From positions 1-64,000 of the forward strand of contig NZ_BMKR01000026.1 of NCBI RefSeq assembly GCF_014644435.1: a stretch of 64,000 nt of DNA, written 5' to 3'. Positions 1 through 64,000 of the stretch are shown piece by piece (within the stretch, counting starts at the first letter, position 1; every line of letters starts with the position of its first letter). The notes beneath the pieces were generated by a model that worked only from the letters and a program-made list of their open reading frames with translations, was not told where the DNA came from and ran no database searches. Origin of the DNA: Paenibacillus albidus (GTDB taxonomy: Bacteria > Bacillota > Bacilli > Paenibacillales > Paenibacillaceae). Made by a program: the position numbers and the translations under genes.

Positions 1-50
1 GTGTATCTGAAGTGGGTTAAAGTGTCCAAGTGGATAAGGGGGCTAAATAG

Positions 51-300
51 TTTTTGCCTTTCATTCAGCCCGATCTGCACCCGCGGGCGAATCCTAAGGC
101 ATTTTTGCCTTTCATTCAGCCCGATCCGCACCCGCGGGCGAATCCTAAGGCATTTTTGCCTTTCATTCAGCCCGATCCGCACCCGCGGGCGAATCCTAAG
201 GCATTTTTGCCTTTCATTCGGCCCGATCCGTACCCACGGGCCAATCCTAAGGCATTTTTGCCTTTCATTCAGCACGATCCGCACCCGCGGGCGAATCAAT
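51..300. repeat. 51-bp tandem hairpin repeat array (array 1)
   Basis: About five head-to-tail units with an exact 51-bp period; the TTTTTGCC landmark falls at 51, 102, 153, 204 and 255. Each unit carries the inverted repeat AAGGCA-TTTT-TGCCTT and a second palindrome, CCCGCGGG. Units 2 and 3 are nearly identical; the fourth and fifth carry point changes. The array lies just past the 3' end of the minus-strand gene ending at 319. Since 51 is a multiple of 3, two plus-strand frames stay open across it, but no ribosome binding site precedes them. A second array with the same core is at 17.5-18.0 kb. Function is unknown. Confidence 0.9.
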
Positions 301-318
301 AGGTATTGTGTTGCCCTT

Positions 319-996
319 TTACCAAATGTGGCTATCTGCAATCGAGTGGATATATTCATATCGGTTGACCCGGCTGCTGCCGTTCACCATAATCGGCTGG
401 AATTTGCCCTTGTCGCATAAAGAACGCAGCCTCTTTACGGCCGTACGCGGATGGATTTGCAGCTCTTGCACCAAATCAGCGGGACGGATGCCTCCACCGG
501 TACGAAGAGCAATCTGCAGGATCTCACGCTCCAGCCGGGAATAATGCGCCTTCTCCTCCTCACTCACGGTGAGATACGGCATGAACAAGGACCTCAACAA
601 CGAGATCGTAAGGCCGGGCGTCGTCTCCAGATCATCATAGGGAACCGCAACCACCCGATATCCGCCAATCTGAAGACAAATTTCCCGGTTTAATTCCTGG
701 CGGTATTTGGTCCTGTCCGAATTCTGTACATGCGGCCCATACCCTTTTACCTCAATAGCAAACTTGACCCTTCCCGGATTCCAAACAAAATCAACAAAGT
801 AAGGACGCCCACGCCAATCCGAAACTTCGTACTCCGGGTGCAGATGATCGAAGTGACCAAAGATTGGCCACCACACCCGCTCGGCAAACATCTGTTCACC
901 ATGGCCATGACCACGCTTCAAGCGGTCCAGACGTTCGCCCTTTCTTTGTTTCAAATGATAATCCAGCCATCTGCGGTGTTCTTCTGCAAACCCCAT
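319..996 (-). CDS. nuclease-fold (PD-(D/E)XK-like) protein with C-terminal helix-turn-helix
   Basis: A 225-residue protein with no name I recognise. Residues about 35-120 read like a Vsr/DUF559-type restriction-endonuclease fold: Asp69 in YFVDF, then Glu82-Val-Lys84 in AIEVKGYG, then a helix and the strand GGYRVVAVPYDDL. This is the D-x12-ExK pattern of metal-dependent nucleases. Residues about 155-200 look like a winged helix (DLVQELQIHPRTAVKRLRSL). The ATG at 994-996 is preceded by a GGGGGAG ribosome binding site. The gene lies downstream of the GH3 gene, behind that gene's terminator, so it is probably transcribed alone. The nuclease fold plus DNA-binding domain is what can be seen; whether it cuts DNA or is a regulator with a retired nuclease fold is open. 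Confidence 0.7.
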   Translation of the reverse strand: MGFAEEHRRWLDYHLKQRKGERLDRLKRGHGHGEQMFAERVWWPIFGHFDHLHPEYEVSDWRGRPYFVDFVWNPGRVKFAIEVKGYGPHVQNSDRTKYRQELNREICLQIGGYRVVAVPYDDLETTPGLTISLLRSLFMPYLTVSEEEKAHYSRLEREILQIALRTGGGIRPADLVQELQIHPRTAVKRLRSLCDKGKFQPIMVNGSSRVNRYEYIHSIADSHIW

Positions 997-1015
997 CTCC
1001 TACACTCCCCCTGCA

Positions 1016-1055
1016 CAAAAAAATCCCGCACCCCAATAACAGCTTGGAGTACGGG
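1016..1055 (-). terminator. intrinsic terminator after the GH3 gene
   Basis: On the minus strand CCCGTACTCC pairs with GGGGTGCGGG (10 bp with two G-T pairs) around an 11-nt loop and is followed by a run of seven T. It ends the transcript of the GH3 gene starting at 3435 and separates it from the nuclease-fold gene. Confidence 0.85.
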
Positions 1056-1167
1056 ACGTTCTTCGTCCGATTTATCAAAAGTATAGGTCTCTATTTCTTC
1101 AGCTGTCAATGACTTTAGGGTTGGTTCCAAGGATAAGATTCCTGCTTAAACCCTTCACGTACACCCG

Positions 1168-3435
1168 CTATTCCCCAGCCACCAGCGCATTTAACTCCCG
1201 CAGATCCCGGGCCAGATCCGCTTCGGTGTATTTGCCTCCGCCAAAGCCGATCAGCGCCCGCAGCGGCATATATTTCATCATGGCCAGGTACATCTCCGGA
1301 TTATCATCCATGGCGCCTTCCAGTCCGAAAATACTGCCATAACCTTTGGCTTTCTCAGCGGTGAATGGATTGTCCAGCAGGTCGCCGACGGTAGTGTTGC
1401 GGTTGAAGGTAACCGTGAGTGGAGTGGTCGATTCCACTTCAAGCTGGGCACTCAGGCGAATATCCCTGGAAGAAGCGCCGATGCTGATCCGGAACAGGCC
1501 ACTTTCCACATGCCAATCGCCAATCGACGTATTGTAGTAAGCAAAGGAGCGTTTATCCAGCTCAAAAGCAATCTCCTGCGCTTCGCCGGGCTGCAGCTCC
1601 ACTTTGCCGAAGCCCTTCAGCTCCTGCAGCGGACGGATCACACTGCTGTCCACATCGCTTACATACAGCTGAACGATCTCCTTCCCGGCACGCGTCCCCG
1701 TATTTTTCACCGTCACACGGACCTGTACAGATTCCGTATCCAATATGCTGTGCTTCGACAGCTTCAGGCCGCTGTACTCAAACTGTGTATAACTCAGCCC
1801 GAAGCCAAACGGGAAAAGCGGCTCGATTTCTTTTTTATCATAATAACGGTAGCCTACGAATACCCCTTCCTTGTACTCCACAAGGTCGCCTTCCCCCGGG
1901 AAGTTCAGGAAAGACGGGTTGTCGCTCAGCTTAAGCGGAAAGGTCTCAGCCAGTTTGCCGCTGGGGCTAACCTCACCAAACAGCAGGTCGGCAACCGCGC
2001 CGCCAAAAGCCTGGCCGCCGAGATACCCTTCCAGAATCCCCTTGGTTTTGCCGATCCAGGGCATTTCCACCGGTGAACCGTTACTCAAGATTACAACAAT
2101 ATTGCACTGTACTTCGGCTACCGCTGCAATTAACGCTTTGTGGCTCTCGGGAAGAGACAGGTGGCTGCGGTCATAACCTTCCGACTCATAACGGTCAGGA
2201 AGTCCGAGGAACAACACGGCTGTATCCACCTTAGCTGCGATATCGCGCGCTTCTTGCAGCAGCGCCTCATTGATCTCATCATGCTCCAGCTCATAACCCT
2301 TGGCATACAGCAGCTTGTCCGCACCACAGTAACCTTTAATTTCGGCAAAAGCATCATCCAGCTGCGTCGGGTTCACATGCGAGCTGCCTCCGCCCTGATA
2401 ACGCGGCTTCCGCGCGAACTCGCCGATAATCGCGAGCCTGCTTTCCCTGGACAACGGCAGAATGCCGTCTTCATTGCGGAGCAGCACCATGCTCTCCCGG
2501 GCAACTTCGCGGGCCAGGCGATGGTGCTCTGCTGCGCTGAACGTGGCCTGTTCCTTGCGGTTCTCCGTATATTTGAAAATAAACGAGAGCATCCGCTCCA
2601 CCGCCAGATCCAGCGTTTCCATCGACAGCTCCCCACTGTTGACCGCTGCGATGATTTTGGCGTCCCCAATGCCTCCGCTGGACGGCATCTCCAGCTCCAG
2701 CCCCGCTTGCAGCGCCAGCACACATTCATTGACTGCGCCCCAGTCAGAGACCACAACCCCCTCAAAGCCCCATTCGTCCCGAAGAATACGGGTCAGCAAG
2801 GTTTCACTTTCAGACGCATATTCACCGTTCACCCGGTTGTAGGAGCACATGACGCTCCATGGCTGGCTTTTTAAGACAGCGCCTTCAAAACTGGCGAGAT
2901 ATATCTCCCGCAGCGTGCGCTCATCGATTACAGCATTCGTTGACATCCGGCGGTGCTCCTGGTTATTGGCGGCAAAATGCTTGAGTGACGTACCCACCCC
3001 CTGGCTCTGCACACCCTGAATATGAAAAGCAGCCATTTCGGAAGACAGATACGGGTCCTCCGAGAAATATTCAAAATTCCGTCCGTTCAGCGGAGAGCGT
3101 TTGATGTTGGCCCCGGGGCCGAGCAGCACAGCCACATCCTCCGCCTGGCATTCCTGACCCAGGGCCACACCCACACGCCCGATCAATTCACGGTTCCAGG
3201 AAGAAGCCAGACCCGCCGCAGACGGGAAACAAGTCGCCGGTACACTGTTGTGCAGTCCCAGATGGTCGGCGCTGCCTTGTTGCTTACGCAGGCCGTGAGG
3301 CCCGTCCGTCATCATCAAGGATGGGATGCCCAGGCGCTCAATTCCTTTGGTATGCCAGAAATCAAGTCCTGAACATAGCCCCGCCTTCTCCTCCAATGTC
3401 ATTTGTGATATGAGGTGCTCGATAGCAGTTGTCAT
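1168..3435 (-). CDS. glycoside hydrolase family 3 beta-glucosidase
   Basis: A 755-residue GH3 enzyme that hydrolyses terminal beta-linked sugars, most likely beta-glucosides. The N-terminal barrel begins with the [12 protein letters not shown]-like region. [12 protein letters not shown] at about 152-163 is the conserved substrate-binding segment, and Asp231 in VVVSDWGAV is the expected nucleophile. The alpha/beta sandwich follows at about 320-540 and the C-terminal fibronectin-III-like domain at about 580-660 ([11 protein letters not shown]). There is no signal peptide, so it acts in the cytoplasm on imported oligosaccharides. It is divergent from the AraC regulator starting at 3546, 110 bp away, which probably controls it. 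Exact substrate cannot be read from sequence. Confidence 0.92.
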
Positions 3436-3545
3436 AAACAGCCTCCTCTGAATATTTAGTAATTCCCATTCTAATATACTTAATGCGGACGTTATGGTAT
3501 TTTAATTGTATTATTGGCAGTATCCGAAGATTGCGAGGTGAAAAA

Positions 3546-4820
3546 ATGACCGAAGACCTGAAGATACCTCTGGAAATCCCCTATATCTGCACCTTGATCT
3601 ATGAAGCCTTCCGGATTCCGGTATTTCATCTGGACGCAAGCGGCGGCCTGGAATATGCACTGCCGGCCAACTTCTCCGCCCCTCCTTCAGCCAAAGACAC
3701 CGGGTCCATGCTGGCGGCGACCCTACGCCATGCCGGGGAAACGAAGGAGACGGTGTACCCGGACGCTGCCTCACTGCCGTTCATATATACCACCCGTTAT
3801 CTGGAGAACTTCATGATTTGGCGGCTGCCGCCGGGACTACACACAGCCGGAATCCTTATCGCGGGGCCCTCCATGTCCGCTTCCCTTACCCCGGAGAATA
3901 CGGCCAGTCTGCTGCGGGATCATGACATTCCGGCAACCAGGCACGAGCAGTGGCTGAACTATTACTCCACTCTGCCCGTGCTCAGCCGTATACGGCTGTA
4001 TCATGCCGCTATTCTGCTCTATACATTGGTTACCGGTCAGGCTCTCTCCATAAATGAGCTGCTCATGGATACCCGCACGATGAACGCCCTGCCGGAGACT
4101 GACACAAGCCCGGATTTGGACGTCTCCTACCGGCGGGAGCAGACCTGGCTGCATCACGATCCCATGCTGGAGAAAAGCCTGTTCCTGCATATCCGCAATG
4201 GGGATAAGGCGGCGCTGCTGCAGGCGCATATGTCTTTTTCCGAAGAGCAGTTTGGGCTGTTGTCCCGCAAGAGCCAGCTCCGCAGCAAAAAAAACCTCGC
4301 AATCTCCTCCATTACCCTGGCCACCAGGGCGGCCATAGACGGAGGACTGTTCTGGGAGATAGCCTATACTCTGAGCGACTGGCATATCCAGCATATTGAG
4401 GAACTGCGGGATATTCCGGCGGTAGAGAATGCGCAGATGATGGCCCTCTGCGACTTTGCCGACCATGTCAGGGACAACCGCAGATCGAGGCTGTCCCGTA
4501 CGGCTGCGTTATGCCAGAACTATATTTTTAATCATCTCTATGAGGAGCTTTCACTGGACAGGCTGGCCGAGGTAGCCGGACTTAACGGGAGTTACCTCTC
4601 ACAGCTGTTCAAAAAAGAGACCGGATTCACCATCAGCGATTATATCCAGCGCGAACGGATTGAGGAAGCCAAACGTCTGATGGACAGCTCATCCATCACC
4701 CTGTCGGACATTGCCTCCCGGCTTCATTTTAATGACCAGAGCTATTTCACCAAAGTATTCAAGAAGTACACCGGTGCCACGCCTAAACAATTCAGAAACA
4801 GACAAGGGATGTATAATTGA
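3546..4820 (+). CDS. AraC-family transcriptional regulator
   Basis: A 424-residue regulator. The last 100 residues hold the two AraC helix-turn-helix motifs (LSLDRLAEVAGLNGSYLSQL and ITLSDIASRLHFNDQSYFTK), with the signature around SYFTKVFKKYTGATPKQFR. The N-terminal 300 residues match no sensor domain I recognise and have no membrane segment. I chose the ATG at 3546 because GAGGTG sits 5 nt upstream; an in-frame ATG at 3483 has no ribosome binding site. Divergent arrangement with the GH3 gene at 1168-3435 suggests it activates that gene in response to a beta-glucoside, which is inference. Confidence 0.9.
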   Translation: MTEDLKIPLEIPYICTLIYEAFRIPVFHLDASGGLEYALPANFSAPPSAKDTGSMLAATLRHAGETKETVYPDAASLPFIYTTRYLENFMIWRLPPGLHTAGILIAGPSMSASLTPENTASLLRDHDIPATRHEQWLNYYSTLPVLSRIRLYHAAILLYTLVTGQALSINELLMDTRTMNALPETDTSPDLDVSYRREQTWLHHDPMLEKSLFLHIRNGDKAALLQAHMSFSEEQFGLLSRKSQLRSKKNLAISSITLATRAAIDGGLFWEIAYTLSDWHIQHIEELRDIPAVENAQMMALCDFADHVRDNRRSRLSRTAALCQNYIFNHLYEELSLDRLAEVAGLNGSYLSQLFKKETGFTISDYIQRERIEEAKRLMDSSSITLSDIASRLHFNDQSYFTKVFKKYTGATPKQFRNRQGMYN

Positions 4821-4896
4821 ACCCCAGCTCTTCAATATTATGGTACAATCGAGGCAAGTTCCCTTGTGCAAACCCATATTCTAAGGAGGAATCACC

Positions 4897-5232
4897 ATGG
4901 GCATACTCCTGTTTGTAGTATTTATAGTAATTATTGTTATTCAGCTGATTATGCGGGATGACCGCAAAAAACGCACACGCACCAGACGAACCTACTCGGA
5001 TGACACCTCGGGCGCCAATTATTTCGCAGGCTCCTCCGGCCTCGATTATTCGGATAAACATCATCACAAGAATTACAACGAGGATGGGCATCATCATGGA
5101 GGCTCACATCATTCCGGGCATGACGGGGGCCACAACTGGGGCGGTGACAGCGGGTACAGCGGCGGTGACTCCGGTGGTGGAGATTCAGGTGGTGGTGGCG
5201 GTGACGGCGGCGGCGGTGGTGGCGGGGATTAA
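4897..5232 (+). CDS. small membrane-anchored His/Gly/Asp-rich protein
   Basis: A 111-residue protein with a strong AAGGAGG site 9 nt before its ATG. Residues 3-19 form one hydrophobic helix followed by a basic patch (RDDRKKRTRTRR), giving an N-in single anchor with the tail probably on the same side as the basic patch. Residues about 55-80 hold clusters of histidine (HHH three times, plus HH pairs), and residues 82-111 are almost only Gly, Asp and Ser. The histidine clusters suggest divalent-metal binding, but there is no recognisable fold. It follows the AraC gene by 76 bp and may share its transcript. The antisense frame is open as well because of the simple composition and is not a gene. 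Confidence 0.7.
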   Translation: MGILLFVVFIVIIVIQLIMRDDRKKRTRTRRTYSDDTSGANYFAGSSGLDYSDKHHHKNYNEDGHHHGGSHHSGHDGGHNWGGDSGYSGGDSGGGDSGGGGGDGGGGGGGD

Positions 5233-5238
5233 AAGGGC

Positions 5239-5269
5239 AAAAAAACAACCCGCCAGCCCCTTCCGGGTT
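5239..5269 (-). terminator. minus-strand terminator left from a deleted gene
   Basis: AACCCG (5247-5252) pairs with CGGGTT (5264-5269); on the minus strand a run of seven T follows. No intact minus-strand gene lies upstream. It sits just past the stop codon of the beta-keto acid cleavage enzyme remnant and was presumably that gene's terminator. Confidence 0.6.
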
Positions 5270-5301
5270 AACGGATCGATCAGATCCAGGACGACACCCT
5301 T

Positions 5302-5442
5302 CTAATGAACGTTCAGCATTCTTCTGGTTTCCTGCGGGCCGGCGACCTCCAGGTCCATGGCCTGGATCAGGCCTGCTATTCGCGCGACCAGCTCGGCATT
5401 GTTCGCCGCGTTGGTCTGCCCGCTCAGATATCCAGTATCTGA
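5302..5442 (-). pseudogene. C-terminal remnant of a beta-keto acid cleavage enzyme (KCE/BKACE family)
   Basis: On the minus strand a frame ending in TAG at 5302-5304 reads ...NNAELVARIAGLIQAMDLEV...ETRRMLNVH. This resembles the last 40 residues of 3-keto-5-aminohexanoate-cleavage-type enzymes, which end in a helix of the form NAELVEK.. followed by E-A-R-E-x-L-G. Nothing upstream in the same frame resembles the rest of the enzyme; instead the start of a rhamnosidase gene overlaps in another frame. It is the 3' end of a gene whose body is gone. Family assignment rests on this short tail and is moderate. Confidence 0.5.
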
Positions 5443-5567
5443 TAAGCCGTCTGCCACACGGATGTTTCTACGGTGTCCAGCTTCCAGAACAGCCTGGGAT
5501 GCTGCACATCCAGCCCCAGCGGGTTCTTCAAATATCCAGTCCTGCAGTCCGTAACCAAAATAGACAT
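5424..5567 (-). pseudogene. N-terminal remnant of an alpha-L-rhamnosidase gene
   Basis: Minus-strand frame of 47 codons from ATG at 5565-5567 to TGA at 5424-5426. It has a good GGAGG site and reads MSILVTDCRTGYLKNPLGLD followed by QHPRLFWKLD and QTAYQI. This is the characteristic start of GH78-type rhamnosidases (NPLGID, PRxSWxL, QTAYQI). The frame breaks directly into the tail of an unrelated gene, so one deletion joined the first 45 codons of the rhamnosidase gene to the end of the cleavage-enzyme gene. The intact ribosome binding site and upstream promoter region suggest the loss is recent. Confidence 0.65.
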
Positions 5568-5685
5568 CACAAGTCCTCCATCCTTAAGGTTCACGCTGAC
5601 ACTCCGCCTGTAATCCAGCGTGTTGTTGTCCCCTATTCCTGCTCCTCCAGCTAACCCAAACCTCTCATTGTCTGACTGTATTAAC

Positions 5686-5823
5686 TTAACTAAACAAAAT
5701 TGAATATATATTAGACTAAACCTCTCTTTCGACCTATATCACCACCCTCTTCTAGGGCCGTCAATTGATTCAAAGGACTAAATTTAGTGTTTTCAACTTA
5801 ATATAATGTAAAATTTAGTTGAA
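5686..5823. promoter_or_regulatory. candidate LacI-type operators between the rhamnosidase remnant and lacI
   Basis: The AT-rich gap holds TTAACTAAAC at 5686-5695 and the perfect 12-bp palindrome ACTAAATTTAGT at 5777-5788. It also has CAACT...AGTTG around 5793-5823, with a TATAAT at 5802-5807. The reverse complement of the first, GTTTAGTTAA, recurs exactly upstream of the paralogous lacI gene at 53.1 kb. Together with the nearly identical DNA-binding domains of the two LacI proteins, this suggests a shared operator with half-site TTTAGTT. Binding itself is inference. Confidence 0.5.
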
Positions 5824-5914
5824 AAGCCTTTATGTCACTTCTTGCACTTCACTTAATTTTAGTAGTAAAATTAATTTGTTTACATGAATTTCGACAAGAA
5901 TTGGAGAGCCATAT

Positions 5915-6988
5915 ATGAAAATGGAAGATATAGCAAAAATGGCCAACGTCTCGAAAGCGGCGGTGTCCCTGGCCTTAAACGGAAAACCGGGCATTGGCCA
6001 GGATACACGCGAACGTATTCTGCGCATTGCCAAGGACGCCGGATATGCCGCCAAAGTCAAACCACCCGCTCCGGGCAAGCAGGCCAAAACCCTGCTGTTC
6101 CTGGCGTTTACCAACTCGGGCATCGTGCTTGAGGATTATTATCAGCAGCCTTTTTTCCGGGAATTGATCCAGCATACCGAGGAACGCGCCCGCTCCAAAG
6201 GGTATTCGATGCTGTTCTCTTCTGTAGATATGGGGTCTTTCGAACAGGAGATCGAACTAATCGCTGAAGAGAATGCCACCAGTGCAGTCATCCTGCTGGG
6301 CACTAACCTCAGCCGGGAGCAGATTTCTCTGATTGCCGGGAAGATGCCGAACCTCGTGGTACTGGACACCATGTATGAGACACTGCCCCTGCCGTTTGTG
6401 GAGATTAACAACACGATGGGCGCTTATCAGGCTGCCTCCCATCTGCACGGGCTTGGGCACCGGGATATTGGATATGTCGCTTCCTCCGTGCGGATTCATA
6501 ATTTTGAAGCGCGCAAGCGGGGGTTCAGCCAGGCTTTGCAGGAGCTCGGCACTGACCTGCCGGAACCTTCGCTGTTTACGGTTGCCCCTACCGTCCTGAC
6601 CGTTCAGGATTCGTTCAAAACACAGCTGTCTGCTTATAAGCAGGCCAAGGGAAGTTACCCTACCGCCTTGTTTTGCGAGAATGACTATATTGCGATCAGC
6701 GTCATAAAAACCCTCGCCGAGCTTGGGCTTGGCGTGCCCGAAGATATTTCCGTTATCGGCTTTGACAACATCCGGGAGTCCATCGTCGTCACGCCGGAGC
6801 TGACCACCATCCATGTGGAAAAAGAACTGCTCGCCCGCACAGCCGTAGACCTGCTGACCGATTCCGTCCAGGAGAATCAGTTCTCCGGCATCAAGACGCT
6901 GGTCGACACTTCTTTTAAGGAGCGGTTGTCCTGTGCGCCGATTGCCGTCCGGGTAGAAGGCGAAGAAACGAGCGAGTCCCGGGTGTGA
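5915..6988 (+). CDS. LacI-family repressor (orphan paralogue of the gene at 51.9 kb)
   Basis: A 357-residue repressor. Residues 2-45 are the LacI helix-turn-helix and hinge (MEDIAKMANVSKAAVSLALN, KPGIGQDTRERIL), followed by a periplasmic-binding-protein-like sugar domain. GGAGAG lies 9 nt before the ATG. It is closely related throughout to the LacI at 51941-53002, including the motifs EDYYQQPFFRELIQ and SVIGFDNI. Its divergent neighbour is only the rhamnosidase remnant, so its original target operon has been largely deleted and it may now act on the other regulator's sites. The downstream gene on the opposite strand is the second GH3 enzyme, 722 bp away. Confidence 0.9.
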   Translation: MKMEDIAKMANVSKAAVSLALNGKPGIGQDTRERILRIAKDAGYAAKVKPPAPGKQAKTLLFLAFTNSGIVLEDYYQQPFFRELIQHTEERARSKGYSMLFSSVDMGSFEQEIELIAEENATSAVILLGTNLSREQISLIAGKMPNLVVLDTMYETLPLPFVEINNTMGAYQAASHLHGLGHRDIGYVASSVRIHNFEARKRGFSQALQELGTDLPEPSLFTVAPTVLTVQDSFKTQLSAYKQAKGSYPTALFCENDYIAISVIKTLAELGLGVPEDISVIGFDNIRESIVVTPELTTIHVEKELLARTAVDLLTDSVQENQFSGIKTLVDTSFKERLSCAPIAVRVEGEETSESRV

Positions 6989-7144
6989 GTCTTTGGATCC
7001 CCCACAAGAAACAGGCGCCCCGGCTTAAAGGAGGTGGCCTTTTTCTTGATTGTTGTTCCTAATTCCCCGACCTTATCAAGCGGCGCAATTGCATTCAACA
7101 ACAGGGTGCTTACGTGCTACACCACAGGCTGGCCGGTACTCCCC

Positions 7145-7280
7145 CTATAGGGAGATCCGCCCGTTAAATCCGCAGATTGGCGCCTTTCCATCACTTTAGA
7201 GGGAATCGCACCCGTTATTTTCGCCAAAACGCCTGAATCGAGCCTTCCTCTATACATTAGCGGGTGTATTTCCCTATATG
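7145..7280. repeat. intergenic inverted/direct repeat (TATAGGGA family)
   Basis: The gap from 6989 to 7710 has no coding sequence. Its first half carries TATAGGGAGATCCGCCCGTTA near 7146 and an inverted, slightly diverged copy near 7256-7280 (TTAGCGGGTGTATTTCCCTATA read on the plus strand). A third, direct copy (AGGGAATCGCACCCGTTATT) lies between them near 7199. The two outer copies could fold into one long hairpin of about 135 nt. Similar degenerate elements are common between genes in this type of genome as far as I recall. Confidence 0.6.
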
Positions 7281-7382
7281 AACTATTACACTAACCGCTC
7301 TGACAACAACAGGCCCGCCCATGAACTTGAACGATAAACGGGGAACTACCGCGTCCTCCTTGCATTGAGTGAGCACGAACGT

Positions 7383-7563
7383 AATGTATTTAGTGCAGCA
7401 AAATCGCTCTGAATAGGCTCAAAAGTCAATTTTGATGTATTTTGTACACTGAAAATTTAGAAAACAGGCCTGTTTGGGCCAATTCTACTTTTCCCAATGC
7501 AGCAAATGCAGTCAAATCGAAAATTAGCCGAAATGACCCGCAGCCTGATGTACAAAGTGCAGT
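7383..7563. repeat. degenerate tandem intergenic repeat (TGTATTTnGTGCAG family)
   Basis: Three to four loose copies, at intervals near 55 bp, of a motif like TGTATTTAGTGCAGCAAAAT. Variants are TGTATTTTGTACACTGAAAA, ATGCAGCAAATGCAGTCAAA and TGTACAAAGTGCAGTCAC. The copies are too diverged for recent duplication. Nothing else is visible in this part of the gap. Confidence 0.5.
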
Positions 7564-7635
7564 CACCAGGCTCCAGCCCTTCTCCGGCTGCAACAGAGTC
7601 TAAACCGACTTGTTAAAAAACAGGCTATCGTGCTG

Positions 7636-7679
7636 CAAAAATAACCCGTACTTCCTGACCTGCAGAAAGTACGGGTTAT
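7636..7679 (-). terminator. strong terminator of the second GH3 gene
   Basis: ATAACCCGTACTT (7641-7653) and AAGTACGGGTTAT (7667-7679) form a perfect 13-bp stem. On the minus strand it is followed by TTTTTG. It lies 32 bp past the stop of the GH3 gene ending at 7711. Confidence 0.92.
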
Positions 7680-7710
7680 AATAAGGGTTACCCCCTTTGG
7701 ATCATTGGTG

Positions 7711-10536
7711 CTATTTCGTGAAATGGAACCGGCTGAGCAATACCTCGCCGTTAAAGACCAAATATAACCTGGCCGTTCCGGCAGGGACAGCCACCTCGGC
7801 AGCAACACTTGTCCACGCTTGAAGTTCTCCGCCCGAAGGTACGGTGATGGTACCGGCCAATTCTCCGTCAGGACTGCCTGTTCTGACCTCGATGCTGCCG
7901 CCTTTTGCCGAGGAGACCAGCGCCTCAATGCCTGCTGCTCCGTCCTCAAACCGGACATCGTTGAACGTTATCCAGGCTCCTGCTTTTACCGGATGAACTG
8001 ACGCGCCACCCGCCTTGCATTCGTCCAGATAGACAGCTTCGTAATCATCATAATTCTCCGCCTTGGTCGAGAGGTACAGATTCCGGGCCGGAACCGTATC
8101 GCCCTTGACCGTTATTTGCTCCGAGACCAGGATATCCGCAGAGGACCGGCCGATCATAATGGAGTATTCCCCGCTCTCTACACAATACTGTTCACGGGTA
8201 ACGTCCCAGAAAGCCAACTCGGCCACCGGCAGCGTAAATTCGACCGTCTGTGTGTGTCCGGCAGCGATGCGGACTTTCTCAAAGCCCTTCAGCTGCTTGA
8301 GCGGACGTTTCACCCGTGAACTGAGCGCCTGTACATACAATTGAACTACTTCGTCGCCATCCACGGTACCGGTATTATCCACTTGAACAGAAACCTGGAT
8401 CAACCCTTCCTGCTCCAGCTCTTTGGAAACCAGTCTCAGGCTGCTGTAAGTCATATCCGCATAACTGAGTCCGTGCCCGAACGGATAGAGCGGCTCGCCG
8501 TCAAAATACATATACGTCCGTTTGCCTTTGATAATGTCATAGTCCAGCAGATCGGGTAGCTGTTCCACCGACCGGTACCAGGTCATGTTCAGCTTGCCGG
8601 ACGGGCTGTACCCGCCGAACAGCACCTCCGCCACCGCATTGCCCAGCTCTTGTCCGCTGTGGGAAGTGTACAGCACCGCCGGAATATGCTCGTCGATCCA
8701 TGAAGAAGAGATCGGATAACTTCCGACAATCACAACCACCGTATTGGGGTTCGCTTCATATACGGCTTTGACCAGCGCCTCCTGCTCCTCGGCCAGCACA
8801 ATATCCGGTCTGTCGATTTCTTCCTTGCCGTTCAGCAGCGGATGATTGCCCACGAAGACAACTGCGACTTCGGCAGCCTTGGCCGCTTCCACTGCAGCCT
8901 CCAGACCGTTTACGATCACCTGTCTGTTGAACATAGCTACCGGTGCAGCGTCCTCCTCTACTGCTGCGTGCAGCGTGCCGTCCTCGACTTTCACTGAGAT
9001 CGGTTTGTCATTCCAGGTCCGCAGAGACACCGCACCCTCAGCCTCCGGTTTGAATCTCAAGTGTTCCTTCACATACCAGCCGTAGATTTCAGCGGAGGAA
9101 GCGGTCAGCGTCTCTTCTTCCGTCAGCGTCACATATTGATTCCGGCTTGTGGATTTGAGGGTGTTGCTGTTCCAGCCCCATGCGGTATGGGTGAATAATT
9201 CCCCGCGTTCTGCCTGGTCGTGCATAACAGCCAGTCTGCCGTCTTCGCCGGTTAGTCCCAGGGCTTTGCCGTTTGCAGCCGAAGTAAGGATGATCTGGTC
9301 GGCCCCGCTTTCAAAAGTTACCTGCTTGCCGGCCAGCTTCTTTCTTACACCCTGCAGGGGTGTCACGCCATATGGCAGCGTTCCCGAGTACCAGTCTCTG
9401 AAGGCTTCGTCGCCAAGCGGGCCGATGACGGCTGCTTTGGAGAGCTTTTTCGGATTCAAGGGCAGGGTATGGTTCTCATTCTTCAAAAGTACAATGGACT
9501 GCTTGGCCGCTTCCAGCGAAATCTCACCATGTTTGTGGCTGAGAATGGCGGAATCGTCGATAGACGTGTATGGATTAAGTTCCTCCGGATCAAATTCCCC
9601 CAGACGGAAACGGACGCTGAACGTGTTCAGCAGCGCACGGTCCAGGTCTTCCTCGGTAAGCAGCCCTTGCTCCAGCGCCTCGTGAATCACTTTAATCGTC
9701 TCATCTGTTTCCTCGGTCACACTGTCAATCCCGTTTTTGATGGATTCCGCCATCGACTCTGCGAACGACTCGTAATACTTATGGTCTTTGACAATCCCGA
9801 ACAAATCGCCGGCATCGCTGACAATAAAGCCATCCATATTCCATTCGCCTTTGACCACCTCCATAACGGACGGATGCAGAATAACCGGCACGCCGTTCAC
9901 GGAGTTATATGCGGTCATCATCGACTGCGCTCCGCCTTCAAGGAAGGCAGGTTTGAATGCCTCCAAATAATACTCGCGCATATTGCGCGGATCAATGCTG
10001 GCCGAACAGCTTCCGCGGTCAATCTCATTGTTGTTGCCCAGGAAATGCTTCAGTGTAGCAACCGCTTGCAAATATACCGGATGATCACCTTGAATACCCT
10101 TCACCAGGGAAGTGCTGAGCCGCCCGGTCAGCTCCGGGTCTTCGCCGTAGGCTTCTTCGGTTCTGCCCCAGCGCGGGTCACGTTCCATATCTACGGTAGG
10201 CGCCCACAGCGTCAGACCGTTGACAGCCGGATTCTTTTTGTAAAAAGCCCGTGCTTCTTCCCCAATCGCTGCTCCTACTTCCTTCATCAGCTCCGGGTTC
10301 CAGGTGCAGGCCAGCCCGCTGGGCTGTGGAAATGACGTTGCTTTGCCCAGCCAGGAAATGCCGTGCGCACCTTCCGTGCCATGTTTGTACGCCCCAACGC
10401 CGAGACGCTCTATCGCAGCTTGATACTGCGGCATCAGGGTGACTTTTTCCTCCAGGGTGAGTCTGGTAAGCAAATCCTGAACCCGTTCCTTTACAGGCAA
10501 ATCAATCTGCTGAAATGGATATGTAGCTGTTCCCAT
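7711..10536 (-). CDS. multidomain GH3 beta-glycosidase with inserted trefoil-like domain and C-terminal CBM6-like domain
   Basis: A 941-residue GH3 enzyme. The N-terminal barrel has DPRWGRTEEAYGEDP at about 120-134, KHFLGNNNEIDRG at 163-175 and the nucleophile Asp241 in FIVSDAGD. Between the barrel and the sandwich domain, residues about 430-545 look like a fascin/ricin-type trefoil (ANGKALGLTGEDG, WGWNSNTLK), as in beta-xylosidase-like GH3 proteins. A fibronectin-III-like domain follows (GDEVVQLYVQ), then a CBM6-like module over the last 130 residues (AENYDDYEAVYLDE). No signal peptide is present. I chose the ATG at 10534-10536 because GAAGGAG precedes it; an ATG 48 bp earlier has no ribosome binding site. 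Beta-xylosidase or beta-glucosidase activity cannot be told apart by eye. Confidence 0.88.
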   Translation of the reverse strand: MGTATYPFQQIDLPVKERVQDLLTRLTLEEKVTLMPQYQAAIERLGVGAYKHGTEGAHGISWLGKATSFPQPSGLACTWNPELMKEVGAAIGEEARAFYKKNPAVNGLTLWAPTVDMERDPRWGRTEEAYGEDPELTGRLSTSLVKGIQGDHPVYLQAVATLKHFLGNNNEIDRGSCSASIDPRNMREYYLEAFKPAFLEGGAQSMMTAYNSVNGVPVILHPSVMEVVKGEWNMDGFIVSDAGDLFGIVKDHKYYESFAESMAESIKNGIDSVTEETDETIKVIHEALEQGLLTEEDLDRALLNTFSVRFRLGEFDPEELNPYTSIDDSAILSHKHGEISLEAAKQSIVLLKNENHTLPLNPKKLSKAAVIGPLGDEAFRDWYSGTLPYGVTPLQGVRKKLAGKQVTFESGADQIILTSAANGKALGLTGEDGRLAVMHDQAERGELFTHTAWGWNSNTLKSTSRNQYVTLTEEETLTASSAEIYGWYVKEHLRFKPEAEGAVSLRTWNDKPISVKVEDGTLHAAVEEDAAPVAMFNRQVIVNGLEAAVEAAKAAEVAVVFVGNHPLLNGKEEIDRPDIVLAEEQEALVKAVYEANPNTVVVIVGSYPISSSWIDEHIPAVLYTSHSGQELGNAVAEVLFGGYSPSGKLNMTWYRSVEQLPDLLDYDIIKGKRTYMYFDGEPLYPFGHGLSYADMTYSSLRLVSKELEQEGLIQVSVQVDNTGTVDGDEVVQLYVQALSSRVKRPLKQLKGFEKVRIAAGHTQTVEFTLPVAELAFWDVTREQYCVESGEYSIMIGRSSADILVSEQITVKGDTVPARNLYLSTKAENYDDYEAVYLDECKAGGASVHPVKAGAWITFNDVRFEDGAAGIEALVSSAKGGSIEVRTGSPDGELAGTITVPSGGELQAWTSVAAEVAVPAGTARLYLVFNGEVLLSRFHFTK

Positions 10537-10601
10537 AATTATCGCTCCTTCATTCTCCGTGATAGCGGTTTCATCTTGCATCAAGGATCCGTACTTAAAT
10601 A

Positions 10602-10616
10602 ATGTAAACGCATCCC
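10602..10616. promoter_or_regulatory. candidate CcpA (cre) site upstream of the GH3 gene
   Basis: ATGTAAACGCATCCC matches the cre consensus WTGNAANCGNWNNCW at every position but the last. It lies 65 bp upstream of the GH3 start within an ATGTAAA-N9-TTTACAT inverted repeat. Carbon catabolite repression of a glycosidase gene would be ordinary for this group. Confidence 0.45.
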
Positions 10617-10708
10617 ATTTACATCATTGTAGAAGATTCCTGAGCATGGCAACACCACTCAAATTGAAAGAAAAATCAGGTCACAATTAGAGATTCTATA
10701 GATTGCAC

Positions 10709-11590
10709 TTAGAGCTCACCTTGTAAAAAACCAATGATCTCCCGGTTCATCCGCTCCGCCTGCTCATGGTTAAGCCCATGCCCGGCACCCGGAATAATCA
10801 CATAAGGAACCTGATGGTGGTCCAGAGTCCGAATCGCAGCAGGGTAATAGGACAACCGGTCATGTTCTCCGATATAAAATATCCCTTTTTCCCGCAGCAA
10901 GGCAATTTCCGGATCCAGAAATTTCTTGTAGGTATGAACCATCATCGAACGGTTATTAAAATACCGCAGCAGATACGTCCAATGGCGCATGATCTCCGGA
11001 TGGCTCTCGAATACAGTGGATCCGGGCGCAGTCAGCTTGCGCAGCAGCTTCCGGGTCGTTGTCCCGGAGGCAGGAAGCAAGGCTTCCGGCAGAAACAGCC
11101 TAGCCATACGCAGCATACTTGGTTTAATACCGCCCGCCATGCCGATCATCTTCTCAACGTACTCAGGATAAGCGATGGTGTAACAGCTCGCCAGATAAGC
11201 CCCATTGGAAACACCCGCAACATAAAGGCGTTTGAAGCCGAACCAGTTTACCAGCTCATGGATCCAGGGCGCTTGTTCAAAACCTTTGGCATAACCGGCG
11301 TTTGGCTCGCTTTTTCCCGGTCCGCCCAGCGTATCTACCGCAATCACAAAAAAATGCCGGGACAGCTCGGCCGCATTAAATATCCACATTAATGCCGAAT
11401 TGTCCGCCACACCATGGAACAACATTAATGGCGGCCGGTGGCGGCTGCCCGCTGTAATCACATGGGTTTCCCCCCAAGTGGTCGGAATATCCGCTTCTTC
11501 CACCGCCACATCCCATCCGGCCAGCAGCTTTTGATAGGAATCGTATAGGACATGTTTTCCTTCTTGTGACTTGAATCGGTACAAGCCCAC
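10709..11590 (-). CDS. alpha/beta-fold hydrolase
   Basis: A protein of about 294 residues with the alpha/beta hydrolase core. It has the oxyanion strand MLFHGVADNSALMW, the nucleophile elbow GVSNGA, the acid in GEHDRLSYYP and the catalytic histidine in GAGHGLNHE. No signal peptide is seen. AAGGAGG ends directly at an ATG (11594-11596); the in-frame GTG at 11588-11590 has ideal 6-nt spacing, and relatives typically begin GLYRFKS, so I prefer the GTG. Longer in-frame extensions upstream lack ribosome binding sites. Substrate is unknown; lipase, esterase and C-C hydrolase roles all share this fold. Confidence 0.85.
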   Translation of the reverse strand: MGLYRFKSQEGKHVLYDSYQKLLAGWDVAVEEADIPTTWGETHVITAGSRHRPPLMLFHGVADNSALMWIFNAAELSRHFFVIAVDTLGGPGKSEPNAGYAKGFEQAPWIHELVNWFGFKRLYVAGVSNGAYLASCYTIAYPEYVEKMIGMAGGIKPSMLRMARLFLPEALLPASGTTTRKLLRKLTAPGSTVFESHPEIMRHWTYLLRYFNNRSMMVHTYKKFLDPEIALLREKGIFYIGEHDRLSYYPAAIRTLDHHQVPYVIIPGAGHGLNHEQAERMNREIIGFLQGEL

Positions 11591-12091
11591 CTTCATCCTC
11601 CTTACTTTAAGGTAATATTTTGTATTTTTCTTTTTCATACTATAACACATCAAATCCGGGTCATCGTGTAATTTCACGGAAACCGCTTTATAAAGCATAC
11701 ATTTGTGCTTCAAGAAATTTTTTTTAATAAAAGTTTCAGCTGCATTTTTGGGCTTGTTGGAAAATCCATGGGACACGCCCTTCCCCTGCGTAAACTTAAC
11801 AGCTGCAATCCCACGAGGCTCAAGGGATTGTTGCTGTTTTCGTTCATGCCAATATCAGGGGCGCGGAGTCCAGAAAGACACGCTATACGCAGCGTACAAA
11901 ACTTCCTTTTGTAAGCGGGTTCTAAACATAGTAGATAAGCTTCCATGCTTGACGCCAAACTTGATGTTTGTTACGGTTTTTATAGACAAATGCGAGTTGA
12001 AAACAGCAATTCGTAGAATATTCATCCTTTTCATGTGAGATATTCTAACCGATCACTGTCTAAAACGGAACTAAGAAGGGGTATGGTTGAT
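11591..12091. other. non-coding gap with a long imperfect hairpin
   Basis: No gene is supported in these 500 bp between the divergent hydrolase and HAD genes. AACAGCTGCAATCCC (11798-11812) pairs with GGGATTGTTGCTGTT (11824-11838), 13 of 15 positions; TTTT follows on the plus strand, a weak terminator-like shape with no gene before it. TTGACG at 11949-11954, followed by CAAAC-TTGAT-GTTTG at 11956-11970, may be the -35 and operator of the HAD gene, though no good -10 follows. Confidence 0.4.
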
Positions 12092-12799
12092 TTGATCAAA
12101 GGAATCATTTTTGATTTTGACGGAACAATTATCGACACAGAGACTGCTTGGTACACCGCATTTAACGAGGCCTACGAGCAGCATGGGGTAGAACTGACCC
12201 TGGAACAGTATTCCACCTGTATCGGAACGAGCCTGAACGGTTTTAACCCGTATGAATATCTAATGACTGACCTCAAGCTCCCCATTAACAAGCAGGAATT
12301 CCGCACGGCTGTTCAAGAACGTCACAGCAAGCTCATGGAGCTGGAGGCCATCCGGCCGGGTATTCAGCACTATCTGGATTCGGCCAAAAAAGCCGGCCTG
12401 CGTATGGGGCTGGCCTCAAGCTCTTCCCTCGAATGGGTGGAGAAGTATCTGGATCAGCTAGATATCCGCGATTATTTCGATTGTATACGCACCTCGGATC
12501 ATGTAGAGAAAGTCAAACCGGACCCGGAGTTATACCGTCAAGCCCTTTCCTGTCTTGGTCTGCAGCCTGAAGAAGCGGTGGCCATTGAAGACTCTCCGAA
12601 CGGGTCCAAAGCAGCCGCAGCCGCAGGCATACACTGTGTTGTTATTCCCAATGATATTACGAGTTTTCTTGAATTTGACACTCCGCATCACCGGACCGAC
12701 AGCTTAAACAACCTCGATTTCAACCATGTTCTTACCCGCCGCTGCTTTCATAGTACACAGTTGCCCGTTTATTCCGACAGAGTCGTACAGACTGATTAA
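12092..12799 (+). CDS. HAD-superfamily phosphatase (beta-phosphoglucomutase/YhcW-like)
   Basis: A 235-residue HAD hydrolase. Motif I is IIFDFDGTIID with nucleophile Asp8 and general acid/base Asp10, motif II is GLASSSS, motif III Lys lies in EKVKPDPELY, and motif IV is AIEDSPNGSKAA. The helical cap between motifs I and II places it with the small phosphosugar phosphatases. I chose the TTG at 12092 because AGGGG lies 9 nt upstream and the product then begins (M)IKGIIFDFDG like its relatives; an ATG at 12083 is too close to the ribosome binding site. It is followed at 110 bp by mannitol-1-phosphate dehydrogenase, so mannitol 1-phosphate or another hexitol phosphate is a possible substrate. Confidence 0.85.
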   Translation: MIKGIIFDFDGTIIDTETAWYTAFNEAYEQHGVELTLEQYSTCIGTSLNGFNPYEYLMTDLKLPINKQEFRTAVQERHSKLMELEAIRPGIQHYLDSAKKAGLRMGLASSSSLEWVEKYLDQLDIRDYFDCIRTSDHVEKVKPDPELYRQALSCLGLQPEEAVAIEDSPNGSKAAAAAGIHCVVIPNDITSFLEFDTPHHRTDSLNNLDFNHVLTRRCFHSTQLPVYSDRVVQTD

Positions 12800-12909
12800 A
12801 CCGAACTTATCAGTTGAGGAGCAGGCAGGGATAGCCTCTTAGATTAAAGCTCCAATGTCCTGTTCCTCCAAGCCTTAAACAAGAACACGAATTAAAGGGG
12901 GACGCTATA

Positions 12910-14115
12910 TTGAGAGCCGTTCATTTCGGAGCCGGGAACATTGGAAGAGGGTTTATCGGTCCAATGCTGTCCGGTTCAGGTTATGAAGTTTGTTTCGTCG
13001 GCAGAAATAAGAGAAAGATTCAGGAACTGCAGACAAGAAGGCAGTATCCCGTTACCCTCGCCAACGAGGACCGGGACAGCTTCATGGTAGACAATGTGAC
13101 TGCGATTAACCTGAAGGATACGCAAGAAGTGGCGGAAGCCATCGCAGGGGCCGAGATTGTAACTACGGCTGTCGGGATTTCCGCATTGAAGGATATTGCC
13201 TCCAGTATTGCCCGGGGCATAGAACTACGGTTAAGCAGCAAAGAACCCTCGCACCCGCTTCATATCCTCGCCTGTGAGAACGGAATCGGCAGCAGCCAGC
13301 AATTAAAGAGGTCCGTCTACCGCCAACTGGAGCCTGCTTTTCAGGAACGGGCAGACCGCAGCATTGCTTTCCCCAACGTCATGGTCGACCGGATTGTCCC
13401 TGTCCAGAAACATACCGATCCGCTCGCTATTCTGGTCGAGCCGTTCAGTGAATGGGTGATTCCTAGGAGTGGAATGATCGGGAATTATACAGACATCAAA
13501 GGGGTTCGCTACGTAGACTCGCTGGACCCTTATCTGGAACGGAAACTGTTCACGGTCAATACGGGCCATTGCAGTGCTGCCTACTTCGGCTATCTGGAGG
13601 GATACTCCACGATTCAAGAGGCCATGTCCGATCCTCTACTCAAAGCCCGGGTGCACGGTGTACTACAGGAGACGGGGAAACTGCTGATTGAACGGCATGG
13701 ATTCGAGCCTGCCGTGCACGAACAGTACATTCAGAAGATGCTGAACCGTTTCAGCAACCCTAATTTTAAAGATCAAATATCCAGAGTGGGCCGTTCCCCG
13801 CTCCGCAAGCTAGCACCGGGTGACCGCCTTGTCCTGCCTGCCATGCAAGCCTATGCTCTGGGTCTGCCCACCCGCCACCTGGTGGCGGCGATTACTTCCG
13901 CGCTTTTCTTCGACCACAGAAATGATCCGGAAGCGCAACGTCTGCAAGACGCCATCCGTTGTACCGGACTCGGGAACGTAGTGGCCGGGGAGCTCGGCAT
14001 TCCGGTTCAGCATCCGCTGCACAGCCGCATTATCGCGGAATACAACACTATCTGTATGCAATATCCGCATATGGCCTGCAACGGGTTTGGGTCAGTAGTT
14101 CAATCCCTGAGCTGA
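12910..14115 (+). CDS. mtlD: mannitol-1-phosphate 5-dehydrogenase
   Basis: A 401-residue polyol dehydrogenase interconverting mannitol 1-phosphate and fructose 6-phosphate with NAD. The Rossmann motif FGAGNIGRGFIG is at the N-terminus and the family signature TVNTGHCSAAYFGYLEG lies near residue 220. Usual length is about 380, so this one is slightly long. It starts with TTG, preceded by AAAGGGGG. No mannitol PTS gene lies nearby; the partner upstream is a HAD phosphatase. This fits either mannitol synthesis (dehydrogenase then phosphatase) or use of mannitol phosphate made elsewhere. A perfect terminator follows directly. Confidence 0.9.
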   Translation: MRAVHFGAGNIGRGFIGPMLSGSGYEVCFVGRNKRKIQELQTRRQYPVTLANEDRDSFMVDNVTAINLKDTQEVAEAIAGAEIVTTAVGISALKDIASSIARGIELRLSSKEPSHPLHILACENGIGSSQQLKRSVYRQLEPAFQERADRSIAFPNVMVDRIVPVQKHTDPLAILVEPFSEWVIPRSGMIGNYTDIKGVRYVDSLDPYLERKLFTVNTGHCSAAYFGYLEGYSTIQEAMSDPLLKARVHGVLQETGKLLIERHGFEPAVHEQYIQKMLNRFSNPNFKDQISRVGRSPLRKLAPGDRLVLPAMQAYALGLPTRHLVAAITSALFFDHRNDPEAQRLQDAIRCTGLGNVVAGELGIPVQHPLHSRIIAEYNTICMQYPHMACNGFGSVVQSLS

Positions 14116-14132
14116 AGCTTGGCGGATAGCTT

Positions 14133-14183
14133 AAGAAAAGACGGCACAGAGGACTCATCCCTGCGCCGTCTTTTCTTGTTTTT
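14133..14183 (+). terminator. terminator after mtlD
   Basis: AAGAAAAGACGGC (14133-14145) pairs perfectly with GCCGTCTTTTCTT (14165-14177) and is followed by GTTTTT. It separates mtlD from the importer operon downstream. Confidence 0.93.
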
Positions 14184-14270
14184 ATGGATTGACTTTTTGG
14201 TAAATTATAGATTTATTGATTCCTTATTCATTCATCCGGTTATTAAATTGAATATTTACTTTACTAGGCA

Positions 14271-14390
14271 GTGTATTCAAACCCGGGAAATGGGGAGGAA
14301 TGAGAGGTGCAAACGCAGGGAGAATAGGCAGGCTCGGCGTCTCTCTCCCTTTCTGCCCTCTGTTCTCCTTCGGTTGGGGTTTGAATACAC
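14271..14390. repeat. 120-bp element bounded by perfect 14-bp inverted repeats
   Basis: GTGTATTCAAACCC (14271-14284) and GGGTTTGAATACAC (14377-14390) are exact reverse complements. Inside are nested arms GGAGAA/TTCTCC and GGCAG/CTGCC, so the whole could fold as a branched RNA ending 22 nt before the start of the first permease gene. No clear target-site duplication flanks it. Either a small non-autonomous mobile element or a structured 5' leader fits. It matches no riboswitch class I know. Confidence 0.7.
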
Positions 14391-14412
14391 GCCCTAAAAG
14401 GGGTGAGGAACG

Positions 14413-15291
14413 ATGGACAGTAAAAGATCAAGACGGATGCAGCAGTTCATTTTTGTTGGACCTACTTCCCTGTTTTTCTTTGTGATAGTGCTCATTCCAT
14501 TTTTCCTGGGGCTTTATTATTCATTCACCAGCTGGAACGGGATTTCGCGGCATATCGAATGGACCGGACTGCGCAACTATCTACATATTTTCACCAAAGA
14601 CCCTTCCTTCCTGAATTCGTTCTGGTTCACCGCGAAGTTCACCTTGTTTGGACTGGTGCTGACGAATCTGCTGGGCTTTACCTTGGCTTATGTGCTCACA
14701 CGCAAGCTGTTCACGCGCAATTTGCTAAGAACGGTATTTTTTGTGCCTCATGTCATTGGCGGTCTGCTGCTTGGGTTCATTTGGCAATTTATTTTTGTCA
14801 GAGGGTTCTCCTCCATAGGGCAGGCCACCGGCTGGTCTTTCTTCAATCTTCCCTGGCTCGGCACCGAGGCTACCGCTTTCTGGTCTATTGTCATCGTATT
14901 TGTCTGGCAAAATGCCGGGTACCTGATGGTTATCTACATCTCGGCGATCAATAATGTGCCGCAAAGCCTGCTCGAAGCTTCCAAAGTCGATGGGGCCAGC
15001 CGCCTTCAGGCCTTGCGCCATGTCACGATTCCGCTGGTTATGCCGGCTGTGACCGTATGCCTGTTCCTGTCCATCTCCTGGTCCTTCAAGCTGTTCGATC
15101 TGAACCTGTCTTTGACCAAAGGAGGGCCTTTTAAGGCCACGGAATCCGTCGCTCTTAATATCTATAATGAAGCGTATGCGATCAGCCGGTTCGGGATGGG
15201 CTCCGCGAAAGCCATGGTATTTTTTGTGGTCGTGGCCAACATTTCGCTGCTGCAGGTTAGAGCAACCAAGAAAAGAGAGGTGGAGTTGTAG
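14413..15291 (+). CDS. sugar ABC transporter permease (MalF/UgpA type)
   Basis: A 292-residue inner-membrane permease with six predicted helices and the EAA loop EASKVDGASRLQALRHVTIP, where the ATPase docks. The ribosome binding site is AAAGGGGTGAGG. It is the first gene of a permease-permease-binding-protein operon; the second permease starts on the base after this stop codon. No ATPase gene is present, so a shared MsmX-type ATPase encoded elsewhere must energise it, as is usual for CUT1 importers of this group. The transported sugar is unknown. Confidence 0.92.
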   Translation: MDSKRSRRMQQFIFVGPTSLFFFVIVLIPFFLGLYYSFTSWNGISRHIEWTGLRNYLHIFTKDPSFLNSFWFTAKFTLFGLVLTNLLGFTLAYVLTRKLFTRNLLRTVFFVPHVIGGLLLGFIWQFIFVRGFSSIGQATGWSFFNLPWLGTEATAFWSIVIVFVWQNAGYLMVIYISAINNVPQSLLEASKVDGASRLQALRHVTIPLVMPAVTVCLFLSISWSFKLFDLNLSLTKGGPFKATESVALNIYNEAYAISRFGMGSAKAMVFFVVVANISLLQVRATKKREVEL

Positions 15292-16131
15292 ATGGAGACT
15301 AAAGCCAAAAAGTTTAGCGTATCCATGCTGCTCACCGAACTGATCGTGATTCTGCTGGGCCTGTTGTTTCTGGTGCCGTTTTATTTTTTACTGGCGAACT
15401 CGGTAAAAAGCTACAGTGAGATTCTCTCGGATTCCGCAGCCCTGCCAACGGTCTTCCAGTGGAGCAATTACGCCGAGGCCTGGAAAGCCACCGATTTCCC
15501 GCGGGCTTTTCTGAATTCCTTTGTTGTGACGGTACTCAGCAATATCCTGCTGGCTTTGCTCTGCTCCATGTGTGCTTACAAAATGGTCCGCAACAGCAGC
15601 CGGTACAACCGTCTGCTCTACATTGCTCTGGTAGCGGCTATGGTTATTCCCTTCCAGGCCATAATGATTCCGCTGGTCCAGGTGGTCAGCGGCCTGGGCA
15701 TCATGGATTCCACCGCAGGTCTGATTCTCGCCTACCTCGGATTCGGTGCGCCGATGACCATATTTCTTTTTCACGGATTTGTCAAATCCGTGCCGATTGA
15801 TATTGAAGAGGCCTCCCGGGTGGATGGGAGCAGTGCGTATGGAACCTTTTTCCGCATCGTGCTCCCGCTCATGCAGCCGATTATCGTCACCGTCATCATC
15901 CTGAACACGCTGTGGATCTGGAACGATTACCTGATGCCTTCACTTATTCTGCAGGACCCTTTACTGCGCACTATTCCAATTGCCACCTATGCCTTCTTCG
16001 GACAATATACCAAGCAGTGGGATCTGGCGCTTCCCGGGCTGGTTCTCGGGATCACCCCTGTCGTCATTTTTTTCCTGATGATGCAGAAGTACATTATTGA
16101 AGGCATTGCCCAGGGCTCCGTCAAAGGCTGA
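15292..16131 (+). CDS. sugar ABC transporter permease (MalG/UgpE type)
   Basis: A 279-residue permease with six helices and the EAA loop EASRVDGSSAYGTFFRIVLP. The C-terminus EGIAQGSVKG is typical of CUT1 second permeases. It starts immediately after the first permease with no gap, so the two are translationally coupled and pair to form the channel. Confidence 0.92.
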   Translation: METKAKKFSVSMLLTELIVILLGLLFLVPFYFLLANSVKSYSEILSDSAALPTVFQWSNYAEAWKATDFPRAFLNSFVVTVLSNILLALLCSMCAYKMVRNSSRYNRLLYIALVAAMVIPFQAIMIPLVQVVSGLGIMDSTAGLILAYLGFGAPMTIFLFHGFVKSVPIDIEEASRVDGSSAYGTFFRIVLPLMQPIIVTVIILNTLWIWNDYLMPSLILQDPLLRTIPIATYAFFGQYTKQWDLALPGLVLGITPVVIFFLMMQKYIIEGIAQGSVKG

Positions 16132-16174
16132 GCGTCACAGGTGTAACTCTATCAGGCAGAGAGGATGAATCAAG

Positions 16175-17440
16175 ATGAGAAAAGCGCGAGGAATTCTGCT
16201 CCCGTTATGCCTGCTGTTGGCCGTGCTGACGGCCGGATGCGGGCGCAGCAGCGGCAATGCGGATGGAATCAAAACCGTGCATATCTACCAGTTCAAAGTG
16301 GAAATATCCGAAGCCCTGCAATCCCTGAAGACCAAGTTTGAACAAGAACACCCGCAGATCCGGCTGGAGATTCAAAGCGTTGGCGGCGGCAGTGATTACG
16401 GCGCCTCCCTGCGCGCAAAGTTCTCGTCAGGGGATGAGCCGGATATTTTTACAATCGGCGGCAATAATGAACGCGACATGTGGCTGGAGTATCTGGAGGA
16501 TTTGTCCGGCGAAACCTGGGCCAAAGATGTGAAGCCGCTGGCCGCCGAACAGATGACTGTAGACGGCAAGCTCTACGGCATGCCGATGAATCTGGAAGGC
16601 TACGGCTTTATCTATAACAAGGACCTGTTTGCACAAGCCGGAATCACCGAGAAGCCGCTCACGCTGACCGCTCTGCGGGAAGCAGCAGAGAAGCTGAAGG
16701 CTGCGGGCATAACTCCTTTTGCCAACGGATATCAGGAATGGTTCGTACTCGGCAACCACAATGTGAACGTGCCTTTCGCCCAGCAGCCTGACCCGGTAGC
16801 CTTCATTGCCGGTCTGACGGACGGCTCCAGAACTTTTGCGGGGGACCCGATTTTCTCGAAGTGGATCGACCTGCTTGACCTGACGGTAGAATACGGCAAC
16901 AGCAACCCGCTCTCCACCGACTATAATACCCAGGTCACCATGCTGGCGAGCGGAGAAGCGGCGATGATCCAGCAAGGGAACTGGACCCAAGGCCAGATCG
17001 ACGGGATTGATCCCGACCTGAACCTGGGCATTCTCCCCATGCCCATCGATGATACTGCGGAAGACAATGATAAGCTCTACGTCGGAGTCCCCAGCAACTG
17101 GGTCGTCAACAAATTCTCGCCCGTCAAGGAAGAAGCCAAAATCTTTCTGGATTGGCTCGTCACCTCCGAGGCCGGCAAAAACTATATCACCAAAGAGTTC
17201 CAGTTCATCCCCGCCCTCGACAGCATCAAGGGAACCGAAAAAGACCTGGGATCACTCGGCGCCGAAGTATTGGCTTATACCGATAAGGATCAGGCCCTGA
17301 CCTGGAATTGGTCACGGCTCCCGAACGGTATGCCGCAGGAGTTGTCCAGCAGCATCCAGGGCTACCTGGGGGGCAAGCTGTCCAAAGAAAGTATGTTGGA
17401 GGAGTTCCAGATCAACTGGGATAACCTGAGTGTGCAGTAA
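16175..17440 (+). CDS. extracellular sugar-binding lipoprotein of the ABC importer
   Basis: A 421-residue solute-binding protein. The signal peptide ends in the lipobox LTAGC with the lipid-modified Cys22, so it is anchored on the outer face of the membrane. The body is the family 1 extracellular solute-binding fold (SSGDEPDIFTIGGN, GYGFIYNKDLF, GEAAMIQQGNW). An AGAGAGGATG site precedes the ATG, 43 bp after the second permease. It presents a sugar or oligosaccharide to the two permeases; the ligand is not evident. Confidence 0.92.
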   Translation: MRKARGILLPLCLLLAVLTAGCGRSSGNADGIKTVHIYQFKVEISEALQSLKTKFEQEHPQIRLEIQSVGGGSDYGASLRAKFSSGDEPDIFTIGGNNERDMWLEYLEDLSGETWAKDVKPLAAEQMTVDGKLYGMPMNLEGYGFIYNKDLFAQAGITEKPLTLTALREAAEKLKAAGITPFANGYQEWFVLGNHNVNVPFAQQPDPVAFIAGLTDGSRTFAGDPIFSKWIDLLDLTVEYGNSNPLSTDYNTQVTMLASGEAAMIQQGNWTQGQIDGIDPDLNLGILPMPIDDTAEDNDKLYVGVPSNWVVNKFSPVKEEAKIFLDWLVTSEAGKNYITKEFQFIPALDSIKGTEKDLGSLGAEVLAYTDKDQALTWNWSRLPNGMPQELSSSIQGYLGGKLSKESMLEEFQINWDNLSVQ

Positions 17441-17474
17441 TAATAGAAGGGTTTCATTCTACTTCAAACCTAAA

Positions 17475-17524
17475 GAGGCTATTCCAGAAGCCACGATGTG
17501 GCGGCTTGGGATAGCCCTTTTTTT
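17475..17524 (+). terminator. terminator of the importer operon
   Basis: GGCTATTCC near 17477 pairs with GGGATAGCC ending at 17516 around an inner hairpin, followed by seven T. It lies directly before the second 51-bp array. Confidence 0.85.
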
Positions 17525-17544
17525 GGAGTCTGGCGTCAAGGCAG

Positions 17545-17971
17545 CCGCTTATCCTATGTCATTTTTGCCTTACATCCGGGTTTTTCCGCCTCAACTGCTC
17601 ATCCTAGGGCATTTTGTCCGAGCTTTTTCCGCCTCAGCCCCTCATCCTATGGCATTTTTGCCTTTCATCCGAGCCTTTTCCGCCTCAGCCGCTCATCCTA
17701 AGGCATTTTTGCCTTTCATCCGGGCTTTTTCAGCCTCAACTGCTCATCCTAAGGCATTTTTGCCTTTCATCCGGGCCTTTTCCGCCTCATCCGCTCATCC
17801 TAAGGCATTTTTGCCTTTCATCCGGGCTTTTTCAGCCTCAACTGCTCATCCTAAGGCATTTTTGCCTTTCATCCGGGCTTTTTCAGCCTCAACTGCTCAT
17901 CCTAAGGCATTTTTGCCTTTCATCCGAGCCTTTTCCGCCTCAGTCGCTCATCCTAAGGCATTTTTTGTGTT
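17545..17971. repeat. 51-bp tandem hairpin repeat array (array 2)
   Basis: Eight to nine units with the ATTTTTGCC landmark at 17561, a degenerate unit at 17611, then 17654, 17705, 17756, 17807, 17858, 17909 and a final broken unit at 17960. Spacing is 51 bp for all but the first two. Each intact unit has AAGGCA-TTTT-TGCCTT, the same core as array 1. The rest of the unit differs and comes in two variants, one with GGCTTTTTCAGCC and one with GAGCCTTTTCCGCCTC. The array fills the whole space between an operon terminator and the stop codon of the opposing hydrolase gene. The plus strand is open in two frames but has no start signal. Confidence 0.93.
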
Positions 17972-17972
17972 T

Positions 17973-19091
17973 TTATAGTATTTCATGGCGCCACCATGGC
18001 ATGATCGGGTAAGTCTCTCCCTTAATCCTAACGGTCTCGCCAATTTTTGGAGTGGAGATCGTGATGTGTTGCTCACTCCCCGCTCTCACAACGCGTTCAA
18101 TCGGATCTGTCCAATCATGCAAGGCCAAAGTGAAGGCGCCCCAATGAATGGGAATCATTACTTTGCCCCGTACATCCAGGTGAGCCTGGACGGTCTGCTC
18201 AGGGAACATGTGGATAGCTGCCCAGCGTTCATCGTATTGGCCACATTCCATTAAGGTTAGATCAAAGGGGCCATACTTCGCACCGATTTCCTGAAAATGA
18301 GGACCATAACCGCTGTCTCCGCTAAAAAACAAGTTGGCCGAATGTCCCTTTACGACCCATGAGCACCATAATGTCGCATCTCTGTCCGTCAGACTTCTTC
18401 CGGAGAAATGCCGCGCCGGCGTACAGGCCAGCCGGAGTCCTTCGCAGTCGAACTCATCCCACCAATCATGCTCTTCAATGTTAGCAGGGTCTACTCCCCA
18501 CCTGATCAGATGCCGGGACACGCCCAGCGGGACAATAAATCGTTTCACTTTGTCCTTCAGCCTCACAATGGAGCCGTAATCCAGATGATCATAGTGGTCA
18601 TGGGAGAGCAGCACCACATCGACAGGCGGCAGCTGCCCGATATCAAAGGGCAGCTTGCCGCTGTATCGCTTGCGGCTGAAGACCGGAAAAGGAGAGGGCG
18701 CTCTGCCAAACATCGGGTCAAGCAGCAGCGTTGTTCCGTCAAGCTGCAGCACTACAGCGGAATGACCGAGCCAGGCAAGCTTCGGCTGGGAATCTTGGTC
18801 CCAGGAATCTACGCGCAGCGGCTCCATCACAACCGGTTGGCTGGGCCGCGCGTGCGGATTTTTTCTCATGAAATCGACGAGCATTCCAACCTTCTCCCCC
18901 GTAGTCGTATCCATCGCTGTAGGGATCAGGTTGATAAATTTATTTTTGACAAAGTTCCTTGACTGGCTTAGCTGTCGCCTCTGTTCTCTAGTCTGACTGG
19001 CCCCGAGCGGAGGATAATATCTAAGTATGAGATAAACAATAACTGCTAATGAAATTATTACACAACTACCTGTGAGCATTCTCTTCTTCAA
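17973..19091 (-). CDS. metallo-beta-lactamase-fold hydrolase with N-terminal membrane anchor
   Basis: A 372-residue protein. Residues 7-24 form a membrane helix or uncleaved signal; the catalytic domain begins near residue 100. The metal motif is SHDHYDHLD (His164, His166, Asp168, His169), with further ligands in ARHFSG, FFSGDSGYG and PIHWGAF. The preceding WLGHSAVVLQLDG and LLLDPMFG are typical of the NAPE-phospholipase-D/UlaG-like branch. Members include phosphodiesterases and lactonases, so the substrate is uncertain. Its stop codon touches the 51-bp array. Confidence 0.87.
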   Translation of the reverse strand: MKKRMLTGSCVIISLAVIVYLILRYYPPLGASQTREQRRQLSQSRNFVKNKFINLIPTAMDTTTGEKVGMLVDFMRKNPHARPSQPVVMEPLRVDSWDQDSQPKLAWLGHSAVVLQLDGTTLLLDPMFGRAPSPFPVFSRKRYSGKLPFDIGQLPPVDVVLLSHDHYDHLDYGSIVRLKDKVKRFIVPLGVSRHLIRWGVDPANIEEHDWWDEFDCEGLRLACTPARHFSGRSLTDRDATLWCSWVVKGHSANLFFSGDSGYGPHFQEIGAKYGPFDLTLMECGQYDERWAAIHMFPEQTVQAHLDVRGKVMIPIHWGAFTLALHDWTDPIERVVRAGSEQHITISTPKIGETVRIKGETYPIMPWWRHEIL

Positions 19092-19301
19092 CCTTCCTCT
19101 CTGTGTTAAAGCAAGGGGCGGAGTATACGCTTGGTGTAATTCAATATCAGGCGACGCGGCAGAAAACGGGGCAATTGTGCCAGCATGTAGTTATTACATA
19201 GACAGCCATAAAGGGAACGGGCTGGAAGGCGGTCATAGAAGCAATATTGATCACCAATCCGCTAAAAACTCAAACATTTCGACTAAAAGGATAAAAAGTC
19301 T

Positions 19302-19388
19302 TTGCTCAAGAAGCTATTGGAGCCGAGCACCGCCGAAAAAAAGCTGCCGGTATGCTGCGGCTCCTATCAAGTGATGGCCTGGCTCTAA
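19302..19388 (+). CDS. possible 28-residue Cys-Cys peptide
   Basis: A TTG-started frame reads (M)LKKLLEPSTAEKKLPVCCGS and ends QVMAWL, with AAAAGGAT about 13 nt upstream. Very short proteins with a lysine-rich start, an EKK stretch and a paired-cysteine tail occur in this group as candidate metal-binding peptides. It overlaps the end of the convergent ArsR gene by 4 bp. The evidence is only composition and a weak ribosome binding site. The rest of the 19092-19301 stretch shows no gene. Confidence 0.3.
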   Translation: MLKKLLEPSTAEKKLPVCCGSYQVMAWL

Positions 19389-19768
19389 TGCTGTCCCTTG
19401 TCCAGCGGCTTGGCAGGATCATTTTCGATTTCTTCTACAGCTTGAATAATTCTTTTGAGCTGCGTTACGACCGAATTCTCGCTTGTCAGCCAGTAATGAA
19501 CCTCCGTCGCTTCCTTCCTGGAGTCCACAATTCCGGCCTGCTTCAGGATTTTCAGATGATGAGAAATCGTGGGTCTGGACATGGGTGATTGTTCAACGAT
19601 CTGTGACACGTTCAGCCGTTTGGCGATCATGAACATCATAAGAATATCCTGTCTGACCGGATCGGCTATCGCCTTTAAGATGTCTGTGGATTGGCGAAGC
19701 TCATTCAGCAGCGCCTGTTTTTTTTGCAGCAATGTGCTATTGTCCCCGGTTCCTTGTGCCTCCGCCAT
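19385..19768 (-). CDS. ArsR-family transcriptional regulator
   Basis: A 127-residue winged-helix repressor: ILKAIADPVRQDILMMFM, the recognition region VSQIVEQSPMSRPTISHHLK and the wing VDSRKEATEVHYWLT. No Cys-x-Cys metal site is visible, so it may sense something other than a metal. I chose the ATG at 19766-19768, spaced 6 nt from AAAGGATGG; the ATG three codons earlier overlaps that site. Neighbours do not reveal a target; autoregulation is likely. Confidence 0.88.
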   Translation of the reverse strand: MAEAQGTGDNSTLLQKKQALLNELRQSTDILKAIADPVRQDILMMFMIAKRLNVSQIVEQSPMSRPTISHHLKILKQAGIVDSRKEATEVHYWLTSENSVVTQLKRIIQAVEEIENDPAKPLDKGQH

Positions 19769-19860
19769 AACAACCATCCTTTTCTAAAAAAGCTATCGAT
19801 TAAATGTTTAAGCTTTTAATCATTTGAATGTAGTATAACCCATCTTCCTCAGCCTGAGCA

Positions 19861-19890
19861 AATAAAAACCACAGAGAAAAGTCTCTGTGG
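19861..19890 (-). terminator. terminator of the SMR exporter pair
   Basis: CCACAGAGA and TCTCTGTGG form a perfect 9-bp stem with a 4-nt loop, followed on the minus strand by TTTTTATT. It lies 17 bp past the ykkD stop codon. Confidence 0.93.
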
Positions 19891-19907
19891 TCCACTCTTT
19901 ATTCAAA

Positions 19908-20225
19908 CTATGACACGAGTTTCAAGCCAAGAGACGCCCCCAAGATCATAGCGACAAAAACAAGCCGCTTCCAATCCCTGGCTTCCCCATATATAAACAT
20001 CCCTATGAACGCCGCACCAACCGTACCGATTCCGGTCCAAATGGCATAGGCTGTCCCCATCGGAATGGTCTGCATTGCATACGTGAGCAGAATAAAACTC
20101 AAACCAAAGGTGAAGAGCATATACAGCAGCGCATCCCACTTTTTCTCGGATAAGCGTTTAATATTGATAACTCCAAATACTTCCATACAACCCGCTCCTA
20201 CAAGCGCCAGCCAAGCCATAATCAT
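19908..20225 (-). CDS. ykkD: paired SMR exporter subunit YkkD
   Basis: A 105-residue four-helix small multidrug resistance protein. The conserved Glu in helix 1 is in GCMEVFGV, and PMGTAYAIWTGIGTVGAAFIG in helices 2-3 is the family signature. Length and sequence match Bacillus YkkD (105 residues). It starts 9 nt after ykkC ends, and the two form an asymmetric membrane dimer. In Bacillus this pair is tied to guanidinium and cationic drug export. Confidence 0.85.
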   Translation of the reverse strand: MIMAWLALVGAGCMEVFGVINIKRLSEKKWDALLYMLFTFGLSFILLTYAMQTIPMGTAYAIWTGIGTVGAAFIGMFIYGEARDWKRLVFVAMILGASLGLKLVS

Positions 20226-20233
20226 TATCCTCC

Positions 20234-20581
20234 TTAATGCACAGTCTTCTCTTTATGTTTCTCTTGATCGCCAGTTACCATCTTCAAGCCGATAACGCCG
20301 ATCAGCAGCACTGCGATGAGAATGATCTTTGATAGTTGGAAGGGTTCTCCAAATACGATGCTCTCCGCCAAAACAGTTCCTCCGGTTCCAATACCGGCAA
20401 ACACTGCGTACACTGTTCCCACCGGAAGTTGCCGCGACGCCAGTACAATCAACAAAAAGCTAAGCGCCAAAGCCACCACTGTAATGCTCCATCCGACTAT
20501 CGTCTCAGAATGCTTCAAACCGGACACCCAAAATATTTCCAAAATCCCCGATAGAAATACGTACAGCCAATTGCGGTTCAT
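20234..20581 (-). CDS. ykkC: paired SMR exporter subunit YkkC
   Basis: A 115-residue SMR subunit: SGILEIFWVSGLKHSET with the helix-1 Glu, then LPVGTVYAVFAGIGTGGTVL. The hydrophilic C-terminal tail DQEKHKEK is like that of Bacillus YkkC. A GGAGGG site precedes the ATG. It is first in the pair and lies behind its own promoter and a TetR-type palindrome. No guanidine riboswitch is seen in the 143-bp leader. Confidence 0.87.
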   Translation of the reverse strand: MNRNWLYVFLSGILEIFWVSGLKHSETIVGWSITVVALALSFLLIVLASRQLPVGTVYAVFAGIGTGGTVLAESIVFGEPFQLSKIILIAVLLIGVIGLKMVTGDQEKHKEKTVH

Positions 20582-20603
20582 CTTCTAACCCTCCTTTCAT
20601 TAC

Positions 20604-20650
20604 CTAACGGTCGTTAGTTAGATTATGTTTTAAAATAATGATATTGTCAA
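20604..20650 (-). promoter_or_regulatory. sigma-A promoter and TetR-type operator of ykkCD
   Basis: On the minus strand TTGACA (20645-20650) is separated by exactly 17 bp from CATAAT (20622-20627). Just downstream, over the expected start of transcription, lies the palindrome CTAACG-GT-CGTTAG (20604-20617). This layout is typical of repression by the TetR-family regulator encoded next to it. Confidence 0.75.
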
Positions 20651-20660
20651 TAGTCTTTAC

Positions 20661-20688
20661 AAAAAACCCCCTCGCTACAGCGAAGGGG
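20661..20688 (-). terminator. terminator of the TetR gene
   Basis: A GC-rich stem of CCCCTTCG with CGAGGGGG (one mismatch), then TTTTTT on the minus strand. It ends the tetR transcript just before the ykkCD promoter, so the exporter is transcribed separately. Confidence 0.8.
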
Positions 20689-20724
20689 CTTATAACTTTA
20701 CTATTTTTCACCTTTGAAATGCTG

Positions 20725-21276
20725 TTACTGAATCCCTCTCCAAAAAATCGGAAGGATCGCCTGCAAACGCCTCTGATAAGGGTCCGCTCCCGCATAGATC
20801 AACTCCACCATGCATCCATCTACGATGGTTAAATAGCCGATTCCCACTTCTTCCGGCTTCTTGACCTGATTCCTAAGCATACGAATGAGGATGCGCTGCA
20901 TATCCTGGACGAAGGGGTTCAGCAGACCCAGAATCTCCTGTTCCAGCTTGGCAGGGGGGAAAAACATCACCCGCAGCAAAAACTTCATCGTTTCATCCGT
21001 TTCATATTCTGTTTGGATCCAGTCAAAAAATCCTTCGAGCTTAACTTGGAGCCCCAGATGTTGATTAATTACAAAGTACTCAACAATACGTTTACGGATA
21101 GAAGTGCAGGCATAATTGGCGACGGACATGAACAAGTCATCTTTCCCCTTATAATGGGCATAAATTGAAGGTTTTTTGATGCCGACATCCTCGGCAATAT
21201 TCGCCAGGGAAGCCCCCTCATAACCGTTGCGGGCAAAGTGTATTAATGCAGCATCACGAATATTGATTTCACTCAT
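20725..21276 (-). CDS. TetR-family repressor, probable regulator of ykkCD
   Basis: A 183-residue repressor. The helix-turn-helix lies at about residues 20-45 (ASLANIAEDVGIKKPSIYAHYKGKDD-type), and the remaining helices are the ligand-binding and dimer domain. It lies immediately upstream of ykkC in the same direction but has its own terminator. The palindrome on the ykkCD promoter is the natural candidate operator. The ligand is unknown; a cationic compound exported by the pair would fit. Confidence 0.88.
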   Translation of the reverse strand: MSEINIRDAALIHFARNGYEGASLANIAEDVGIKKPSIYAHYKGKDDLFMSVANYACTSIRKRIVEYFVINQHLGLQVKLEGFFDWIQTEYETDETMKFLLRVMFFPPAKLEQEILGLLNPFVQDMQRILIRMLRNQVKKPEEVGIGYLTIVDGCMVELIYAGADPYQRRLQAILPIFWRGIQ

Positions 21277-21391
21277 GAATTACCTACCTACTTTGCGAAT
21301 AGTGTCAGCTGCCCCATTTCAGGGCGGCTTCCTTATATAGTAGCATTTGAGTGTAGATACTTCTAGTTTGCTCGCCGGATCTTAACTTCGT

Positions 21392-23440
21392 TTATTTCAT
21401 TTTGAATTGCTCAAGCAAATTCTGCAGTTCCTGAACCATTGAACTTAATGATTTGGCGGAGGCTGAAACTTCTTCCATGGAAGCCAGCTGTTGTTCACTG
21501 GCTGCCGCAACACTTTGAGTCGCGTCTGACGCTTCTCCGGAAATTCGGGCAAGATCCTCCATTGTAGCGCTTATTTGCTGGGAGCCGGCAGACATTTGCT
21601 CGGAGACCGAAGATACCTCCTGAATTTGGTTAACGATTTGTTGAATTTCCTTTACAATGCCGGTGAATGCCTCTCCGGCGTGTTCCACAAGTACTGTGCT
21701 GGAATGCACTGCTTTTGTTCCGATTTCAACCGATTGTACCGCGGCTTCCGTCTCGCCCTGCATTTCTTCGATAATTTCCCGAACCTTCTCAGCGGAAAGT
21801 TTGGTTTGTTCGGAAAGCTTGCGAATTTCCGTAGCGACTACAGCAAATCCCTTGCCGTGCTCACCCGCACGTGCTGCTTCAATCCCGGCATTCAGTGACA
21901 GCAGGTTAGTCTGTGTGCTAATCCCGCTGATCACATTGATGATATTGCCTATATCGACGGAACGGTCTCTGAGCTGATTCATATGCACGGCCGTAACCAA
22001 GACAGAACGATTGGCTTCGTTCATATCACGGACTGCCTGCTGAATGATCTCATTCCCCTGCTCCGCCTGCCGTGAGGTATTCTGCGAAGCGTCATATAAA
22101 CTGGACGAAGACTCAGAAATCCGCTGAATGCCAATAGCCAGCTCCTCAAGCGACCTGGCGCTTTCTTGAGTCCCCACAAGCTGAGTTTCCGCTCCAATTG
22201 CCACCTCTTGAATGGTATTGGCAATATCCTCAGCCACCGTACTTGTCTGGTCTGCACTTGCCGTCAGCTCTTCCGAGGTGGACGCGACATGCAAGGAATG
22301 TTCGGTTACTTTAGCCATCATTGTATTCAGAAGGTCACTTGTATCATTTAAATTTTCCGCCATCTTGCCAAACTCATCTTTCGTTTTCACCTCAATGGAA
22401 TAGGTGAAATCCCCTTGAGCCAGGTGTTCGGCCATAGAATTAACACGTGTTGTATGAGCTGTCAAGTTACGGGTGTAGAGTAGAATAACCACTACAATCA
22501 GAGCCATTCCAATGATTAGAAACATTGCAGCTTGCAGCAGCAATGCATTTATCTTTTCTTTAAGCTCTTGATCCGGCAAAGCTACGGCTACGATCCAGTC
22601 TGTCTGCTCCAGCTTGGAGAAATAGACATGGACGAGCCCTTCAGAGGACGTATATGTTGCAGCGCCTTTTCCTTCTTGCAAAATAGTATTCGCTAAAGTC
22701 GACAGGGCGGGATCCTTATCCTCCTGAAGTTTCACCTTCATAATTTTTTCCGTCTGGGGTCCTGCCAGATAGGTACCGTTTTTATCGAGCATAAACGCCC
22801 ATCCGCTGACACCTACCTCGGTCTCTGAGACAATTGTTTGCACAGTATCCAAATTAATGTCTCCGGCTGTCACTCCGATGAAACGTTGTTGATCATCATA
22901 CACAGGAACAGACGCCGTAACCATGATTGACTTGGTGATTTCGTCGTAGAAAGGGTCAGTGTATTGTGTCTCTTTTTGGTTGACTGCAGTTTTATACCAT
23001 TCTTTCGCTGGGTAGTTGTAGCTGGGATCATTATAGTCATGGGTAACAATAATTTGATTCTGCTCATGATAGGCATAGGAGGATACATACTTGATATTGT
23101 TGTTATATACATGGGGTTCAAAATAAACACCTACGCCGAAAGTATCCTTGTTCACGTCAAGCGTGTTCTTGAGAATCGCATCATAATCCTCCAGAGTCAG
23201 CTTGGTGTAGTGGCTTTGAATTGATTTCGCTATCGTTTCCGGTACTCTGCCATGAGAGGTTATCCGGTTCTGAATACTTTGGTTGGTATTTGCCAGCTGC
23301 TCCTGCATGCTGTTCTCCGTCTGCTCAAGCAAAAGACTATGGGATTTAAGGATAACGACCGAAGAGACTCCAATAACAATTACAAGAAGAAGCGGCATAA
23401 TGAGAAATAGTGTTTTGGCTTTAATGCTCCTTATTTGCAT
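21392..23440 (-). CDS. methyl-accepting chemotaxis protein with Cache sensor
   Basis: A 682-residue chemoreceptor. A membrane helix lies at about 11-31, then an extracellular double-Cache sensor to about 290 ([34 protein letters not shown]). A second helix at about 300-320 is followed by a HAMP domain and a long coiled-coil signalling domain. The hairpin tip is [20 protein letters not shown]. It senses a small molecule outside the cell and controls CheA. About 50 bp upstream the minus strand has GTCGATAT (23486-23493), close to the sigma-D -10 element, but no matching -35 was found. It stands alone between a TetR gene and a serine hydrolase. Confidence 0.93.
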
Positions 23441-23635
23441 CTAAATTGCCTCATTTCCATATTAAAATTAACAGCTTATGGTTATATATCGACACGGTTC
23501 GACATAATGATGAGTGGGATTTGTTAACACTTTTGCAGATAAACTCAGGATGGCCAAAACTACTTCGTTAGGACAAAAAGAATGAAACCAAGGCTCAAAT
23601 CCATAATCAACGGTTGACTTGGGCCCGGCGACCAT

Positions 23636-23710
23636 GGATCATTTAGCGGCTCCTGAGTCCGTTTGACCAGATAAATGAGCTGTTTTCGCGAAATAACGTT
23701 TCTCCGGTCC
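23636..23710 (-). repeat. 75-bp dispersed intergenic repeat, copy A
   Basis: The reverse complement of this stretch matches 58236-58310 over 75 bp with only a handful of differences. Shared blocks include CGTTATTTCGCGAAA, CAGCTCATTT and CAAACGGACTCAGGAGCCGC followed by TAAATGATCC. Both copies lie between genes. The central TTTCGCGAAA is a palindrome. Confidence 0.9.
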
Positions 23711-23747
23711 ATTTGGTCTGCCACAATAGACCTTTCAGCTTCCCACT

Positions 23748-23774
23748 AAAAAAACGCCCCTTTAAGGAGCGTTT
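23748..23774 (-). terminator. terminator of the serine hydrolase gene
   Basis: AAACGCTCC pairs with GGGGCGTTT (one mismatch) and is followed by a T run on the minus strand. It lies about 80 bp beyond the stop codon at 23853. Confidence 0.8.
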
Positions 23775-23852
23775 CAGAAGAGTTATTACTTTTAATCTAT
23801 TCCTTTTTGTTTCTCCTAGTGAGAGAAGCGGAAGCAATTCGACGCGTTGGCT

Positions 23853-24986
23853 TTACAAGCAGGCGTACACGATATTTCTTAAACGCGGATGTACGAAAGG
23901 TTCCTGATTGTTCAGCAAATGCTGCGCATACATGACCGTAAGCTGCGAAGCCGGATCAATGATAGCCAGACATCCGGCTGCGCCGCTCCAGCCAAATTCG
24001 CCGAGCGGGCTCAGCGAGCCGCTGTTTGCTTTGTAGACATGGGTTCTGACGCCTAGGCCATAGCCATAACCTTTCAGTTGCTCCCAGGAGAAATCGCTGC
24101 GCATCTTCTCAGTCAAATGATCCGTCCGCATCAGCTCCACCGACGCCGGTGACAGAATGCGCACACCGTCCTGGCTTGTTCCCTGATGGGTAAGCGCATT
24201 CAGGAACAGGACGTAGTCACTTACGGTGGACAGCAGCCCCGCCCCGCCGCTCTCAAATTCCGTTCCAATCCGGAAACCGTTCCCGTCCCTCCGGACAGCC
24301 CTGTTCAATTCTTCGTTATATTCGTACTGCGGGGCCAGACGGTTTCGTTGCTCATCCGAGAGGTCGAAGCCTGTATCATGCATGCCCAGCGGCCCTGTAA
24401 TTTCATCCCGGATATAGGTTCCGAATGATCTGCCGTCCACAACCTCGACGAGAGCTGCGAGAACATCATGGCACATACTATAACTCCACCGGGTACCCGG
24501 CTCGAATAGTAACGGCTCCTTGGCGAGTGCCTTCGCGAAGGCCCGTGTCGGCACCTTGCCGTTGGTGCTTTTCACTACTTCCTGGATAGAAGGCGATCCG
24601 ATGTCATAGGAGAACCCGGCCGTCATGGTAAACAGGTCGCGCACCGTGATTGGCCTAATCGCCCTCTCAAGTTCGGTCCGGCCGCCCGGCAGCGTCTTGC
24701 TCACGGTCATTTCCGCGTATTCGGGCAGATAGGCCGACAGCGGATCATTCAGCAGAAGCGCTCCCTTCTCAACGAGCCGAAGTGCCGCTGTACACGTCAT
24801 GATCTTCGTCATCGAGTAGATATTAATGATCCGCCCTTCATCGATTGGAGTCTTCTCTTCCAGGTTGACGTAGCCGTTACGGTAACGAAAAACCGTTTCG
24901 TTGCGATACCTAACAAGCACCTCGGCCCACGGAATACGCCAGGAGGTGATGTGGTCGATAAATGAAGATAGAGGCTTAAAGTCCAT
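23853..24986 (-). CDS. serine hydrolase of the class C beta-lactamase/esterase family
   Basis: A 377-residue enzyme with the penicillin-binding fold. The SxxK motif is SMTK (Ser58, Lys61), the Tyr motif is in YSMCHDVLA, and GAAG-like residues in EFGWSGAAGC stand in for the KTG strand. No signal peptide is present, so it is more likely a cytoplasmic esterase such as the EstB group than a beta-lactamase. AAAGGATGG precedes the ATG. It is transcribed alone. A possible MITE ends 28 bp upstream of the start codon and may have supplied or displaced its promoter. Confidence 0.87.
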   Translation of the reverse strand: MDFKPLSSFIDHITSWRIPWAEVLVRYRNETVFRYRNGYVNLEEKTPIDEGRIINIYSMTKIMTCTAALRLVEKGALLLNDPLSAYLPEYAEMTVSKTLPGGRTELERAIRPITVRDLFTMTAGFSYDIGSPSIQEVVKSTNGKVPTRAFAKALAKEPLLFEPGTRWSYSMCHDVLAALVEVVDGRSFGTYIRDEITGPLGMHDTGFDLSDEQRNRLAPQYEYNEELNRAVRRDGNGFRIGTEFESGGAGLLSTVSDYVLFLNALTHQGTSQDGVRILSPASVELMRTDHLTEKMRSDFSWEQLKGYGYGLGVRTHVYKANSGSLSPLGEFGWSGAAGCLAIIDPASQLTVMYAQHLLNNQEPFVHPRLRNIVYACL

Positions 24987-25013
24987 GATTCGCCATCCTT
25001 TATGTTAATATTC

Positions 25014-25261
25014 ATATACCCTATATAGAATGAACTTGAGATTTGCGGTGAATGTTTGGACTTCCGGCCGCTGTTGTCGTAAGAATTTCTTGATGTATAC
25101 CGCTATTCGCAGTGGAAATCCGGGGACAGCTTATACTTACGAGGCGAGCTTTCCTATGGAAAGCTTCGGGGCCGGCGCTATCCGCTCCTACAGTTCCAAA
25201 ATCCCCCTCCGTTACTCTCACCTTCTTTTTTCATTTTTCAGTTCATTCTATATAAGTATAT
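25014..25261. mobile_element. possible MITE with about 22-bp imperfect terminal inverted repeats
   Basis: The left end ATATACCCTATATAGAATGA continues AACT; the right end is AGTTCATTCTATATAAGTAT continuing AT. Their inner 16 bases (TATATAGAATGAACT and its complement) match exactly and the outer parts differ by one indel and a substitution. The 248 bp between hold no gene. No target-site duplication is clear beyond TA-rich flanks. This also accounts for the gene-free gap from 24987 to 25350. Confidence 0.5.
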
Positions 25262-25350
25262 CTAGTTCCCCCTGGAACGGACAGATTCTGAAACGACTTT
25301 TAGTAGCACATTTTCGACCTTCTTGCCTGGCGGGTACAGATGTTTGCCCG

Positions 25351-26241
25351 TTACTTGGCAGTATGGTGAAGCGCCGACCGGTAGTCCAGAGGCGTCATTC
25401 CCTTGTTTTTTTTGAACAGTTTGCAAAAATAAGCGGGGCTTAGCCTTCCGACCTCGAAAGCGATTTGCTGCACCGATTTGTTGGAGTTCCCCAATAACAC
25501 GCAGGCTTCGCGGATTCTTCTGGCTGTGACGTAATCTGTTAGAGATACCCCCGTGTATTGCTTGAACAGATGGGGCACGTAGTAGGATGAAAGATGCAGT
25601 TTCCCGGCCAACAGCTCCAGACTAAAGGGCTCCCGGAAATGGCCTTCAATCCAATCCATAATGGATTCGATATGAGCGGTTTTTTTGACGGACCAGCCTT
25701 CCGGTGAAAGCTCTGTATGGGGAATGACCGCCAGTTGAAGATGACGCAGCAAGGATATCAGAAACAAGATGCGGGCTTCTTCCTGCTCCTCGCCGGGTAT
25801 AAGTACCGCCTGAACATGGCTCTCCATCACTCCCATCAGCCGGTTTTGCGCGAAGGTGAACCTGGGCGAAGACAAAGATCCCTTGGACAGAAAACGGAGA
25901 AACGCCTGAAGCTTGGGATAAGGGACCAGAAACGGCTCCAGGTACCGGGGATCGAAGGTCAGATTTGTGCGGATATAGCGGGCTTCATTTCCGCCGGGCA
26001 CCTCCAACTTGTGCAGTTGGTAAGGCTGAAAGCAGAAGAGCGTGCCTCCTTCCAGTTCGTAGGAGCGGCCCTCCACCTCCACTGCCCCTTGCCCTTCATG
26101 GATAAACAACAACTCCAGACCCTGATGCGCATGAAATTTAAGAAAATGATCATCCAGCCACTCATCCCGGAAAGCAAGAAAAAAGCTGCTTTGACCGGGA
26201 TCCATATGTTCAATATGAGCCACCAACTCTCCCGCCCCCAC
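25351..26241 (-). CDS. AraC-family regulator with cupin sensor
   Basis: Up to 296 residues. The N-terminal 110 residues are a cupin (FHAHQGLELLFIHEGQGAVE, LEGGTLFCFQPYQLHKLEVP). The C-terminal 100 carry two helix-turn-helix motifs (SLELLAGKLHLSSYYVPHLF and VQQIAFEVGRLSPAYFCKLF). The start is uncertain: the frame opens at a GTG, and a GTG six codons in has GGGAGAG upstream. It is divergent from the GH88/polysaccharide lyase pair and very probably activates it; the lyase promoter has a TATAAT at 26301 but a poor -35, as expected for an activator-dependent promoter. Confidence 0.9.
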   Translation of the reverse strand: MGAGELVAHIEHMDPGQSSFFLAFRDEWLDDHFLKFHAHQGLELLFIHEGQGAVEVEGRSYELEGGTLFCFQPYQLHKLEVPGGNEARYIRTNLTFDPRYLEPFLVPYPKLQAFLRFLSKGSLSSPRFTFAQNRLMGVMESHVQAVLIPGEEQEEARILFLISLLRHLQLAVIPHTELSPEGWSVKKTAHIESIMDWIEGHFREPFSLELLAGKLHLSSYYVPHLFKQYTGVSLTDYVTARRIREACVLLGNSNKSVQQIAFEVGRLSPAYFCKLFKKNKGMTPLDYRSALHHTAK

Positions 26242-26343
26242 ATCGCCATAATCGCAATTTGGTTATATTTTAGCACAACAGAGAATCATTCGTCCGGTTA
26301 TATAATAGAGGCAGCATGATACCAAGAAATGGAGGATGCCGCC

Positions 26344-27477
26344 ATGTGGGCACAAGCCATCGAAGAGGCCTTGCGTGTGGTTTCACAAAATATTGACCGG
26401 TTTGGAGACGAGTTCCCCCTTACCAGCACCCAGGGAAACCGGATCTACCGGCTAACCACGGGTAACGATTGGACCGAAGGCTTCTGGACCGGGCTGCTTT
26501 GGCTGTCTTATGAATACTCCAAGGATCCCCGTTTTCGGACTGCCGCCTTACAAACGTTGGACAACTTTCGAGAACGTCTCGGGCACCGGGTGAACCTGGA
26601 TCACCACGACATCGGATTTCTATACTCCCTCTCCACCAAAGCCCATTGGATCCTGGAACGGGACGAAACCTCCCGGTCTACCGCCTTGCAGGCTGCGGAT
26701 GTTCTGCTGGAAAGATGGCGCGACACCCCGGGAATTCTCCAGGCGTGGGGTCAAAGGGATGATCCCGAGAACGGCGGGCGCATTATCATCGATTGCCTGA
26801 TGAATCTGCCTCTGCTGCATTGGGCTTATCAGCAAACCGGACGAGAGGTGTACCGTCAGGCCGCCGAGAAGCAAACGGCCGTAAGCCGCCGATTTCTGGT
26901 CCGCGGAGATGATTCCACGTACCATACCTTCTACTTCGATCCGGTGACCGGGGACTCCATCCGCGGCGGCACCCACCAAGGCAGCCGGGACGGCTCCACC
27001 TGGACTAGAGGGCAAGCCTGGGGCATCTACGGGTTTGCGCTTGCTTATCGCTATATCCGGCAACCCGAGCTGCTGGATACCTCCAAGCGGCTCGCCCGCT
27101 ATTTTGTAGACCGGCTCCCCGAGGACGGTGTGGTGTACTGGGATTTTGACGTGCCGCAAACGAAGGAGACCAAACGGGACAGTTCCGCAGCAGCCATCGC
27201 CGCATCGGGAATGCTCGAGCTGGCCACTTTGCTTCCGGAGGGAGACATCGATCGGGAATGGCTGTCAACCGCTGCCGGGCGAATCGTTGCCTCCCTTGTT
27301 ACTGGCTATTCCACGAAAGGAGAGCCCGATGCGCAAGGCCTGCTGAACCGGGGTTCCTACGCGGTCCGGCTTGATATGTCTCCCGACGATTATGTAATCT
27401 GGGGTGATTATTTCTATCTGGAGGCCTTGATGCGCTTGGAACGTGGAGTACCCGGCTATTGGTACGAGCGGGAATGA
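26344..27477 (+). CDS. GH88 unsaturated glucuronyl/galacturonyl hydrolase
   Basis: A 377-residue alpha/alpha-barrel enzyme. It hydrates and removes the 4,5-unsaturated uronic acid left by polysaccharide lyases. The two catalytic aspartates are visible: Asp89 in DHHDIGF and Asp150 in IIIDCLMNLPLLHWA. WTRGQAWGIYG is also conserved. I chose the ATG at 26344 because GGAGG lies 8 nt upstream; an ATG at 26329 overlaps that site. There is no signal peptide, so it works in the cytoplasm on imported disaccharides. Its partner 45 bp downstream is a lyase-like protein. Confidence 0.92.
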   Translation: MWAQAIEEALRVVSQNIDRFGDEFPLTSTQGNRIYRLTTGNDWTEGFWTGLLWLSYEYSKDPRFRTAALQTLDNFRERLGHRVNLDHHDIGFLYSLSTKAHWILERDETSRSTALQAADVLLERWRDTPGILQAWGQRDDPENGGRIIIDCLMNLPLLHWAYQQTGREVYRQAAEKQTAVSRRFLVRGDDSTYHTFYFDPVTGDSIRGGTHQGSRDGSTWTRGQAWGIYGFALAYRYIRQPELLDTSKRLARYFVDRLPEDGVVYWDFDVPQTKETKRDSSAAAIAASGMLELATLLPEGDIDREWLSTAAGRIVASLVTGYSTKGEPDAQGLLNRGSYAVRLDMSPDDYVIWGDYFYLEALMRLERGVPGYWYERE

Positions 27478-27522
27478 CATTCTGGCTGCGGAACCCTAAC
27501 AGGAAAGGACAGATGTACGCCT

Positions 27523-28491
27523 ATGAACAACTCAACTGCACTCAACCAGCTCCTGCAAGTTGCGGGTGAGAGCATGGCGGTTAGCTGCCATGCTGTTCCG
27601 ACATGGCAGATTCCCGGCTATTATTTCGATGCGGCCGGACATCTGGCGGCCAAACGTCTCATGGAGGCGGATGCCCAGGCCGCTTATACAACTGCGCTAG
27701 CCTACCGGTACACCGGCGAACCCGGATATGCGGACAAGGCGATCGAACTGCTCCACGGCTGGGCAACCGTCAATAAGGAATTGGCCGGTGATGACGGCCC
27801 CCTTGTCTCTGCCTATTTGGGCGTAGGCCTGATTCAAGCGGCTGAGCTTATCAACAACTATCCGGGCTGGCGCAAGGAGGACAAACATCTATTCGACTGT
27901 TGGATGACCGGGGTGTGCCTGCCCGAATGGGATCGTATTCCGCTCCGTAACAATTGGTGGAGCTGGAGCTTGTACGCCCAATTGTTCCTTTTTCGCTTCA
28001 TGGACGACAAAGCCCGTTTTGCGGAAGAAGTCACCCATCTCAAGGAACATATTGACGATTCTGTTGCGGCTTCCGGATTTCTTCCAGAGGAAACAACGCG
28101 AGGACAAAAATCCATCTGGTACCACTATTTCGCTCTGGCTCCCCTTACGGCAGCCATGAAGGTGATCCATGACACTACTGGCGAAAATCTGTTCGACTGG
28201 ACCTCTCCCGGTGGAAAAAACATCAAAACGGCACTCGATACCTTATTTTATTATGCCGATGGGCGCGTAGAGGAGTGGCCGTACGACAAAGAGCAGAGCT
28301 TCCCCGCACCGCTGGCAGCCGATACGTGGCCGCTGGATTTATTTGAAGCCATGTCCAAGGTTTACAAGGATCCCGAATATGAACGTTTGGTCTCTCCCTA
28401 CCGCCCGATAACCGGCAATCTAAACATAAACAGCGGGTATTATCAATCCTACGCCTGGATTTTTCCGGAGCTGCATTTGTTTTTGAAGTAG
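27523..28491 (+). CDS. alginate-lyase-superfamily polysaccharide lyase (PF05426-like)
   Basis: A 322-residue alpha/alpha-toroid protein. Family landmarks are RNNWWSWSLYAQL (the Asn-Asn active-site region) and TRGQKSIWYHYFALAPLT (Arg, Ser, Tyr pattern), with EEWPYDKEQSFPAP later. No signal peptide is present, which is unusual for a lyase meeting a polymer and suggests it cuts imported oligosaccharides. Directly follows GH88, which would process its unsaturated products. The uronic-acid substrate cannot be named. The start has AGGAAAGGAC 12 nt upstream, a long spacing. Confidence 0.8.
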   Translation: MNNSTALNQLLQVAGESMAVSCHAVPTWQIPGYYFDAAGHLAAKRLMEADAQAAYTTALAYRYTGEPGYADKAIELLHGWATVNKELAGDDGPLVSAYLGVGLIQAAELINNYPGWRKEDKHLFDCWMTGVCLPEWDRIPLRNNWWSWSLYAQLFLFRFMDDKARFAEEVTHLKEHIDDSVAASGFLPEETTRGQKSIWYHYFALAPLTAAMKVIHDTTGENLFDWTSPGGKNIKTALDTLFYYADGRVEEWPYDKEQSFPAPLAADTWPLDLFEAMSKVYKDPEYERLVSPYRPITGNLNINSGYYQSYAWIFPELHLFLK

Positions 28492-28587
28492 CCTACAGGT
28501 GATCGCTTATGTGAACATCCGCTAACGAACCGTTGTTTGTTGGGGTCGCACTGCTTGCAGGAACGCTATCTGCACCGTCAGATTGTC

Positions 28588-28627
28588 GAGAAACCCAGGT
28601 CTTTTGGAGACCTCGGGTTTCTTTTTA
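28588..28627 (+). terminator. terminator of the GH88/lyase operon
   Basis: GAAACCC-A-GGTC pairs with GACC-TC-GGGTTTC and is followed by TTTTT. Confidence 0.92.
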
Positions 28628-28651
28628 GATTTTAGCGTATCTAGAATCGAG

Positions 28652-28676
28652 AAAACTGGGGGTTACCCCCGTTTTT
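28652..28676. terminator. second, symmetric hairpin with flanking A and T runs
   Basis: AAAAC, then GGGGG-TTA-CCCCC, then GTTTTT. It lies 25 bp after the first terminator. The rest of the 28492-28878 gap shows no gene. Confidence 0.65.
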
Positions 28677-28878
28677 CCAGGCGATCTATGCGCAAAGCCG
28701 TTTCATTAATATGCTGTTCAGGTACTTCGTTTGAAGCCTCTCTTAGCTCATCCTTACTGTGGGATTGGCATCGAAGAGTTTGTTCATTGCAAAAGAAAGA
28801 TGATATTATGGCCCTGATACCACAATAAGCAGCAAGACCACTTAGCCATAATGTATAAAAAGAATTGGAGTGAAACTA

Positions 28879-29553
28879 TTGATCAAGATACTCGTCGTAG
28901 AAGATGATAAACATGTAAGAAGACTTCTTGAAGCTGTGCTAAAACGCGAAGGATATTCTGTTGTTACTGCCGAAGACGGAGTTAAAGCTCTGGAGATCCT
29001 TGATTCGCAGCATATTGATCTAATCATACTGGATATCATGATGCCTAATATGGATGGTTATGAATTCGCTAAGGAAATAAGAGATGCCAATAGCTTGATC
29101 CCCATTCTTATGGCCACAGCCAAACATCTCCCGGAAGATAAGAAAAAGGGGTTCCGGCTTGGAACCGATGATTATATGACCAAGCCCCTTGATACCGAAG
29201 AAATGCTTCTTAGAATCCAAGCTCTGCTTCGCCGTTCCCAAATTGCAAGTGCCCGTAAACTGGTAGTTGGTAAAGTCATTCTTGATTATGACGCTTTGAC
29301 GGTAACCCGGGAGGACGAGAAGCAAACCCTTCCGCAAAAAGAATTCTATTTGTTGTATAAGCTATTATCCTACCCGGACCGTATTTTCACCCGTATCCAG
29401 ATCATGGACGAAATATGGGGCATGGAGAATGAAAGTACGGATACCACCGTTAATGTGCACATCAATCGTCTACGGAAACGGTTTGAAGCTTATCCGGAGT
29501 TTGAACTGGTTTCCGTTCGGGGTCTGGGATACAAGGCGGTGAGAAAACCATGA
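28879..29553 (+). CDS. OmpR-family response regulator
   Basis: A 224-residue regulator. The receiver domain has the acidic pair Asp9/Asp10, phospho-acceptor Asp52 in LIILDIMMPNMDG and the conserved Lys in DYMTKPLD. The C-terminal OmpR winged helix spans about 125-222 (TLPQKEFYLLYKLL, VNVHINRLRKRF). I chose the TTG at 28879, 8 nt after GGAG, giving the usual start (M)IKILVVEDD. It overlaps the kinase gene by 4 bp and presumably controls the exporter genes downstream. Confidence 0.92.
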   Translation: MIKILVVEDDKHVRRLLEAVLKREGYSVVTAEDGVKALEILDSQHIDLIILDIMMPNMDGYEFAKEIRDANSLIPILMATAKHLPEDKKKGFRLGTDDYMTKPLDTEEMLLRIQALLRRSQIASARKLVVGKVILDYDALTVTREDEKQTLPQKEFYLLYKLLSYPDRIFTRIQIMDEIWGMENESTDTTVNVHINRLRKRFEAYPEFELVSVRGLGYKAVRKP

Positions 29554-30605
29554 GCAAAATGAGTAACAAACTCAACAACAGAATCTCTCTTCCCATCTAT
29601 TTCTCCCTTGCCGTATTCTTCATCTTTCTCATTACTGTTGTGATTACAGGGCTGCTGTTCTATTTTGCGCGTATTTTTGGCTTGTTGAATGAACACATTG
29701 CCCAAGATGGCACCTTGCTTCCCGTAATGACATTAATTGCCTGCACAATTATCGGTACCACGATATCGGCTGTCACAAGCCGGAAAATGGTAAAATCCAT
29801 CCGGATGTTTATAGAAGCCACGGATCGGCTTGCCAGCGGTGACTTCTCCATGCGTCTTCAGCTCAAAAGCCCCCCGGAGTTTAAAATTCTGTCGGAGAAC
29901 TTTAACCGCATGGCTGAAGAGCTTGGGGGTATCGAGATTCTGCGAACCGATTTTGTAAACAATTTTTCCCATGAATTCAAAACACCGATTGTATCTATCA
30001 AAGGATTTGCCGAAGTCTTAAAGAATGATGATCTTACCAAAGAGGAACGGGAGGAATATCTAGACATTGTCATTGAGGAATCGGCCAGACTTGCCTCCCT
30101 CGCCTCGAATGTCCTGGAGCTGTCCAAAATTGAGACACAATCGATTCTGACGAACAAAGGGTGGTTTAATGTCGGGGAGCAAATTCGCCAATGTGTGCTG
30201 CTGCTTGCTGCCAAATTTGAGAAGAAGAACCTGTCACTGAACGTTAATATTCAGGATTATGAACTCTCCGGCAACAAAGAGCTGTTAAATCAAGTCTGGC
30301 TGAATTTGTTGGACAACGCGATCAAATTCACTCCAGAGCATGGCGAAATTAAAGTTAGCATGGAGAAAAATGAAGATAGCATTGTGATTCTATTCCGTGA
30401 CAACGGAAGCGGCATTCATCCGGAGGCTCTTCCCAGGATATTCGATAAGTTTTATCAGCAGGACACTTCCCACTCGACTGCAGGCAATGGTCTTGGATTA
30501 GCGATCGTGAACAAGATCATTCATCTGCACGAAGGAACGATTGCTTGCAGCAGCACCCCATCACAAGGGACCACGTTTACAATTACAATACCGAATGGAC
30601 TTTGA
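29550..30605 (+). CDS. sensor histidine kinase
   Basis: A 351-residue membrane kinase with helices at about 14-40 and 56-76 and a very short outer loop. A HAMP domain follows, then the phospho-acceptor His141 in NFSHEFKTPIVSI, the N box LNLLDNAIKFTP and G boxes DNGSGIHPE and GNGLGLAI. The tiny outer loop is of the intramembrane-sensing type often linked to cell-envelope stress and antimicrobial peptides. Start overlaps the regulator's stop (ATGA). Confidence 0.92.
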   Translation: MSKMSNKLNNRISLPIYFSLAVFFIFLITVVITGLLFYFARIFGLLNEHIAQDGTLLPVMTLIACTIIGTTISAVTSRKMVKSIRMFIEATDRLASGDFSMRLQLKSPPEFKILSENFNRMAEELGGIEILRTDFVNNFSHEFKTPIVSIKGFAEVLKNDDLTKEEREEYLDIVIEESARLASLASNVLELSKIETQSILTNKGWFNVGEQIRQCVLLLAAKFEKKNLSLNVNIQDYELSGNKELLNQVWLNLLDNAIKFTPEHGEIKVSMEKNEDSIVILFRDNGSGIHPEALPRIFDKFYQQDTSHSTAGNGLGLAIVNKIIHLHEGTIACSSTPSQGTTFTITIPNGL

Positions 30606-30614
30606 CTCAAGTCT

Positions 30615-30652
30615 TGAAAGAACTGAATGGTTCTTTCAGGGCTTTTTCTTTT
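30615..30652 (+). terminator. terminator or attenuator between kinase and exporter genes
   Basis: TGAAAGAAC and GTTCTTTCA form a perfect 9-bp stem with a 6-nt loop, followed by GGGCTTTTTCTTTTTT. The exporter genes therefore need their own promoter or read-through. Confidence 0.85.
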
Positions 30653-30725
30653 TTCAGAAAAGTTAATTTTCAGTTTATCTTGTTTCGTTATCATGTATGC
30701 AACACCACATAAAGGAGTCAAAGAT

Positions 30726-32477
30726 ATGGTCACTATACTTAAATACTTGAAACCGAAGGAATGGGCTCTAGTCAGTATCAGCCTTCTCTTCATTATTGCA
30801 CAGGTATGGCTGGATTTAGAATTGCCCGGTTATATGAGCGATATTACCCGTCTTATACAGACACCGGGAAGTGAAATGAGCGAAATTATTGCAGCCGGAG
30901 TCTGGATGCTGCTCTGTGCCCTCGGCAGCTTAGCCACCTCCATTATTGTGGCAGGCATTGCCGCCAGAACCGCGGCTAACTTCTCTTCAAGATTACGCTC
31001 CAAATTGTTCGATAAGGTACAGTCGTTCTCCATGGAAGAAATCAACAACTTCTCTACAGCCAGTCTAATTACCCGGTCAACGAATGACATAACGCAAGTG
31101 CAGATGCTGATTGTCATTGGTCTGCAGATGCTGTTGAAGGCTCCTATCCTTGCAGTCTGGGCGTTGCTCAAGATCACGGGCAAGAGTTGGCAGTGGTCGC
31201 TCTCTACCGGTGTCGCTATTGGCGTGTTAATTCTGATTGTCGGCATATGTATCGTGCTCGTGCTGCCGAAATTCCAAAGATTGCAGCAACTGACGGACAA
31301 CCTTAATCGTGTTGCAAGAGAGAACCTCACCGGACTGCGTGTCATTCGCGCGTATAATGCGGAAAGCTATCAGGAAGATAAATTTGGAGTAGCCAACAAC
31401 GAGCTTACCCGGACGAATCTCTTCGCCAACAATGTATTGTCCATGCTGATGCCAAGTATTTCTCTCATTATGAGCGGTTTAAGTCTCGCTATCTATTGGA
31501 TAGGTGCTGTGTTGATTCAAAATGCCGATAGTACCGCAAAGATGGGCTTATTTTCAGATATGATTGTCTTCTCATCCTATGCGATGCAGGTGGTTATGGC
31601 ATTCATAATGTTGATCATGATTTTTATTCTTATGCCCCGTGCCCATGTCTCTGCCAAAAGAATCAACGAAGTGTTGGATACTAAACCAAGCTTACAGAAC
31701 GGATCGCTTACCTACTCCAGGGCGGATCGGGTTGGCGAAGTCGAATTTAGAAATGTCAGCTTCAAATATCCGGATGCAGATGAAAACGTCGTTCAGGACA
31801 TCAGTTTTACGGTGAAAAAAGGAGAAACCGTAGCATTCATCGGTTCAACCGGATGCGGAAAAAGTACCCTAGTTAATCTGATCCCCCGCTTTTATGATGC
31901 TACAGCAGGAGAAGTCCTGGTGGATGGTATCAATGTCAACCAATACGAACAAAGTGCGCTGCGCAACAAAATGGGATACGTATCCCAGAAAGCGATTTTG
32001 TTTGGCGGCACGGTAAGCTCCAATGTTGCCTTTGGCGATAATGGCAGTAATCTGACATCGGATGTCGTTGATGCCGTTTATACCTCTCAAGCTTCGGATT
32101 TTGTGGAAAAGATGGACGGCAGCTACGAGGCCCATGTCGCCCAAGGTGGCTCGAACCTGTCCGGCGGGCAGAAACAACGTCTTTCTATTGCCCGGGCCAT
32201 TGCGCGCCGTCCCGAAATATTGATCTTCGACGATTCCTTCTCAGCACTTGATTATAAGACAGACCGCAAATTGCGCAGTGAGCTGAAGAAAGAATCCCGC
32301 GGCACAACGATGCTGATTGTTGCCCAACGAATTGGTACTATCAAAGACGCGGACAAAATTATTGTACTGGAAGCCGGATGTATTGCAGGCATGGGGACAC
32401 ATGATGAATTAATGCAGTCCTGCAGTATCTACCAGGAAATTGCCTACTCACAACTTTCCAAGGAGGAGCTGGCCTAA
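30726..32477 (+). CDS. heterodimeric ABC exporter half, degenerate-site subunit
   Basis: A 583-residue type IV exporter half with six membrane helices and a C-terminal nucleotide-binding domain. Walker A is GSTGCGKST and the signature is the canonical LSGGQKQR. The catalytic Glu after Walker B is replaced by Asp (ILIFDDSFSALD), and the switch His is replaced by Gln (VAQRIG). These are the marks of the non-hydrolysing site in heterodimeric exporters. AAAGGAG precedes the ATG at 30726; an earlier in-frame ATG lies in the terminator. It pairs with the next gene, whose start overlaps this stop. Confidence 0.92.
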   Translation: MVTILKYLKPKEWALVSISLLFIIAQVWLDLELPGYMSDITRLIQTPGSEMSEIIAAGVWMLLCALGSLATSIIVAGIAARTAANFSSRLRSKLFDKVQSFSMEEINNFSTASLITRSTNDITQVQMLIVIGLQMLLKAPILAVWALLKITGKSWQWSLSTGVAIGVLILIVGICIVLVLPKFQRLQQLTDNLNRVARENLTGLRVIRAYNAESYQEDKFGVANNELTRTNLFANNVLSMLMPSISLIMSGLSLAIYWIGAVLIQNADSTAKMGLFSDMIVFSSYAMQVVMAFIMLIMIFILMPRAHVSAKRINEVLDTKPSLQNGSLTYSRADRVGEVEFRNVSFKYPDADENVVQDISFTVKKGETVAFIGSTGCGKSTLVNLIPRFYDATAGEVLVDGINVNQYEQSALRNKMGYVSQKAILFGGTVSSNVAFGDNGSNLTSDVVDAVYTSQASDFVEKMDGSYEAHVAQGGSNLSGGQKQRLSIARAIARRPEILIFDDSFSALDYKTDRKLRSELKKESRGTTMLIVAQRIGTIKDADKIIVLEAGCIAGMGTHDELMQSCSIYQEIAYSQLSKEELA

Positions 32478-34237
32478 TGAACAAGAGCAAAAAGCAACTC
32501 AACACCTGGAGCAAACTTCTCCGCTATGGCAGAAAATATATTCCCGTAGTTCTTATTGCAATTATCAGTGCGGCAATCGGCACGGTACTGACTTTGCTCG
32601 GGCCGGATAAGCTATCGGAGATGACTGACTTGATCACCGAGGGCATCGTCACCGGCATTGATATGGAAGCCGTAACTACCATTGGACTCTTCCTTGTATT
32701 TATCTATCTCCTTAGCTCTGTATTGTCTTTGGCACAAGGATTAATTATGTCCGTAGTTACACAAAGGGTTTCCAAAAGCTTAAGAACCGATCTCTCCCGT
32801 AAAATGAACAGGCTTCCGATCTCTTATTATAATAAGTCTACAACCGGTGACATCCTGTCCCGGGTTACAAACGACGTGGATACCATCGGGCAAGCCTTAA
32901 ATCAGAGCGTCGGTACACTGGTAACCGCCCTCGCCCTGTTTGTCGGGTCTCTCATCATGATGTTCAAAACGAATGTGATTATGACCATTACAGCGATTGT
33001 TGCCACTGTAATTGGCTTTGGCCTCATGGCGGCAATTATGAAAAAATCTCAAAAATATTTTCAAAGCCAGCAAGAATATTTAGGAAAAATCAATGGCCAT
33101 GTAGAGGAAGTCTATTCAGGACATACTGTAGTGAAGGCCTACAATGGCGAAGCGCAAATGCGTAGTACATTTGAATCCCTGAATATGAATCTAAAAGATA
33201 GTGCATTTAAAGCACAGTTCCTCTCCGGTCTCATGATGCCAATTATGATGTTTATAGGAAATCTTGGGTTTGTGGCCGTTTGTGTCGCAGGGGCTGTACT
33301 TGCTATGAACGGGACGATATCCTTTGGGGTTATTGTGGCCTTCATCCTGTATGTCCGTTACTTTACACAGCCGCTCTCACAGATTGCGCAAGCCGCACAA
33401 AGTTTACAATCGGCGTCCGCGGCAAGCAAACGTATCTTTGAATTCCTGGAAGCTGATGAAATGGACAATGAGAGCCATAAGGAAAGGCACCTTGAAACCG
33501 CTGCGGGTAAAGTGAAATTTGAACATGTGAAATTTGCTTATGAGAATTCAGACCAGCTTATTATTAAAGATTTCTCTACCGAGGTTGAGCCTGGGCAAAA
33601 AATCGCTATAGTCGGTCCAACCGGCGCAGGGAAAACAACGCTTGTAAACCTTCTAATCCGGTTTAATGAAATAAAGGGCGGGGAAATTTATATTGATGGT
33701 ACCCCGATCAGCAGTTTAACCAGAGAAAACATCCATGATTTATTCTGTATGGTTCTGCAGGACACCTGGCTTTTTGAGGGTACTATCAGGGAAAACTTAG
33801 TGTACAACAAAACGGGCGTAACCGATAAAGAAATCGAAGAGGCTTGTAAGTCAGTGGGCTTGCACCATTTCATACAGACCTTGAGTGCCGGATACGATAC
33901 CGTGCTAAACGACAAAGTCAATTTATCTACCGGGCAAAAGCAACAGCTTACGATCGCCCGCGCGATGCTCAAGGATGCGCCGATGCTCATCCTCGATGAA
34001 GCAACAAGCTCGGTCGATACAAGAACGGAACTGTTGATTCAGCAGGCGATGGATAAGCTCATGGAAGGAAGAACCTCCTTCGTGATTGCACATAGACTCT
34101 CAACAATTAAGAATGCCGATGTGATTCTGGTTCTGAAGGATGGCGATATCTTGGAAAGCGGCAGCCATCATGAACTGCTTGCCAAAAATGGCTTCTATGC
34201 GGAGCTTTACAATAGCCAATTCGAACAAGCATCTTAA
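32477..34237 (+). CDS. heterodimeric ABC exporter half, catalytic subunit
   Basis: A 586-residue exporter half: membrane domain to about 320, then the nucleotide-binding domain with Walker A GPTGAGKTT, Walker B MLILDEATSSVD with the catalytic Glu, and switch His in IAHRLST. Its signature is LSTGQKQQ instead of LSGGQ, and this motif completes the partner's degenerate site, so the asymmetry of the pair is consistent. Likely cargo is a drug, peptide or lipid. A two-component system upstream probably induces it. Confidence 0.92.
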   Translation: MNKSKKQLNTWSKLLRYGRKYIPVVLIAIISAAIGTVLTLLGPDKLSEMTDLITEGIVTGIDMEAVTTIGLFLVFIYLLSSVLSLAQGLIMSVVTQRVSKSLRTDLSRKMNRLPISYYNKSTTGDILSRVTNDVDTIGQALNQSVGTLVTALALFVGSLIMMFKTNVIMTITAIVATVIGFGLMAAIMKKSQKYFQSQQEYLGKINGHVEEVYSGHTVVKAYNGEAQMRSTFESLNMNLKDSAFKAQFLSGLMMPIMMFIGNLGFVAVCVAGAVLAMNGTISFGVIVAFILYVRYFTQPLSQIAQAAQSLQSASAASKRIFEFLEADEMDNESHKERHLETAAGKVKFEHVKFAYENSDQLIIKDFSTEVEPGQKIAIVGPTGAGKTTLVNLLIRFNEIKGGEIYIDGTPISSLTRENIHDLFCMVLQDTWLFEGTIRENLVYNKTGVTDKEIEEACKSVGLHHFIQTLSAGYDTVLNDKVNLSTGQKQQLTIARAMLKDAPMLILDEATSSVDTRTELLIQQAMDKLMEGRTSFVIAHRLSTIKNADVILVLKDGDILESGSHHELLAKNGFYAELYNSQFEQAS

Positions 34238-34276
34238 ACCGATTATTTCATCACTTATGGTTCAGCACATACGAAG

Positions 34277-34316
34277 GGGGTGTCCCAAGCCATAAAACGG
34301 CTGCTTGGGACACCCC
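34277..34316. terminator. bidirectional hairpin between convergent genes
   Basis: GGGGTGTCCCAAGC and GCTTGGGACACCCC form a perfect 14-bp stem with a 12-nt loop. No long T run flanks it, but its position between two 3' ends supports a terminator role for both. Confidence 0.75.
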
Positions 34317-34324
34317 TCGCTAGT

Positions 34325-37300
34325 TTAGTCTTGCTCCTCCGCCCTTTGCAGAATATCGCCCGCATTCCGCAGCAGATAGGAGGCGGCTTCCGCCTGGATA
34401 TGCTTGCCGCTTTGCGCTTGAACCTGATGAAGGAACGCTTCCACTTGACCCTTATCCAGTTTCATAAGCAGACTGTTCGCAATTCCGTGGTTGTCTATCC
34501 AGGACTTCTCCCTGAACAGGTTGACGAGTGCCTTCAGCGAGCTGACATCGGCATACGTTGAGAAGGTCACTGTGCTCTCCTGCGTATTCCCCGCGCCGTC
34601 GCTGACGGTTACGGCGAAGTTGTGGGAGCCGGGGTTCAGTGTATACAGCGGAACCGGCGTTCCCGGTTCTACGGCTTGCTCATCCAGCCGGGCAACGGTC
34701 TTGCCGGAATCCACCCCGGACATCGCATCAACGGCTGTCCACAGCAGTGTCAGGGTTTCCGTGCCCGTATAGGCTCTGGCGCCCGGCTCTGTAACGGATA
34801 GCTCAGGGGCGCTGCTATCCAGCTTGAAACTCAAGGTTTGAGTCTCCTCCCTGTTTCCGGCCGAGTCAACAGAACGGTAGGCTACCGAATAATGGCCGTC
34901 CTGGCTGAAAGTCACAGGTCCCTGGTAAGGCAGCCATGTCTCTCCGCCATTCGTGCTATATACAGTGTCCGTTACACCGGTACCCGAATCAGTGGCACTC
35001 AACTGAACCGTAACGGGGTGAGTATACCAGCCGTCCAAACCGTCAGGCAGCGCCGGGGTCGTGGCGGCCGTAGTTACGGGTGCGGCCTCATCAATCCGTG
35101 AGAACTTGACGTTATCGATCCATAATTCACTGAAACCGCCGACATAGAATCCAACCGTTCCTGTTGGATGATGTTGGGGATCGGAACCCGCAAGCTTCAG
35201 TTCATCGTTCACATAGACGCGGATACTGGTGCCGTCGGCCAGGATACGAAGGTTGTATTCCGTATTTGGCTGCAAATCCATAGCGGGAATGTTCTTCGTC
35301 TGCAGCACCGCCCAAGTCGGGCTGTAGAGAATCCACTGTGAGGTGCCGTCCGCCAATTTCTTGTACGCGATCTTGCCGGAGGTGCCGGAGGCGGAACGGT
35401 CATACACATAGAATGTACCCAGATCCGGCATCACGGCAGGTGTTCTCAGCTTGAAGGTCAGATCGTAGTCCGTAAACAGCTTCGGATGAAGCGCGGAAGC
35501 GCCCTTCAGAATTCTGTACATTTTGTTCCCGTTCACAGTCGTGATGCTGCGGTTCGGATCCACCGGCCAGCCGTTCGCTCCCGAATCGTAATCTGTGTAG
35601 TGAAGGACATCCGAAACCTGGATGGTGACAGAGGCCGTGGCTGCCGGGTTGGCCACGGAGGTGACAGTGACCACGGTCTCCCCTTTGGAGAGCGCCGTAA
35701 CCGTTCCGTTCTCATCGACAGAGGCAATCTCCGGATGTGTGGACTCCCAGACCACGTCACGGTTCAAGGCATCCGAGGGGTCGAACTGGACCTGCAGCGG
35801 CTGCTGCTCATCTAACACCATGTTGATGCTGCTCTTATCCAGCAGCAGACCGGCCACATCTGTTGTCGGTACCGTGAATTTAATATCGTCGAACAAGAGA
35901 TAATCAAAGCCCCCGGCATAGAATCCGACTTTGCCGGAAGGATTAAAGGTCGGATCACTGGCTTTCAGCTTGAGTTTGCCATCGGCGTAGACGCTGATCT
36001 CCTTCCCCTTGACGATGATCTTCATGTTGTAGACGGTATCCGGCAGCAGGTCCTGAGTGGCCAGCATATTCTGCTTAACCGTACCCCAGGCCGCATTATA
36101 GAGAATCCACGAAGACGTTCCGTCGGCATACTTCTTGTACCCGATCCGGCCTCCGCTGCCGGCCGGGTTCAGCCGGTCGAACACATAGAGAGTGGCCAAT
36201 TCCGGAATCGCCGGGGGGGTCTTCAGCTTGAAGGTCAATTCGTAATTGCTGAAGTCGTTCTCATTCAGCGTTGTCGCCCCTTTGAGCAGCTTATACATGT
36301 GGTTGCCGCCCTCAACCTCCACAATGCTCCGGTTCGCATCGCTCGGCCAGCCGTTCCGGCCGTTCTCGAAATTCGTATCCTCCATAATCCCGTCGCCGAC
36401 CTCGACTGTTACCTGGACTTCGTCCCTCAAAAGCGGGTTCTCCGCAGAGACCGCCGTGACGACCGCGTTCCCCAGATTAACCCCCTTCAGCTTGCCGTCC
36501 GCATCCACTTTTACCACGGAGGGGTCGCTTGAGGTATACTCCAGTTTATTATTGGTGGCGTTCCACGGAAGAACCGCCGAGTACAGAGTATGCGATTTCC
36601 CAATACCGAGGGTAATGGCATCCTCATAGAGCACGACTCCTTGGACCGGGATTACATCCGGTGCCAGATAAGGGCCGGCTTTGCCTGTGATTCCCATCTC
36701 GCTAAAGGGAACCGACTGGAAGCCAGGGATCTGTGCGAACACCTCGGCATCCGCCTTCAGATTCAGATCGCCGCCCGCCAGATTCACGAACCCCGGATCT
36801 CTTTCTGTTACCCAGTTGTTCGCGTATTGAACGAGATTCAACTTATCGTAAGCTCCATTCGCATTCGTTGTGCTGCTTCTCGTCTTGGTCGGATTATAGA
36901 TGACATTGTTCTGGAACGTGTTTGTGTCAGGATAATACCGGTTCTCTGTAAAGAAGTCCGCCAGCTCCGGGTATTTGGCCAGATGCGGCATCCCGACGAA
37001 GTTGTTGTATTTCTCGAACAAAGCATGCCACGGCTGCATGTAGTTTTTGGAGATTTGCTGCTCCGGTCCGTCGCCCAAGTACATATCCGAGTAATCATAA
37101 GGAACCTTGGCGTCGATAAAAAGATTGTTCCGGGTGCGGATATGCGCACCTCCGTTGTTCAGAACGGCCGAATTGCCCATCTTGTAGAAAATATTTTCTT
37201 CAATCGTAATTCCCATCGTGAAGTTGTCCGGATATACGCCCTGCACCCCGGCTTTGCCTTCCCCGATGTGATGGAAGTAATTCCTCCGGATTACCGAACC

Positions 37301-38851
37301 CCGCTCCTGCGGCGCAGCGCCCAGATTCATATAGATGGCCCCGAGATCCGAGAACGTTTTGCAGACATCATAGATGTCATTGTACTCCACAAGATGGTCG
37401 TTGCCGAAGATCAGGATACCGGGATGCGGGGCATCATGAATTTCATTGTGGGAGATGCGGTTCCCTGCTCCCGTCAGAATCACAGCGGGGTTATAGGCTT
37501 TATGGTAATAGGCAAAGTCATGGATGTGGCTGTTCTCCACCACATTGTTGCCTGGCGTAAGCGTCAGTCTGTCTCCGCCGTTCAGGATGACTCCCGTTCC
37601 CCCGACATGATGAATATGCGAGCTGACGACGGCATGGTTCACCCCGGACGCCTTGGCGAAGTCGTCGTATAACCAGCGGCTCTGGGTATTGATCCGCACA
37701 CCTCCTTCGGTGAAATTGCGGATCTCGCAATGCACCAGCCGGATATGGCTGCCGCCCATGATGACCGCTCCTGAATCCCGTCCGTTCTCCAGAATCAGGT
37801 CCTCGAAGGTTACATACGACGTATTGAGGGTATTGATCATGGGGGTCTTCAGCATGGACACGGTAATTTCCGGATGATCCGCCTGGAAAGCGGCCGTCGG
37901 CATGAAATACAGGATCCCTTGGCTCCGGTCAATATAATACTCCCCCGGCATGTCGATCTCTTCCAGCAAGTTCTGGGCGAAATGGAAGTCCGGGTACCAG
38001 TTTTTAAAAATACCGCTCATTTCCCCGTAAGCTAACGTGATAGACTTGTTCTGCGTATCAATCGAAGCGACTTTGTTGTATGACCATTCCCAGCTGTAGC
38101 CGAAGATCCCGTCAAGCCAAATATCATCAGCCTGGGTCCAGAGTTCAGGCCGTTCATAGGTGTAGGTGAAGGTGCCTCCCCGGGTCTGCAGATCGGGGTC
38201 CTTGCGGGTGGGTCCGGCGTCCAGGATATTCCCCATCTGGACCGTACCCTTATTCGGCCATCTGGCAAGGGTCATGCCTTCCCCTTCGAGATACAGCTCC
38301 ATGGGGGGAGTCTGGCTGACATCGTTGGCTTTGTAGTAGCCATGACGGCTCATGACTCCATAATCGGCAATGCCGTGTCCCATGAGGTCCACCTGCAGAA
38401 CTTTGGATCTTGCATCGGTGCTGATGATCCGGTTCAGAACCGATTCGTCTGTCACCGGGGAGAACCAGTCCTTCTCCAGTTCCCGGCCGCCGTTCAGCCG
38501 CACCGATTCACCCGGATAAGCCCGGTAGAGGATCGGTTTGTCAGCCGTCCCCGAATCCTGTTCCTCCAGCAGGAAACTTCCGGTCCGGTTGTATATGCCG
38601 CCCCTTAGGTAAACCGTAATTCCGCCGTCAGGCAACCCCGTGGTCTGCTTCAGCTGACGGATGGTGTCTCTGGCTTTTTCCAGGGTAAGGAAAGGAGCCT
38701 CCTTTGTCCCCATATTGGAATCGCTTCCACTTTCAGATATATAATAGACTGCTTCGGAACTTTGTGACTCCTCTGCTTGGATCGCCGCCGCCGGGAAACA
38801 TCCTACTATCAAGACAATGATCGATAAGACAATGAACATTCTTCTTTTCAT
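34325..38851 (-). CDS. large secreted right-handed beta-helix enzyme (possibly GH141-like) with Ig-like and LamG-like modules
   Basis: A 1508-residue protein with a signal peptide (residues 1-26, AAAIQAEE cleavage region). Residues about 35-735 form a parallel beta-helix that opens with YYISESGSDSNMGTKEAPFL and VYLRGGIYN. This opening resembles GH141 and related plant-polysaccharide enzymes. Then come a BIG2-type Ig domain (about 738-815), a LamG-like domain (820-990), a second BIG2 (995-1075) and a second LamG-like domain (1080-1250). Two further Ig-like domains (1265-1430) precede a helical tail. The two BIG2-LamG blocks look like an internal duplication. No cell-wall anchor is visible. An AAGGAGG site precedes the ATG. 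It closes the operon of a CUT1 importer. Confidence 0.8.
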   Translation of the reverse strand: MKRRMFIVLSIIVLIVGCFPAAAIQAEESQSSEAVYYISESGSDSNMGTKEAPFLTLEKARDTIRQLKQTTGLPDGGITVYLRGGIYNRTGSFLLEEQDSGTADKPILYRAYPGESVRLNGGRELEKDWFSPVTDESVLNRIISTDARSKVLQVDLMGHGIADYGVMSRHGYYKANDVSQTPPMELYLEGEGMTLARWPNKGTVQMGNILDAGPTRKDPDLQTRGGTFTYTYERPELWTQADDIWLDGIFGYSWEWSYNKVASIDTQNKSITLAYGEMSGIFKNWYPDFHFAQNLLEEIDMPGEYYIDRSQGILYFMPTAAFQADHPEITVSMLKTPMINTLNTSYVTFEDLILENGRDSGAVIMGGSHIRLVHCEIRNFTEGGVRINTQSRWLYDDFAKASGVNHAVVSSHIHHVGGTGVILNGGDRLTLTPGNNVVENSHIHDFAYYHKAYNPAVILTGAGNRISHNEIHDAPHPGILIFGNDHLVEYNDIYDVCKTFSDLGAIYMNLGAAPQERGSVIRRNYFHHIGEGKAGVQGVYPDNFTMGITIEENIFYKMGNSAVLNNGGAHIRTRNNLFIDAKVPYDYSDMYLGDGPEQQISKNYMQPWHALFEKYNNFVGMPHLAKYPELADFFTENRYYPDTNTFQNNVIYNPTKTRSSTTNANGAYDKLNLVQYANNWVTERDPGFVNLAGGDLNLKADAEVFAQIPGFQSVPFSEMGITGKAGPYLAPDVIPVQGVVLYEDAITLGIGKSHTLYSAVLPWNATNNKLEYTSSDPSVVKVDADGKLKGVNLGNAVVTAVSAENPLLRDEVQVTVEVGDGIMEDTNFENGRNGWPSDANRSIVEVEGGNHMYKLLKGATTLNENDFSNYELTFKLKTPPAIPELATLYVFDRLNPAGSGGRIGYKKYADGTSSWILYNAAWGTVKQNMLATQDLLPDTVYNMKIIVKGKEISVYADGKLKLKASDPTFNPSGKVGFYAGGFDYLLFDDIKFTVPTTDVAGLLLDKSSINMVLDEQQPLQVQFDPSDALNRDVVWESTHPEIASVDENGTVTALSKGETVVTVTSVANPAATASVTIQVSDVLHYTDYDSGANGWPVDPNRSITTVNGNKMYRILKGASALHPKLFTDYDLTFKLRTPAVMPDLGTFYVYDRSASGTSGKIAYKKLADGTSQWILYSPTWAVLQTKNIPAMDLQPNTEYNLRILADGTSIRVYVNDELKLAGSDPQHHPTGTVGFYVGGFSELWIDNVKFSRIDEAAPVTTAATTPALPDGLDGWYTHPVTVQLSATDSGTGVTDTVYSTNGGETWLPYQGPVTFSQDGHYSVAYRSVDSAGNREETQTLSFKLDSSAPELSVTEPGARAYTGTETLTLLWTAVDAMSGVDSGKTVARLDEQAVEPGTPVPLYTLNPGSHNFAVTVSDGAGNTQESTVTFSTYADVSSLKALVNLFREKSWIDNHGIANSLLMKLDKGQVEAFLHQVQAQSGKHIQAEAASYLLRNAGDILQRAEEQD

Positions 38852-38914
38852 TTTATTGTAAAGCCTCCTTATCGATTGGAGTATCTGAAAGGGACCAACG
38901 AGGCTCCCCGGAGC

Positions 38915-39784
38915 TTACCCTTTCACCGATCCGATCATCGTTCCTTTCTCAAAGTACTTCAGCAAAAAAGGATACAGGACGAGCACAGGCAAAGAGCATA
39001 CGATCACCGACGCCATCTTCAGGCTCTCCGGCGCGGGAGGCGTCAGATTCGTTGCCGTAGTGAACGGGTCCAGTTTGTTCTCAATGAGAATCTGCCGGAC
39101 GACCTGCTGCAGCACGAACTTCGATTGGTCGGTGACATACAGCAGATTATCCATGAACGCGTTGATATGGTGCACCAGCGACCAGAGTCCGATCGTCACC
39201 AGGGACGGGATCGAGAGCGGCAGCACAATGCGGAACAAAATCCGCAGGTCCCTGGCTCCGTCAATGCGGGCTGCTTCGATCAGTGCATCCGGAATGGAGC
39301 GGAAGAACGAGAGCATGACCAGAACCTGAAAGGCGTTAGCTGCTGACGGCAGCACATAAACCCAGCGTGAATTCAGCAGGTGCAGTTCCTTCATCAGCAG
39401 ATAATTCGGCACGATGCCCCCGTCGAAGATCATGGTGAACAACAGAAGCAGCACCAGGACGCGTTTCATGGGAAAATCGGGACGCGACAGCGGATAAGCA
39501 GCGCAGACGGTGACCAGCAGCGTCAAGATCGTTCCCACCACCATGCGGAACAGCGTATTCGCATAGCCTGACCAGATGAACGGATACTCCAGCAGCTCCC
39601 GGTAAGCCCCCCATTCAAAGTCGAGCGGGACAAAATGGAATCCGCTCCGGAGCGCCTCCCCGCGTGCACTGAAGGACACCTCCGTTACATGGATGAACGG
39701 ATATACAACGATGAGCGCAAGCAACGATAAGACAAGGTAGATGATAAAGGGGGCAATAAGATCCTGCCATTTTTTGGCCTTCAT
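38915..39784 (-). CDS. ABC transporter permease (LplC/YtcP type)
   Basis: A 289-residue CUT1 permease with six helices, the EAA loop EAARIDGARDLRILFRIVLP and the conserved C-terminus FEKGTMIGSVKG. It follows the other permease by 19 bp and precedes the beta-helix enzyme gene. The LplABC-like branch typically imports oligosaccharides released by secreted enzymes. Confidence 0.92.
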   Translation of the reverse strand: MKAKKWQDLIAPFIIYLVLSLLALIVVYPFIHVTEVSFSARGEALRSGFHFVPLDFEWGAYRELLEYPFIWSGYANTLFRMVVGTILTLLVTVCAAYPLSRPDFPMKRVLVLLLLFTMIFDGGIVPNYLLMKELHLLNSRWVYVLPSAANAFQVLVMLSFFRSIPDALIEAARIDGARDLRILFRIVLPLSIPSLVTIGLWSLVHHINAFMDNLLYVTDQSKFVLQQVVRQILIENKLDPFTTATNLTPPAPESLKMASVIVCSLPVLVLYPFLLKYFEKGTMIGSVKG

Positions 39785-39803
39785 GACTGACTTCCTCCTA
39801 CTT

Positions 39804-40703
39804 CTACCATAACCCGTTCTCCCCCCGGCTCAGCTTTCTCACCGTCAGATTGGCACCCAGAATGAGCAGAAGTCCCACGAGCGACTTGAACAGGCCGATC
39901 GCTGCCGTATAGCTGTACTGGAACTGCTGCAGACCGACCCGGTAGACGTAAGTATCGATGACGTCCCCCGTTTCATAGGTGACCGGATTAAGCAGATTTA
40001 TGATTTGTTCAAAATTTGCACTTAAGAAACCGCCGAGACTGAGGATGAACATGATCGCCACGGTAGGCATGATTGAAGGAATATTAATCCGGAGGATCCG
40101 TTGCCAGCGGTTCGCTCCGTCAATGATGGCCGATTCCTGCATCTCCGGATTAATTCCCGACAAAGCGGCGAAATAGATGATCGAACCCCAGCCCAGATCC
40201 TTCAGAATAGCGGAGGCCACGATAATGCTCCGGAAATATTCCTTTTTGCCCATGTAGAAGACGGGTTCCGCCCCAAACCAGCCCACGATTTCGGCCACAA
40301 CCCCGGTAGTCGGTGATAGAAAATAGATGATAAGACCCGACATGATTACCCAGGATACGAAATGGGGCAAATACATCGTCGTCTGAACAAATTTCTGGAA
40401 GAAGCGGGACCGGACTTCATTCAGCAAAAGTGCCAGAATGATCGGAGCGGGAAAAGCAAAAATCAGCAGATAAAAGTTCAGGAGCAAGGTATTTTTTAGC
40501 AGACGATAAAAATCTCCATTCTGAAACAGCTCTTGAAAGTGCTGGAGCCCGACCCACGGACTCCCCCATATTCCGTCCACCACCCGGAAATCCTTAAAGG
40601 CAATAATCACGCCGTACAGCGGACCGTATTTAAAGATGAAGAAAAAGACAAAGGAAAACAGAAACAACGCCATTAGCTCTCCATGCTTGCTTATGATCTT
40701 CAT
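39804..40703 (-). CDS. ABC transporter permease (LplB type)
   Basis: A 299-residue permease with six helices. GPLYGVIIAFKDF near the N-terminus and the EAA-equivalent loop ESAIIDGANRWQRILRINIP are typical of the LplB branch. Its start overlaps the binding-protein stop by 4 bp, so the three importer genes are coupled. No ATPase gene is present. Confidence 0.92.
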   Translation of the reverse strand: MKIISKHGELMALFLFSFVFFFIFKYGPLYGVIIAFKDFRVVDGIWGSPWVGLQHFQELFQNGDFYRLLKNTLLLNFYLLIFAFPAPIILALLLNEVRSRFFQKFVQTTMYLPHFVSWVIMSGLIIYFLSPTTGVVAEIVGWFGAEPVFYMGKKEYFRSIIVASAILKDLGWGSIIYFAALSGINPEMQESAIIDGANRWQRILRINIPSIMPTVAIMFILSLGGFLSANFEQIINLLNPVTYETGDVIDTYVYRVGLQQFQYSYTAAIGLFKSLVGLLLILGANLTVRKLSRGENGLW

Positions 40704-42271
40704 GATTTACTGAATTGAGCCTGGTACATCTCATTGGCTTCTTTGGTTAGTTCGTCACCGCCTCCGGCCTTCCACTCTGCAACGAATTTATCAAAATCTT
40801 CAAGCGGAATTTCTCCACTGATGATTTGGGCAAAATATTTCTGCATCAGCGAAGTCAAGTCGCTTTTGTATTTCCCGTCCGAAGGCAGTGCCGAGAAGAA
40901 CAGCGCATCCGTCAACCTTGGAGCGGATGAATAGGTTCGGATCGCTTCATTTAAATCCGGATTGGAGTACTTCTGACGGTACGCTTGCGTCGTGATGTTG
41001 CCGAGCGAGAAGAGCCGGACGCCATCCTGATCACGCGCTTCCTGCTTCTCGAAGCCAGCCATAAACTCGGTGGCTCCGGCGGTCGCCCCGCTCTCCGTGA
41101 AGTCCCAATGGGTCCCCTTCACCCCGAGGTTGGTCATGTTGATGGTCTCCTCATCACTGCTTTGTGCCCTTAGTATCTCGAACAGCTTTTCGAGTTTCTC
41201 CGGCTGGTCCTGCACTTTGCTGCTGATGACAACAAAGTTGCTCTTCACTCCCCAATCCCAGGAACCGTCGCCGCCCGGGCCTTTCGGATTCCTCGCAAAT
41301 ACCAGCTCCGAATCGGGATTCAAGGCTTTCATTTCCGTCACGGTCGCCGATTCCGGGAGCGCGCCCTTGGCAATCTGCTCCTCGATGACGCCGATCCGGT
41401 TATTGTAGAGCTTCTTGCGGTATGAATCCTGCGTATCGGTAATGAATTCAGGGTCAATCACCCCGTCGGCATACCACTGCCGGAGTTTGGCCAGCGCTTC
41501 CTTCGTCTCCGGCATGATGGAGCCGTTCATGATTTCCCCGTTCTTCTCATGCCACATGGTCGGCTGCACGCCGAATGCACCGAAGATGGAATAGAAGCCG
41601 GATGACCAGGTGGACGTTGCTGTACCCGTCAAGCCGTAGGTATCTTTTTTGCCATTGCCGTCAGGGTCCTTCTGTGCGAATGCATAGACGGCCTGCTCGA
41701 ACTCCTCCAGCGTCTCGGGAGCTTTCGTTATGCCAACACGGTCCAGCCAATCCTTGCGCCACAGCATCGCCAGATCATACGGCTTCAGGTCGATAAACAT
41801 AGGGATGGCCCATAGCTTATCGTCGTAAGTCACTGTTTGGAACAGCGCACTGTTTTTTTCAATATCCTTATAATACTCAGGCATTTTTTCCTTCAGCAGG
41901 TTCGGATCAAGGTTCATCAGGACGCCCTGGTTCTGATACGCCGCCACATTGGCAGGATCGCCCAGCATGAAGATGTCCGGTATTTCTCCGGAGGCGATGC
42001 TGGCATCGGTCACTTTCACCGGCTTGATCTTTACATTGAATTTCTCTTCAAGCCACTTTTGGACCGGGGAGTCTGCCACCACTCCGGTAGCCTGAAAGTG
42101 GACGCCCCATGTAATTTCCACCGGACTTGTTGCTGATTTGCCGGAGTCAGTGCTTGTGCCGGCATCCGGTGCAGCCGTGTTGTTCCCTCCGTTGCCGCAG
42201 CCGGCGAGCAGGCCTGCTGCTACAATGGCCGGCAGAATGGCATTCGCTACTTTCTTAAGTTTAATCCACAC
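40700..42271 (-). CDS. extracellular solute-binding lipoprotein (LplA/LipO type)
   Basis: A 523-residue binding protein. The lipobox LLAGC has lipid-modified Cys25, followed by a Ser/Thr/Gly linker. The body is of the large LplA type (WAIPMFIDLKPYDLAMLWRK, DPDGNGKKDTYGLTG). It starts with GTG, 8 nt after GGGGAG. It is the first gene of the minus-strand operon binding protein-permease-permease-beta-helix enzyme, divergent from a membrane-bound AraC regulator. Likely ligand: an oligosaccharide made by the secreted enzyme. Confidence 0.9.
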   Translation of the reverse strand: MWIKLKKVANAILPAIVAAGLLAGCGNGGNNTAAPDAGTSTDSGKSATSPVEITWGVHFQATGVVADSPVQKWLEEKFNVKIKPVKVTDASIASGEIPDIFMLGDPANVAAYQNQGVLMNLDPNLLKEKMPEYYKDIEKNSALFQTVTYDDKLWAIPMFIDLKPYDLAMLWRKDWLDRVGITKAPETLEEFEQAVYAFAQKDPDGNGKKDTYGLTGTATSTWSSGFYSIFGAFGVQPTMWHEKNGEIMNGSIMPETKEALAKLRQWYADGVIDPEFITDTQDSYRKKLYNNRIGVIEEQIAKGALPESATVTEMKALNPDSELVFARNPKGPGGDGSWDWGVKSNFVVISSKVQDQPEKLEKLFEILRAQSSDEETINMTNLGVKGTHWDFTESGATAGATEFMAGFEKQEARDQDGVRLFSLGNITTQAYRQKYSNPDLNEAIRTYSSAPRLTDALFFSALPSDGKYKSDLTSLMQKYFAQIISGEIPLEDFDKFVAEWKAGGGDELTKEANEMYQAQFSKS

Positions 42272-42581
42272 AAGAATCTCCCCTTACTTGAAACTGTATG
42301 TTGGACCGCATCCTGACTTTGGCTCCCGGCCGGGTTATGGGAGCGGTTACAACTTTTACGATAGCTTTCTACAGCAAGCCGCACAATCCTTTCTTTCCAT
42401 TCTTTTTTATGTTTTTGGCCACTTCAGCCGTTTGGACCGGATTATGTTTTTCTTTTTTTTGTATGTTTTTCGGGCTTTCCCTTCCCGGAAGACCCAACTG
42501 TGATATAATCCCTCTATTGATGCGTCGTGTTCGCCGCCTGGATATGTAAGCGCAACCATATTGAGAAGTGGAGTGAATACC

Positions 42582-44906
42582 TTGCTTGGATACCGTTCGA
42601 TCAAACACAACACGATGTTCGTCAAGCTGCTCCTTTCTTTGACCGCCATTGCTGTAATCACCGTCATTCTCATCGCCACGATCACTTACTCCATTTCGGC
42701 GGACAACAGTATTCAGAACGCCATCGCGTACAACGAATCCATCTTGACGCAGCAGCAGGAGCTCATCCACAAGGAGCTGACCGCCATCAAATCTGCCGCC
42801 GCCGGCATGATCACGACCCAATCGTACCTGTACCATACGAAAGGCGGCAAGTTAAGCGTCAGCTCCCTGATTGATTTATCCGGCTTCGTGGAAGAGCAGA
42901 ACAAGATCAGTCCCTACATCGATTCCATCTATTTGTATTACGCCCCTTTGGAGCTTGTCCTGACATCGCATCCCGAGATCAAGACGTCCCCCATCTCCAC
43001 GTTTGCGGACAGGTCCTGGCTGGAAGTCTGGAAGCTGCAATCGGACAGCCGTACGATCTGGATTACCGGAAGGCAAGACGGCTTCGCTCCGGATCATTCC
43101 GCCGCCAGTCTGCTTCAGAAGATGCCATTAATCGGCCAAGTCGACGGCGCCATCGTTATGAATTTGAAGCTGGAGCTGCTGTTCGATGACTATTTGAGCC
43201 ATTACCATAATAAAAAAGGCGCCACCCTTGTATTGGGGCCGGGTTCCGATCTGCTCTATTCCGATACTGCCGCCGGAGAGTCCTTGCTGCAAGAGTTGGA
43301 CCCCGTCCGGCTGACCGGTGGAAGCGGCTACTACATCGATGATTCCGACCGGATCGTCTCCTATACAACCTCGGAGCTGACCGGCTGGAGATTCGTAGAC
43401 ATCACCAAACGTCACGCCCTCCTGCAAGGGATGGACCGCATCAAATTCATTGTCATCACTGTTGCAGCCACCTACCTGACTGCCGCCTTCGGGATATCCT
43501 TTTATTTGTCCAGAAGATTGTACCGGCCGCTCCAAAGCGTGATCTCCTATATCGGCGGCTCCGAAGCCGGTCAGCAGGACGGAACAAACGGCCCCCTGCC
43601 CGCAGGTGACGAAGCCGGCTTCATTCGACATATCTTCGATCAATTGGTCCGCAACTGGGAGACACTAGTGAAAGAGAAGCGGAGGGTAGATTCCCTTCTT
43701 ACCGATAACCGTACAGCCATAAAGGAGAAATATTTGAACGATCTCATCCAAGGCGGCGGAACGGACCAGGCGGCGGAGCTGCTGGGGATCCGGCTGGACT
43801 TTGCCCGGTTTGCCGTGCTGACCCTTGAGCTGGAGGAGCCTTATCCGGTGAAGGGACCGGACGGTACCCTCCAATTCTACCTGTTCCGTTACGGGCTTAT
43901 GGAGGAGCTCGGGGCCGATATCGATGGTGAGATTTTCGCCAAGGATGACAAAAGGACGGTGATCCTCCTTTCCGTTCCTCCAGGAGAGGACGACTTCCCG
44001 TTAGAGCAAGCCAAAAAGCTGAAGTTGCTATTGCTAACCCGGTACAGCATGAACGTAACCATCGCCGTCAGCCGGATCCACGGGAGCGTAGAAACAGTCC
44101 GCTTGGCCTACGAGGATACGTTGGAAGCTCTGAATCTGAAGATGTATATCGGTAAAGGCGAAATTCTGCCCTATGACATCCTCGGCGACTGGAAGTCGGA
44201 GGAAAAAGCTTATTATTATCCCTATGAACTGGAAACGAAGCTGCTGCAGGCGCTGCTGCAGACGGACAAGGAGGAATGCTTCAAGGCCATTCGGCAGATC
44301 ACGCGGACCGTAATCGATAAGAAGCTGGGGAAGGCAAATATTCAGCAGCAATTTTTCCAGCTGAGCGGGGAAATTATGAAGACGCTTGTCCAGACTGGGG
44401 GCGATATGTCCGCGGTGTTCGGGGACAGACCGGCTTATCCGGAAGTACTGTCGCGTGCCGAGACGCTGCCGGATATGGAAGAGTGCCTGCTGGACATGTG
44501 CAGCAGGATCATCGCCTACCACAAGGAGAAACGTTCCAAGATGACGGATGTGACCCTGCAGCTGGCGACCGATTATATGGATGCGAACTTCAATAAAAAT
44601 ATTTCTGTGGACACAGTAGCCGAAAACGTGCAGCGCAGCTCATCTTACTTAAGCCGGATCTTCAAGGAATCAACGGGGATGACCGTCAATGATTATTTGA
44701 TCCAGCTCCGGATTAAGCGGGCTATGGAGCTGCTCCAGCAGCTTGACCTCTCCACCGAAGAGATCTGCCGGGAAATCGGATATGCGAATGTAAGCTACTT
44801 CAATAAGTTATTCAAAGCCCGGACAGGGCTTACACCCGGACAATACCGGCAGCAGCAGGCAGCAGACAGACTGCTGCAAACAAAAGAAACGGATACCGCC
44901 CATTGA
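42582..44906 (+). CDS. membrane-bound AraC-family regulator with extracellular sensor
   Basis: A 774-residue protein with a helix at about 15-35, an extracellular sensor of about 250 residues and a second helix at about 285-305. A linker follows, and the last 100 residues form an AraC DNA-binding domain (ISVDTVAENVQRSSSYLSRI, STEEICREIGYANVSYFNKL). This type sits in the membrane and controls an adjacent sugar importer without a separate kinase. I chose the TTG at 42582, 8 nt after GGAG. Divergent from the importer/beta-helix operon. Confidence 0.88.
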   Translation: MLGYRSIKHNTMFVKLLLSLTAIAVITVILIATITYSISADNSIQNAIAYNESILTQQQELIHKELTAIKSAAAGMITTQSYLYHTKGGKLSVSSLIDLSGFVEEQNKISPYIDSIYLYYAPLELVLTSHPEIKTSPISTFADRSWLEVWKLQSDSRTIWITGRQDGFAPDHSAASLLQKMPLIGQVDGAIVMNLKLELLFDDYLSHYHNKKGATLVLGPGSDLLYSDTAAGESLLQELDPVRLTGGSGYYIDDSDRIVSYTTSELTGWRFVDITKRHALLQGMDRIKFIVITVAATYLTAAFGISFYLSRRLYRPLQSVISYIGGSEAGQQDGTNGPLPAGDEAGFIRHIFDQLVRNWETLVKEKRRVDSLLTDNRTAIKEKYLNDLIQGGGTDQAAELLGIRLDFARFAVLTLELEEPYPVKGPDGTLQFYLFRYGLMEELGADIDGEIFAKDDKRTVILLSVPPGEDDFPLEQAKKLKLLLLTRYSMNVTIAVSRIHGSVETVRLAYEDTLEALNLKMYIGKGEILPYDILGDWKSEEKAYYYPYELETKLLQALLQTDKEECFKAIRQITRTVIDKKLGKANIQQQFFQLSGEIMKTLVQTGGDMSAVFGDRPAYPEVLSRAETLPDMEECLLDMCSRIIAYHKEKRSKMTDVTLQLATDYMDANFNKNISVDTVAENVQRSSSYLSRIFKESTGMTVNDYLIQLRIKRAMELLQQLDLSTEEICREIGYANVSYFNKLFKARTGLTPGQYRQQQAADRLLQTKETDTAH

Positions 44907-44920
44907 AGACGGTATCCGTT
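44888..44920. terminator. terminator between convergent AraC and DUF4038 genes
   Basis: AACGGATACCG and CGGTATCCGTT form a perfect 11-bp stem whose loop contains the AraC stop codon. On the minus strand TTTCTTTT follows, so it serves at least the minus-strand operon. Confidence 0.85.
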
Positions 44921-44941
44921 CCTATTATTCATTGGCTACTT

Positions 44942-46234
44942 CTAGAAGAAATGAATTTTTTTCACACCGATCAAAAGAACATCGCTTTCAAAATCATGCA
45001 TAGCAATGACCGTTATCCCCTCTTGAACAGTTAATGAAGCCGCTGCAAATCTGTGGTGTTCAAGGTCGATGAGGGTAAACTCGTATTCACCAAGGTCCGC
45101 ATTTAACCTCAGAACTGTATTGACTGGGACATAAATGGCAACCTTGGACAAGCTGGCGGTTGCCGCCGCCCGGATCTCTTCCGTGTTCTTAAGCACAATG
45201 TCCCACGGCCGCAAATCGGTCAGCCCGTACATCTGAAACAGCCATTTGGCAAATCCGTAATCCCACGCCCCCTCAAATTTGAGGGCGGTCTGCCAATCAT
45301 AAGGGCTGTCAAAGCCTTCGCCGGTAACTCCGAACCGCTTGCCTTTCTTATGCCAGCTCCAGATTCCATGCGCTCCGTAGGTTACACCGGCAGCCGCTCC
45401 GGATAAAAGACTTTGCCAGGCAGCCTTGCGCACATCGGCACGGCTGAACCGGCCGTAAACCTGGCGGCTGTACCCCATCATTTCGTAGCAAGGCTCCGAG
45501 TTCAACACCGGCCGTGTTACCGGCTTGCTGCTGAAATCCATAGCTAAGGTGTAGGCCGTAGGCTGAAACTGTGAGTTGTGGCCGGACTGGTACATGTAGA
45601 AGTCCAGGTCGGGATCGTTTATGAATTCGTCCGGCACTTCCGCAAGTCGTCCTTGAATATGCAGGGTGGTCAAGCACTCCGGGCTATGCCTTTTCACAAC
45701 ATGAAGTGCAGTCCGGTAGTATTCATTCGCCCGTTCGGATGGAAAGTCGGTGTCTCCGCTCACGACATAGATCGGGCAGTATTTGGAGAAGCGGTCCGCT
45801 GCATAACGCACGTATGGTTCCACTGCATCCAGCGGCATCTTCTTATCTTCCCGGATTCTGGACGCCCAGGTATCCGGAATATAATTGCACCAGAGCAGAA
45901 CCAGCGCCGGCACAAACCCTTTGCCCACCGCTATTTCCACCATTTGCTCGGCTCTTGCGAAATACTCTTCATTTAGCGTATAAAAATCATACGTACCGTC
46001 TTCACAGCGGGCAAACGGCTCCTGATTCAAATCACTGCCGCTGGCATCCCACTGCCGCAGCAGATTGATCTGCAGAACATTAAAGCCCTGGCTTTTCCTG
46101 TAGTCCAGATAATAGTTCCATTCCTCCAGCGGGATATTGGTAAATGCGCTCCAGACCGTATCGGCCAGATAGAAAAACGGAGCCCCTTCGCTGACGAAAT
46201 AACGTTTGTTCTCCGCTATGCCAAGCTTGATCAT
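44942..46234 (-). CDS. DUF4038 apiosidase-fold (GH140-like) glycosidase
   Basis: A 430-residue TIM-barrel protein of the DUF4038 family, whose characterised relatives in GH140 remove apiose from plant glycans. The family start is visible (FFYLADTVWSAFTNIPLEEW). Asp161 in VVSGDTDF and Glu247 in LNSEPCYE match the expected acid/base and nucleophile positions. WSWHKKG and the C-terminal small sandwich domain follow. No signal peptide, so it acts inside the cell. It is last in the PTS operon, behind a hairpin that may reduce its transcription. Apiosidase activity is inferred from the fold plus the apiose-type operon 7 kb away. Confidence 0.75.
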   Translation of the reverse strand: MIKLGIAENKRYFVSEGAPFFYLADTVWSAFTNIPLEEWNYYLDYRKSQGFNVLQINLLRQWDASGSDLNQEPFARCEDGTYDFYTLNEEYFARAEQMVEIAVGKGFVPALVLLWCNYIPDTWASRIREDKKMPLDAVEPYVRYAADRFSKYCPIYVVSGDTDFPSERANEYYRTALHVVKRHSPECLTTLHIQGRLAEVPDEFINDPDLDFYMYQSGHNSQFQPTAYTLAMDFSSKPVTRPVLNSEPCYEMMGYSRQVYGRFSRADVRKAAWQSLLSGAAAGVTYGAHGIWSWHKKGKRFGVTGEGFDSPYDWQTALKFEGAWDYGFAKWLFQMYGLTDLRPWDIVLKNTEEIRAAATASLSKVAIYVPVNTVLRLNADLGEYEFTLIDLEHHRFAAASLTVQEGITVIAMHDFESDVLLIGVKKIHFF

Positions 46235-46263
46235 AGAATGTGTCCTCCCTCTCGAATAATGAA

Positions 46264-46290
46264 GAAAACGGCGCTGAATACGCCGTTTTC
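46264..46290 (-). terminator. hairpin between PTS IIC and DUF4038 genes
   Basis: GAAAACGGCG and CGCCGTTTTC form a perfect 10-bp stem with a 7-nt loop, followed on the minus strand by TTCATTATT. It is either an internal attenuator or the end of the PTS transcript. Confidence 0.75.
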
Positions 46291-46306
46291 CGGGTTTATG
46301 GTCCGC

Positions 46307-47611
46307 TTATGAGGTGACTGCGCCGGCATTAATCCCGGCTGTCCCCTCCTGTTCCGAATTCTCCTGTGCTTCGCGTTCCCTCTCCAGCGCCTGTCTGTCG
46401 AGGATTCTAAAGAATGGATAATAGATCAGCATACAAACAGGAATGAGCACAAGCTGTGCAGCAGCAAGCCTCCAACTGCCCTCAATGAATCCCAAAGCAA
46501 AGATCGGAGTTCCAAAGGCAGGATAAATCCCGATCGGTGCCGGCAGCAAACCGATGGTTGTCGCAAAATAGCCCAGCACCGCGCAAACGATAGGGGAGGC
46601 GATAAACGGAACCGCCAGCAGCGGATTCAGAACGACCGGTATGCCGAAGTTCAGGGGCTCGTGTATCGAGAAGAACGTTCCCGGAAGGCCCAGTTTCCCA
46701 ATCGTACGCAGCTGCTTGCTCTTGGCCAGAAAGACCAGCAGCAGTGCGAAGCCGAGCATAGGTGCATAATTGGCAAAGATGTACCAGAACGCCAGTCCAA
46801 TAATGTTCGGCAACGGTGCACCGGCCTGAAAGGCTTCAAGGTTCGCAAGATCCAGACTCATCCAGATGGGCTTCACAATAGCCAGAGTCACGATAGCTCC
46901 GTGAATCCCGAACATCCAGAGCGCCTGCATAATGATCAGGGCAATAATCATGGCCCCTAACGATCCGCCAAGCCCTTCCAGCGGCACTTGCAGATAGGTA
47001 TAAATAAACTCATGAACTGTAACGAAAGAGGTCTGCATGAACAATCCGGAGATTACGACGAAAAGGACGGCTACAAGTATGGCCGGAATCAGACCCGAAA
47101 AGGTTTTGACAACCGTAGGCGGAACTCCCTCCGGCATTTTAATAGTCCAGTTGCGGTCAACAATCCATATATACAATCTTGAGGCGATCAGGCCGACAAA
47201 CATGGCTACAAACAACCCCTGTGCGCCAAGCCATTGGAGCGGCAAGGCCCGTACCTTGTCGAAGGTCTCTACCGGCGTGAGGATAAGGAACGAGAGCAGC
47301 GCAGTCGCAGCGGGGACCAACGGGTCCTTGTCAAAGGCCTGTGCCAGTCTGTAAGCAATGAAGAATACGGCATATAGGGCGATAACCCCCGTAGTCATGG
47401 TTGATGCCAATCCGATAATTCCCTTTACCGGTGCAATAAAGTTCTGATAAGGCTCCCAGGCAAGCGCGGAGAACAGCGTCGAGAACGCCCCGACAATCAG
47501 AAAAGGGAGGGTTGACATCAGACCGTTCGAAATAGCGCTCATGTAGCGGTTTTGCTGAATTTTACCTGCGTATCTTTGCAGCTTGTGGGATAGCTTTTTT
47601 TCATTTGCCAT
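46307..47611 (-). CDS. celB: PTS beta-glucoside/cellobiose-type permease, EIIC
   Basis: A 434-residue lactose/cellobiose-family IIC with about ten membrane helices and the family motif region GLPGTFFSIHEPLNFGIPVV, which lines the sugar site. It carries the sugar across while the IIB subunit phosphorylates it. Encoded with separate IIA and IIB genes and a 6-phospho-glucosidase; the operon order is IIA, IIB, GH1, IIC, DUF4038. The symbol reflects the family, not proven cellobiose specificity. Confidence 0.9.
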   Translation of the reverse strand: MANEKKLSHKLQRYAGKIQQNRYMSAISNGLMSTLPFLIVGAFSTLFSALAWEPYQNFIAPVKGIIGLASTMTTGVIALYAVFFIAYRLAQAFDKDPLVPAATALLSFLILTPVETFDKVRALPLQWLGAQGLFVAMFVGLIASRLYIWIVDRNWTIKMPEGVPPTVVKTFSGLIPAILVAVLFVVISGLFMQTSFVTVHEFIYTYLQVPLEGLGGSLGAMIIALIIMQALWMFGIHGAIVTLAIVKPIWMSLDLANLEAFQAGAPLPNIIGLAFWYIFANYAPMLGFALLLVFLAKSKQLRTIGKLGLPGTFFSIHEPLNFGIPVVLNPLLAVPFIASPIVCAVLGYFATTIGLLPAPIGIYPAFGTPIFALGFIEGSWRLAAAQLVLIPVCMLIYYPFFRILDRQALEREREAQENSEQEGTAGINAGAVTS

Positions 47612-47656
47612 ATCCGTTCAACTCCTGCTTTAGAATTTCATCTGATAAACCATCAT

Positions 47657-49099
<1,443 letters not shown>

Positions 49100-49115
49100 T
49101 CATCAGCCCCTGCAC

Positions 49116-49415
49116 TTACAGGCTTAAAGCATCAGCAAGCACTTTCTCGCCGTTCATCATGCCATAGTCCATTCGGTCGATTACGCTCACTTTAATGCCC
49201 TTAGGTTCATATTTGCTTTTAAAATCATCTTCCAGATAGCCGACCTGCGGCCCAATCAGCAGCACATCCGTCTTGTCCGCGTACTCCTTGAAGGAGCTTT
49301 CGGAGGTGGCCCTGATCTCTACCTCAACATTTTGGGCCTGGGCAGCCTTCTGCATTTTCTGTACCAGCATACTTGTAGACATTCCCGCTGCGCATACCAA
49401 AGTAATTTGTTTCAT
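49116..49415 (-). CDS. celA: PTS lactose/cellobiose-family EIIB
   Basis: A 99-residue IIB with the phospho-acceptor Cys8 in LVCAAGMSTSMLV and IGPQVGYLEDD later. It passes phosphate from IIA to the incoming sugar. It starts 2 bp after the IIA stop codon, so the two are translationally coupled. Confidence 0.93.
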   Translation of the reverse strand: MKQITLVCAAGMSTSMLVQKMQKAAQAQNVEVEIRATSESSFKEYADKTDVLLIGPQVGYLEDDFKSKYEPKGIKVSVIDRMDYGMMNGEKVLADALSL

Positions 49416-49417
49416 TC

Positions 49418-49771
49418 TTAGTCCTCCCTATTTGTAGTGTTTTGGACAACCGCTGCTTCATAACGGTTCAATCTGCTATATAGCTCCACAATGTGTCCTG
49501 CCAAGTCTTTTGTCGTAATGGCCGACATCAGATGATCCTGTGCATGCACCATCAGCAATGTCACTTCATGTGCGGTTCCGCCCGCTTCCTGCTGGATCAG
49601 CCGTGTTTGCGATTTATGCGCATCCACCAGCTCCTTTTTGCATTCCTCGAGACATTCTGCTGCCTGCTCTGAATGCCCTTTCTGGGCAAGGGCAATAGCT
49701 TCCATAGCCTTGCTCTTGGCGAACCCTGCATTGGTTATAATTCCCATAATAATTTCCTGATACTCATCCAT
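49418..49771 (-). CDS. celC: PTS lactose/cellobiose-family EIIA
   Basis: A 117-residue trimeric IIA with the phospho-acceptor His76 in LMVHAQDHLM. I chose the ATG at 49769-49771, 7 nt after AGAGG; a GTG three codons earlier overlaps that site. First gene of the PTS operon, preceded by a perfect inverted repeat that may bind the LicR-like activator. Confidence 0.93.
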   Translation of the reverse strand: MDEYQEIIMGIITNAGFAKSKAMEAIALAQKGHSEQAAECLEECKKELVDAHKSQTRLIQQEAGGTAHEVTLLMVHAQDHLMSAITTKDLAGHIVELYSRLNRYEAAVVQNTTNRED

Positions 49772-49851
49772 AACGTTCACCTCTTACATTTCATTTCTTT
49801 GTCTTACAAGATCAGTGTATACGATTACAACTCACATCTAAACGCAATCCT

Positions 49852-49870
49852 TTTCCGCTACAAGCGGAAA
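49852..49870. promoter_or_regulatory. perfect inverted repeat upstream of the PTS operon
   Basis: TTTCCGCT-ACA-AGCGGAAA has 8-bp arms and lies 81 bp before the EIIA start codon. It is well placed for an upstream activator such as the LicR-like protein encoded next to it. The 223-bp gap contains no gene. A consensus promoter between it and EIIA was not evident, which fits activation. Confidence 0.55.
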
Positions 49871-49932
49871 TGCTTACATCCGCACGTATTCAACACCCAC
49901 AGCAGAATCCAATATTCCCCGGGGAAAATAAT

Positions 49933-49988
49933 AAGGCTCCGCACCGCCGCCTGGCCGAAAATCCGGGCAATCGTCGGTGCAGAGCCTT
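49933..49988 (-). terminator. terminator of the lacI-licR transcript
   Basis: AAGGCTC-GCACC pairs with GGTGC-GAGCCTT (one bulge) around a 30-nt loop, followed on the minus strand by ATTATTTT. It ends the regulator transcript just past the stop at 49995. Confidence 0.8.
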
Positions 49989-49994
49989 GTTCTA

Positions 49995-51944
49995 TCAATA
50001 CAGCTTATGTCTGACAATAATTTGGGCAAACTCCCCATACGTTTTGCATTCCAGCATTTGCTGGATAATCTCGGAATTGTCGACCAGCCCCATCAGATGT
50101 TGATACATTTTCGCCTGTGGTTCTTCGCCGCTCTTATCAATACTGAGCAGGCAGACAAATTGCACCGGCCGGCCGGACCAGTCAATCGGAGACTTCAGTG
50201 TACATATCGCCCATACCGTACGGTTGCTCTGCGGAATGATCGGATGGGGAATGGCCACCAGATTCCCATAGGCTGTCGGTGCGGCATTTTCCCGTTCCAG
50301 AACCAGGCCGATGAAACCTTCGGAAGAACGGATCAACCCGAATTCAGACATTTTGTCCCCGAGAAAAGTAATGATCTCTTCCTTCGTGGTGAAGCTCTGT
50401 CTCAGAAACACAAGTTCTTCCATAATGTAGCGGAAGGAATACGGCTTCTCGCCGTTCAGCAAAGCATCAATGTTATCCATATCCCCGCTGCCCAGGAGTG
50501 TCTGCACGACAACCACCGGAACAGACAACGGCTGTGGGATGGGGACGGTGCTTACTACAAAATCAATGTTATGCAAGGGGACCTGCTGCAGCTTGTAAAA
50601 CTCGGTCGTCCCCACAACCTCCAGTCTCTCGCCGAATTTGCTCCTTAGCTTGTAATAAAGCAGACGCGCGCTGCCTACACCCGAAGTGCATACGACCAGG
50701 CAACGTTTGGGCCTGGTATCCATCTGCTGTCTTTCCATAGCTGCGCCGATATGAATAGCCAGGTACCCCATTTCCGCCTCGGGAATCACAATATTGAGTT
50801 TACTCTCAATCAGCTTAGCTCCGATGACCCCTGCCTGAAAAGCCAGGGGATAGTTGCCCTTCACATGCTCCAGCATCGGGTTGCGGATACTCATCCCGTA
50901 TCTGACACGGTTCAGCGCCGGCTTCAAATGGAGGCAAATCCCCATCAACAGCTCTTGATCCCTGCTGATTCTCAGGTTCAGGCCTCTGTCAATTTCAGCA
51001 AGGATCTCCTTCCCCAGCTCATAAATCCCGCGGTCCAGCAGCTTCTCGGGACCCGTTTCTTCCGTCTCTTCCCCGGTTATCCCCGCAAACCACTTATTGC
51101 CGGCCAGATGCATGGCTATATAGGCCACCTCATCTTCGGGAAAAGATAAATCCAGCTCTCGTTCAATCCGCGCGACAATCTGTTCAGCGGCCCGGAATTC
51201 CCCGGCGGCCCGGAATTCTTCCTTCTCATCCGAAAGCAGCGCGACCCGGTTCCCGTCACGAATTCGCTTGCAGGCAATCGCGATGTGAATGGACAGATTG
51301 CTGAAGGCGACATCCGACAGGCTTACGCCAAGCTTCTGAATCTGTTCCAGAATAATGCTGCGTATCAGCGTCATCTCGCGGGGAGAGACAATACGCGGCG
51401 CATCGTTTATGCCTCCGGCGCGTTCTTCATCCGAGCGGTTCACGATAAATTCAGACATGCAAAAACGTAGCCGGACTTCATCGCCCCTCAGCTTAACTCC
51501 ATAGTTCGGGCGCTTGTCGATGCCAATCCCGCAGGCAAGCAACGTCTGCTTGACCTCCTTGAAATCGTTCTGAACAGTGGATTTGCTGACATAAAGCTCA
51601 TCTGCCAGCTCCTCCAGCTTCAAATACTCTCCGGCAAGCAAAAGGCGCCTGATTAAATAAAGCTGCCGGTAATCAGGTGATCCCGAATCTTCCGGTTCAT
51701 TGTTCATAAACAATTGCTGTAACAGCATACGAAAGCTGCTGTCGTCTGTAATCTTCAGTTCATACCCTCTTGAGCGAACAGGTTGAACCGATGCTCCATG
51801 CTTGGCCAGGAACTCATCCAGCTCTCTGATGTCACTGCGTACGGTGCGTGAAGTAACCTGGATCAATTTTGCCAGATGCTCGCTCTTGACAGGGGTGTCC
51901 GCAGCCAGCAGATGCTGTAAAATCGAAACCATGCGTGAATTCAT
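49995..51944 (-). CDS. licR: LicR-like PRD-containing transcriptional activator
   Basis: A 649-residue regulator close in length to Bacillus LicR. In order it has an N-terminal winged helix (SEHLAKLIQVTSRTVRSDIR), a second helix-turn-helix (LEELADELYVSKSTVQNDFK), two PRD domains with conserved histidines (LSIHIAIACK, YIAMHLAG, GICLHLKPA, YLAIHIGAA), an EIIB-like domain with Cys in VVCTSGVGSARLL and a C-terminal EIIA-like domain (NLVAIPHPI). PTS phosphorylation controls such proteins so that they activate the adjacent PTS operon when substrate is present. AGGGGGGA precedes the ATG, which overlaps the lacI stop (ATGA), so both regulators are made from one message. Confidence 0.9.
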   Translation of the reverse strand: MNSRMVSILQHLLAADTPVKSEHLAKLIQVTSRTVRSDIRELDEFLAKHGASVQPVRSRGYELKITDDSSFRMLLQQLFMNNEPEDSGSPDYRQLYLIRRLLLAGEYLKLEELADELYVSKSTVQNDFKEVKQTLLACGIGIDKRPNYGVKLRGDEVRLRFCMSEFIVNRSDEERAGGINDAPRIVSPREMTLIRSIILEQIQKLGVSLSDVAFSNLSIHIAIACKRIRDGNRVALLSDEKEEFRAAGEFRAAEQIVARIERELDLSFPEDEVAYIAMHLAGNKWFAGITGEETEETGPEKLLDRGIYELGKEILAEIDRGLNLRISRDQELLMGICLHLKPALNRVRYGMSIRNPMLEHVKGNYPLAFQAGVIGAKLIESKLNIVIPEAEMGYLAIHIGAAMERQQMDTRPKRCLVVCTSGVGSARLLYYKLRSKFGERLEVVGTTEFYKLQQVPLHNIDFVVSTVPIPQPLSVPVVVVQTLLGSGDMDNIDALLNGEKPYSFRYIMEELVFLRQSFTTKEEIITFLGDKMSEFGLIRSSEGFIGLVLERENAAPTAYGNLVAIPHPIIPQSNRTVWAICTLKSPIDWSGRPVQFVCLLSIDKSGEEPQAKMYQHLMGLVDNSEIIQQMLECKTYGEFAQIIVRHKLY

Positions 51945-53002
51945 TCAAGGTCCCCCCTATTTGCCGCGCAGGAATTCCGTTCCACAAAAATGGTGTCCAC
52001 TATAATTTTGGTTGTCCCCTGCGAACCCTGCTCCAATGTATCTGTCAGCAGATCTACTGCCAGAATAGCCATTTTTTCTTTATCCACGTGAACAGTCGTT
52101 AGCTCCGGAGTAACAATCAGCGATTCCGTAATATTATCAAAGCCGATGACTGAAGTATCTTGCGGCACCCGGATGCCCAGCTCGTTCATTGTCTTCATGG
52201 CACTGATAGCCATGTAGTCACATTCGCAGAACCAGGCCGTAGGCAAAATGTGTCCGCTCTCCAGATAGGCGGTCAGCTGCCTCTTCAGATCGTCCTGAGA
52301 GGAAAGAATGGTTGGCGCTACGGAGAATTGTCTTGTCACCGGTACCTTCAGTCCCCGCTCCGTAAGTGCCGCCATAAAGCCGCGTTTACGTTCCTCAAAA
52401 TTATGAATCCGCACATTGGAAGCGACATAGCCAATCGAGGTGTGTCCATTGTCACACAAATAGGCCCCTGCCTTATAAGCACCCATTACATTATTAATCT
52501 GAATGAATTGTACAGGCAGCGTCTCAAAACAGGTATCGAGCACGATCAGATTCGGCAGCTTGGCATGAATATCCCTGATTTGCTCCCGGGTCAGATTGGT
52601 TCCGAGCACAATAGTTCCGGTACTGCGTTTCTCATCGGCGACCCCCTGGATACCTCTCTGGAAAAACTCTATATCAACCGACGAGAAAATCAGGGAATAC
52701 CCCTTCTGCCGGCAGCGTTCTTCAATAAATTGAATCAACTCTTTGAAAAACGGCTGCTGATAATATTCTTCAAGGACAATCCCCGAATTTGTACATACAA
52801 GAAACAGCAACGATTTATCTGCTTTTGTAACCGCCGCCGCCCTGCTCTTGGGGCTGTATCCCGCTTCATAGGCTACCTGGAGAATACGTTCGCGTGTATC
52901 TGGGCCAACTCCCGGCTTGCCGCTGAAGGCCAACGAAACGGCGGATTTGGATACGTTGGCCAGGTTGGCGATATCCTCCATCTTCATGCCTTGATTCTCC
53001 AT
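51941..53002 (-). CDS. LacI-family repressor linking the PTS and isomerase/transketolase operons
   Basis: A 353-residue LacI regulator. The DNA-binding domain MEDIANLANVSKSAVSLAFS and the hinge KPGVGPDTRERIL are nearly identical to the orphan LacI at 5.9 kb; the sugar-binding domain is related too. It overlaps licR by 4 bp and is divergent from the isomerase operon, whose promoter is flanked by inverted repeats built from the half-site GTTTAGTT. It most likely represses that operon and itself until a pentose or its derivative is present. Confidence 0.92.
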   Translation of the reverse strand: MENQGMKMEDIANLANVSKSAVSLAFSGKPGVGPDTRERILQVAYEAGYSPKSRAAAVTKADKSLLFLVCTNSGIVLEEYYQQPFFKELIQFIEERCRQKGYSLIFSSVDIEFFQRGIQGVADEKRSTGTIVLGTNLTREQIRDIHAKLPNLIVLDTCFETLPVQFIQINNVMGAYKAGAYLCDNGHTSIGYVASNVRIHNFEERKRGFMAALTERGLKVPVTRQFSVAPTILSSQDDLKRQLTAYLESGHILPTAWFCECDYMAISAMKTMNELGIRVPQDTSVIGFDNITESLIVTPELTTVHVDKEKMAILAVDLLTDTLEQGSQGTTKIIVDTIFVERNSCAANRGDLE

Positions 53003-53095
53003 TTCTTAATTAGATACAAACACAGCGATGTGAATACGTGAAGTTTACACCGTATTAGAATTTGATGCAATAATTTTATAAACAAACCCCATTTA

Positions 53096-53107
53096 GTTTA
53101 GTTAAAC
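53096..53107. promoter_or_regulatory. candidate LacI operator upstream of the promoter
   Basis: GTTTAGTTAAAC has 5-bp inverted arms around a 2-bp centre. Ten of its bases (GTTTAGTTAA) recur exactly near the paralogous lacI at 5.7 kb. Further TTAACTAAA and TAACTAAAT half-sites follow to 53138. Confidence 0.55.
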
Positions 53108-53144
53108 ATTCATTAATTTTAACTAAAAATAACTAAATATCTCA

Positions 53145-53173
53145 TTGACACTGCCTTAATCCAATGTTACTAT
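53145..53173 (+). promoter_or_regulatory. near-consensus sigma-A promoter of the isomerase operon
   Basis: TTGACA (53145-53150), an exact 17-bp spacer, then TACTAT (53168-53173) with an upstream TG giving an extended -10. Such a strong promoter needs repression, consistent with the operator-like repeats on both sides. Confidence 0.88.
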
Positions 53174-53200
53174 GGCCTCGTAATAGAAAATCATATTACT

Positions 53201-53221
53201 GTTTAGTTCATTTAACTGAAC
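53201..53221. promoter_or_regulatory. candidate LacI operator downstream of the promoter
   Basis: GTTTAGTT-CATTT-AACTGAAC has 8-bp arms with one mismatch. It begins about 20 bp past the expected transcription start, a roadblock position, and has the same half-site as the upstream operator and the sites near 5.7 kb. Confidence 0.6.
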
Positions 53222-53287
53222 GGAAAGTTGTTAGTTTAGCATTCACTCTCATTCCAGCAAGACAGAATTATTCCAATCCGAGGAGAT

Positions 53288-54757
53288 ATGATGATGAAGA
53301 AGCTAAAGCTTGGTTATGCTCCAACGCGCCGGTTTACGTTCAGCGCCGAAGATGCCTTTAAGTACAAAGTAGAAATCCGCAAGCAAATTGAGAGTTTTGG
53401 TATGGATATTGACATTGTGGATCTCGAAGGCCTAAACGAGGAAGGTCTGCTGTACGACGACCACATTAATGCGGATCTGATTGCCAAGCGGTTCAAGGAA
53501 GAAGAAGTCGATGCCGTATTTTTTCCACACTGCAATTTCGGTACCGAAGACACGGTAGCCCGGGTCGGCAAAGCGCTAGGCAAGCCTGTTCTGCTCTGGG
53601 GGCCGCGGGATGAAGCGCCGCTTGCGGACGGCATGCGCCTTCGCGACACTCAATGCGGTATTTTCGCCACAGGCAAAGTGCTGCGCAGATTCAACGTCCC
53701 CTTCACTTATGTAACCAACAGCCGGGTGAATGATCCGGTATTCGAGCGGGGCTTCACCAACTTTGTCGCTGCAGCCAACGTCGTGCGCCAGTTCAAGAGC
53801 CTGCGCATTCTCCAGATCGGCCCGCGTCCCGCTTCATTCTGGACCATGATGTGCAATGAGGGCGAGCTGCTTGAACGCTTCGGCATTGAGATTCATCCGA
53901 TTACCCTTGTCGATATTCAGCTCCGTACCCGGAAAATCGCTGCCGGCAGCAGCGCCGAGCTGCTGGATACGATAGATTACATTAAAGAAAAACTCGACTA
54001 CAGCGAAGTGACCGAAGATGACATCAGACGGATCGCCGCTTTAAAGGTTGCTATGAAGTCCTTTGCCCGTGAGACGGGAAGCAGCGCCATCGCTATCCAG
54101 TGCTGGTCTTCGCTGCAGGAGGCCATGTCGATCATGCCGTGTCTGGCCAATGCGATTCTGACGGATGAACAAATTCCGGTCACCTGCGAAACGGACATCC
54201 ATGGAGCCATTACCTCCATTATGGTGCAGGCGGCCGCAATGAATGAATTGCCAACCTTTTTTGCGGATATTACGATCCGCCATCCTGAAAACGATAACGG
54301 GGAGCTGCTTTTCCACTGCGGAAATTTCCCTGTCTCGCTTTCTGTAGAGCAGAAGCCGAAGCTGCGTAAGCATTTCCTCTTTGACGACCACGCTCCAGGA
54401 ACCCATGAAGGCGAAATCCGCGGCGGCGGCATGACCATTGCCCGGTTCGACGGCGACCATGGTGAATACTCCATGTTCCTTGGCAAGGCCCGTGGCATCG
54501 AAGGCCCTTATACCCGCGGCTCCTATGTATGGGTGGAAGTGAACGACTGGCCGCTGTGGGAAGAAAAGCTTGTCAAAGGTCCTTATGTTCACCACTCCGT
54601 AGGCATCCATGCCAATGTTATTCCGGCCATCTACGAGGCCTGCAATTATATCCCCGGGCTGACGCCGGACCCCGTAGATCCTACGGAACAGGAAATCCAA
54701 AGCTGGCTCAGGGGTTCTGATCTTGCCCGCACTAAACAGTCAGGTCTTCAAGTGTAA
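53288..54757 (+). CDS. L-fucose/arabinose-isomerase-family sugar isomerase (candidate D-apiose isomerase)
   Basis: A 489-residue aldose-ketose isomerase of the fucose isomerase superfamily. The N-terminal domain runs to about 170 (YAPTRRFTFS, FFPHCNFGTED). The metal-site region is visible as TCETDIHGA (Glu301, Asp303), FFADITI and the C-terminal VHHSVGIHAN. It heads an operon with a split transketolase and an FGGY kinase, the gene set of the published apulose-4-phosphate transketolase pathway for D-apiose. There it would turn D-apiose into D-apulose. The frame opens with three ATGs; GGAG lies 8 nt before the third (53294), which may be the true start. Fucose or another pentose cannot be excluded by sequence alone. 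Confidence 0.8.
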   Translation: MMMKKLKLGYAPTRRFTFSAEDAFKYKVEIRKQIESFGMDIDIVDLEGLNEEGLLYDDHINADLIAKRFKEEEVDAVFFPHCNFGTEDTVARVGKALGKPVLLWGPRDEAPLADGMRLRDTQCGIFATGKVLRRFNVPFTYVTNSRVNDPVFERGFTNFVAAANVVRQFKSLRILQIGPRPASFWTMMCNEGELLERFGIEIHPITLVDIQLRTRKIAAGSSAELLDTIDYIKEKLDYSEVTEDDIRRIAALKVAMKSFARETGSSAIAIQCWSSLQEAMSIMPCLANAILTDEQIPVTCETDIHGAITSIMVQAAAMNELPTFFADITIRHPENDNGELLFHCGNFPVSLSVEQKPKLRKHFLFDDHAPGTHEGEIRGGGMTIARFDGDHGEYSMFLGKARGIEGPYTRGSYVWVEVNDWPLWEEKLVKGPYVHHSVGIHANVIPAIYEACNYIPGLTPDPVDPTEQEIQSWLRGSDLARTKQSGLQV

Positions 54758-54799
54758 AGAATAGATCTACTCTATTAACATCTATCAGAGGAGGATATT

Positions 54800-55645
54800 A
54801 TGGGAATCCAGGAATTGAAAGTCAAAGCCGCACAAATCCGGATGGATCTGCTGACCATTATTCACCGTGCCAAAACAGGCCATACAGGGGGATCTTTGAG
54901 TAACACTGACATTTTAACGGCTTTATATTATGAAATTATGAATATTGATCCCGCTAATTCGAAATGGGAAGACCGTGACCGCTTCATTGCCAGCAAAGGC
55001 CATTCGGTAGAATCACTATGGTGTGTTCTGGCCGACCGTGGTTTCTTCCCCAAAGAAGAACTGGAAACCTACAGCCAGTTCGGCACCCGGCTCATCGGCC
55101 ACCCGAACAACAAGGTTCCCGGCATCGAGATGAATACCGGTGCCCTAGGCCATGGTCTGCCCATTTCCGTCGGCATGGCACTGGCGGCCAAACGGGACGG
55201 ACGGTCTTACCGGGTGTTCTGTCTGATGGGAGACGGTGAGCAGGCCGAAGGCTCCAACTGGGAAGCCGCCATGGCTGGCGCCCATTATAAACTGGATAAT
55301 CTGGTCGGCATTATCGACCGCAACCGGCTTCAAATCAGCGGAACTACCGAAGAAGTCATGGGCCTGGAACCGCTGGAAGAGAAATGGGCCGCCTTCGGCT
55401 GGAACGTTGTTTCCATCAACGGCAACGATATGGAAGAACTGCTGCAGGCATTCCGCGCCGTCCCGGAAGTAACCGGCAAACCCACGCTGATTATGGCCAA
55501 TACGACCAAGGGCAAGGGCGTATCCTTCGCCGAGAATGTTCCTGCCTGGCACCACCATGTGCCGAACGATGAGCAACTGGCGCTGGCGCTGGCTGAGCTG
55601 AGCGCGTCCATTGAGGAATTGACACAGGAAGGTCAGGTGCAATAA
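54800..55645 (+). CDS. split transketolase, N-terminal (thiamine-diphosphate binding) subunit
   Basis: A 281-residue subunit equal to the first domain of transketolase. It has KTGHTGGSLSNTDIL (His28), FIASKGHSVES (His68), GHP and GALGHGLPISVG, and the cofactor motif GDGEQAEGSNWEA at 144-156 ending in DRN. It forms the active site with the next gene's product. Separate transketolase halves in sugar operons generally serve special ketose phosphates; here apulose 4-phosphate is the leading candidate. AGAGGAGG precedes the ATG. Confidence 0.92.
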   Translation: MGIQELKVKAAQIRMDLLTIIHRAKTGHTGGSLSNTDILTALYYEIMNIDPANSKWEDRDRFIASKGHSVESLWCVLADRGFFPKEELETYSQFGTRLIGHPNNKVPGIEMNTGALGHGLPISVGMALAAKRDGRSYRVFCLMGDGEQAEGSNWEAAMAGAHYKLDNLVGIIDRNRLQISGTTEEVMGLEPLEEKWAAFGWNVVSINGNDMEELLQAFRAVPEVTGKPTLIMANTTKGKGVSFAENVPAWHHHVPNDEQLALALAELSASIEELTQEGQVQ

Positions 55646-55647
55646 CA

Positions 55648-56583
55648 ATGAACAAGATTCCTAACCGCCAAGTCATCTGTGACACACTGCTGGAATTGGC
55701 CAAAGACGACCGCGATATTATGGTACTGGCCAGTGATTCACGCGGTTCCGCCGCGATGGCTCCTTTTGCCGATACATTTCCGGAGCAATTCGTCGAGGTC
55801 GGTATTGCTGAGCAGAACATTGTAGGCATGTCCGCCGGATTGGCACATAGCGGCAAGAAACCTTTTGTCACTTCACCTGCCTGCTTCCTGAGCATGCGCA
55901 GCATTGAACAAATCAAGGTTGACGTCGCTTATTCGCGGACCAATGTGAAGCTGATCGGGATCAGCGGCGGCGTAAGCTACGGTGCGCTCGGCATGTCCCA
56001 TCACTCCGTACAGGACATCGCGGTGGCCCGTGCCATACCGGGACTGGCCATTGTGCTTCCTGCCGACCGCCACGAAACGAAGAAGCTGACCGAAGCGCTG
56101 GTTAAATATGACGGCGGCGTATATGTGCGGATCGGACGCAACCCGGTCGAGGACGTATACGAATCCGACGATTATCCGTTTGAAATAGGCAAGGCTGTAA
56201 TTGTACAGGAAGGTTCCGACATTACGATCATTGCCGCCGGTGAAACCGTACGTGTTGCCCTCGATGCCGCCAAGGCGCTGGCCGAACATGGCGTATCCGC
56301 ACGGGTCATCAACATGCATACGATTAAACCTTTGGATGAAGAGGCCATTATTGCTGCGGCACGGGAGACGAGGCGCATTATTACGGTTGAAGAGCACAGC
56401 ATTTACGGCGGTCTTGGCGCTGCCGTGGCTGAGGTTGTCGTACAGCATCATCCCGTTCCGATGAAGGTAATCGGCATCCCGGATGAACCGGCCATTGCCG
56501 GCACAACAGCGGAGGTCTTCCGCCACTATGGCCTTACGGGCGACAATATCAAGCAGGTTGCGCTCGAATTGATCAACAAGTAA
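55648..56583 (+). CDS. split transketolase, C-terminal (pyrimidine and C-domain) subunit
   Basis: A 311-residue subunit with the pyrimidine-binding domain (FVEVGIAEQN with catalytic Glu55, SYGALGMSHHSVQD) and the C-terminal domain (VINMHTIKPLDEEAI). It starts 2 bp after the N-terminal subunit ends, so the halves are made in equal amounts. Confidence 0.93.
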   Translation: MNKIPNRQVICDTLLELAKDDRDIMVLASDSRGSAAMAPFADTFPEQFVEVGIAEQNIVGMSAGLAHSGKKPFVTSPACFLSMRSIEQIKVDVAYSRTNVKLIGISGGVSYGALGMSHHSVQDIAVARAIPGLAIVLPADRHETKKLTEALVKYDGGVYVRIGRNPVEDVYESDDYPFEIGKAVIVQEGSDITIIAAGETVRVALDAAKALAEHGVSARVINMHTIKPLDEEAIIAAARETRRIITVEEHSIYGGLGAAVAEVVVQHHPVPMKVIGIPDEPAIAGTTAEVFRHYGLTGDNIKQVALELINK

Positions 56584-56595
56584 AGGGCGAAGCAT

Positions 56596-58116
56596 ATGGA
56601 CCACAACCAGAAATATATCTTGGCCATTGACCAGAGCACTTCAGGCACCAAAGCACTCCTGGTAAACTCTGAAGGAGCAGTCATCGCCCGCAGCGGAATG
56701 GCGCATCAACAGCACTTCCCCCAGCCCGGCTGGGTAGAGCATGATCCGCTCGAAATTTATGATAATGTCATAAAGGCGGCCCGCAGCGTGCTGGAGCAAA
56801 CCGGCATCCACCCGGCGGAGCTGGCCGCCCTGACCCTTACCAATCAGCGGGAAACCGCGCTGATGTGGGATAAGACAACCGGCCAGCCGGTTTATAATGC
56901 CATCGTCTGGCAATGCCAGCGTACTGCGGACCTATGCGCCGGGCTGAAGCAAGCGGGTCACGAAAACACCATCCGCGCCAAAACAGGACTTATGCTCGAT
57001 CCTTATTTCTCCGCCGCCAAATGGGGCTGGATTATTAGGCATGCCAAAGGAGCTGCAGAGCTGCTGGCCGAAGGAAAGCTGCTCGCAGGAACCATGGACA
57101 GCTGGCTGATCTGGAAGCTGACCGGCGGCGGCACACATGCTACCGACTATACGAACGCCAGCCGCACCTCGCTGTTCAATATCCATACCCTGGAATGGGA
57201 TGAAGAGCTGGCCCGGATGTTCGCCGTCCCTTCTTCCCTGCTGCCCGAGGTTAAGCCGTCCGATGCCATATTCGGATATACGGCGGACAGCAGCCTTTTT
57301 GAGGAAAGGGTGCCGATCTCAGGTGTGATCGGGGATTCCCAGGGCGCGTTGTACGGGCATCTCTGCTTTATGCCAGGAACTGCCAAGGCCACCTTTGGTA
57401 CCGGTACCTCTGTGTTGATGAATGTAGGCGACCATCCGATCGATGGCGGTGACGGGCTTGTAACTGCTATCGCCTGGGGTGCCGGGGGAAAGGTTACGTA
57501 TGCGCTTGAAGCCGTCATCCGGACCACAGGCGACAGCATCAAATGGATGCAGGATAATTTAGGGCTTTTCTCAACCTTTGGGGAAATGCAGGAACTCGTT
57601 GAAAGTGTACCGGAGAACGACGGGGTTTATCTTGTACCCGCTTTTGTCGGAATGGGGGCACCCTATTGGGACCCTTACGCCCGGGCGGCTATTACCGGCA
57701 TGAACCGCGGAACCACCAAAGCCCATATTGTCCGGGCTGCCCTGGAGAGCATTGCTTATCAAGTCCGGGACGCGGTAGAATTCATTGAGCAGCAGTCCGG
57801 CATCCAGCTGCTCGGTCTGCGGACCGACGGTGGCGCCTCCTCCAATGCCTGGCTTATGCAATTTCAGGCCGATCTCCTGGGCAGTGTGGTGGACCGTTCC
57901 ACCTGTGCCGAGTTGTCCGCCATGGGCTCGGTGTATCTCGGCGGGCTCGGCACAGGTGTCTGGTCTGACCCGGAGCAGCTTGCAGCCCATCTGATTTCGT
58001 ACGAGACGTACGAACCCAAGCTGGATGACGCCACCCGGCACAATTATTACACCGGCTGGCAGCGGGCTGTCCAGTCAGTAGTGCACCAAAAGCACGAAGT
58101 TCCCGCTTTATTTTAG
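56596..58116 (+). CDS. FGGY-family carbohydrate kinase, glycerol-kinase-like (candidate apulose kinase)
   Basis: A 506-residue kinase with the FGGY phosphate-binding strand ILAIDQSTSGTKALLV and a body very close to glycerol kinases (VWQCQRTADLC, TDYTNASRTSLFNIHTLEWD). The C-terminal FGGY-type signature is near LLGLRTDGGASSNAWLMQFQ. It ends an operon with no glycerol genes, so the likely substrate is the ketose made by the isomerase, giving the phosphate consumed by the transketolase. True glycerol kinase is the main alternative. A T-rich terminator follows. Confidence 0.85.
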   Translation: MDHNQKYILAIDQSTSGTKALLVNSEGAVIARSGMAHQQHFPQPGWVEHDPLEIYDNVIKAARSVLEQTGIHPAELAALTLTNQRETALMWDKTTGQPVYNAIVWQCQRTADLCAGLKQAGHENTIRAKTGLMLDPYFSAAKWGWIIRHAKGAAELLAEGKLLAGTMDSWLIWKLTGGGTHATDYTNASRTSLFNIHTLEWDEELARMFAVPSSLLPEVKPSDAIFGYTADSSLFEERVPISGVIGDSQGALYGHLCFMPGTAKATFGTGTSVLMNVGDHPIDGGDGLVTAIAWGAGGKVTYALEAVIRTTGDSIKWMQDNLGLFSTFGEMQELVESVPENDGVYLVPAFVGMGAPYWDPYARAAITGMNRGTTKAHIVRAALESIAYQVRDAVEFIEQQSGIQLLGLRTDGGASSNAWLMQFQADLLGSVVDRSTCAELSAMGSVYLGGLGTGVWSDPEQLAAHLISYETYEPKLDDATRHNYYTGWQRAVQSVVHQKHEVPALF

Positions 58117-58158
58117 GATAAAACAAAATTCGAGTGAAGTATTGCAGCTCATTCATAC

Positions 58159-58192
58159 GACCATCTCCTTTATCGGGTATGGTCTTTTTTTT
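58159..58192 (+). terminator. terminator of the isomerase-transketolase-kinase operon
   Basis: GACCAT and ATGGTC pair around a 14-nt loop and are followed by eight T. Confidence 0.8.
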
Positions 58193-58235
58193 ATAAATGG
58201 GCCTCTACCTCAAAATAAGCTGTTACAGACTTGTC

Positions 58236-58310
58236 GGACTGGAGATGCGTTATTTCGCGAAATCAGCTCATTTTTCTGGCCAAACGGACTCAGGAGCCGC
58301 TAAATGATCC
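58236..58310 (+). repeat. 75-bp dispersed intergenic repeat, copy B, with partial copies after it
   Basis: Copy of the repeat at 23636-23710 in inverted orientation. Shorter fragments of the same family follow to about 58430: AAATAAGAGCACCTGTGTCCG and AAATAAGAGCCACTGAGTCCG-like pieces. The 58117-58469 gap contains only the operon terminator and these repeats. Confidence 0.88.
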
Positions 58311-58469
58311 TTTGCCCCTCGTTTTGGGCTAGAGATCATGAAATAAGAGCACCTGTGTCCGTATAAAAGGGCAGACACCTTCATTGCCTCAAATAAGAGC
58401 CACTGAGTCCGATTCCTTGACATAACCGGCCGGAAGTCCAAACATTCACCGTAGTCACGGAATTCCCCC

Positions 58470-58972
58470 TTAACTCCTGGTGATTCGCTGCTCCCGGAAT
58501 TCCTGCGGCGTGCAGCCAGCCGTTTTCTTGAAGAAACGAAAAAAGTAATGCTGGTCGCTGAAACCAAGCCGGCTTGAGATTTCATGCATTTTCAGAGCTG
58601 TGCTAAGCAGCAGTTCCTTGCTTAACTCCAGCCTTTTCTCCGCGATATAATCAGATAGACTCTTCCCGGTCGTTTTTTTGTACCAGCGCGACAGGTAGGA
58701 GGGATTTAGAGATACCTTCTGGGCAATTCGGGTCAGGGACAGGTCATCGGCTAAATGGAGTTTGATGTATTGGTGAATCATGGACAGGATGCTCGATTCA
58801 TCATGCCTGACCTGTTCAGTCAAACCCAGCTCATGCACAACCTCCAGTAAGGTGTTGCTGATGCCCGGTACTGAAACTGTTTACATTCCAGAACAAAATC
58901 ACCCTGGCGGGTGAATAACAACTCGGAGCTTACGATGCCGGATTGTTGTACAATAGGCAAGATTATCGTCAT
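58470..58972 (-). pseudogene. broken AraC-family regulator
   Basis: The final 120 codons (58470-58838, opening at a GTG) encode a complete AraC DNA-binding domain: LSLTRIAQKVSLNPSYLSRW and MHEISSRLGFSDQHYFFRFF. The frame continues back only to a TAA about 50 bp upstream. In another frame an ATG at 58970-58972 reads into FTRQGDFVLECKQFQ. A single frameshift near 58870-58890 would join the two, but the result is still far shorter than a normal AraC regulator. The gene therefore looks truncated and frameshifted. The DNA-binding part could still be translated from the GTG. Confidence 0.6.
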
Positions 58973-59037
58973 TTGGCTTGCTTAGAGACAATTGTTGACT
59001 GTGCGATTTTGCGTGGGTCCCTCTGCGGACACGATGA

Positions 59038-59205
59038 GGTCCCTTCACGATCTATCCGCGGCTGATGCGGACAGGAAATCCGTTAATTGAGGAGGATTCG
59101 TCTATTCAGCAGGATAAACGGACAGTTGCATTTGAACTCATGCAAGAGCTGTTGCACCATTCTGACTACTCCGAGCAAGAGAATAACTGCTATTATGTAG
59201 ACTAA
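59038..59205 (+). pseudogene. C-terminal remnant of a regulator preceding the MFS gene
   Basis: A 55-codon open stretch with no start signal ends in TAA at 59203-59205. It reads FTIYPRLMRTGNPLIEED and AFELMQELLHHSDYSEQENN, a charged, protein-like composition. It sits where a regulator of the adjacent exporter would be expected, and a palindrome lies between the two. I cannot name the family with certainty. Confidence 0.4.
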
Positions 59206-59220
59206 ATTTTTTTGACGGTT

Positions 59221-59238
59221 AACTTAAACACTTAAGTT
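59221..59238. promoter_or_regulatory. perfect inverted repeat upstream of the MFS gene
   Basis: AACTTAA-ACAC-TTAAGTT, 7-bp arms with a 4-bp centre, ending 3 bp before the ribosome binding site AAGGAGAG. Its position fits an operator for the regulator whose remnant lies upstream. Confidence 0.6.
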
Positions 59239-59253
59239 GAAAGGAGAGTAAAC

Positions 59254-60517
59254 ATGTCAGAACCCGTTATAGCCAGTCAGGCTGCTCCTGCGGTACACTC
59301 TTATCCAAAACTGTGGGCCAACAAAAAATTCATGCTGCTGCTCTGCTCTTTTTCCATTTCCCTGTTCGGAAATACTTTTCACAGTATCGCTCTCAGTCTC
59401 TGGGTGCTTCAGACCACCGGCAGCGCCAAATTGGTGGCTGTACTGACGATCATTAATCTATTGCTTAGCTCGCTGCTCGGTTCGATTGGAGGAACGTTTG
59501 CGGATCGAACCAACCGCAGAAAAATCATGCTGGTCACGGATCTGATCAGCTGCATACTGGTAGTGACGCTCGCCCTGGTCATCTCCGTCCCTTCCGCTTC
59601 CTACATTATCGTGGCTGTGCTTACTGCGCTGACCACAGTATCGGCCCTTTTCCAGTCCCCTGCCTACCAGTCCTCCATTATCACCGTTGTCGGCAAAGAG
59701 CATGTCCAGCAAGCCGTGGGAATGCTTAACCTGTCGGAGAACATTTGCCGGACGGTTGGCTTTTCGGTGGGCGGAATCTTTGTAGCGAGCTTCGGTGCGG
59801 CGGATGCCATTTTATTCGATGGAGTCACGTTTTTGGTCTCCTTCCTGCTGGTTCTTGTTGTCCGTTCCCTGCCGATGCCGACACGCGTCAATCCTGAGCC
59901 CCAACAGAAGAGAAAATTTATTCAGGATCTTGGGGAAGGCATACGGTATATCTGGAAATTCCCTTTTGCCAAGGCAGTCATCATTATGCTACCGACGCTC
60001 ACTATTCTTCATGCCCTCGCTGATGCTGACCCAGGTCATGGCCGTCAACGTCTGGAAGGCAAGCCCGTTCCAGTTCGGACTCATGGAAGCTTGTATCCCG
60101 CTCGGCTATATGATCGGCTCAGGCCTGATTATGATCCTGGGTTCCAGAATCAGACGGCGGGGATTATTCATTATGATCGGTCTGCTCTGTCTGGGCCCGA
60201 TGTACATCCTGTTATCCTTCATCACTTCTGCGGCCACAGCCATTCCCGTCGTTCTGCTGATTGGATTGATGTTCTCGTTCTGCACACTGCTGATCAATAT
60301 CATCCTCAGGCTGGAAATTTCGGAAGAGATCCAGGGCAGGGTTTTCGGAGTACTGGGTTCAATTATGAGTGTGGCTCCGTCGATCGGTCTAACCATTGTC
60401 TCCTACCTCTCGGATCATTTCACTCCCGGTCCAGTCATGGGCTTCATTGGTCTGCTGCTGCTCCTGTTCGCTCTATATGCCGCCAGCAAGCTCAAGATCA
60501 TTCGAGGCTATAGATAA
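59254..60517 (+). pseudogene. frameshifted MFS drug exporter
   Basis: The first 250 codons encode six membrane helices of a major facilitator protein (FADRTNRRKIMLVTD between helices 2 and 3). At about 60007 the sense switches by one base. The frame that ends at TAA 60515-60517 continues with MPSLMLTQVMAVNVW and helices 7-12 (RIRRRGLFIMIGLLCLGPMY). One surplus base in TATTCTTC explains it. Without the shift this would be a normal protein of about 420 residues. It is either a true recent pseudogene or a base-call error; the adjoining regulator is broken as well, which favours decay. Confidence 0.85.
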
Positions 60518-60534
60518 GCCTGAAGTATCTGGTG

Positions 60535-61266
60535 TCACCATAATGGTTTATGAAGCAACAGTTGAATAACTTCTTTTGCTTGTTGTATTCCTTCTTCGAG
60601 TGAATGGATTAAACGATCCGTGACAGTTACAATATCTTCGTTCTCTCCAGGCGTATCTAATATTTCTTGAACGCTCAGTTCCTTCGATTGTTCTGCTCTA
60701 TTCAGCAGTCGAAGGATTGCATTCATTGAATAGTGTGCATTCCGCAATGTACGGATGATCTTCATTCTATGTATTTCTTTTTCTGTATAGATGCGATGCC
60801 CGTTCGGAAGTCTGGGAACCGTTAATAAATCATTTCTTTCCCAATTGCGTACAATCTCAGATGATACTTTTAATAATTCCGCTGCCTCTATTCGAGTGTA
60901 GGTCTGATCAGATAATATCTCCGTGCCGCTTATCCATTTCTCCACCAGGCGGATGGCTTCCAAGGCCTGTTGATATTCTTTTTCCAGATGAGCCAAATAG
61001 TCATGTGCAAGGTTAAGTGCTGTGCTGAAATCTCCTTTTCCACTAGCTTCAACAATAGCACGTGCTTTGGCCCGAATATGCCCTTGCACAATTTCACAAT
61101 GAAAAGCCGTTCTCGCTATCTTAAGCTGAAATAAATGAAGCTCTGAGAATTTACGGTATCCATTTTTTGCTCTGGGGACCGGTGAAATATACTTCCATTC
61201 TTCATAAATGCGGATGGTATTCGGATGTACGTTCACAAGACTGGCTATTTCTTTAGTGCTATACAT
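60535..61266 (-). CDS. MerR-family regulator with two DNA-binding domains
   Basis: A 243-residue protein with two MerR helix-turn-helix domains in one chain. One spans residues 2-60 (YSTKEIASLVNVHPNTIRIY, then KNGYRKFSELHLFQLK). The other spans about 122-180 (YTRIEAAELLKVSSEIVRNW, then PNGHRIYTEKEIHRMK). A helical stretch links them and a short helical tail follows. Ordinary MerR proteins have one domain and act as dimers. It is the last gene of an ATPase-permease-regulator operon, 15 bp after the permease, and probably controls the operon promoter at 62.76-62.81 kb. Confidence 0.85.
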   Translation of the reverse strand: MYSTKEIASLVNVHPNTIRIYEEWKYISPVPRAKNGYRKFSELHLFQLKIARTAFHCEIVQGHIRAKARAIVEASGKGDFSTALNLAHDYLAHLEKEYQQALEAIRLVEKWISGTEILSDQTYTRIEAAELLKVSSEIVRNWERNDLLTVPRLPNGHRIYTEKEIHRMKIIRTLRNAHYSMNAILRLLNRAEQSKELSVQEILDTPGENEDIVTVTDRLIHSLEEGIQQAKEVIQLLLHKPLW

Positions 61267-61281
61267 CCGAATCCTCCTCCT

Positions 61282-62019
61282 TTATTTCCATTTAAAAAAC
61301 CGGATGGCGCAACCCAGGCCAATCACTATGCAAAGCACAAGAATGCCAATGCTGCTGAATACGTGTTGAATGGGGTCTCCAATTGACACTTGCTTCAGCA
61401 AATGAATTCCATGCGCTAGTGGCAAACTATCCATTACCCATTGGACAATCTTAGGCATAATCTCATAGGGAATCGTCGCTCCTGAGAACAGGAGCATTGT
61501 AAAATAAGCCACTGAACTCCATAAATTGGAAGACTTTTGATCAGGTACCAAACTGCCGATGAATATCCCAATGCTGTACATCGCGCACACCACAAACGCA
61601 TACGTGAGCAGGAATAATCCCCATGAACCTTTCAGTTCATAATCAAATAGTAAAGTATATACAGCGGTTACGCCAATAAATGAAACTAACGCAGCGGATA
61701 GCTGAATAATGACTTGTGCGAATAATAGGTGCAAAGGCGACACTGGTGTGACTTGAAATCTTTTCAAAATCCCCCGGTGACGGTAGTCAGCAATGGTAAG
61801 CGGCACACCCATCACACCTGTTGCGAGGACCCCGATACAAACGACAGCAGGGTACGATATTTCAAACATCGATGCTCCGGCAGCAGATGCTTCTTTACTC
61901 ATAACGAAGCCAAAAACTGCCGCCATTATAATAGGAAATAATATCCCGAATATCAGAATATCCATCCCTTTCCACACAAGCTTGCCTTCAATCTTTAATA
62001 ATGTCCAAAATAAGGTCAT
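61282..62019 (-). CDS. ABC-2 type transporter permease
   Basis: A 245-residue membrane protein with six helices and the ABC-2 pattern (ADYRHRGILKRFQVTPVSPL before a helix, FSGATIPYEIMPKIVQWVMDSLP). It forms the channel for the ATPase encoded 2 bp upstream. Such exporters move drugs, peptides or lipids. This operon is visibly more AT-rich than the sugar genes, a hint of separate origin. Confidence 0.9.
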   Translation of the reverse strand: MTLFWTLLKIEGKLVWKGMDILIFGILFPIIMAAVFGFVMSKEASAAGASMFEISYPAVVCIGVLATGVMGVPLTIADYRHRGILKRFQVTPVSPLHLLFAQVIIQLSAALVSFIGVTAVYTLLFDYELKGSWGLFLLTYAFVVCAMYSIGIFIGSLVPDQKSSNLWSSVAYFTMLLFSGATIPYEIMPKIVQWVMDSLPLAHGIHLLKQVSIGDPIQHVFSSIGILVLCIVIGLGCAIRFFKWK

Positions 62020-62021
62020 TT

Positions 62022-62732
62022 CTACTCCTCCTCGCCTGCAAAGTGTAAATACGCATTCTCTAATGTTTCTTGTCCGCTAAGACGGATAATGTCTTGAACG
62101 GAACCGGATGCAACGGTTATGCCTTCTCTTAAAATGAATAAATGATCGCAAAGAACCTCAACTTCGTCCATATAATGAGATGTGAGCACAATGGATAATC
62201 CGTTTTCTTTCATAAGGGATAGCTGCTTCCACAGTCTCCGGCGTGCTTTTGTATCCAATCCCGTAGTTAATTCATCTAAAAAGACAATCTGTGGATTCGG
62301 CAGGAGTGCCAGCATCACAGCTAAGCGCTGCTTTTCGCCGCCAGAAAGAGACTTAATGAGCTGCTTTCGCTTATCAGATAAACCAAAAGTACTAAGTAAT
62401 GCATCGACCGGTTGCGTTTCTTTGTATAAAGCACGCCATTGCATACAAGCCTCTTCTACGGTTAAGCGGTCCTGAAAATTGGTTTCTTGAAATTGTACAC
62501 CCACTTCTTCAAAAACTTCTTTTCGTTCTGTTAATGGCGATTTCCCAAGTACAGTGAGTTCTTCAAAATCACTTTTTTCAATGCCTAAAATGGCTGCAAT
62601 CGCGGAGGACTTTCCGGCACCATTTGCGCCAAGTAAACCGAGCACCTCGCCTTTGCCTACACTAAAGCTTAAATTCTGAACAGCAACTTTATCTCCGTAC
62701 TGAACACATAGATTTTTCACGGTTAAAACCAT
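62022..62732 (-). CDS. ABC transporter ATP-binding protein
   Basis: A 236-residue ATPase with Walker A LLGANGAGKSS, Q-loop VQFQETNF, signature SLSGGEKQRL, Walker B IVFLDELTTGLD and switch His in LTSHYMDEVE. First gene of the exporter operon with the ABC-2 permease and the double MerR regulator. A GGTGGGGAC region precedes the ATG. Confidence 0.93.
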   Translation of the reverse strand: MVLTVKNLCVQYGDKVAVQNLSFSVGKGEVLGLLGANGAGKSSAIAAILGIEKSDFEELTVLGKSPLTERKEVFEEVGVQFQETNFQDRLTVEEACMQWRALYKETQPVDALLSTFGLSDKRKQLIKSLSGGEKQRLAVMLALLPNPQIVFLDELTTGLDTKARRRLWKQLSLMKENGLSIVLTSHYMDEVEVLCDHLFILREGITVASGSVQDIIRLSGQETLENAYLHFAGEEE

Positions 62733-62763
62733 GTCCCCACCTCATTTCAGTGATTAGATTTAC

Positions 62764-62805
62764 ACTATATCAAATGAAGTGGAGGGTGGTGTCTTACTGG
62801 AGGGT
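62764..62805 (-). promoter_or_regulatory. MerR-type promoter with 18-bp-spaced direct repeats
   Basis: On the minus strand AAGACA and TATAGT are 20 bp apart, longer than the usual 17 and typical of MerR-activated promoters. On the plus strand TGGAGGGT occurs twice, at 62780-62787 and 62798-62805, as a direct repeat with an 18-bp period, spanning the -35 region. Confidence 0.6.
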
Positions 62806-62821
62806 TCCGATCTTAATGCAC

Positions 62822-62857
62822 AAAAAAAATCCAAAAGGATCCTATCCCTCTGGATTT
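62822..62857 (-). terminator. terminator of the DUF4367-like gene pair
   Basis: AAATCCA and TGGATTT pair around a 17-nt loop, followed on the minus strand by a run of eight T. It lies about 105 bp past the stop at 62964. Confidence 0.75.
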
Positions 62858-62963
62858 CTCGGAATTTATTTTTTCACATCCCTTATCGCTTCGCCTTATA
62901 CTACCTTTACGTTGTGCAACTGATTATGCCATGACCGACTTGCGCAGCTTAGCCACCTTCTTG

Positions 62964-63836
62964 TTACGTCGAGGCTTCAATAATTTGCCCTGCCAAAGCA
63001 AGCATAGCCTCCTTGGTCAGATGCCCACGGGTTTCCCGGATAATATAATTGACACGGGTCTGCGGATTCATCCATGCTACCGACTTGTATTCCATGTTAT
63101 CTATAGGTGTGTATATCACCTCTTGACCGCCCACCTCAAGCTTCTCCGACTGCGCCATTACCGGCTCGGATTCAACCGTCTTGTCATTGGGTCCTGCAGG
63201 TTCGGTAACGATGCCGAGGACTCCTGTTATTCCGTTCTTCTCTGTGGCCATTTTATAGATTAAGTGTACAGCAGTACGCTTCTCCTGCAATTTCTTGACA
63301 TATATTTTTTGGCCGGATGCCTTCCCCTCTGCGATCACTTGCTGGTATATCTTATCCTGTTCTTTTTGCGTCATATATGGAGCAATATTTGCCATGGAAA
63401 AGCTATAGCCTTCCGGGGCCTGCTGCAGCTGCAGCGGCATGGAGGTATTGCCCGCAGCATACTTCTCCACGTATTCATTGTACGTATTATACCTAATTGA
63501 ATACGTTGCACCCGAAATGGATGATCCGGCAGAACTGGCTTGATACTCCTTGTCATTGATATACACATATCTGATTTCTCCGGGTTTAAGTGTTTCACTT
63601 AATGCTTTCTGTTGCAGGTCAATGAGATTCTTGAACTTCTTCATTTTTTGCTCCGCTTTCGCTTTTGCAGAGGCTTCGCTGGTCTGGGCTATCGTCTTGA
63701 ATTCCACCTTGATGGAGAGTTGTGCCGCAGACGGAGCACTGGAATTCTCAGCGGCAGCCTCACCCGCGGGGCCGTACCCTAAACCAAACAGCAGGGCCGA
63801 ACCGGCCATGGCAATGAGCATTTTTTTATAATGCAT
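62964..63836 (-). CDS. secreted DUF4367-like protein
   Basis: A 290-residue protein with an N-terminal signal peptide (MLIAMAGSALLFGLGYGPAG then an alanine-rich cleavage region). The C-terminal 90 residues follow the DUF4367 pattern: EVIYTPIDNMEYKSVAWMNP, VNYIIRET, then LTKEAMLALAGQII, as in proteins that end with a KEELIKIAESL-like helix. The middle part is unknown. I chose the ATG at 63834-63836, 11 nt after AAGGTGG. It follows another gene with the same kind of ending, so the two are probably tandem duplicates. Confidence 0.75.
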   Translation of the reverse strand: MHYKKMLIAMAGSALLFGLGYGPAGEAAAENSSAPSAAQLSIKVEFKTIAQTSEASAKAKAEQKMKKFKNLIDLQQKALSETLKPGEIRYVYINDKEYQASSAGSSISGATYSIRYNTYNEYVEKYAAGNTSMPLQLQQAPEGYSFSMANIAPYMTQKEQDKIYQQVIAEGKASGQKIYVKKLQEKRTAVHLIYKMATEKNGITGVLGIVTEPAGPNDKTVESEPVMAQSEKLEVGGQEVIYTPIDNMEYKSVAWMNPQTRVNYIIRETRGHLTKEAMLALAGQIIEAST

Positions 63837-63928
63837 ATTTTTAAATACCACCTTCCTGGTTGTGTAAGTCCCTTATATAACACCTATGTTGCTGCATTCG
63901 TGACATCTTTATTTCTACCTGCGGCACC

Positions 63929-64000
63929 TTAGTTCATCATACCGGCAGCAATATGGATAACCTCCTCTTTAGTCAAGGAAGACTCCGGCGTGGTAGTCAA
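63929..64000 (-). CDS. partial CDS, C-terminus of a second DUF4367-like protein
   Basis: The minus strand at the window edge is open to a TAA at 63929-63931 and reads TTTPESSLTKEEVIHIAAGM, ending MN. LTKEEVIHIAAGM aligns with LTKEAMLALAGQI at the end of the next gene, including the Leu-Thr-Lys-Glu start. The gene continues beyond the window and is upstream in the same operon, 92 bp away. Confidence 0.65.
   Translation of the reverse strand: MTTTPESSLTKEEVIHIAAGMMN

Follow-up and report, generated by a model that had tools for sequence, protein, structure and literature searches.

Intergenic 51-bp tandem hairpin arrays in Paenibacillus with an orientation that follows replication

Introduction

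Why should two tandem arrays in one stretch of bacterial DNA have the same unit length and the same hairpin core while the rest of the unit differs between them? Transposition or simple slippage is the usual explanation for repeats between genes, and an earlier note on this DNA had instead proposed independent arrays under selection for the hairpin and its spacing. Here we analyze the window, by which we mean the whole stretch of 64,000 nucleotides from Paenibacillus albidus (contig NZ_BMKR01000026.1), and follow its repeat through the genus and family. The strongest feature of the arrays is their orientation relative to replication, which is absent from the earlier note.

Two Arrays at Gene 3' Ends

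The features of the window that concern us are as follows.

1 to 50, no strand assigned: end of a transposon-like element (no transposase identified) that adjoins the array 1 tetraloop
45 to 297, plus strand: array 1 (TRF 51-297, period 51), core as in array 2, linker different, left end cut within the hairpin loop
16175 to 17440, plus strand: solute-binding protein gene (PF01547), upstream of array 2
17471 to 17524, plus strand: terminator-like long stem-loop with a T run, read by eye
17545 to 17968, plus strand: array 2, about 8.3 units of 51 bp each, T-loop on the plus strand, opposite the G-rich (leading) strand
17556 to 17571 (near 17560), plus strand: degenerate core of array 2 unit 1, sequence read directly
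17605 to 17620, plus strand: core of array 2 unit 2, damaged by a deletion of about 8 bp, sequence read directly
17649 to 17664, plus strand: first regular hairpin core of array 2, ATGGCATTTTTGCCTT
17700, 17751, 17802, 17853, 17904 and 17955, plus strand: later cores of array 2 in 51-bp steps, that at 17955 broken
17973 to 19091, minus strand: metallo-beta-lactamase-fold hydrolase gene (PF12706), convergent on array 2

The basic description given in the earlier note, in which array 2 combines the 51-bp period and core of array 1 with another linker in two variants, was confirmed by TRF and by reading the units. TRF places array 2 at 17617-17965 (period 51, 6.8 copies, score 565), with an alternative 153-bp reading at 17545-17965. 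The core, AAGGCATTTTTGCCTT, is a 6-bp stem with a TTTT loop, and the two linker variants, of the GGGCTTTTTCAGCCTCAACTGC type and the GAGCCTTTTCCGCCTCAGCCGC type, are intermingled along the array. At its start the cores are spaced 50 and 43 bp apart, the second unit being about 8 bp short; regular units follow thereafter up to a truncated last core with its end near 17968.

The placement at gene 3' ends also holds, with array 2 lying about 5 bp from the end of the PF12706 hydrolase gene and array 1 stopping about 22 bp short of where a minus-strand ORF (319-996, without a Pfam match) has its 3' end. Array 2 does sit between a terminator and the opposing gene end as had been described, on the evidence of the stem-loop read by eye, which a simple terminator scan left unscored. 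The same scan made no call at the regular cores of array 2, its only two placements both falling at the damaged second unit. No match to the whole window was returned by Rfam at gathering cut-offs, nor to array 2 by blastn against plasmid and phage collections (one query each). Beside 29 homologues of the metallo-hydrolase in other genomes, no array was found in the next 900 bp; these proteins are only 53-61% identical and may not occupy orthologous places, so their empty flanks say little on the gain or loss of arrays.

A Repeat Family of the Genus

Chance origin of the repeat can be excluded, since the 23-bp core occurs 133 times at three or fewer mismatches in G000, the genome that contains the window (7.67 Mb over 120 contigs), and the reversed pattern not at all. 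The exact 16-mer core is present in 12 of 100 genus genomes. A two-core pattern, GGSATTTTTSCC at 46-56 bp apart, was found in 29 of 394 family genomes, with no match for the reversed control; the carriers are 27 of the 100 Paenibacillus genomes and 2 of 294 other family genomes, one each in two other genera. It should be noted that 29/394 is a minimum, since the pattern covers only this type of stem, and that a contig scan with the bare 16-mer gave mostly chance single copies among the matches listed. Cores 51 bp apart are also contained in two Paenibacillus sp. DMB5 records.

The arrays are homologous members of one Paenibacillus intergenic repeat family and not independent inventions, because their consensuses have a degenerate extended motif in common; the "independent arrays" of the earlier note do not stand. 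Over all 51 bp, linker included, most units are 0.85-0.95 identical to the consensus of their array, and units at the ends of arrays show almost no extra degeneration (1.6 core mismatches vs 1.5 in inner units). One linker subfamily, with GCTCATCC before the core and a GGGCTTTTTCCGC-like stretch after it, is common to window array 2 and the loci L187, L196, L202 and L247. Such sharing among several arrays of G000 suggests, from sequence likeness, that an array may have spread to new sites within the genome.

The largest fetched array, with 27 cores (L145 5816-7107, G087, at 430 kb), has core mismatches that tend to alternate between neighbors, as if two-unit blocks had been duplicated. A single core at L186 5897-5948 (G000) lies within a longer perfect palindrome (GGGCTTTGGAAGGCATTTTTGCCTTCCAAAGCCC-like) and is probably an ordinary terminator matched by chance.

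A Fixed Period and Drifting Linkers

The unit length is held closely. In five genomes (G087, G059, G000, G008 and G063), where the distance from each GGNATTTTTNCC to the next neighbor within 120 bp was taken with no spacing assumed, 259 of 326 neighboring cores are exactly 51 bp apart, 29 are 52 bp and three are 50 bp apart; the remainder comprises 31 distances of two units (101-104 bp) and four others. Random spacing genome-wide, which would have made the shared period of the two window arrays a coincidence, is thus not what is seen. Further genomes gave 51 bp in 124 of 147 distances and 52 bp in 11, from loci fetched with the 46-56 bp pattern, so that only the five-genome set is free of selection. 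Other spacing histograms were made with detectors that join cores into chains only when these lie about 49-54 bp, or a multiple of that, apart (L192, L222 and L247 being called on both strands), and since these presuppose the result, the period rests on the count without assumed spacing.

Linkers of non-orthologous arrays are only 0.44 identical at this same period, which means that the length of the unit is kept and its sequence is not. We infer from these lengths that a unit of 51-52 bp spans about five helical turns of B-DNA (10.2-10.4 bp per turn x 5).

Covariation of the Hairpin Stem

Each core consists of a stem capped by a T-rich tetraloop. We assessed the pairing of this stem in 21 species (132 arrays), using a search pattern that put no constraint on the positions under test. 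The inner unconstrained pair is standard in 130/132 arrays, where 85 were expected and shuffles reached at most 98; for the next free pair the count is 109/132, against 75 expected and a shuffle maximum of 87. Smaller excesses occur at about five more pairs, with none farther out, beyond about eight pairs. For a 10-pair stem in 68 units, 77 cells were changed on both sides vs 29.6 in shuffles, which ignore relatedness, and sliding the register of the stem lowers the paired cells from 83% to 50% or less. The covariation is weak inside the first five genomes and becomes clear only across species.

Part of the stem (GG.A/T.CC) is conserved as sequence, beyond the need of a bare hairpin. At the two pairs outside GGN/NCC, the intermediates G-T (26) and A-C (31) are about equally frequent, which gives no sign of a preferred RNA strand. 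With DNA energy parameters, the T strand is the more stable in 34/106 unit consensuses and in 17/106 core 27-mers; polarity arising through better folding of the T-loop strand is unsupported by these values.

Orientation Relative to Replication

The T-loop lies nearly always opposite the leading strand, independent of gene direction. In the two single-contig genomes this was observed for 68 of 69 fetched arrays (29/29 in G087 and 39/40 in G059, one being a single core; p = 2.4e-19 with arrays treated as independent), which were those among the matches listed and were chosen regardless of strand. The T-loop strand flips from minus to plus around the GC-skew switch, at 3.72-3.80 Mb in G087 and 3.87-4.00 Mb in G059. 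Counted by copy, the polarity is met by 64/64 16-mers in G087 and, in G059, by 98 of the 100 13-mers listed out of 106, the exceptions being single 13-mers at 844300 (+) and 4090552 (-). When local GC skew served as the marker in 16 further genomes, 39/41 arrays followed with the plain pattern (p = 7.8e-10, arrays again treated as independent) and 37/39 with a stricter hairpin detector. The same marker gives 28/28 in G087, 38/40 in G059, 24/28 in G000 and 9/10 in G008/G063, and both window arrays obey the rule by it.

Gene direction cannot explain this orientation, since 27/28 arrays between convergent genes in G087 and G059 follow the replication polarity. It is also met by 3/3 arrays between co-directional genes running against replication, two of the three being orthologues, and after removal of orthologue pairs it remains at 53/54 loci overall and 22/23 convergent loci. 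Since it is replication, and not transcription, that the orientation tracks, the arrays must be acted on by something at the fork.

L222, the array against the rule in G059, is located at 4.09 Mb, shortly beyond the GC-skew switch, and its loop is ambiguous; L211 in the same genome meets the polarity by map position and not by local skew, which is near zero there. Arrays against the rule in G000 are L187, where regional skew is near zero, L192 and L247, with nearly symmetric loops, and L198, with two units; elsewhere they are L274 (G054), L302 (G077, of the 52-bp type) and L254 (G008/G063 set).

Placement and Inheritance

The placement set comprised 111 arrays or single cores from five genomes; with 4 that overlap weak ORF calls and 9 at fragment ends excluded, 98 could be classified, 53 in co-directional, 41 in convergent and 4 in divergent gaps. 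The genes were called with a Markov model built for the analysis, and some short genes were missed. Array-free gaps of at least 100 bp (n = 527) were 325 co-directional, 49 convergent and 153 divergent, and by Fisher tests against these the arrays are enriched between convergent genes (p = 9e-14), as the earlier note had thought worth checking, and depleted between divergent ones (p = 4e-9).

Across 20 orthologous array pairs (some with a common member), linker identity was 0.74 vs 0.44 background, and copy number was equal in only 1/20 pairs, compared between species with one genome per species. The arrays are vertically inherited, with copy-number change between species, and as copy number differs in this way, amplification by slippage or unequal exchange has not been ruled out. 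With that correction, the suggestion of selection on hairpin and spacing in the earlier note is supported: stem covariation across 21 species, the period and the placement speak for it, and the refuting condition set there, random spacing and placement of the copies over the genome, was not fulfilled. Comparison of the array ends by eye revealed no common sequence.

An Element That Inserts at the Tetraloop

A further element is found at the center of the dyad, and its ends stop at the tetraloop in 8/8 ends seen (7 clear; L337 less clear and compatible). A search of the window's own genome with the 25-base element end listed six copies, each exactly 4 nt before the inner stem arm (TGCC or TCCC), of which five adjoin clear half-cores and L337 (GTTTTCCC) is compatible with this. 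The other end, sought only in fetched loci, was found in two copies, also at the tetraloop, one of them at the window start. In the linker-paired insertions C26/C70 and C49/C71, the 4-nt loop (TTTT and TTCC, respectively) stands on both sides, and this seems to be a target duplication of the loop. Copies lie at window positions 1-50 and on G000 contigs C1, C2, C16, C20, C49, C70 and C71 (L334-L339, L250); window array 1 and the array of contig C70 look like two halves of one interrupted array. That the element is a transposon is an inference, its transposase not having been identified.

What Might Maintain the Arrays

We read the arrays as vertically inherited intergenic tandem hairpin repeats with copy turnover, whose survival depends on their orientation relative to the fork, and we give this reading a probability of roughly 0.47, just short of even. 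In the orientation found, the T-loop hairpin matches the nascent lagging strand in sequence, with its A-loop complement on the lagging-strand template. The dyad may fold in single-stranded DNA at the fork, and misalignment of the like 51-bp units could then lead to the gain or loss of whole units. If gain exceeded loss in one orientation only, arrays of opposite polarity or with broken stems would vanish, the stem would stay paired and the linkers would drift, while selection against damage to genes and promoters would leave arrays mostly at gene 3' ends. Hairpin formation at the fork, slippage as the amplifier and orientation as what decides net gain are thus inferred.

Strand-specific folding at the fork is the most likely account in that it would cover the polarity, the upkeep of the stem, the turnover of copies and the lack of defined ends. 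Slippage alone does not predict a 51-52 bp period that is kept while linkers diverge, and the energy model gives no reason for the T-loop to be on the nascent lagging strand. Dozens of arrays per genome share a single period, a stem that covaries and an almost absolute orientation relative to the fork, whichever way the genes run, and this natural set makes it possible to test for strand-specific DNA hairpins at bacterial forks, and to ask whether these alone select the orientation of a repeat.

Ranked second, and in our judgment unlikely without being negligible, is an array that presents phased binding sites to a host protein, as yet unidentified, which senses replication direction, for example in fork pausing, segregation or nucleoid organization, with about five helical turns setting the dyads on one face. 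Such an array would explain the period better than fork folding does, as it is kept at 51-52 bp across species despite diverging linkers, and it would suit both the replication polarity and a core that is dyad-symmetric and partly conserved in sequence. It explains worse the patchy distribution (27/100 genus genomes and 2/294 other family genomes by pattern), copy numbers are fluid, and the core is nearly symmetric apart from the loop, so that a dimer could hardly read polarity from it. Replication terminator protein (RTP) was considered as the partner and rejected, as it occurs in 99/100 genus genomes with or without arrays and does not track them; with no Rfam match in the window either, neither a bound protein nor an sRNA was found for the core, although the earlier note had suggested looking for one. 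A shade more doubtful still, and without binding data, is the fuller proposal that these genome-wide, replication-oriented and helically phased hairpin arrays let some unidentified host factor sense or steer the direction of forks, whether in polar pausing, in restart, in segregation or in the handling of the lagging strand; a polar chromosomal signal would then take the form of tandem arrays instead of short dispersed words. If a protein does read the arrays, a new polar chromosome signal awaits discovery.

It is improbable that the arrays arose because a single-strand transposase of the IS200/IS605 or RAYT type, or another mobile system, copied hairpins into the lagging-strand template. IS200/IS605 elements prefer the lagging strand, which would fit the polarity, and the linker subfamily common to several G000 arrays is suggestive of spread to new sites. 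Against this, Y1_Tnp (PF01797) has no match in the array carriers G059, G008, G063, G078 and G095, no common array ends were recognized by eye, and the units stand in direct tandem order and not in the paired inverted order of REPINs. A RAYT/IS200 origin is therefore unsupported, five carriers being without a match; PF01797 matches number six in G000 and two in G087, not typed as RAYT or IS200.

About as weakly supported as a transposase product, and if anything slightly less likely, is a transcribed element in the form of a terminator, a 3' UTR stabilizer or a small RNA. The convergent enrichment, the divergent depletion and folding that is better than in shuffles all agree with it. However, either strand could be transcribed between convergent genes and the arrays there still follow replication in all but one case, the near-equal G-T and A-C intermediates prefer no RNA strand, and the window is without Rfam matches. 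Least credible of all is an origin as a by-product of the composition of the strands or the direction of the genes, or as a coding repeat of 17 codons. In its favor, the A-loop strand of the arrays is G- and A-rich, with GC skew averaging 0.09 to 0.18 in the genome sets, and 51 is divisible by 3. Against it, most regional values of GC skew lie between 0.04 and 0.12, the polarity holds between convergent genes and at L153 and L211, where most local genes run against replication, and a sister family has a period of 52 with mostly the same polarity.

Comparison With Known Repeats

REP/BIME sequences are perhaps the first comparison, as they too are palindromic, present in many copies and located between genes and away from promoters, and the test of being palindromic and intergenic is met by the arrays. 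IS1397 and ISKpn1 insert into the hairpin loops of REPs, much as a mobile element inserts into the loop of the arrays. The units of the arrays, in contrast, stand head to tail on one strand at a period of 51-52 bp and with one replication polarity, and a cognate Y1 (RAYT) transposase is not in every carrier. BIMEs alternate in orientation (PMC2817692). The arrays resemble REP/BIME and MIRU/VNTR repeats in kind and fail the REP tests of alternating orientation and of a cognate transposase in every carrier.

MIRU/VNTR minisatellites and the pneumococcal BOX are intergenic tandem units of about 50 bp with variable copy number. The arrays likewise have head-to-tail units that change in number between species, but they keep a covarying stem across species and an orientation set by replication; we know of no replication polarity for MIRU or BOX. 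Chi, KOPS and SpoIIIE recognition sequences are dispersed words of about 8 bases, and their biased orientation relative to the fork is matched by the arrays, which are instead phased tandem hairpins and were not found by pattern in 73/100 genus genomes. Variable tandem repeats of the same genus, with changing copy number, are known from Paenibacillus larvae, and their lengths include 19, 21, 24, 24, 68 and 48 bp, with none of 51 among these (PMC5072193). Unlike CRISPR, the arrays have no differing spacers, their units being alike through the linker; unlike an intrinsic terminator, the regular cores of array 2 escaped the scan and orientation follows replication and not the gene; and there is no curated match between the window and a structured RNA family of Rfam at gathering cut-offs. 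Neither 51-bp hairpin arrays of Paenibacillus nor tandem arrays oriented by replication were found described in the open-access literature searched, which mostly leaves out subscription papers.

Additional Observations

The RTP gene (PF02334) is located at C1:3182033 in G087 and at C1:3327894 in G059, which is 0.5-0.7 Mb from the GC-skew switch. The sister family, with the core GGGATTTTTCCC and a period of 52, is about as abundant as the 51-bp family, with 119 copies in G087 and 103 in G059 (examples from these genomes are L151 3029-3470, L183 7151-7382 and L208 10751-10979). By a hand count in G059, with 100 of the 103 matches listed, 20/23 of its clusters of at least two follow the polarity. 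Another tandem family, unrelated to these and with units of 64-66 bp (AGTTTTGTACGAAG type), was encountered at L151 134-337, L208 7809-7956, L226 1113-1256, L234 2587-2723 and L260 7691-7901, and in the four places where the chromosome arm is known its strand, judged by eye, agrees with the arm.
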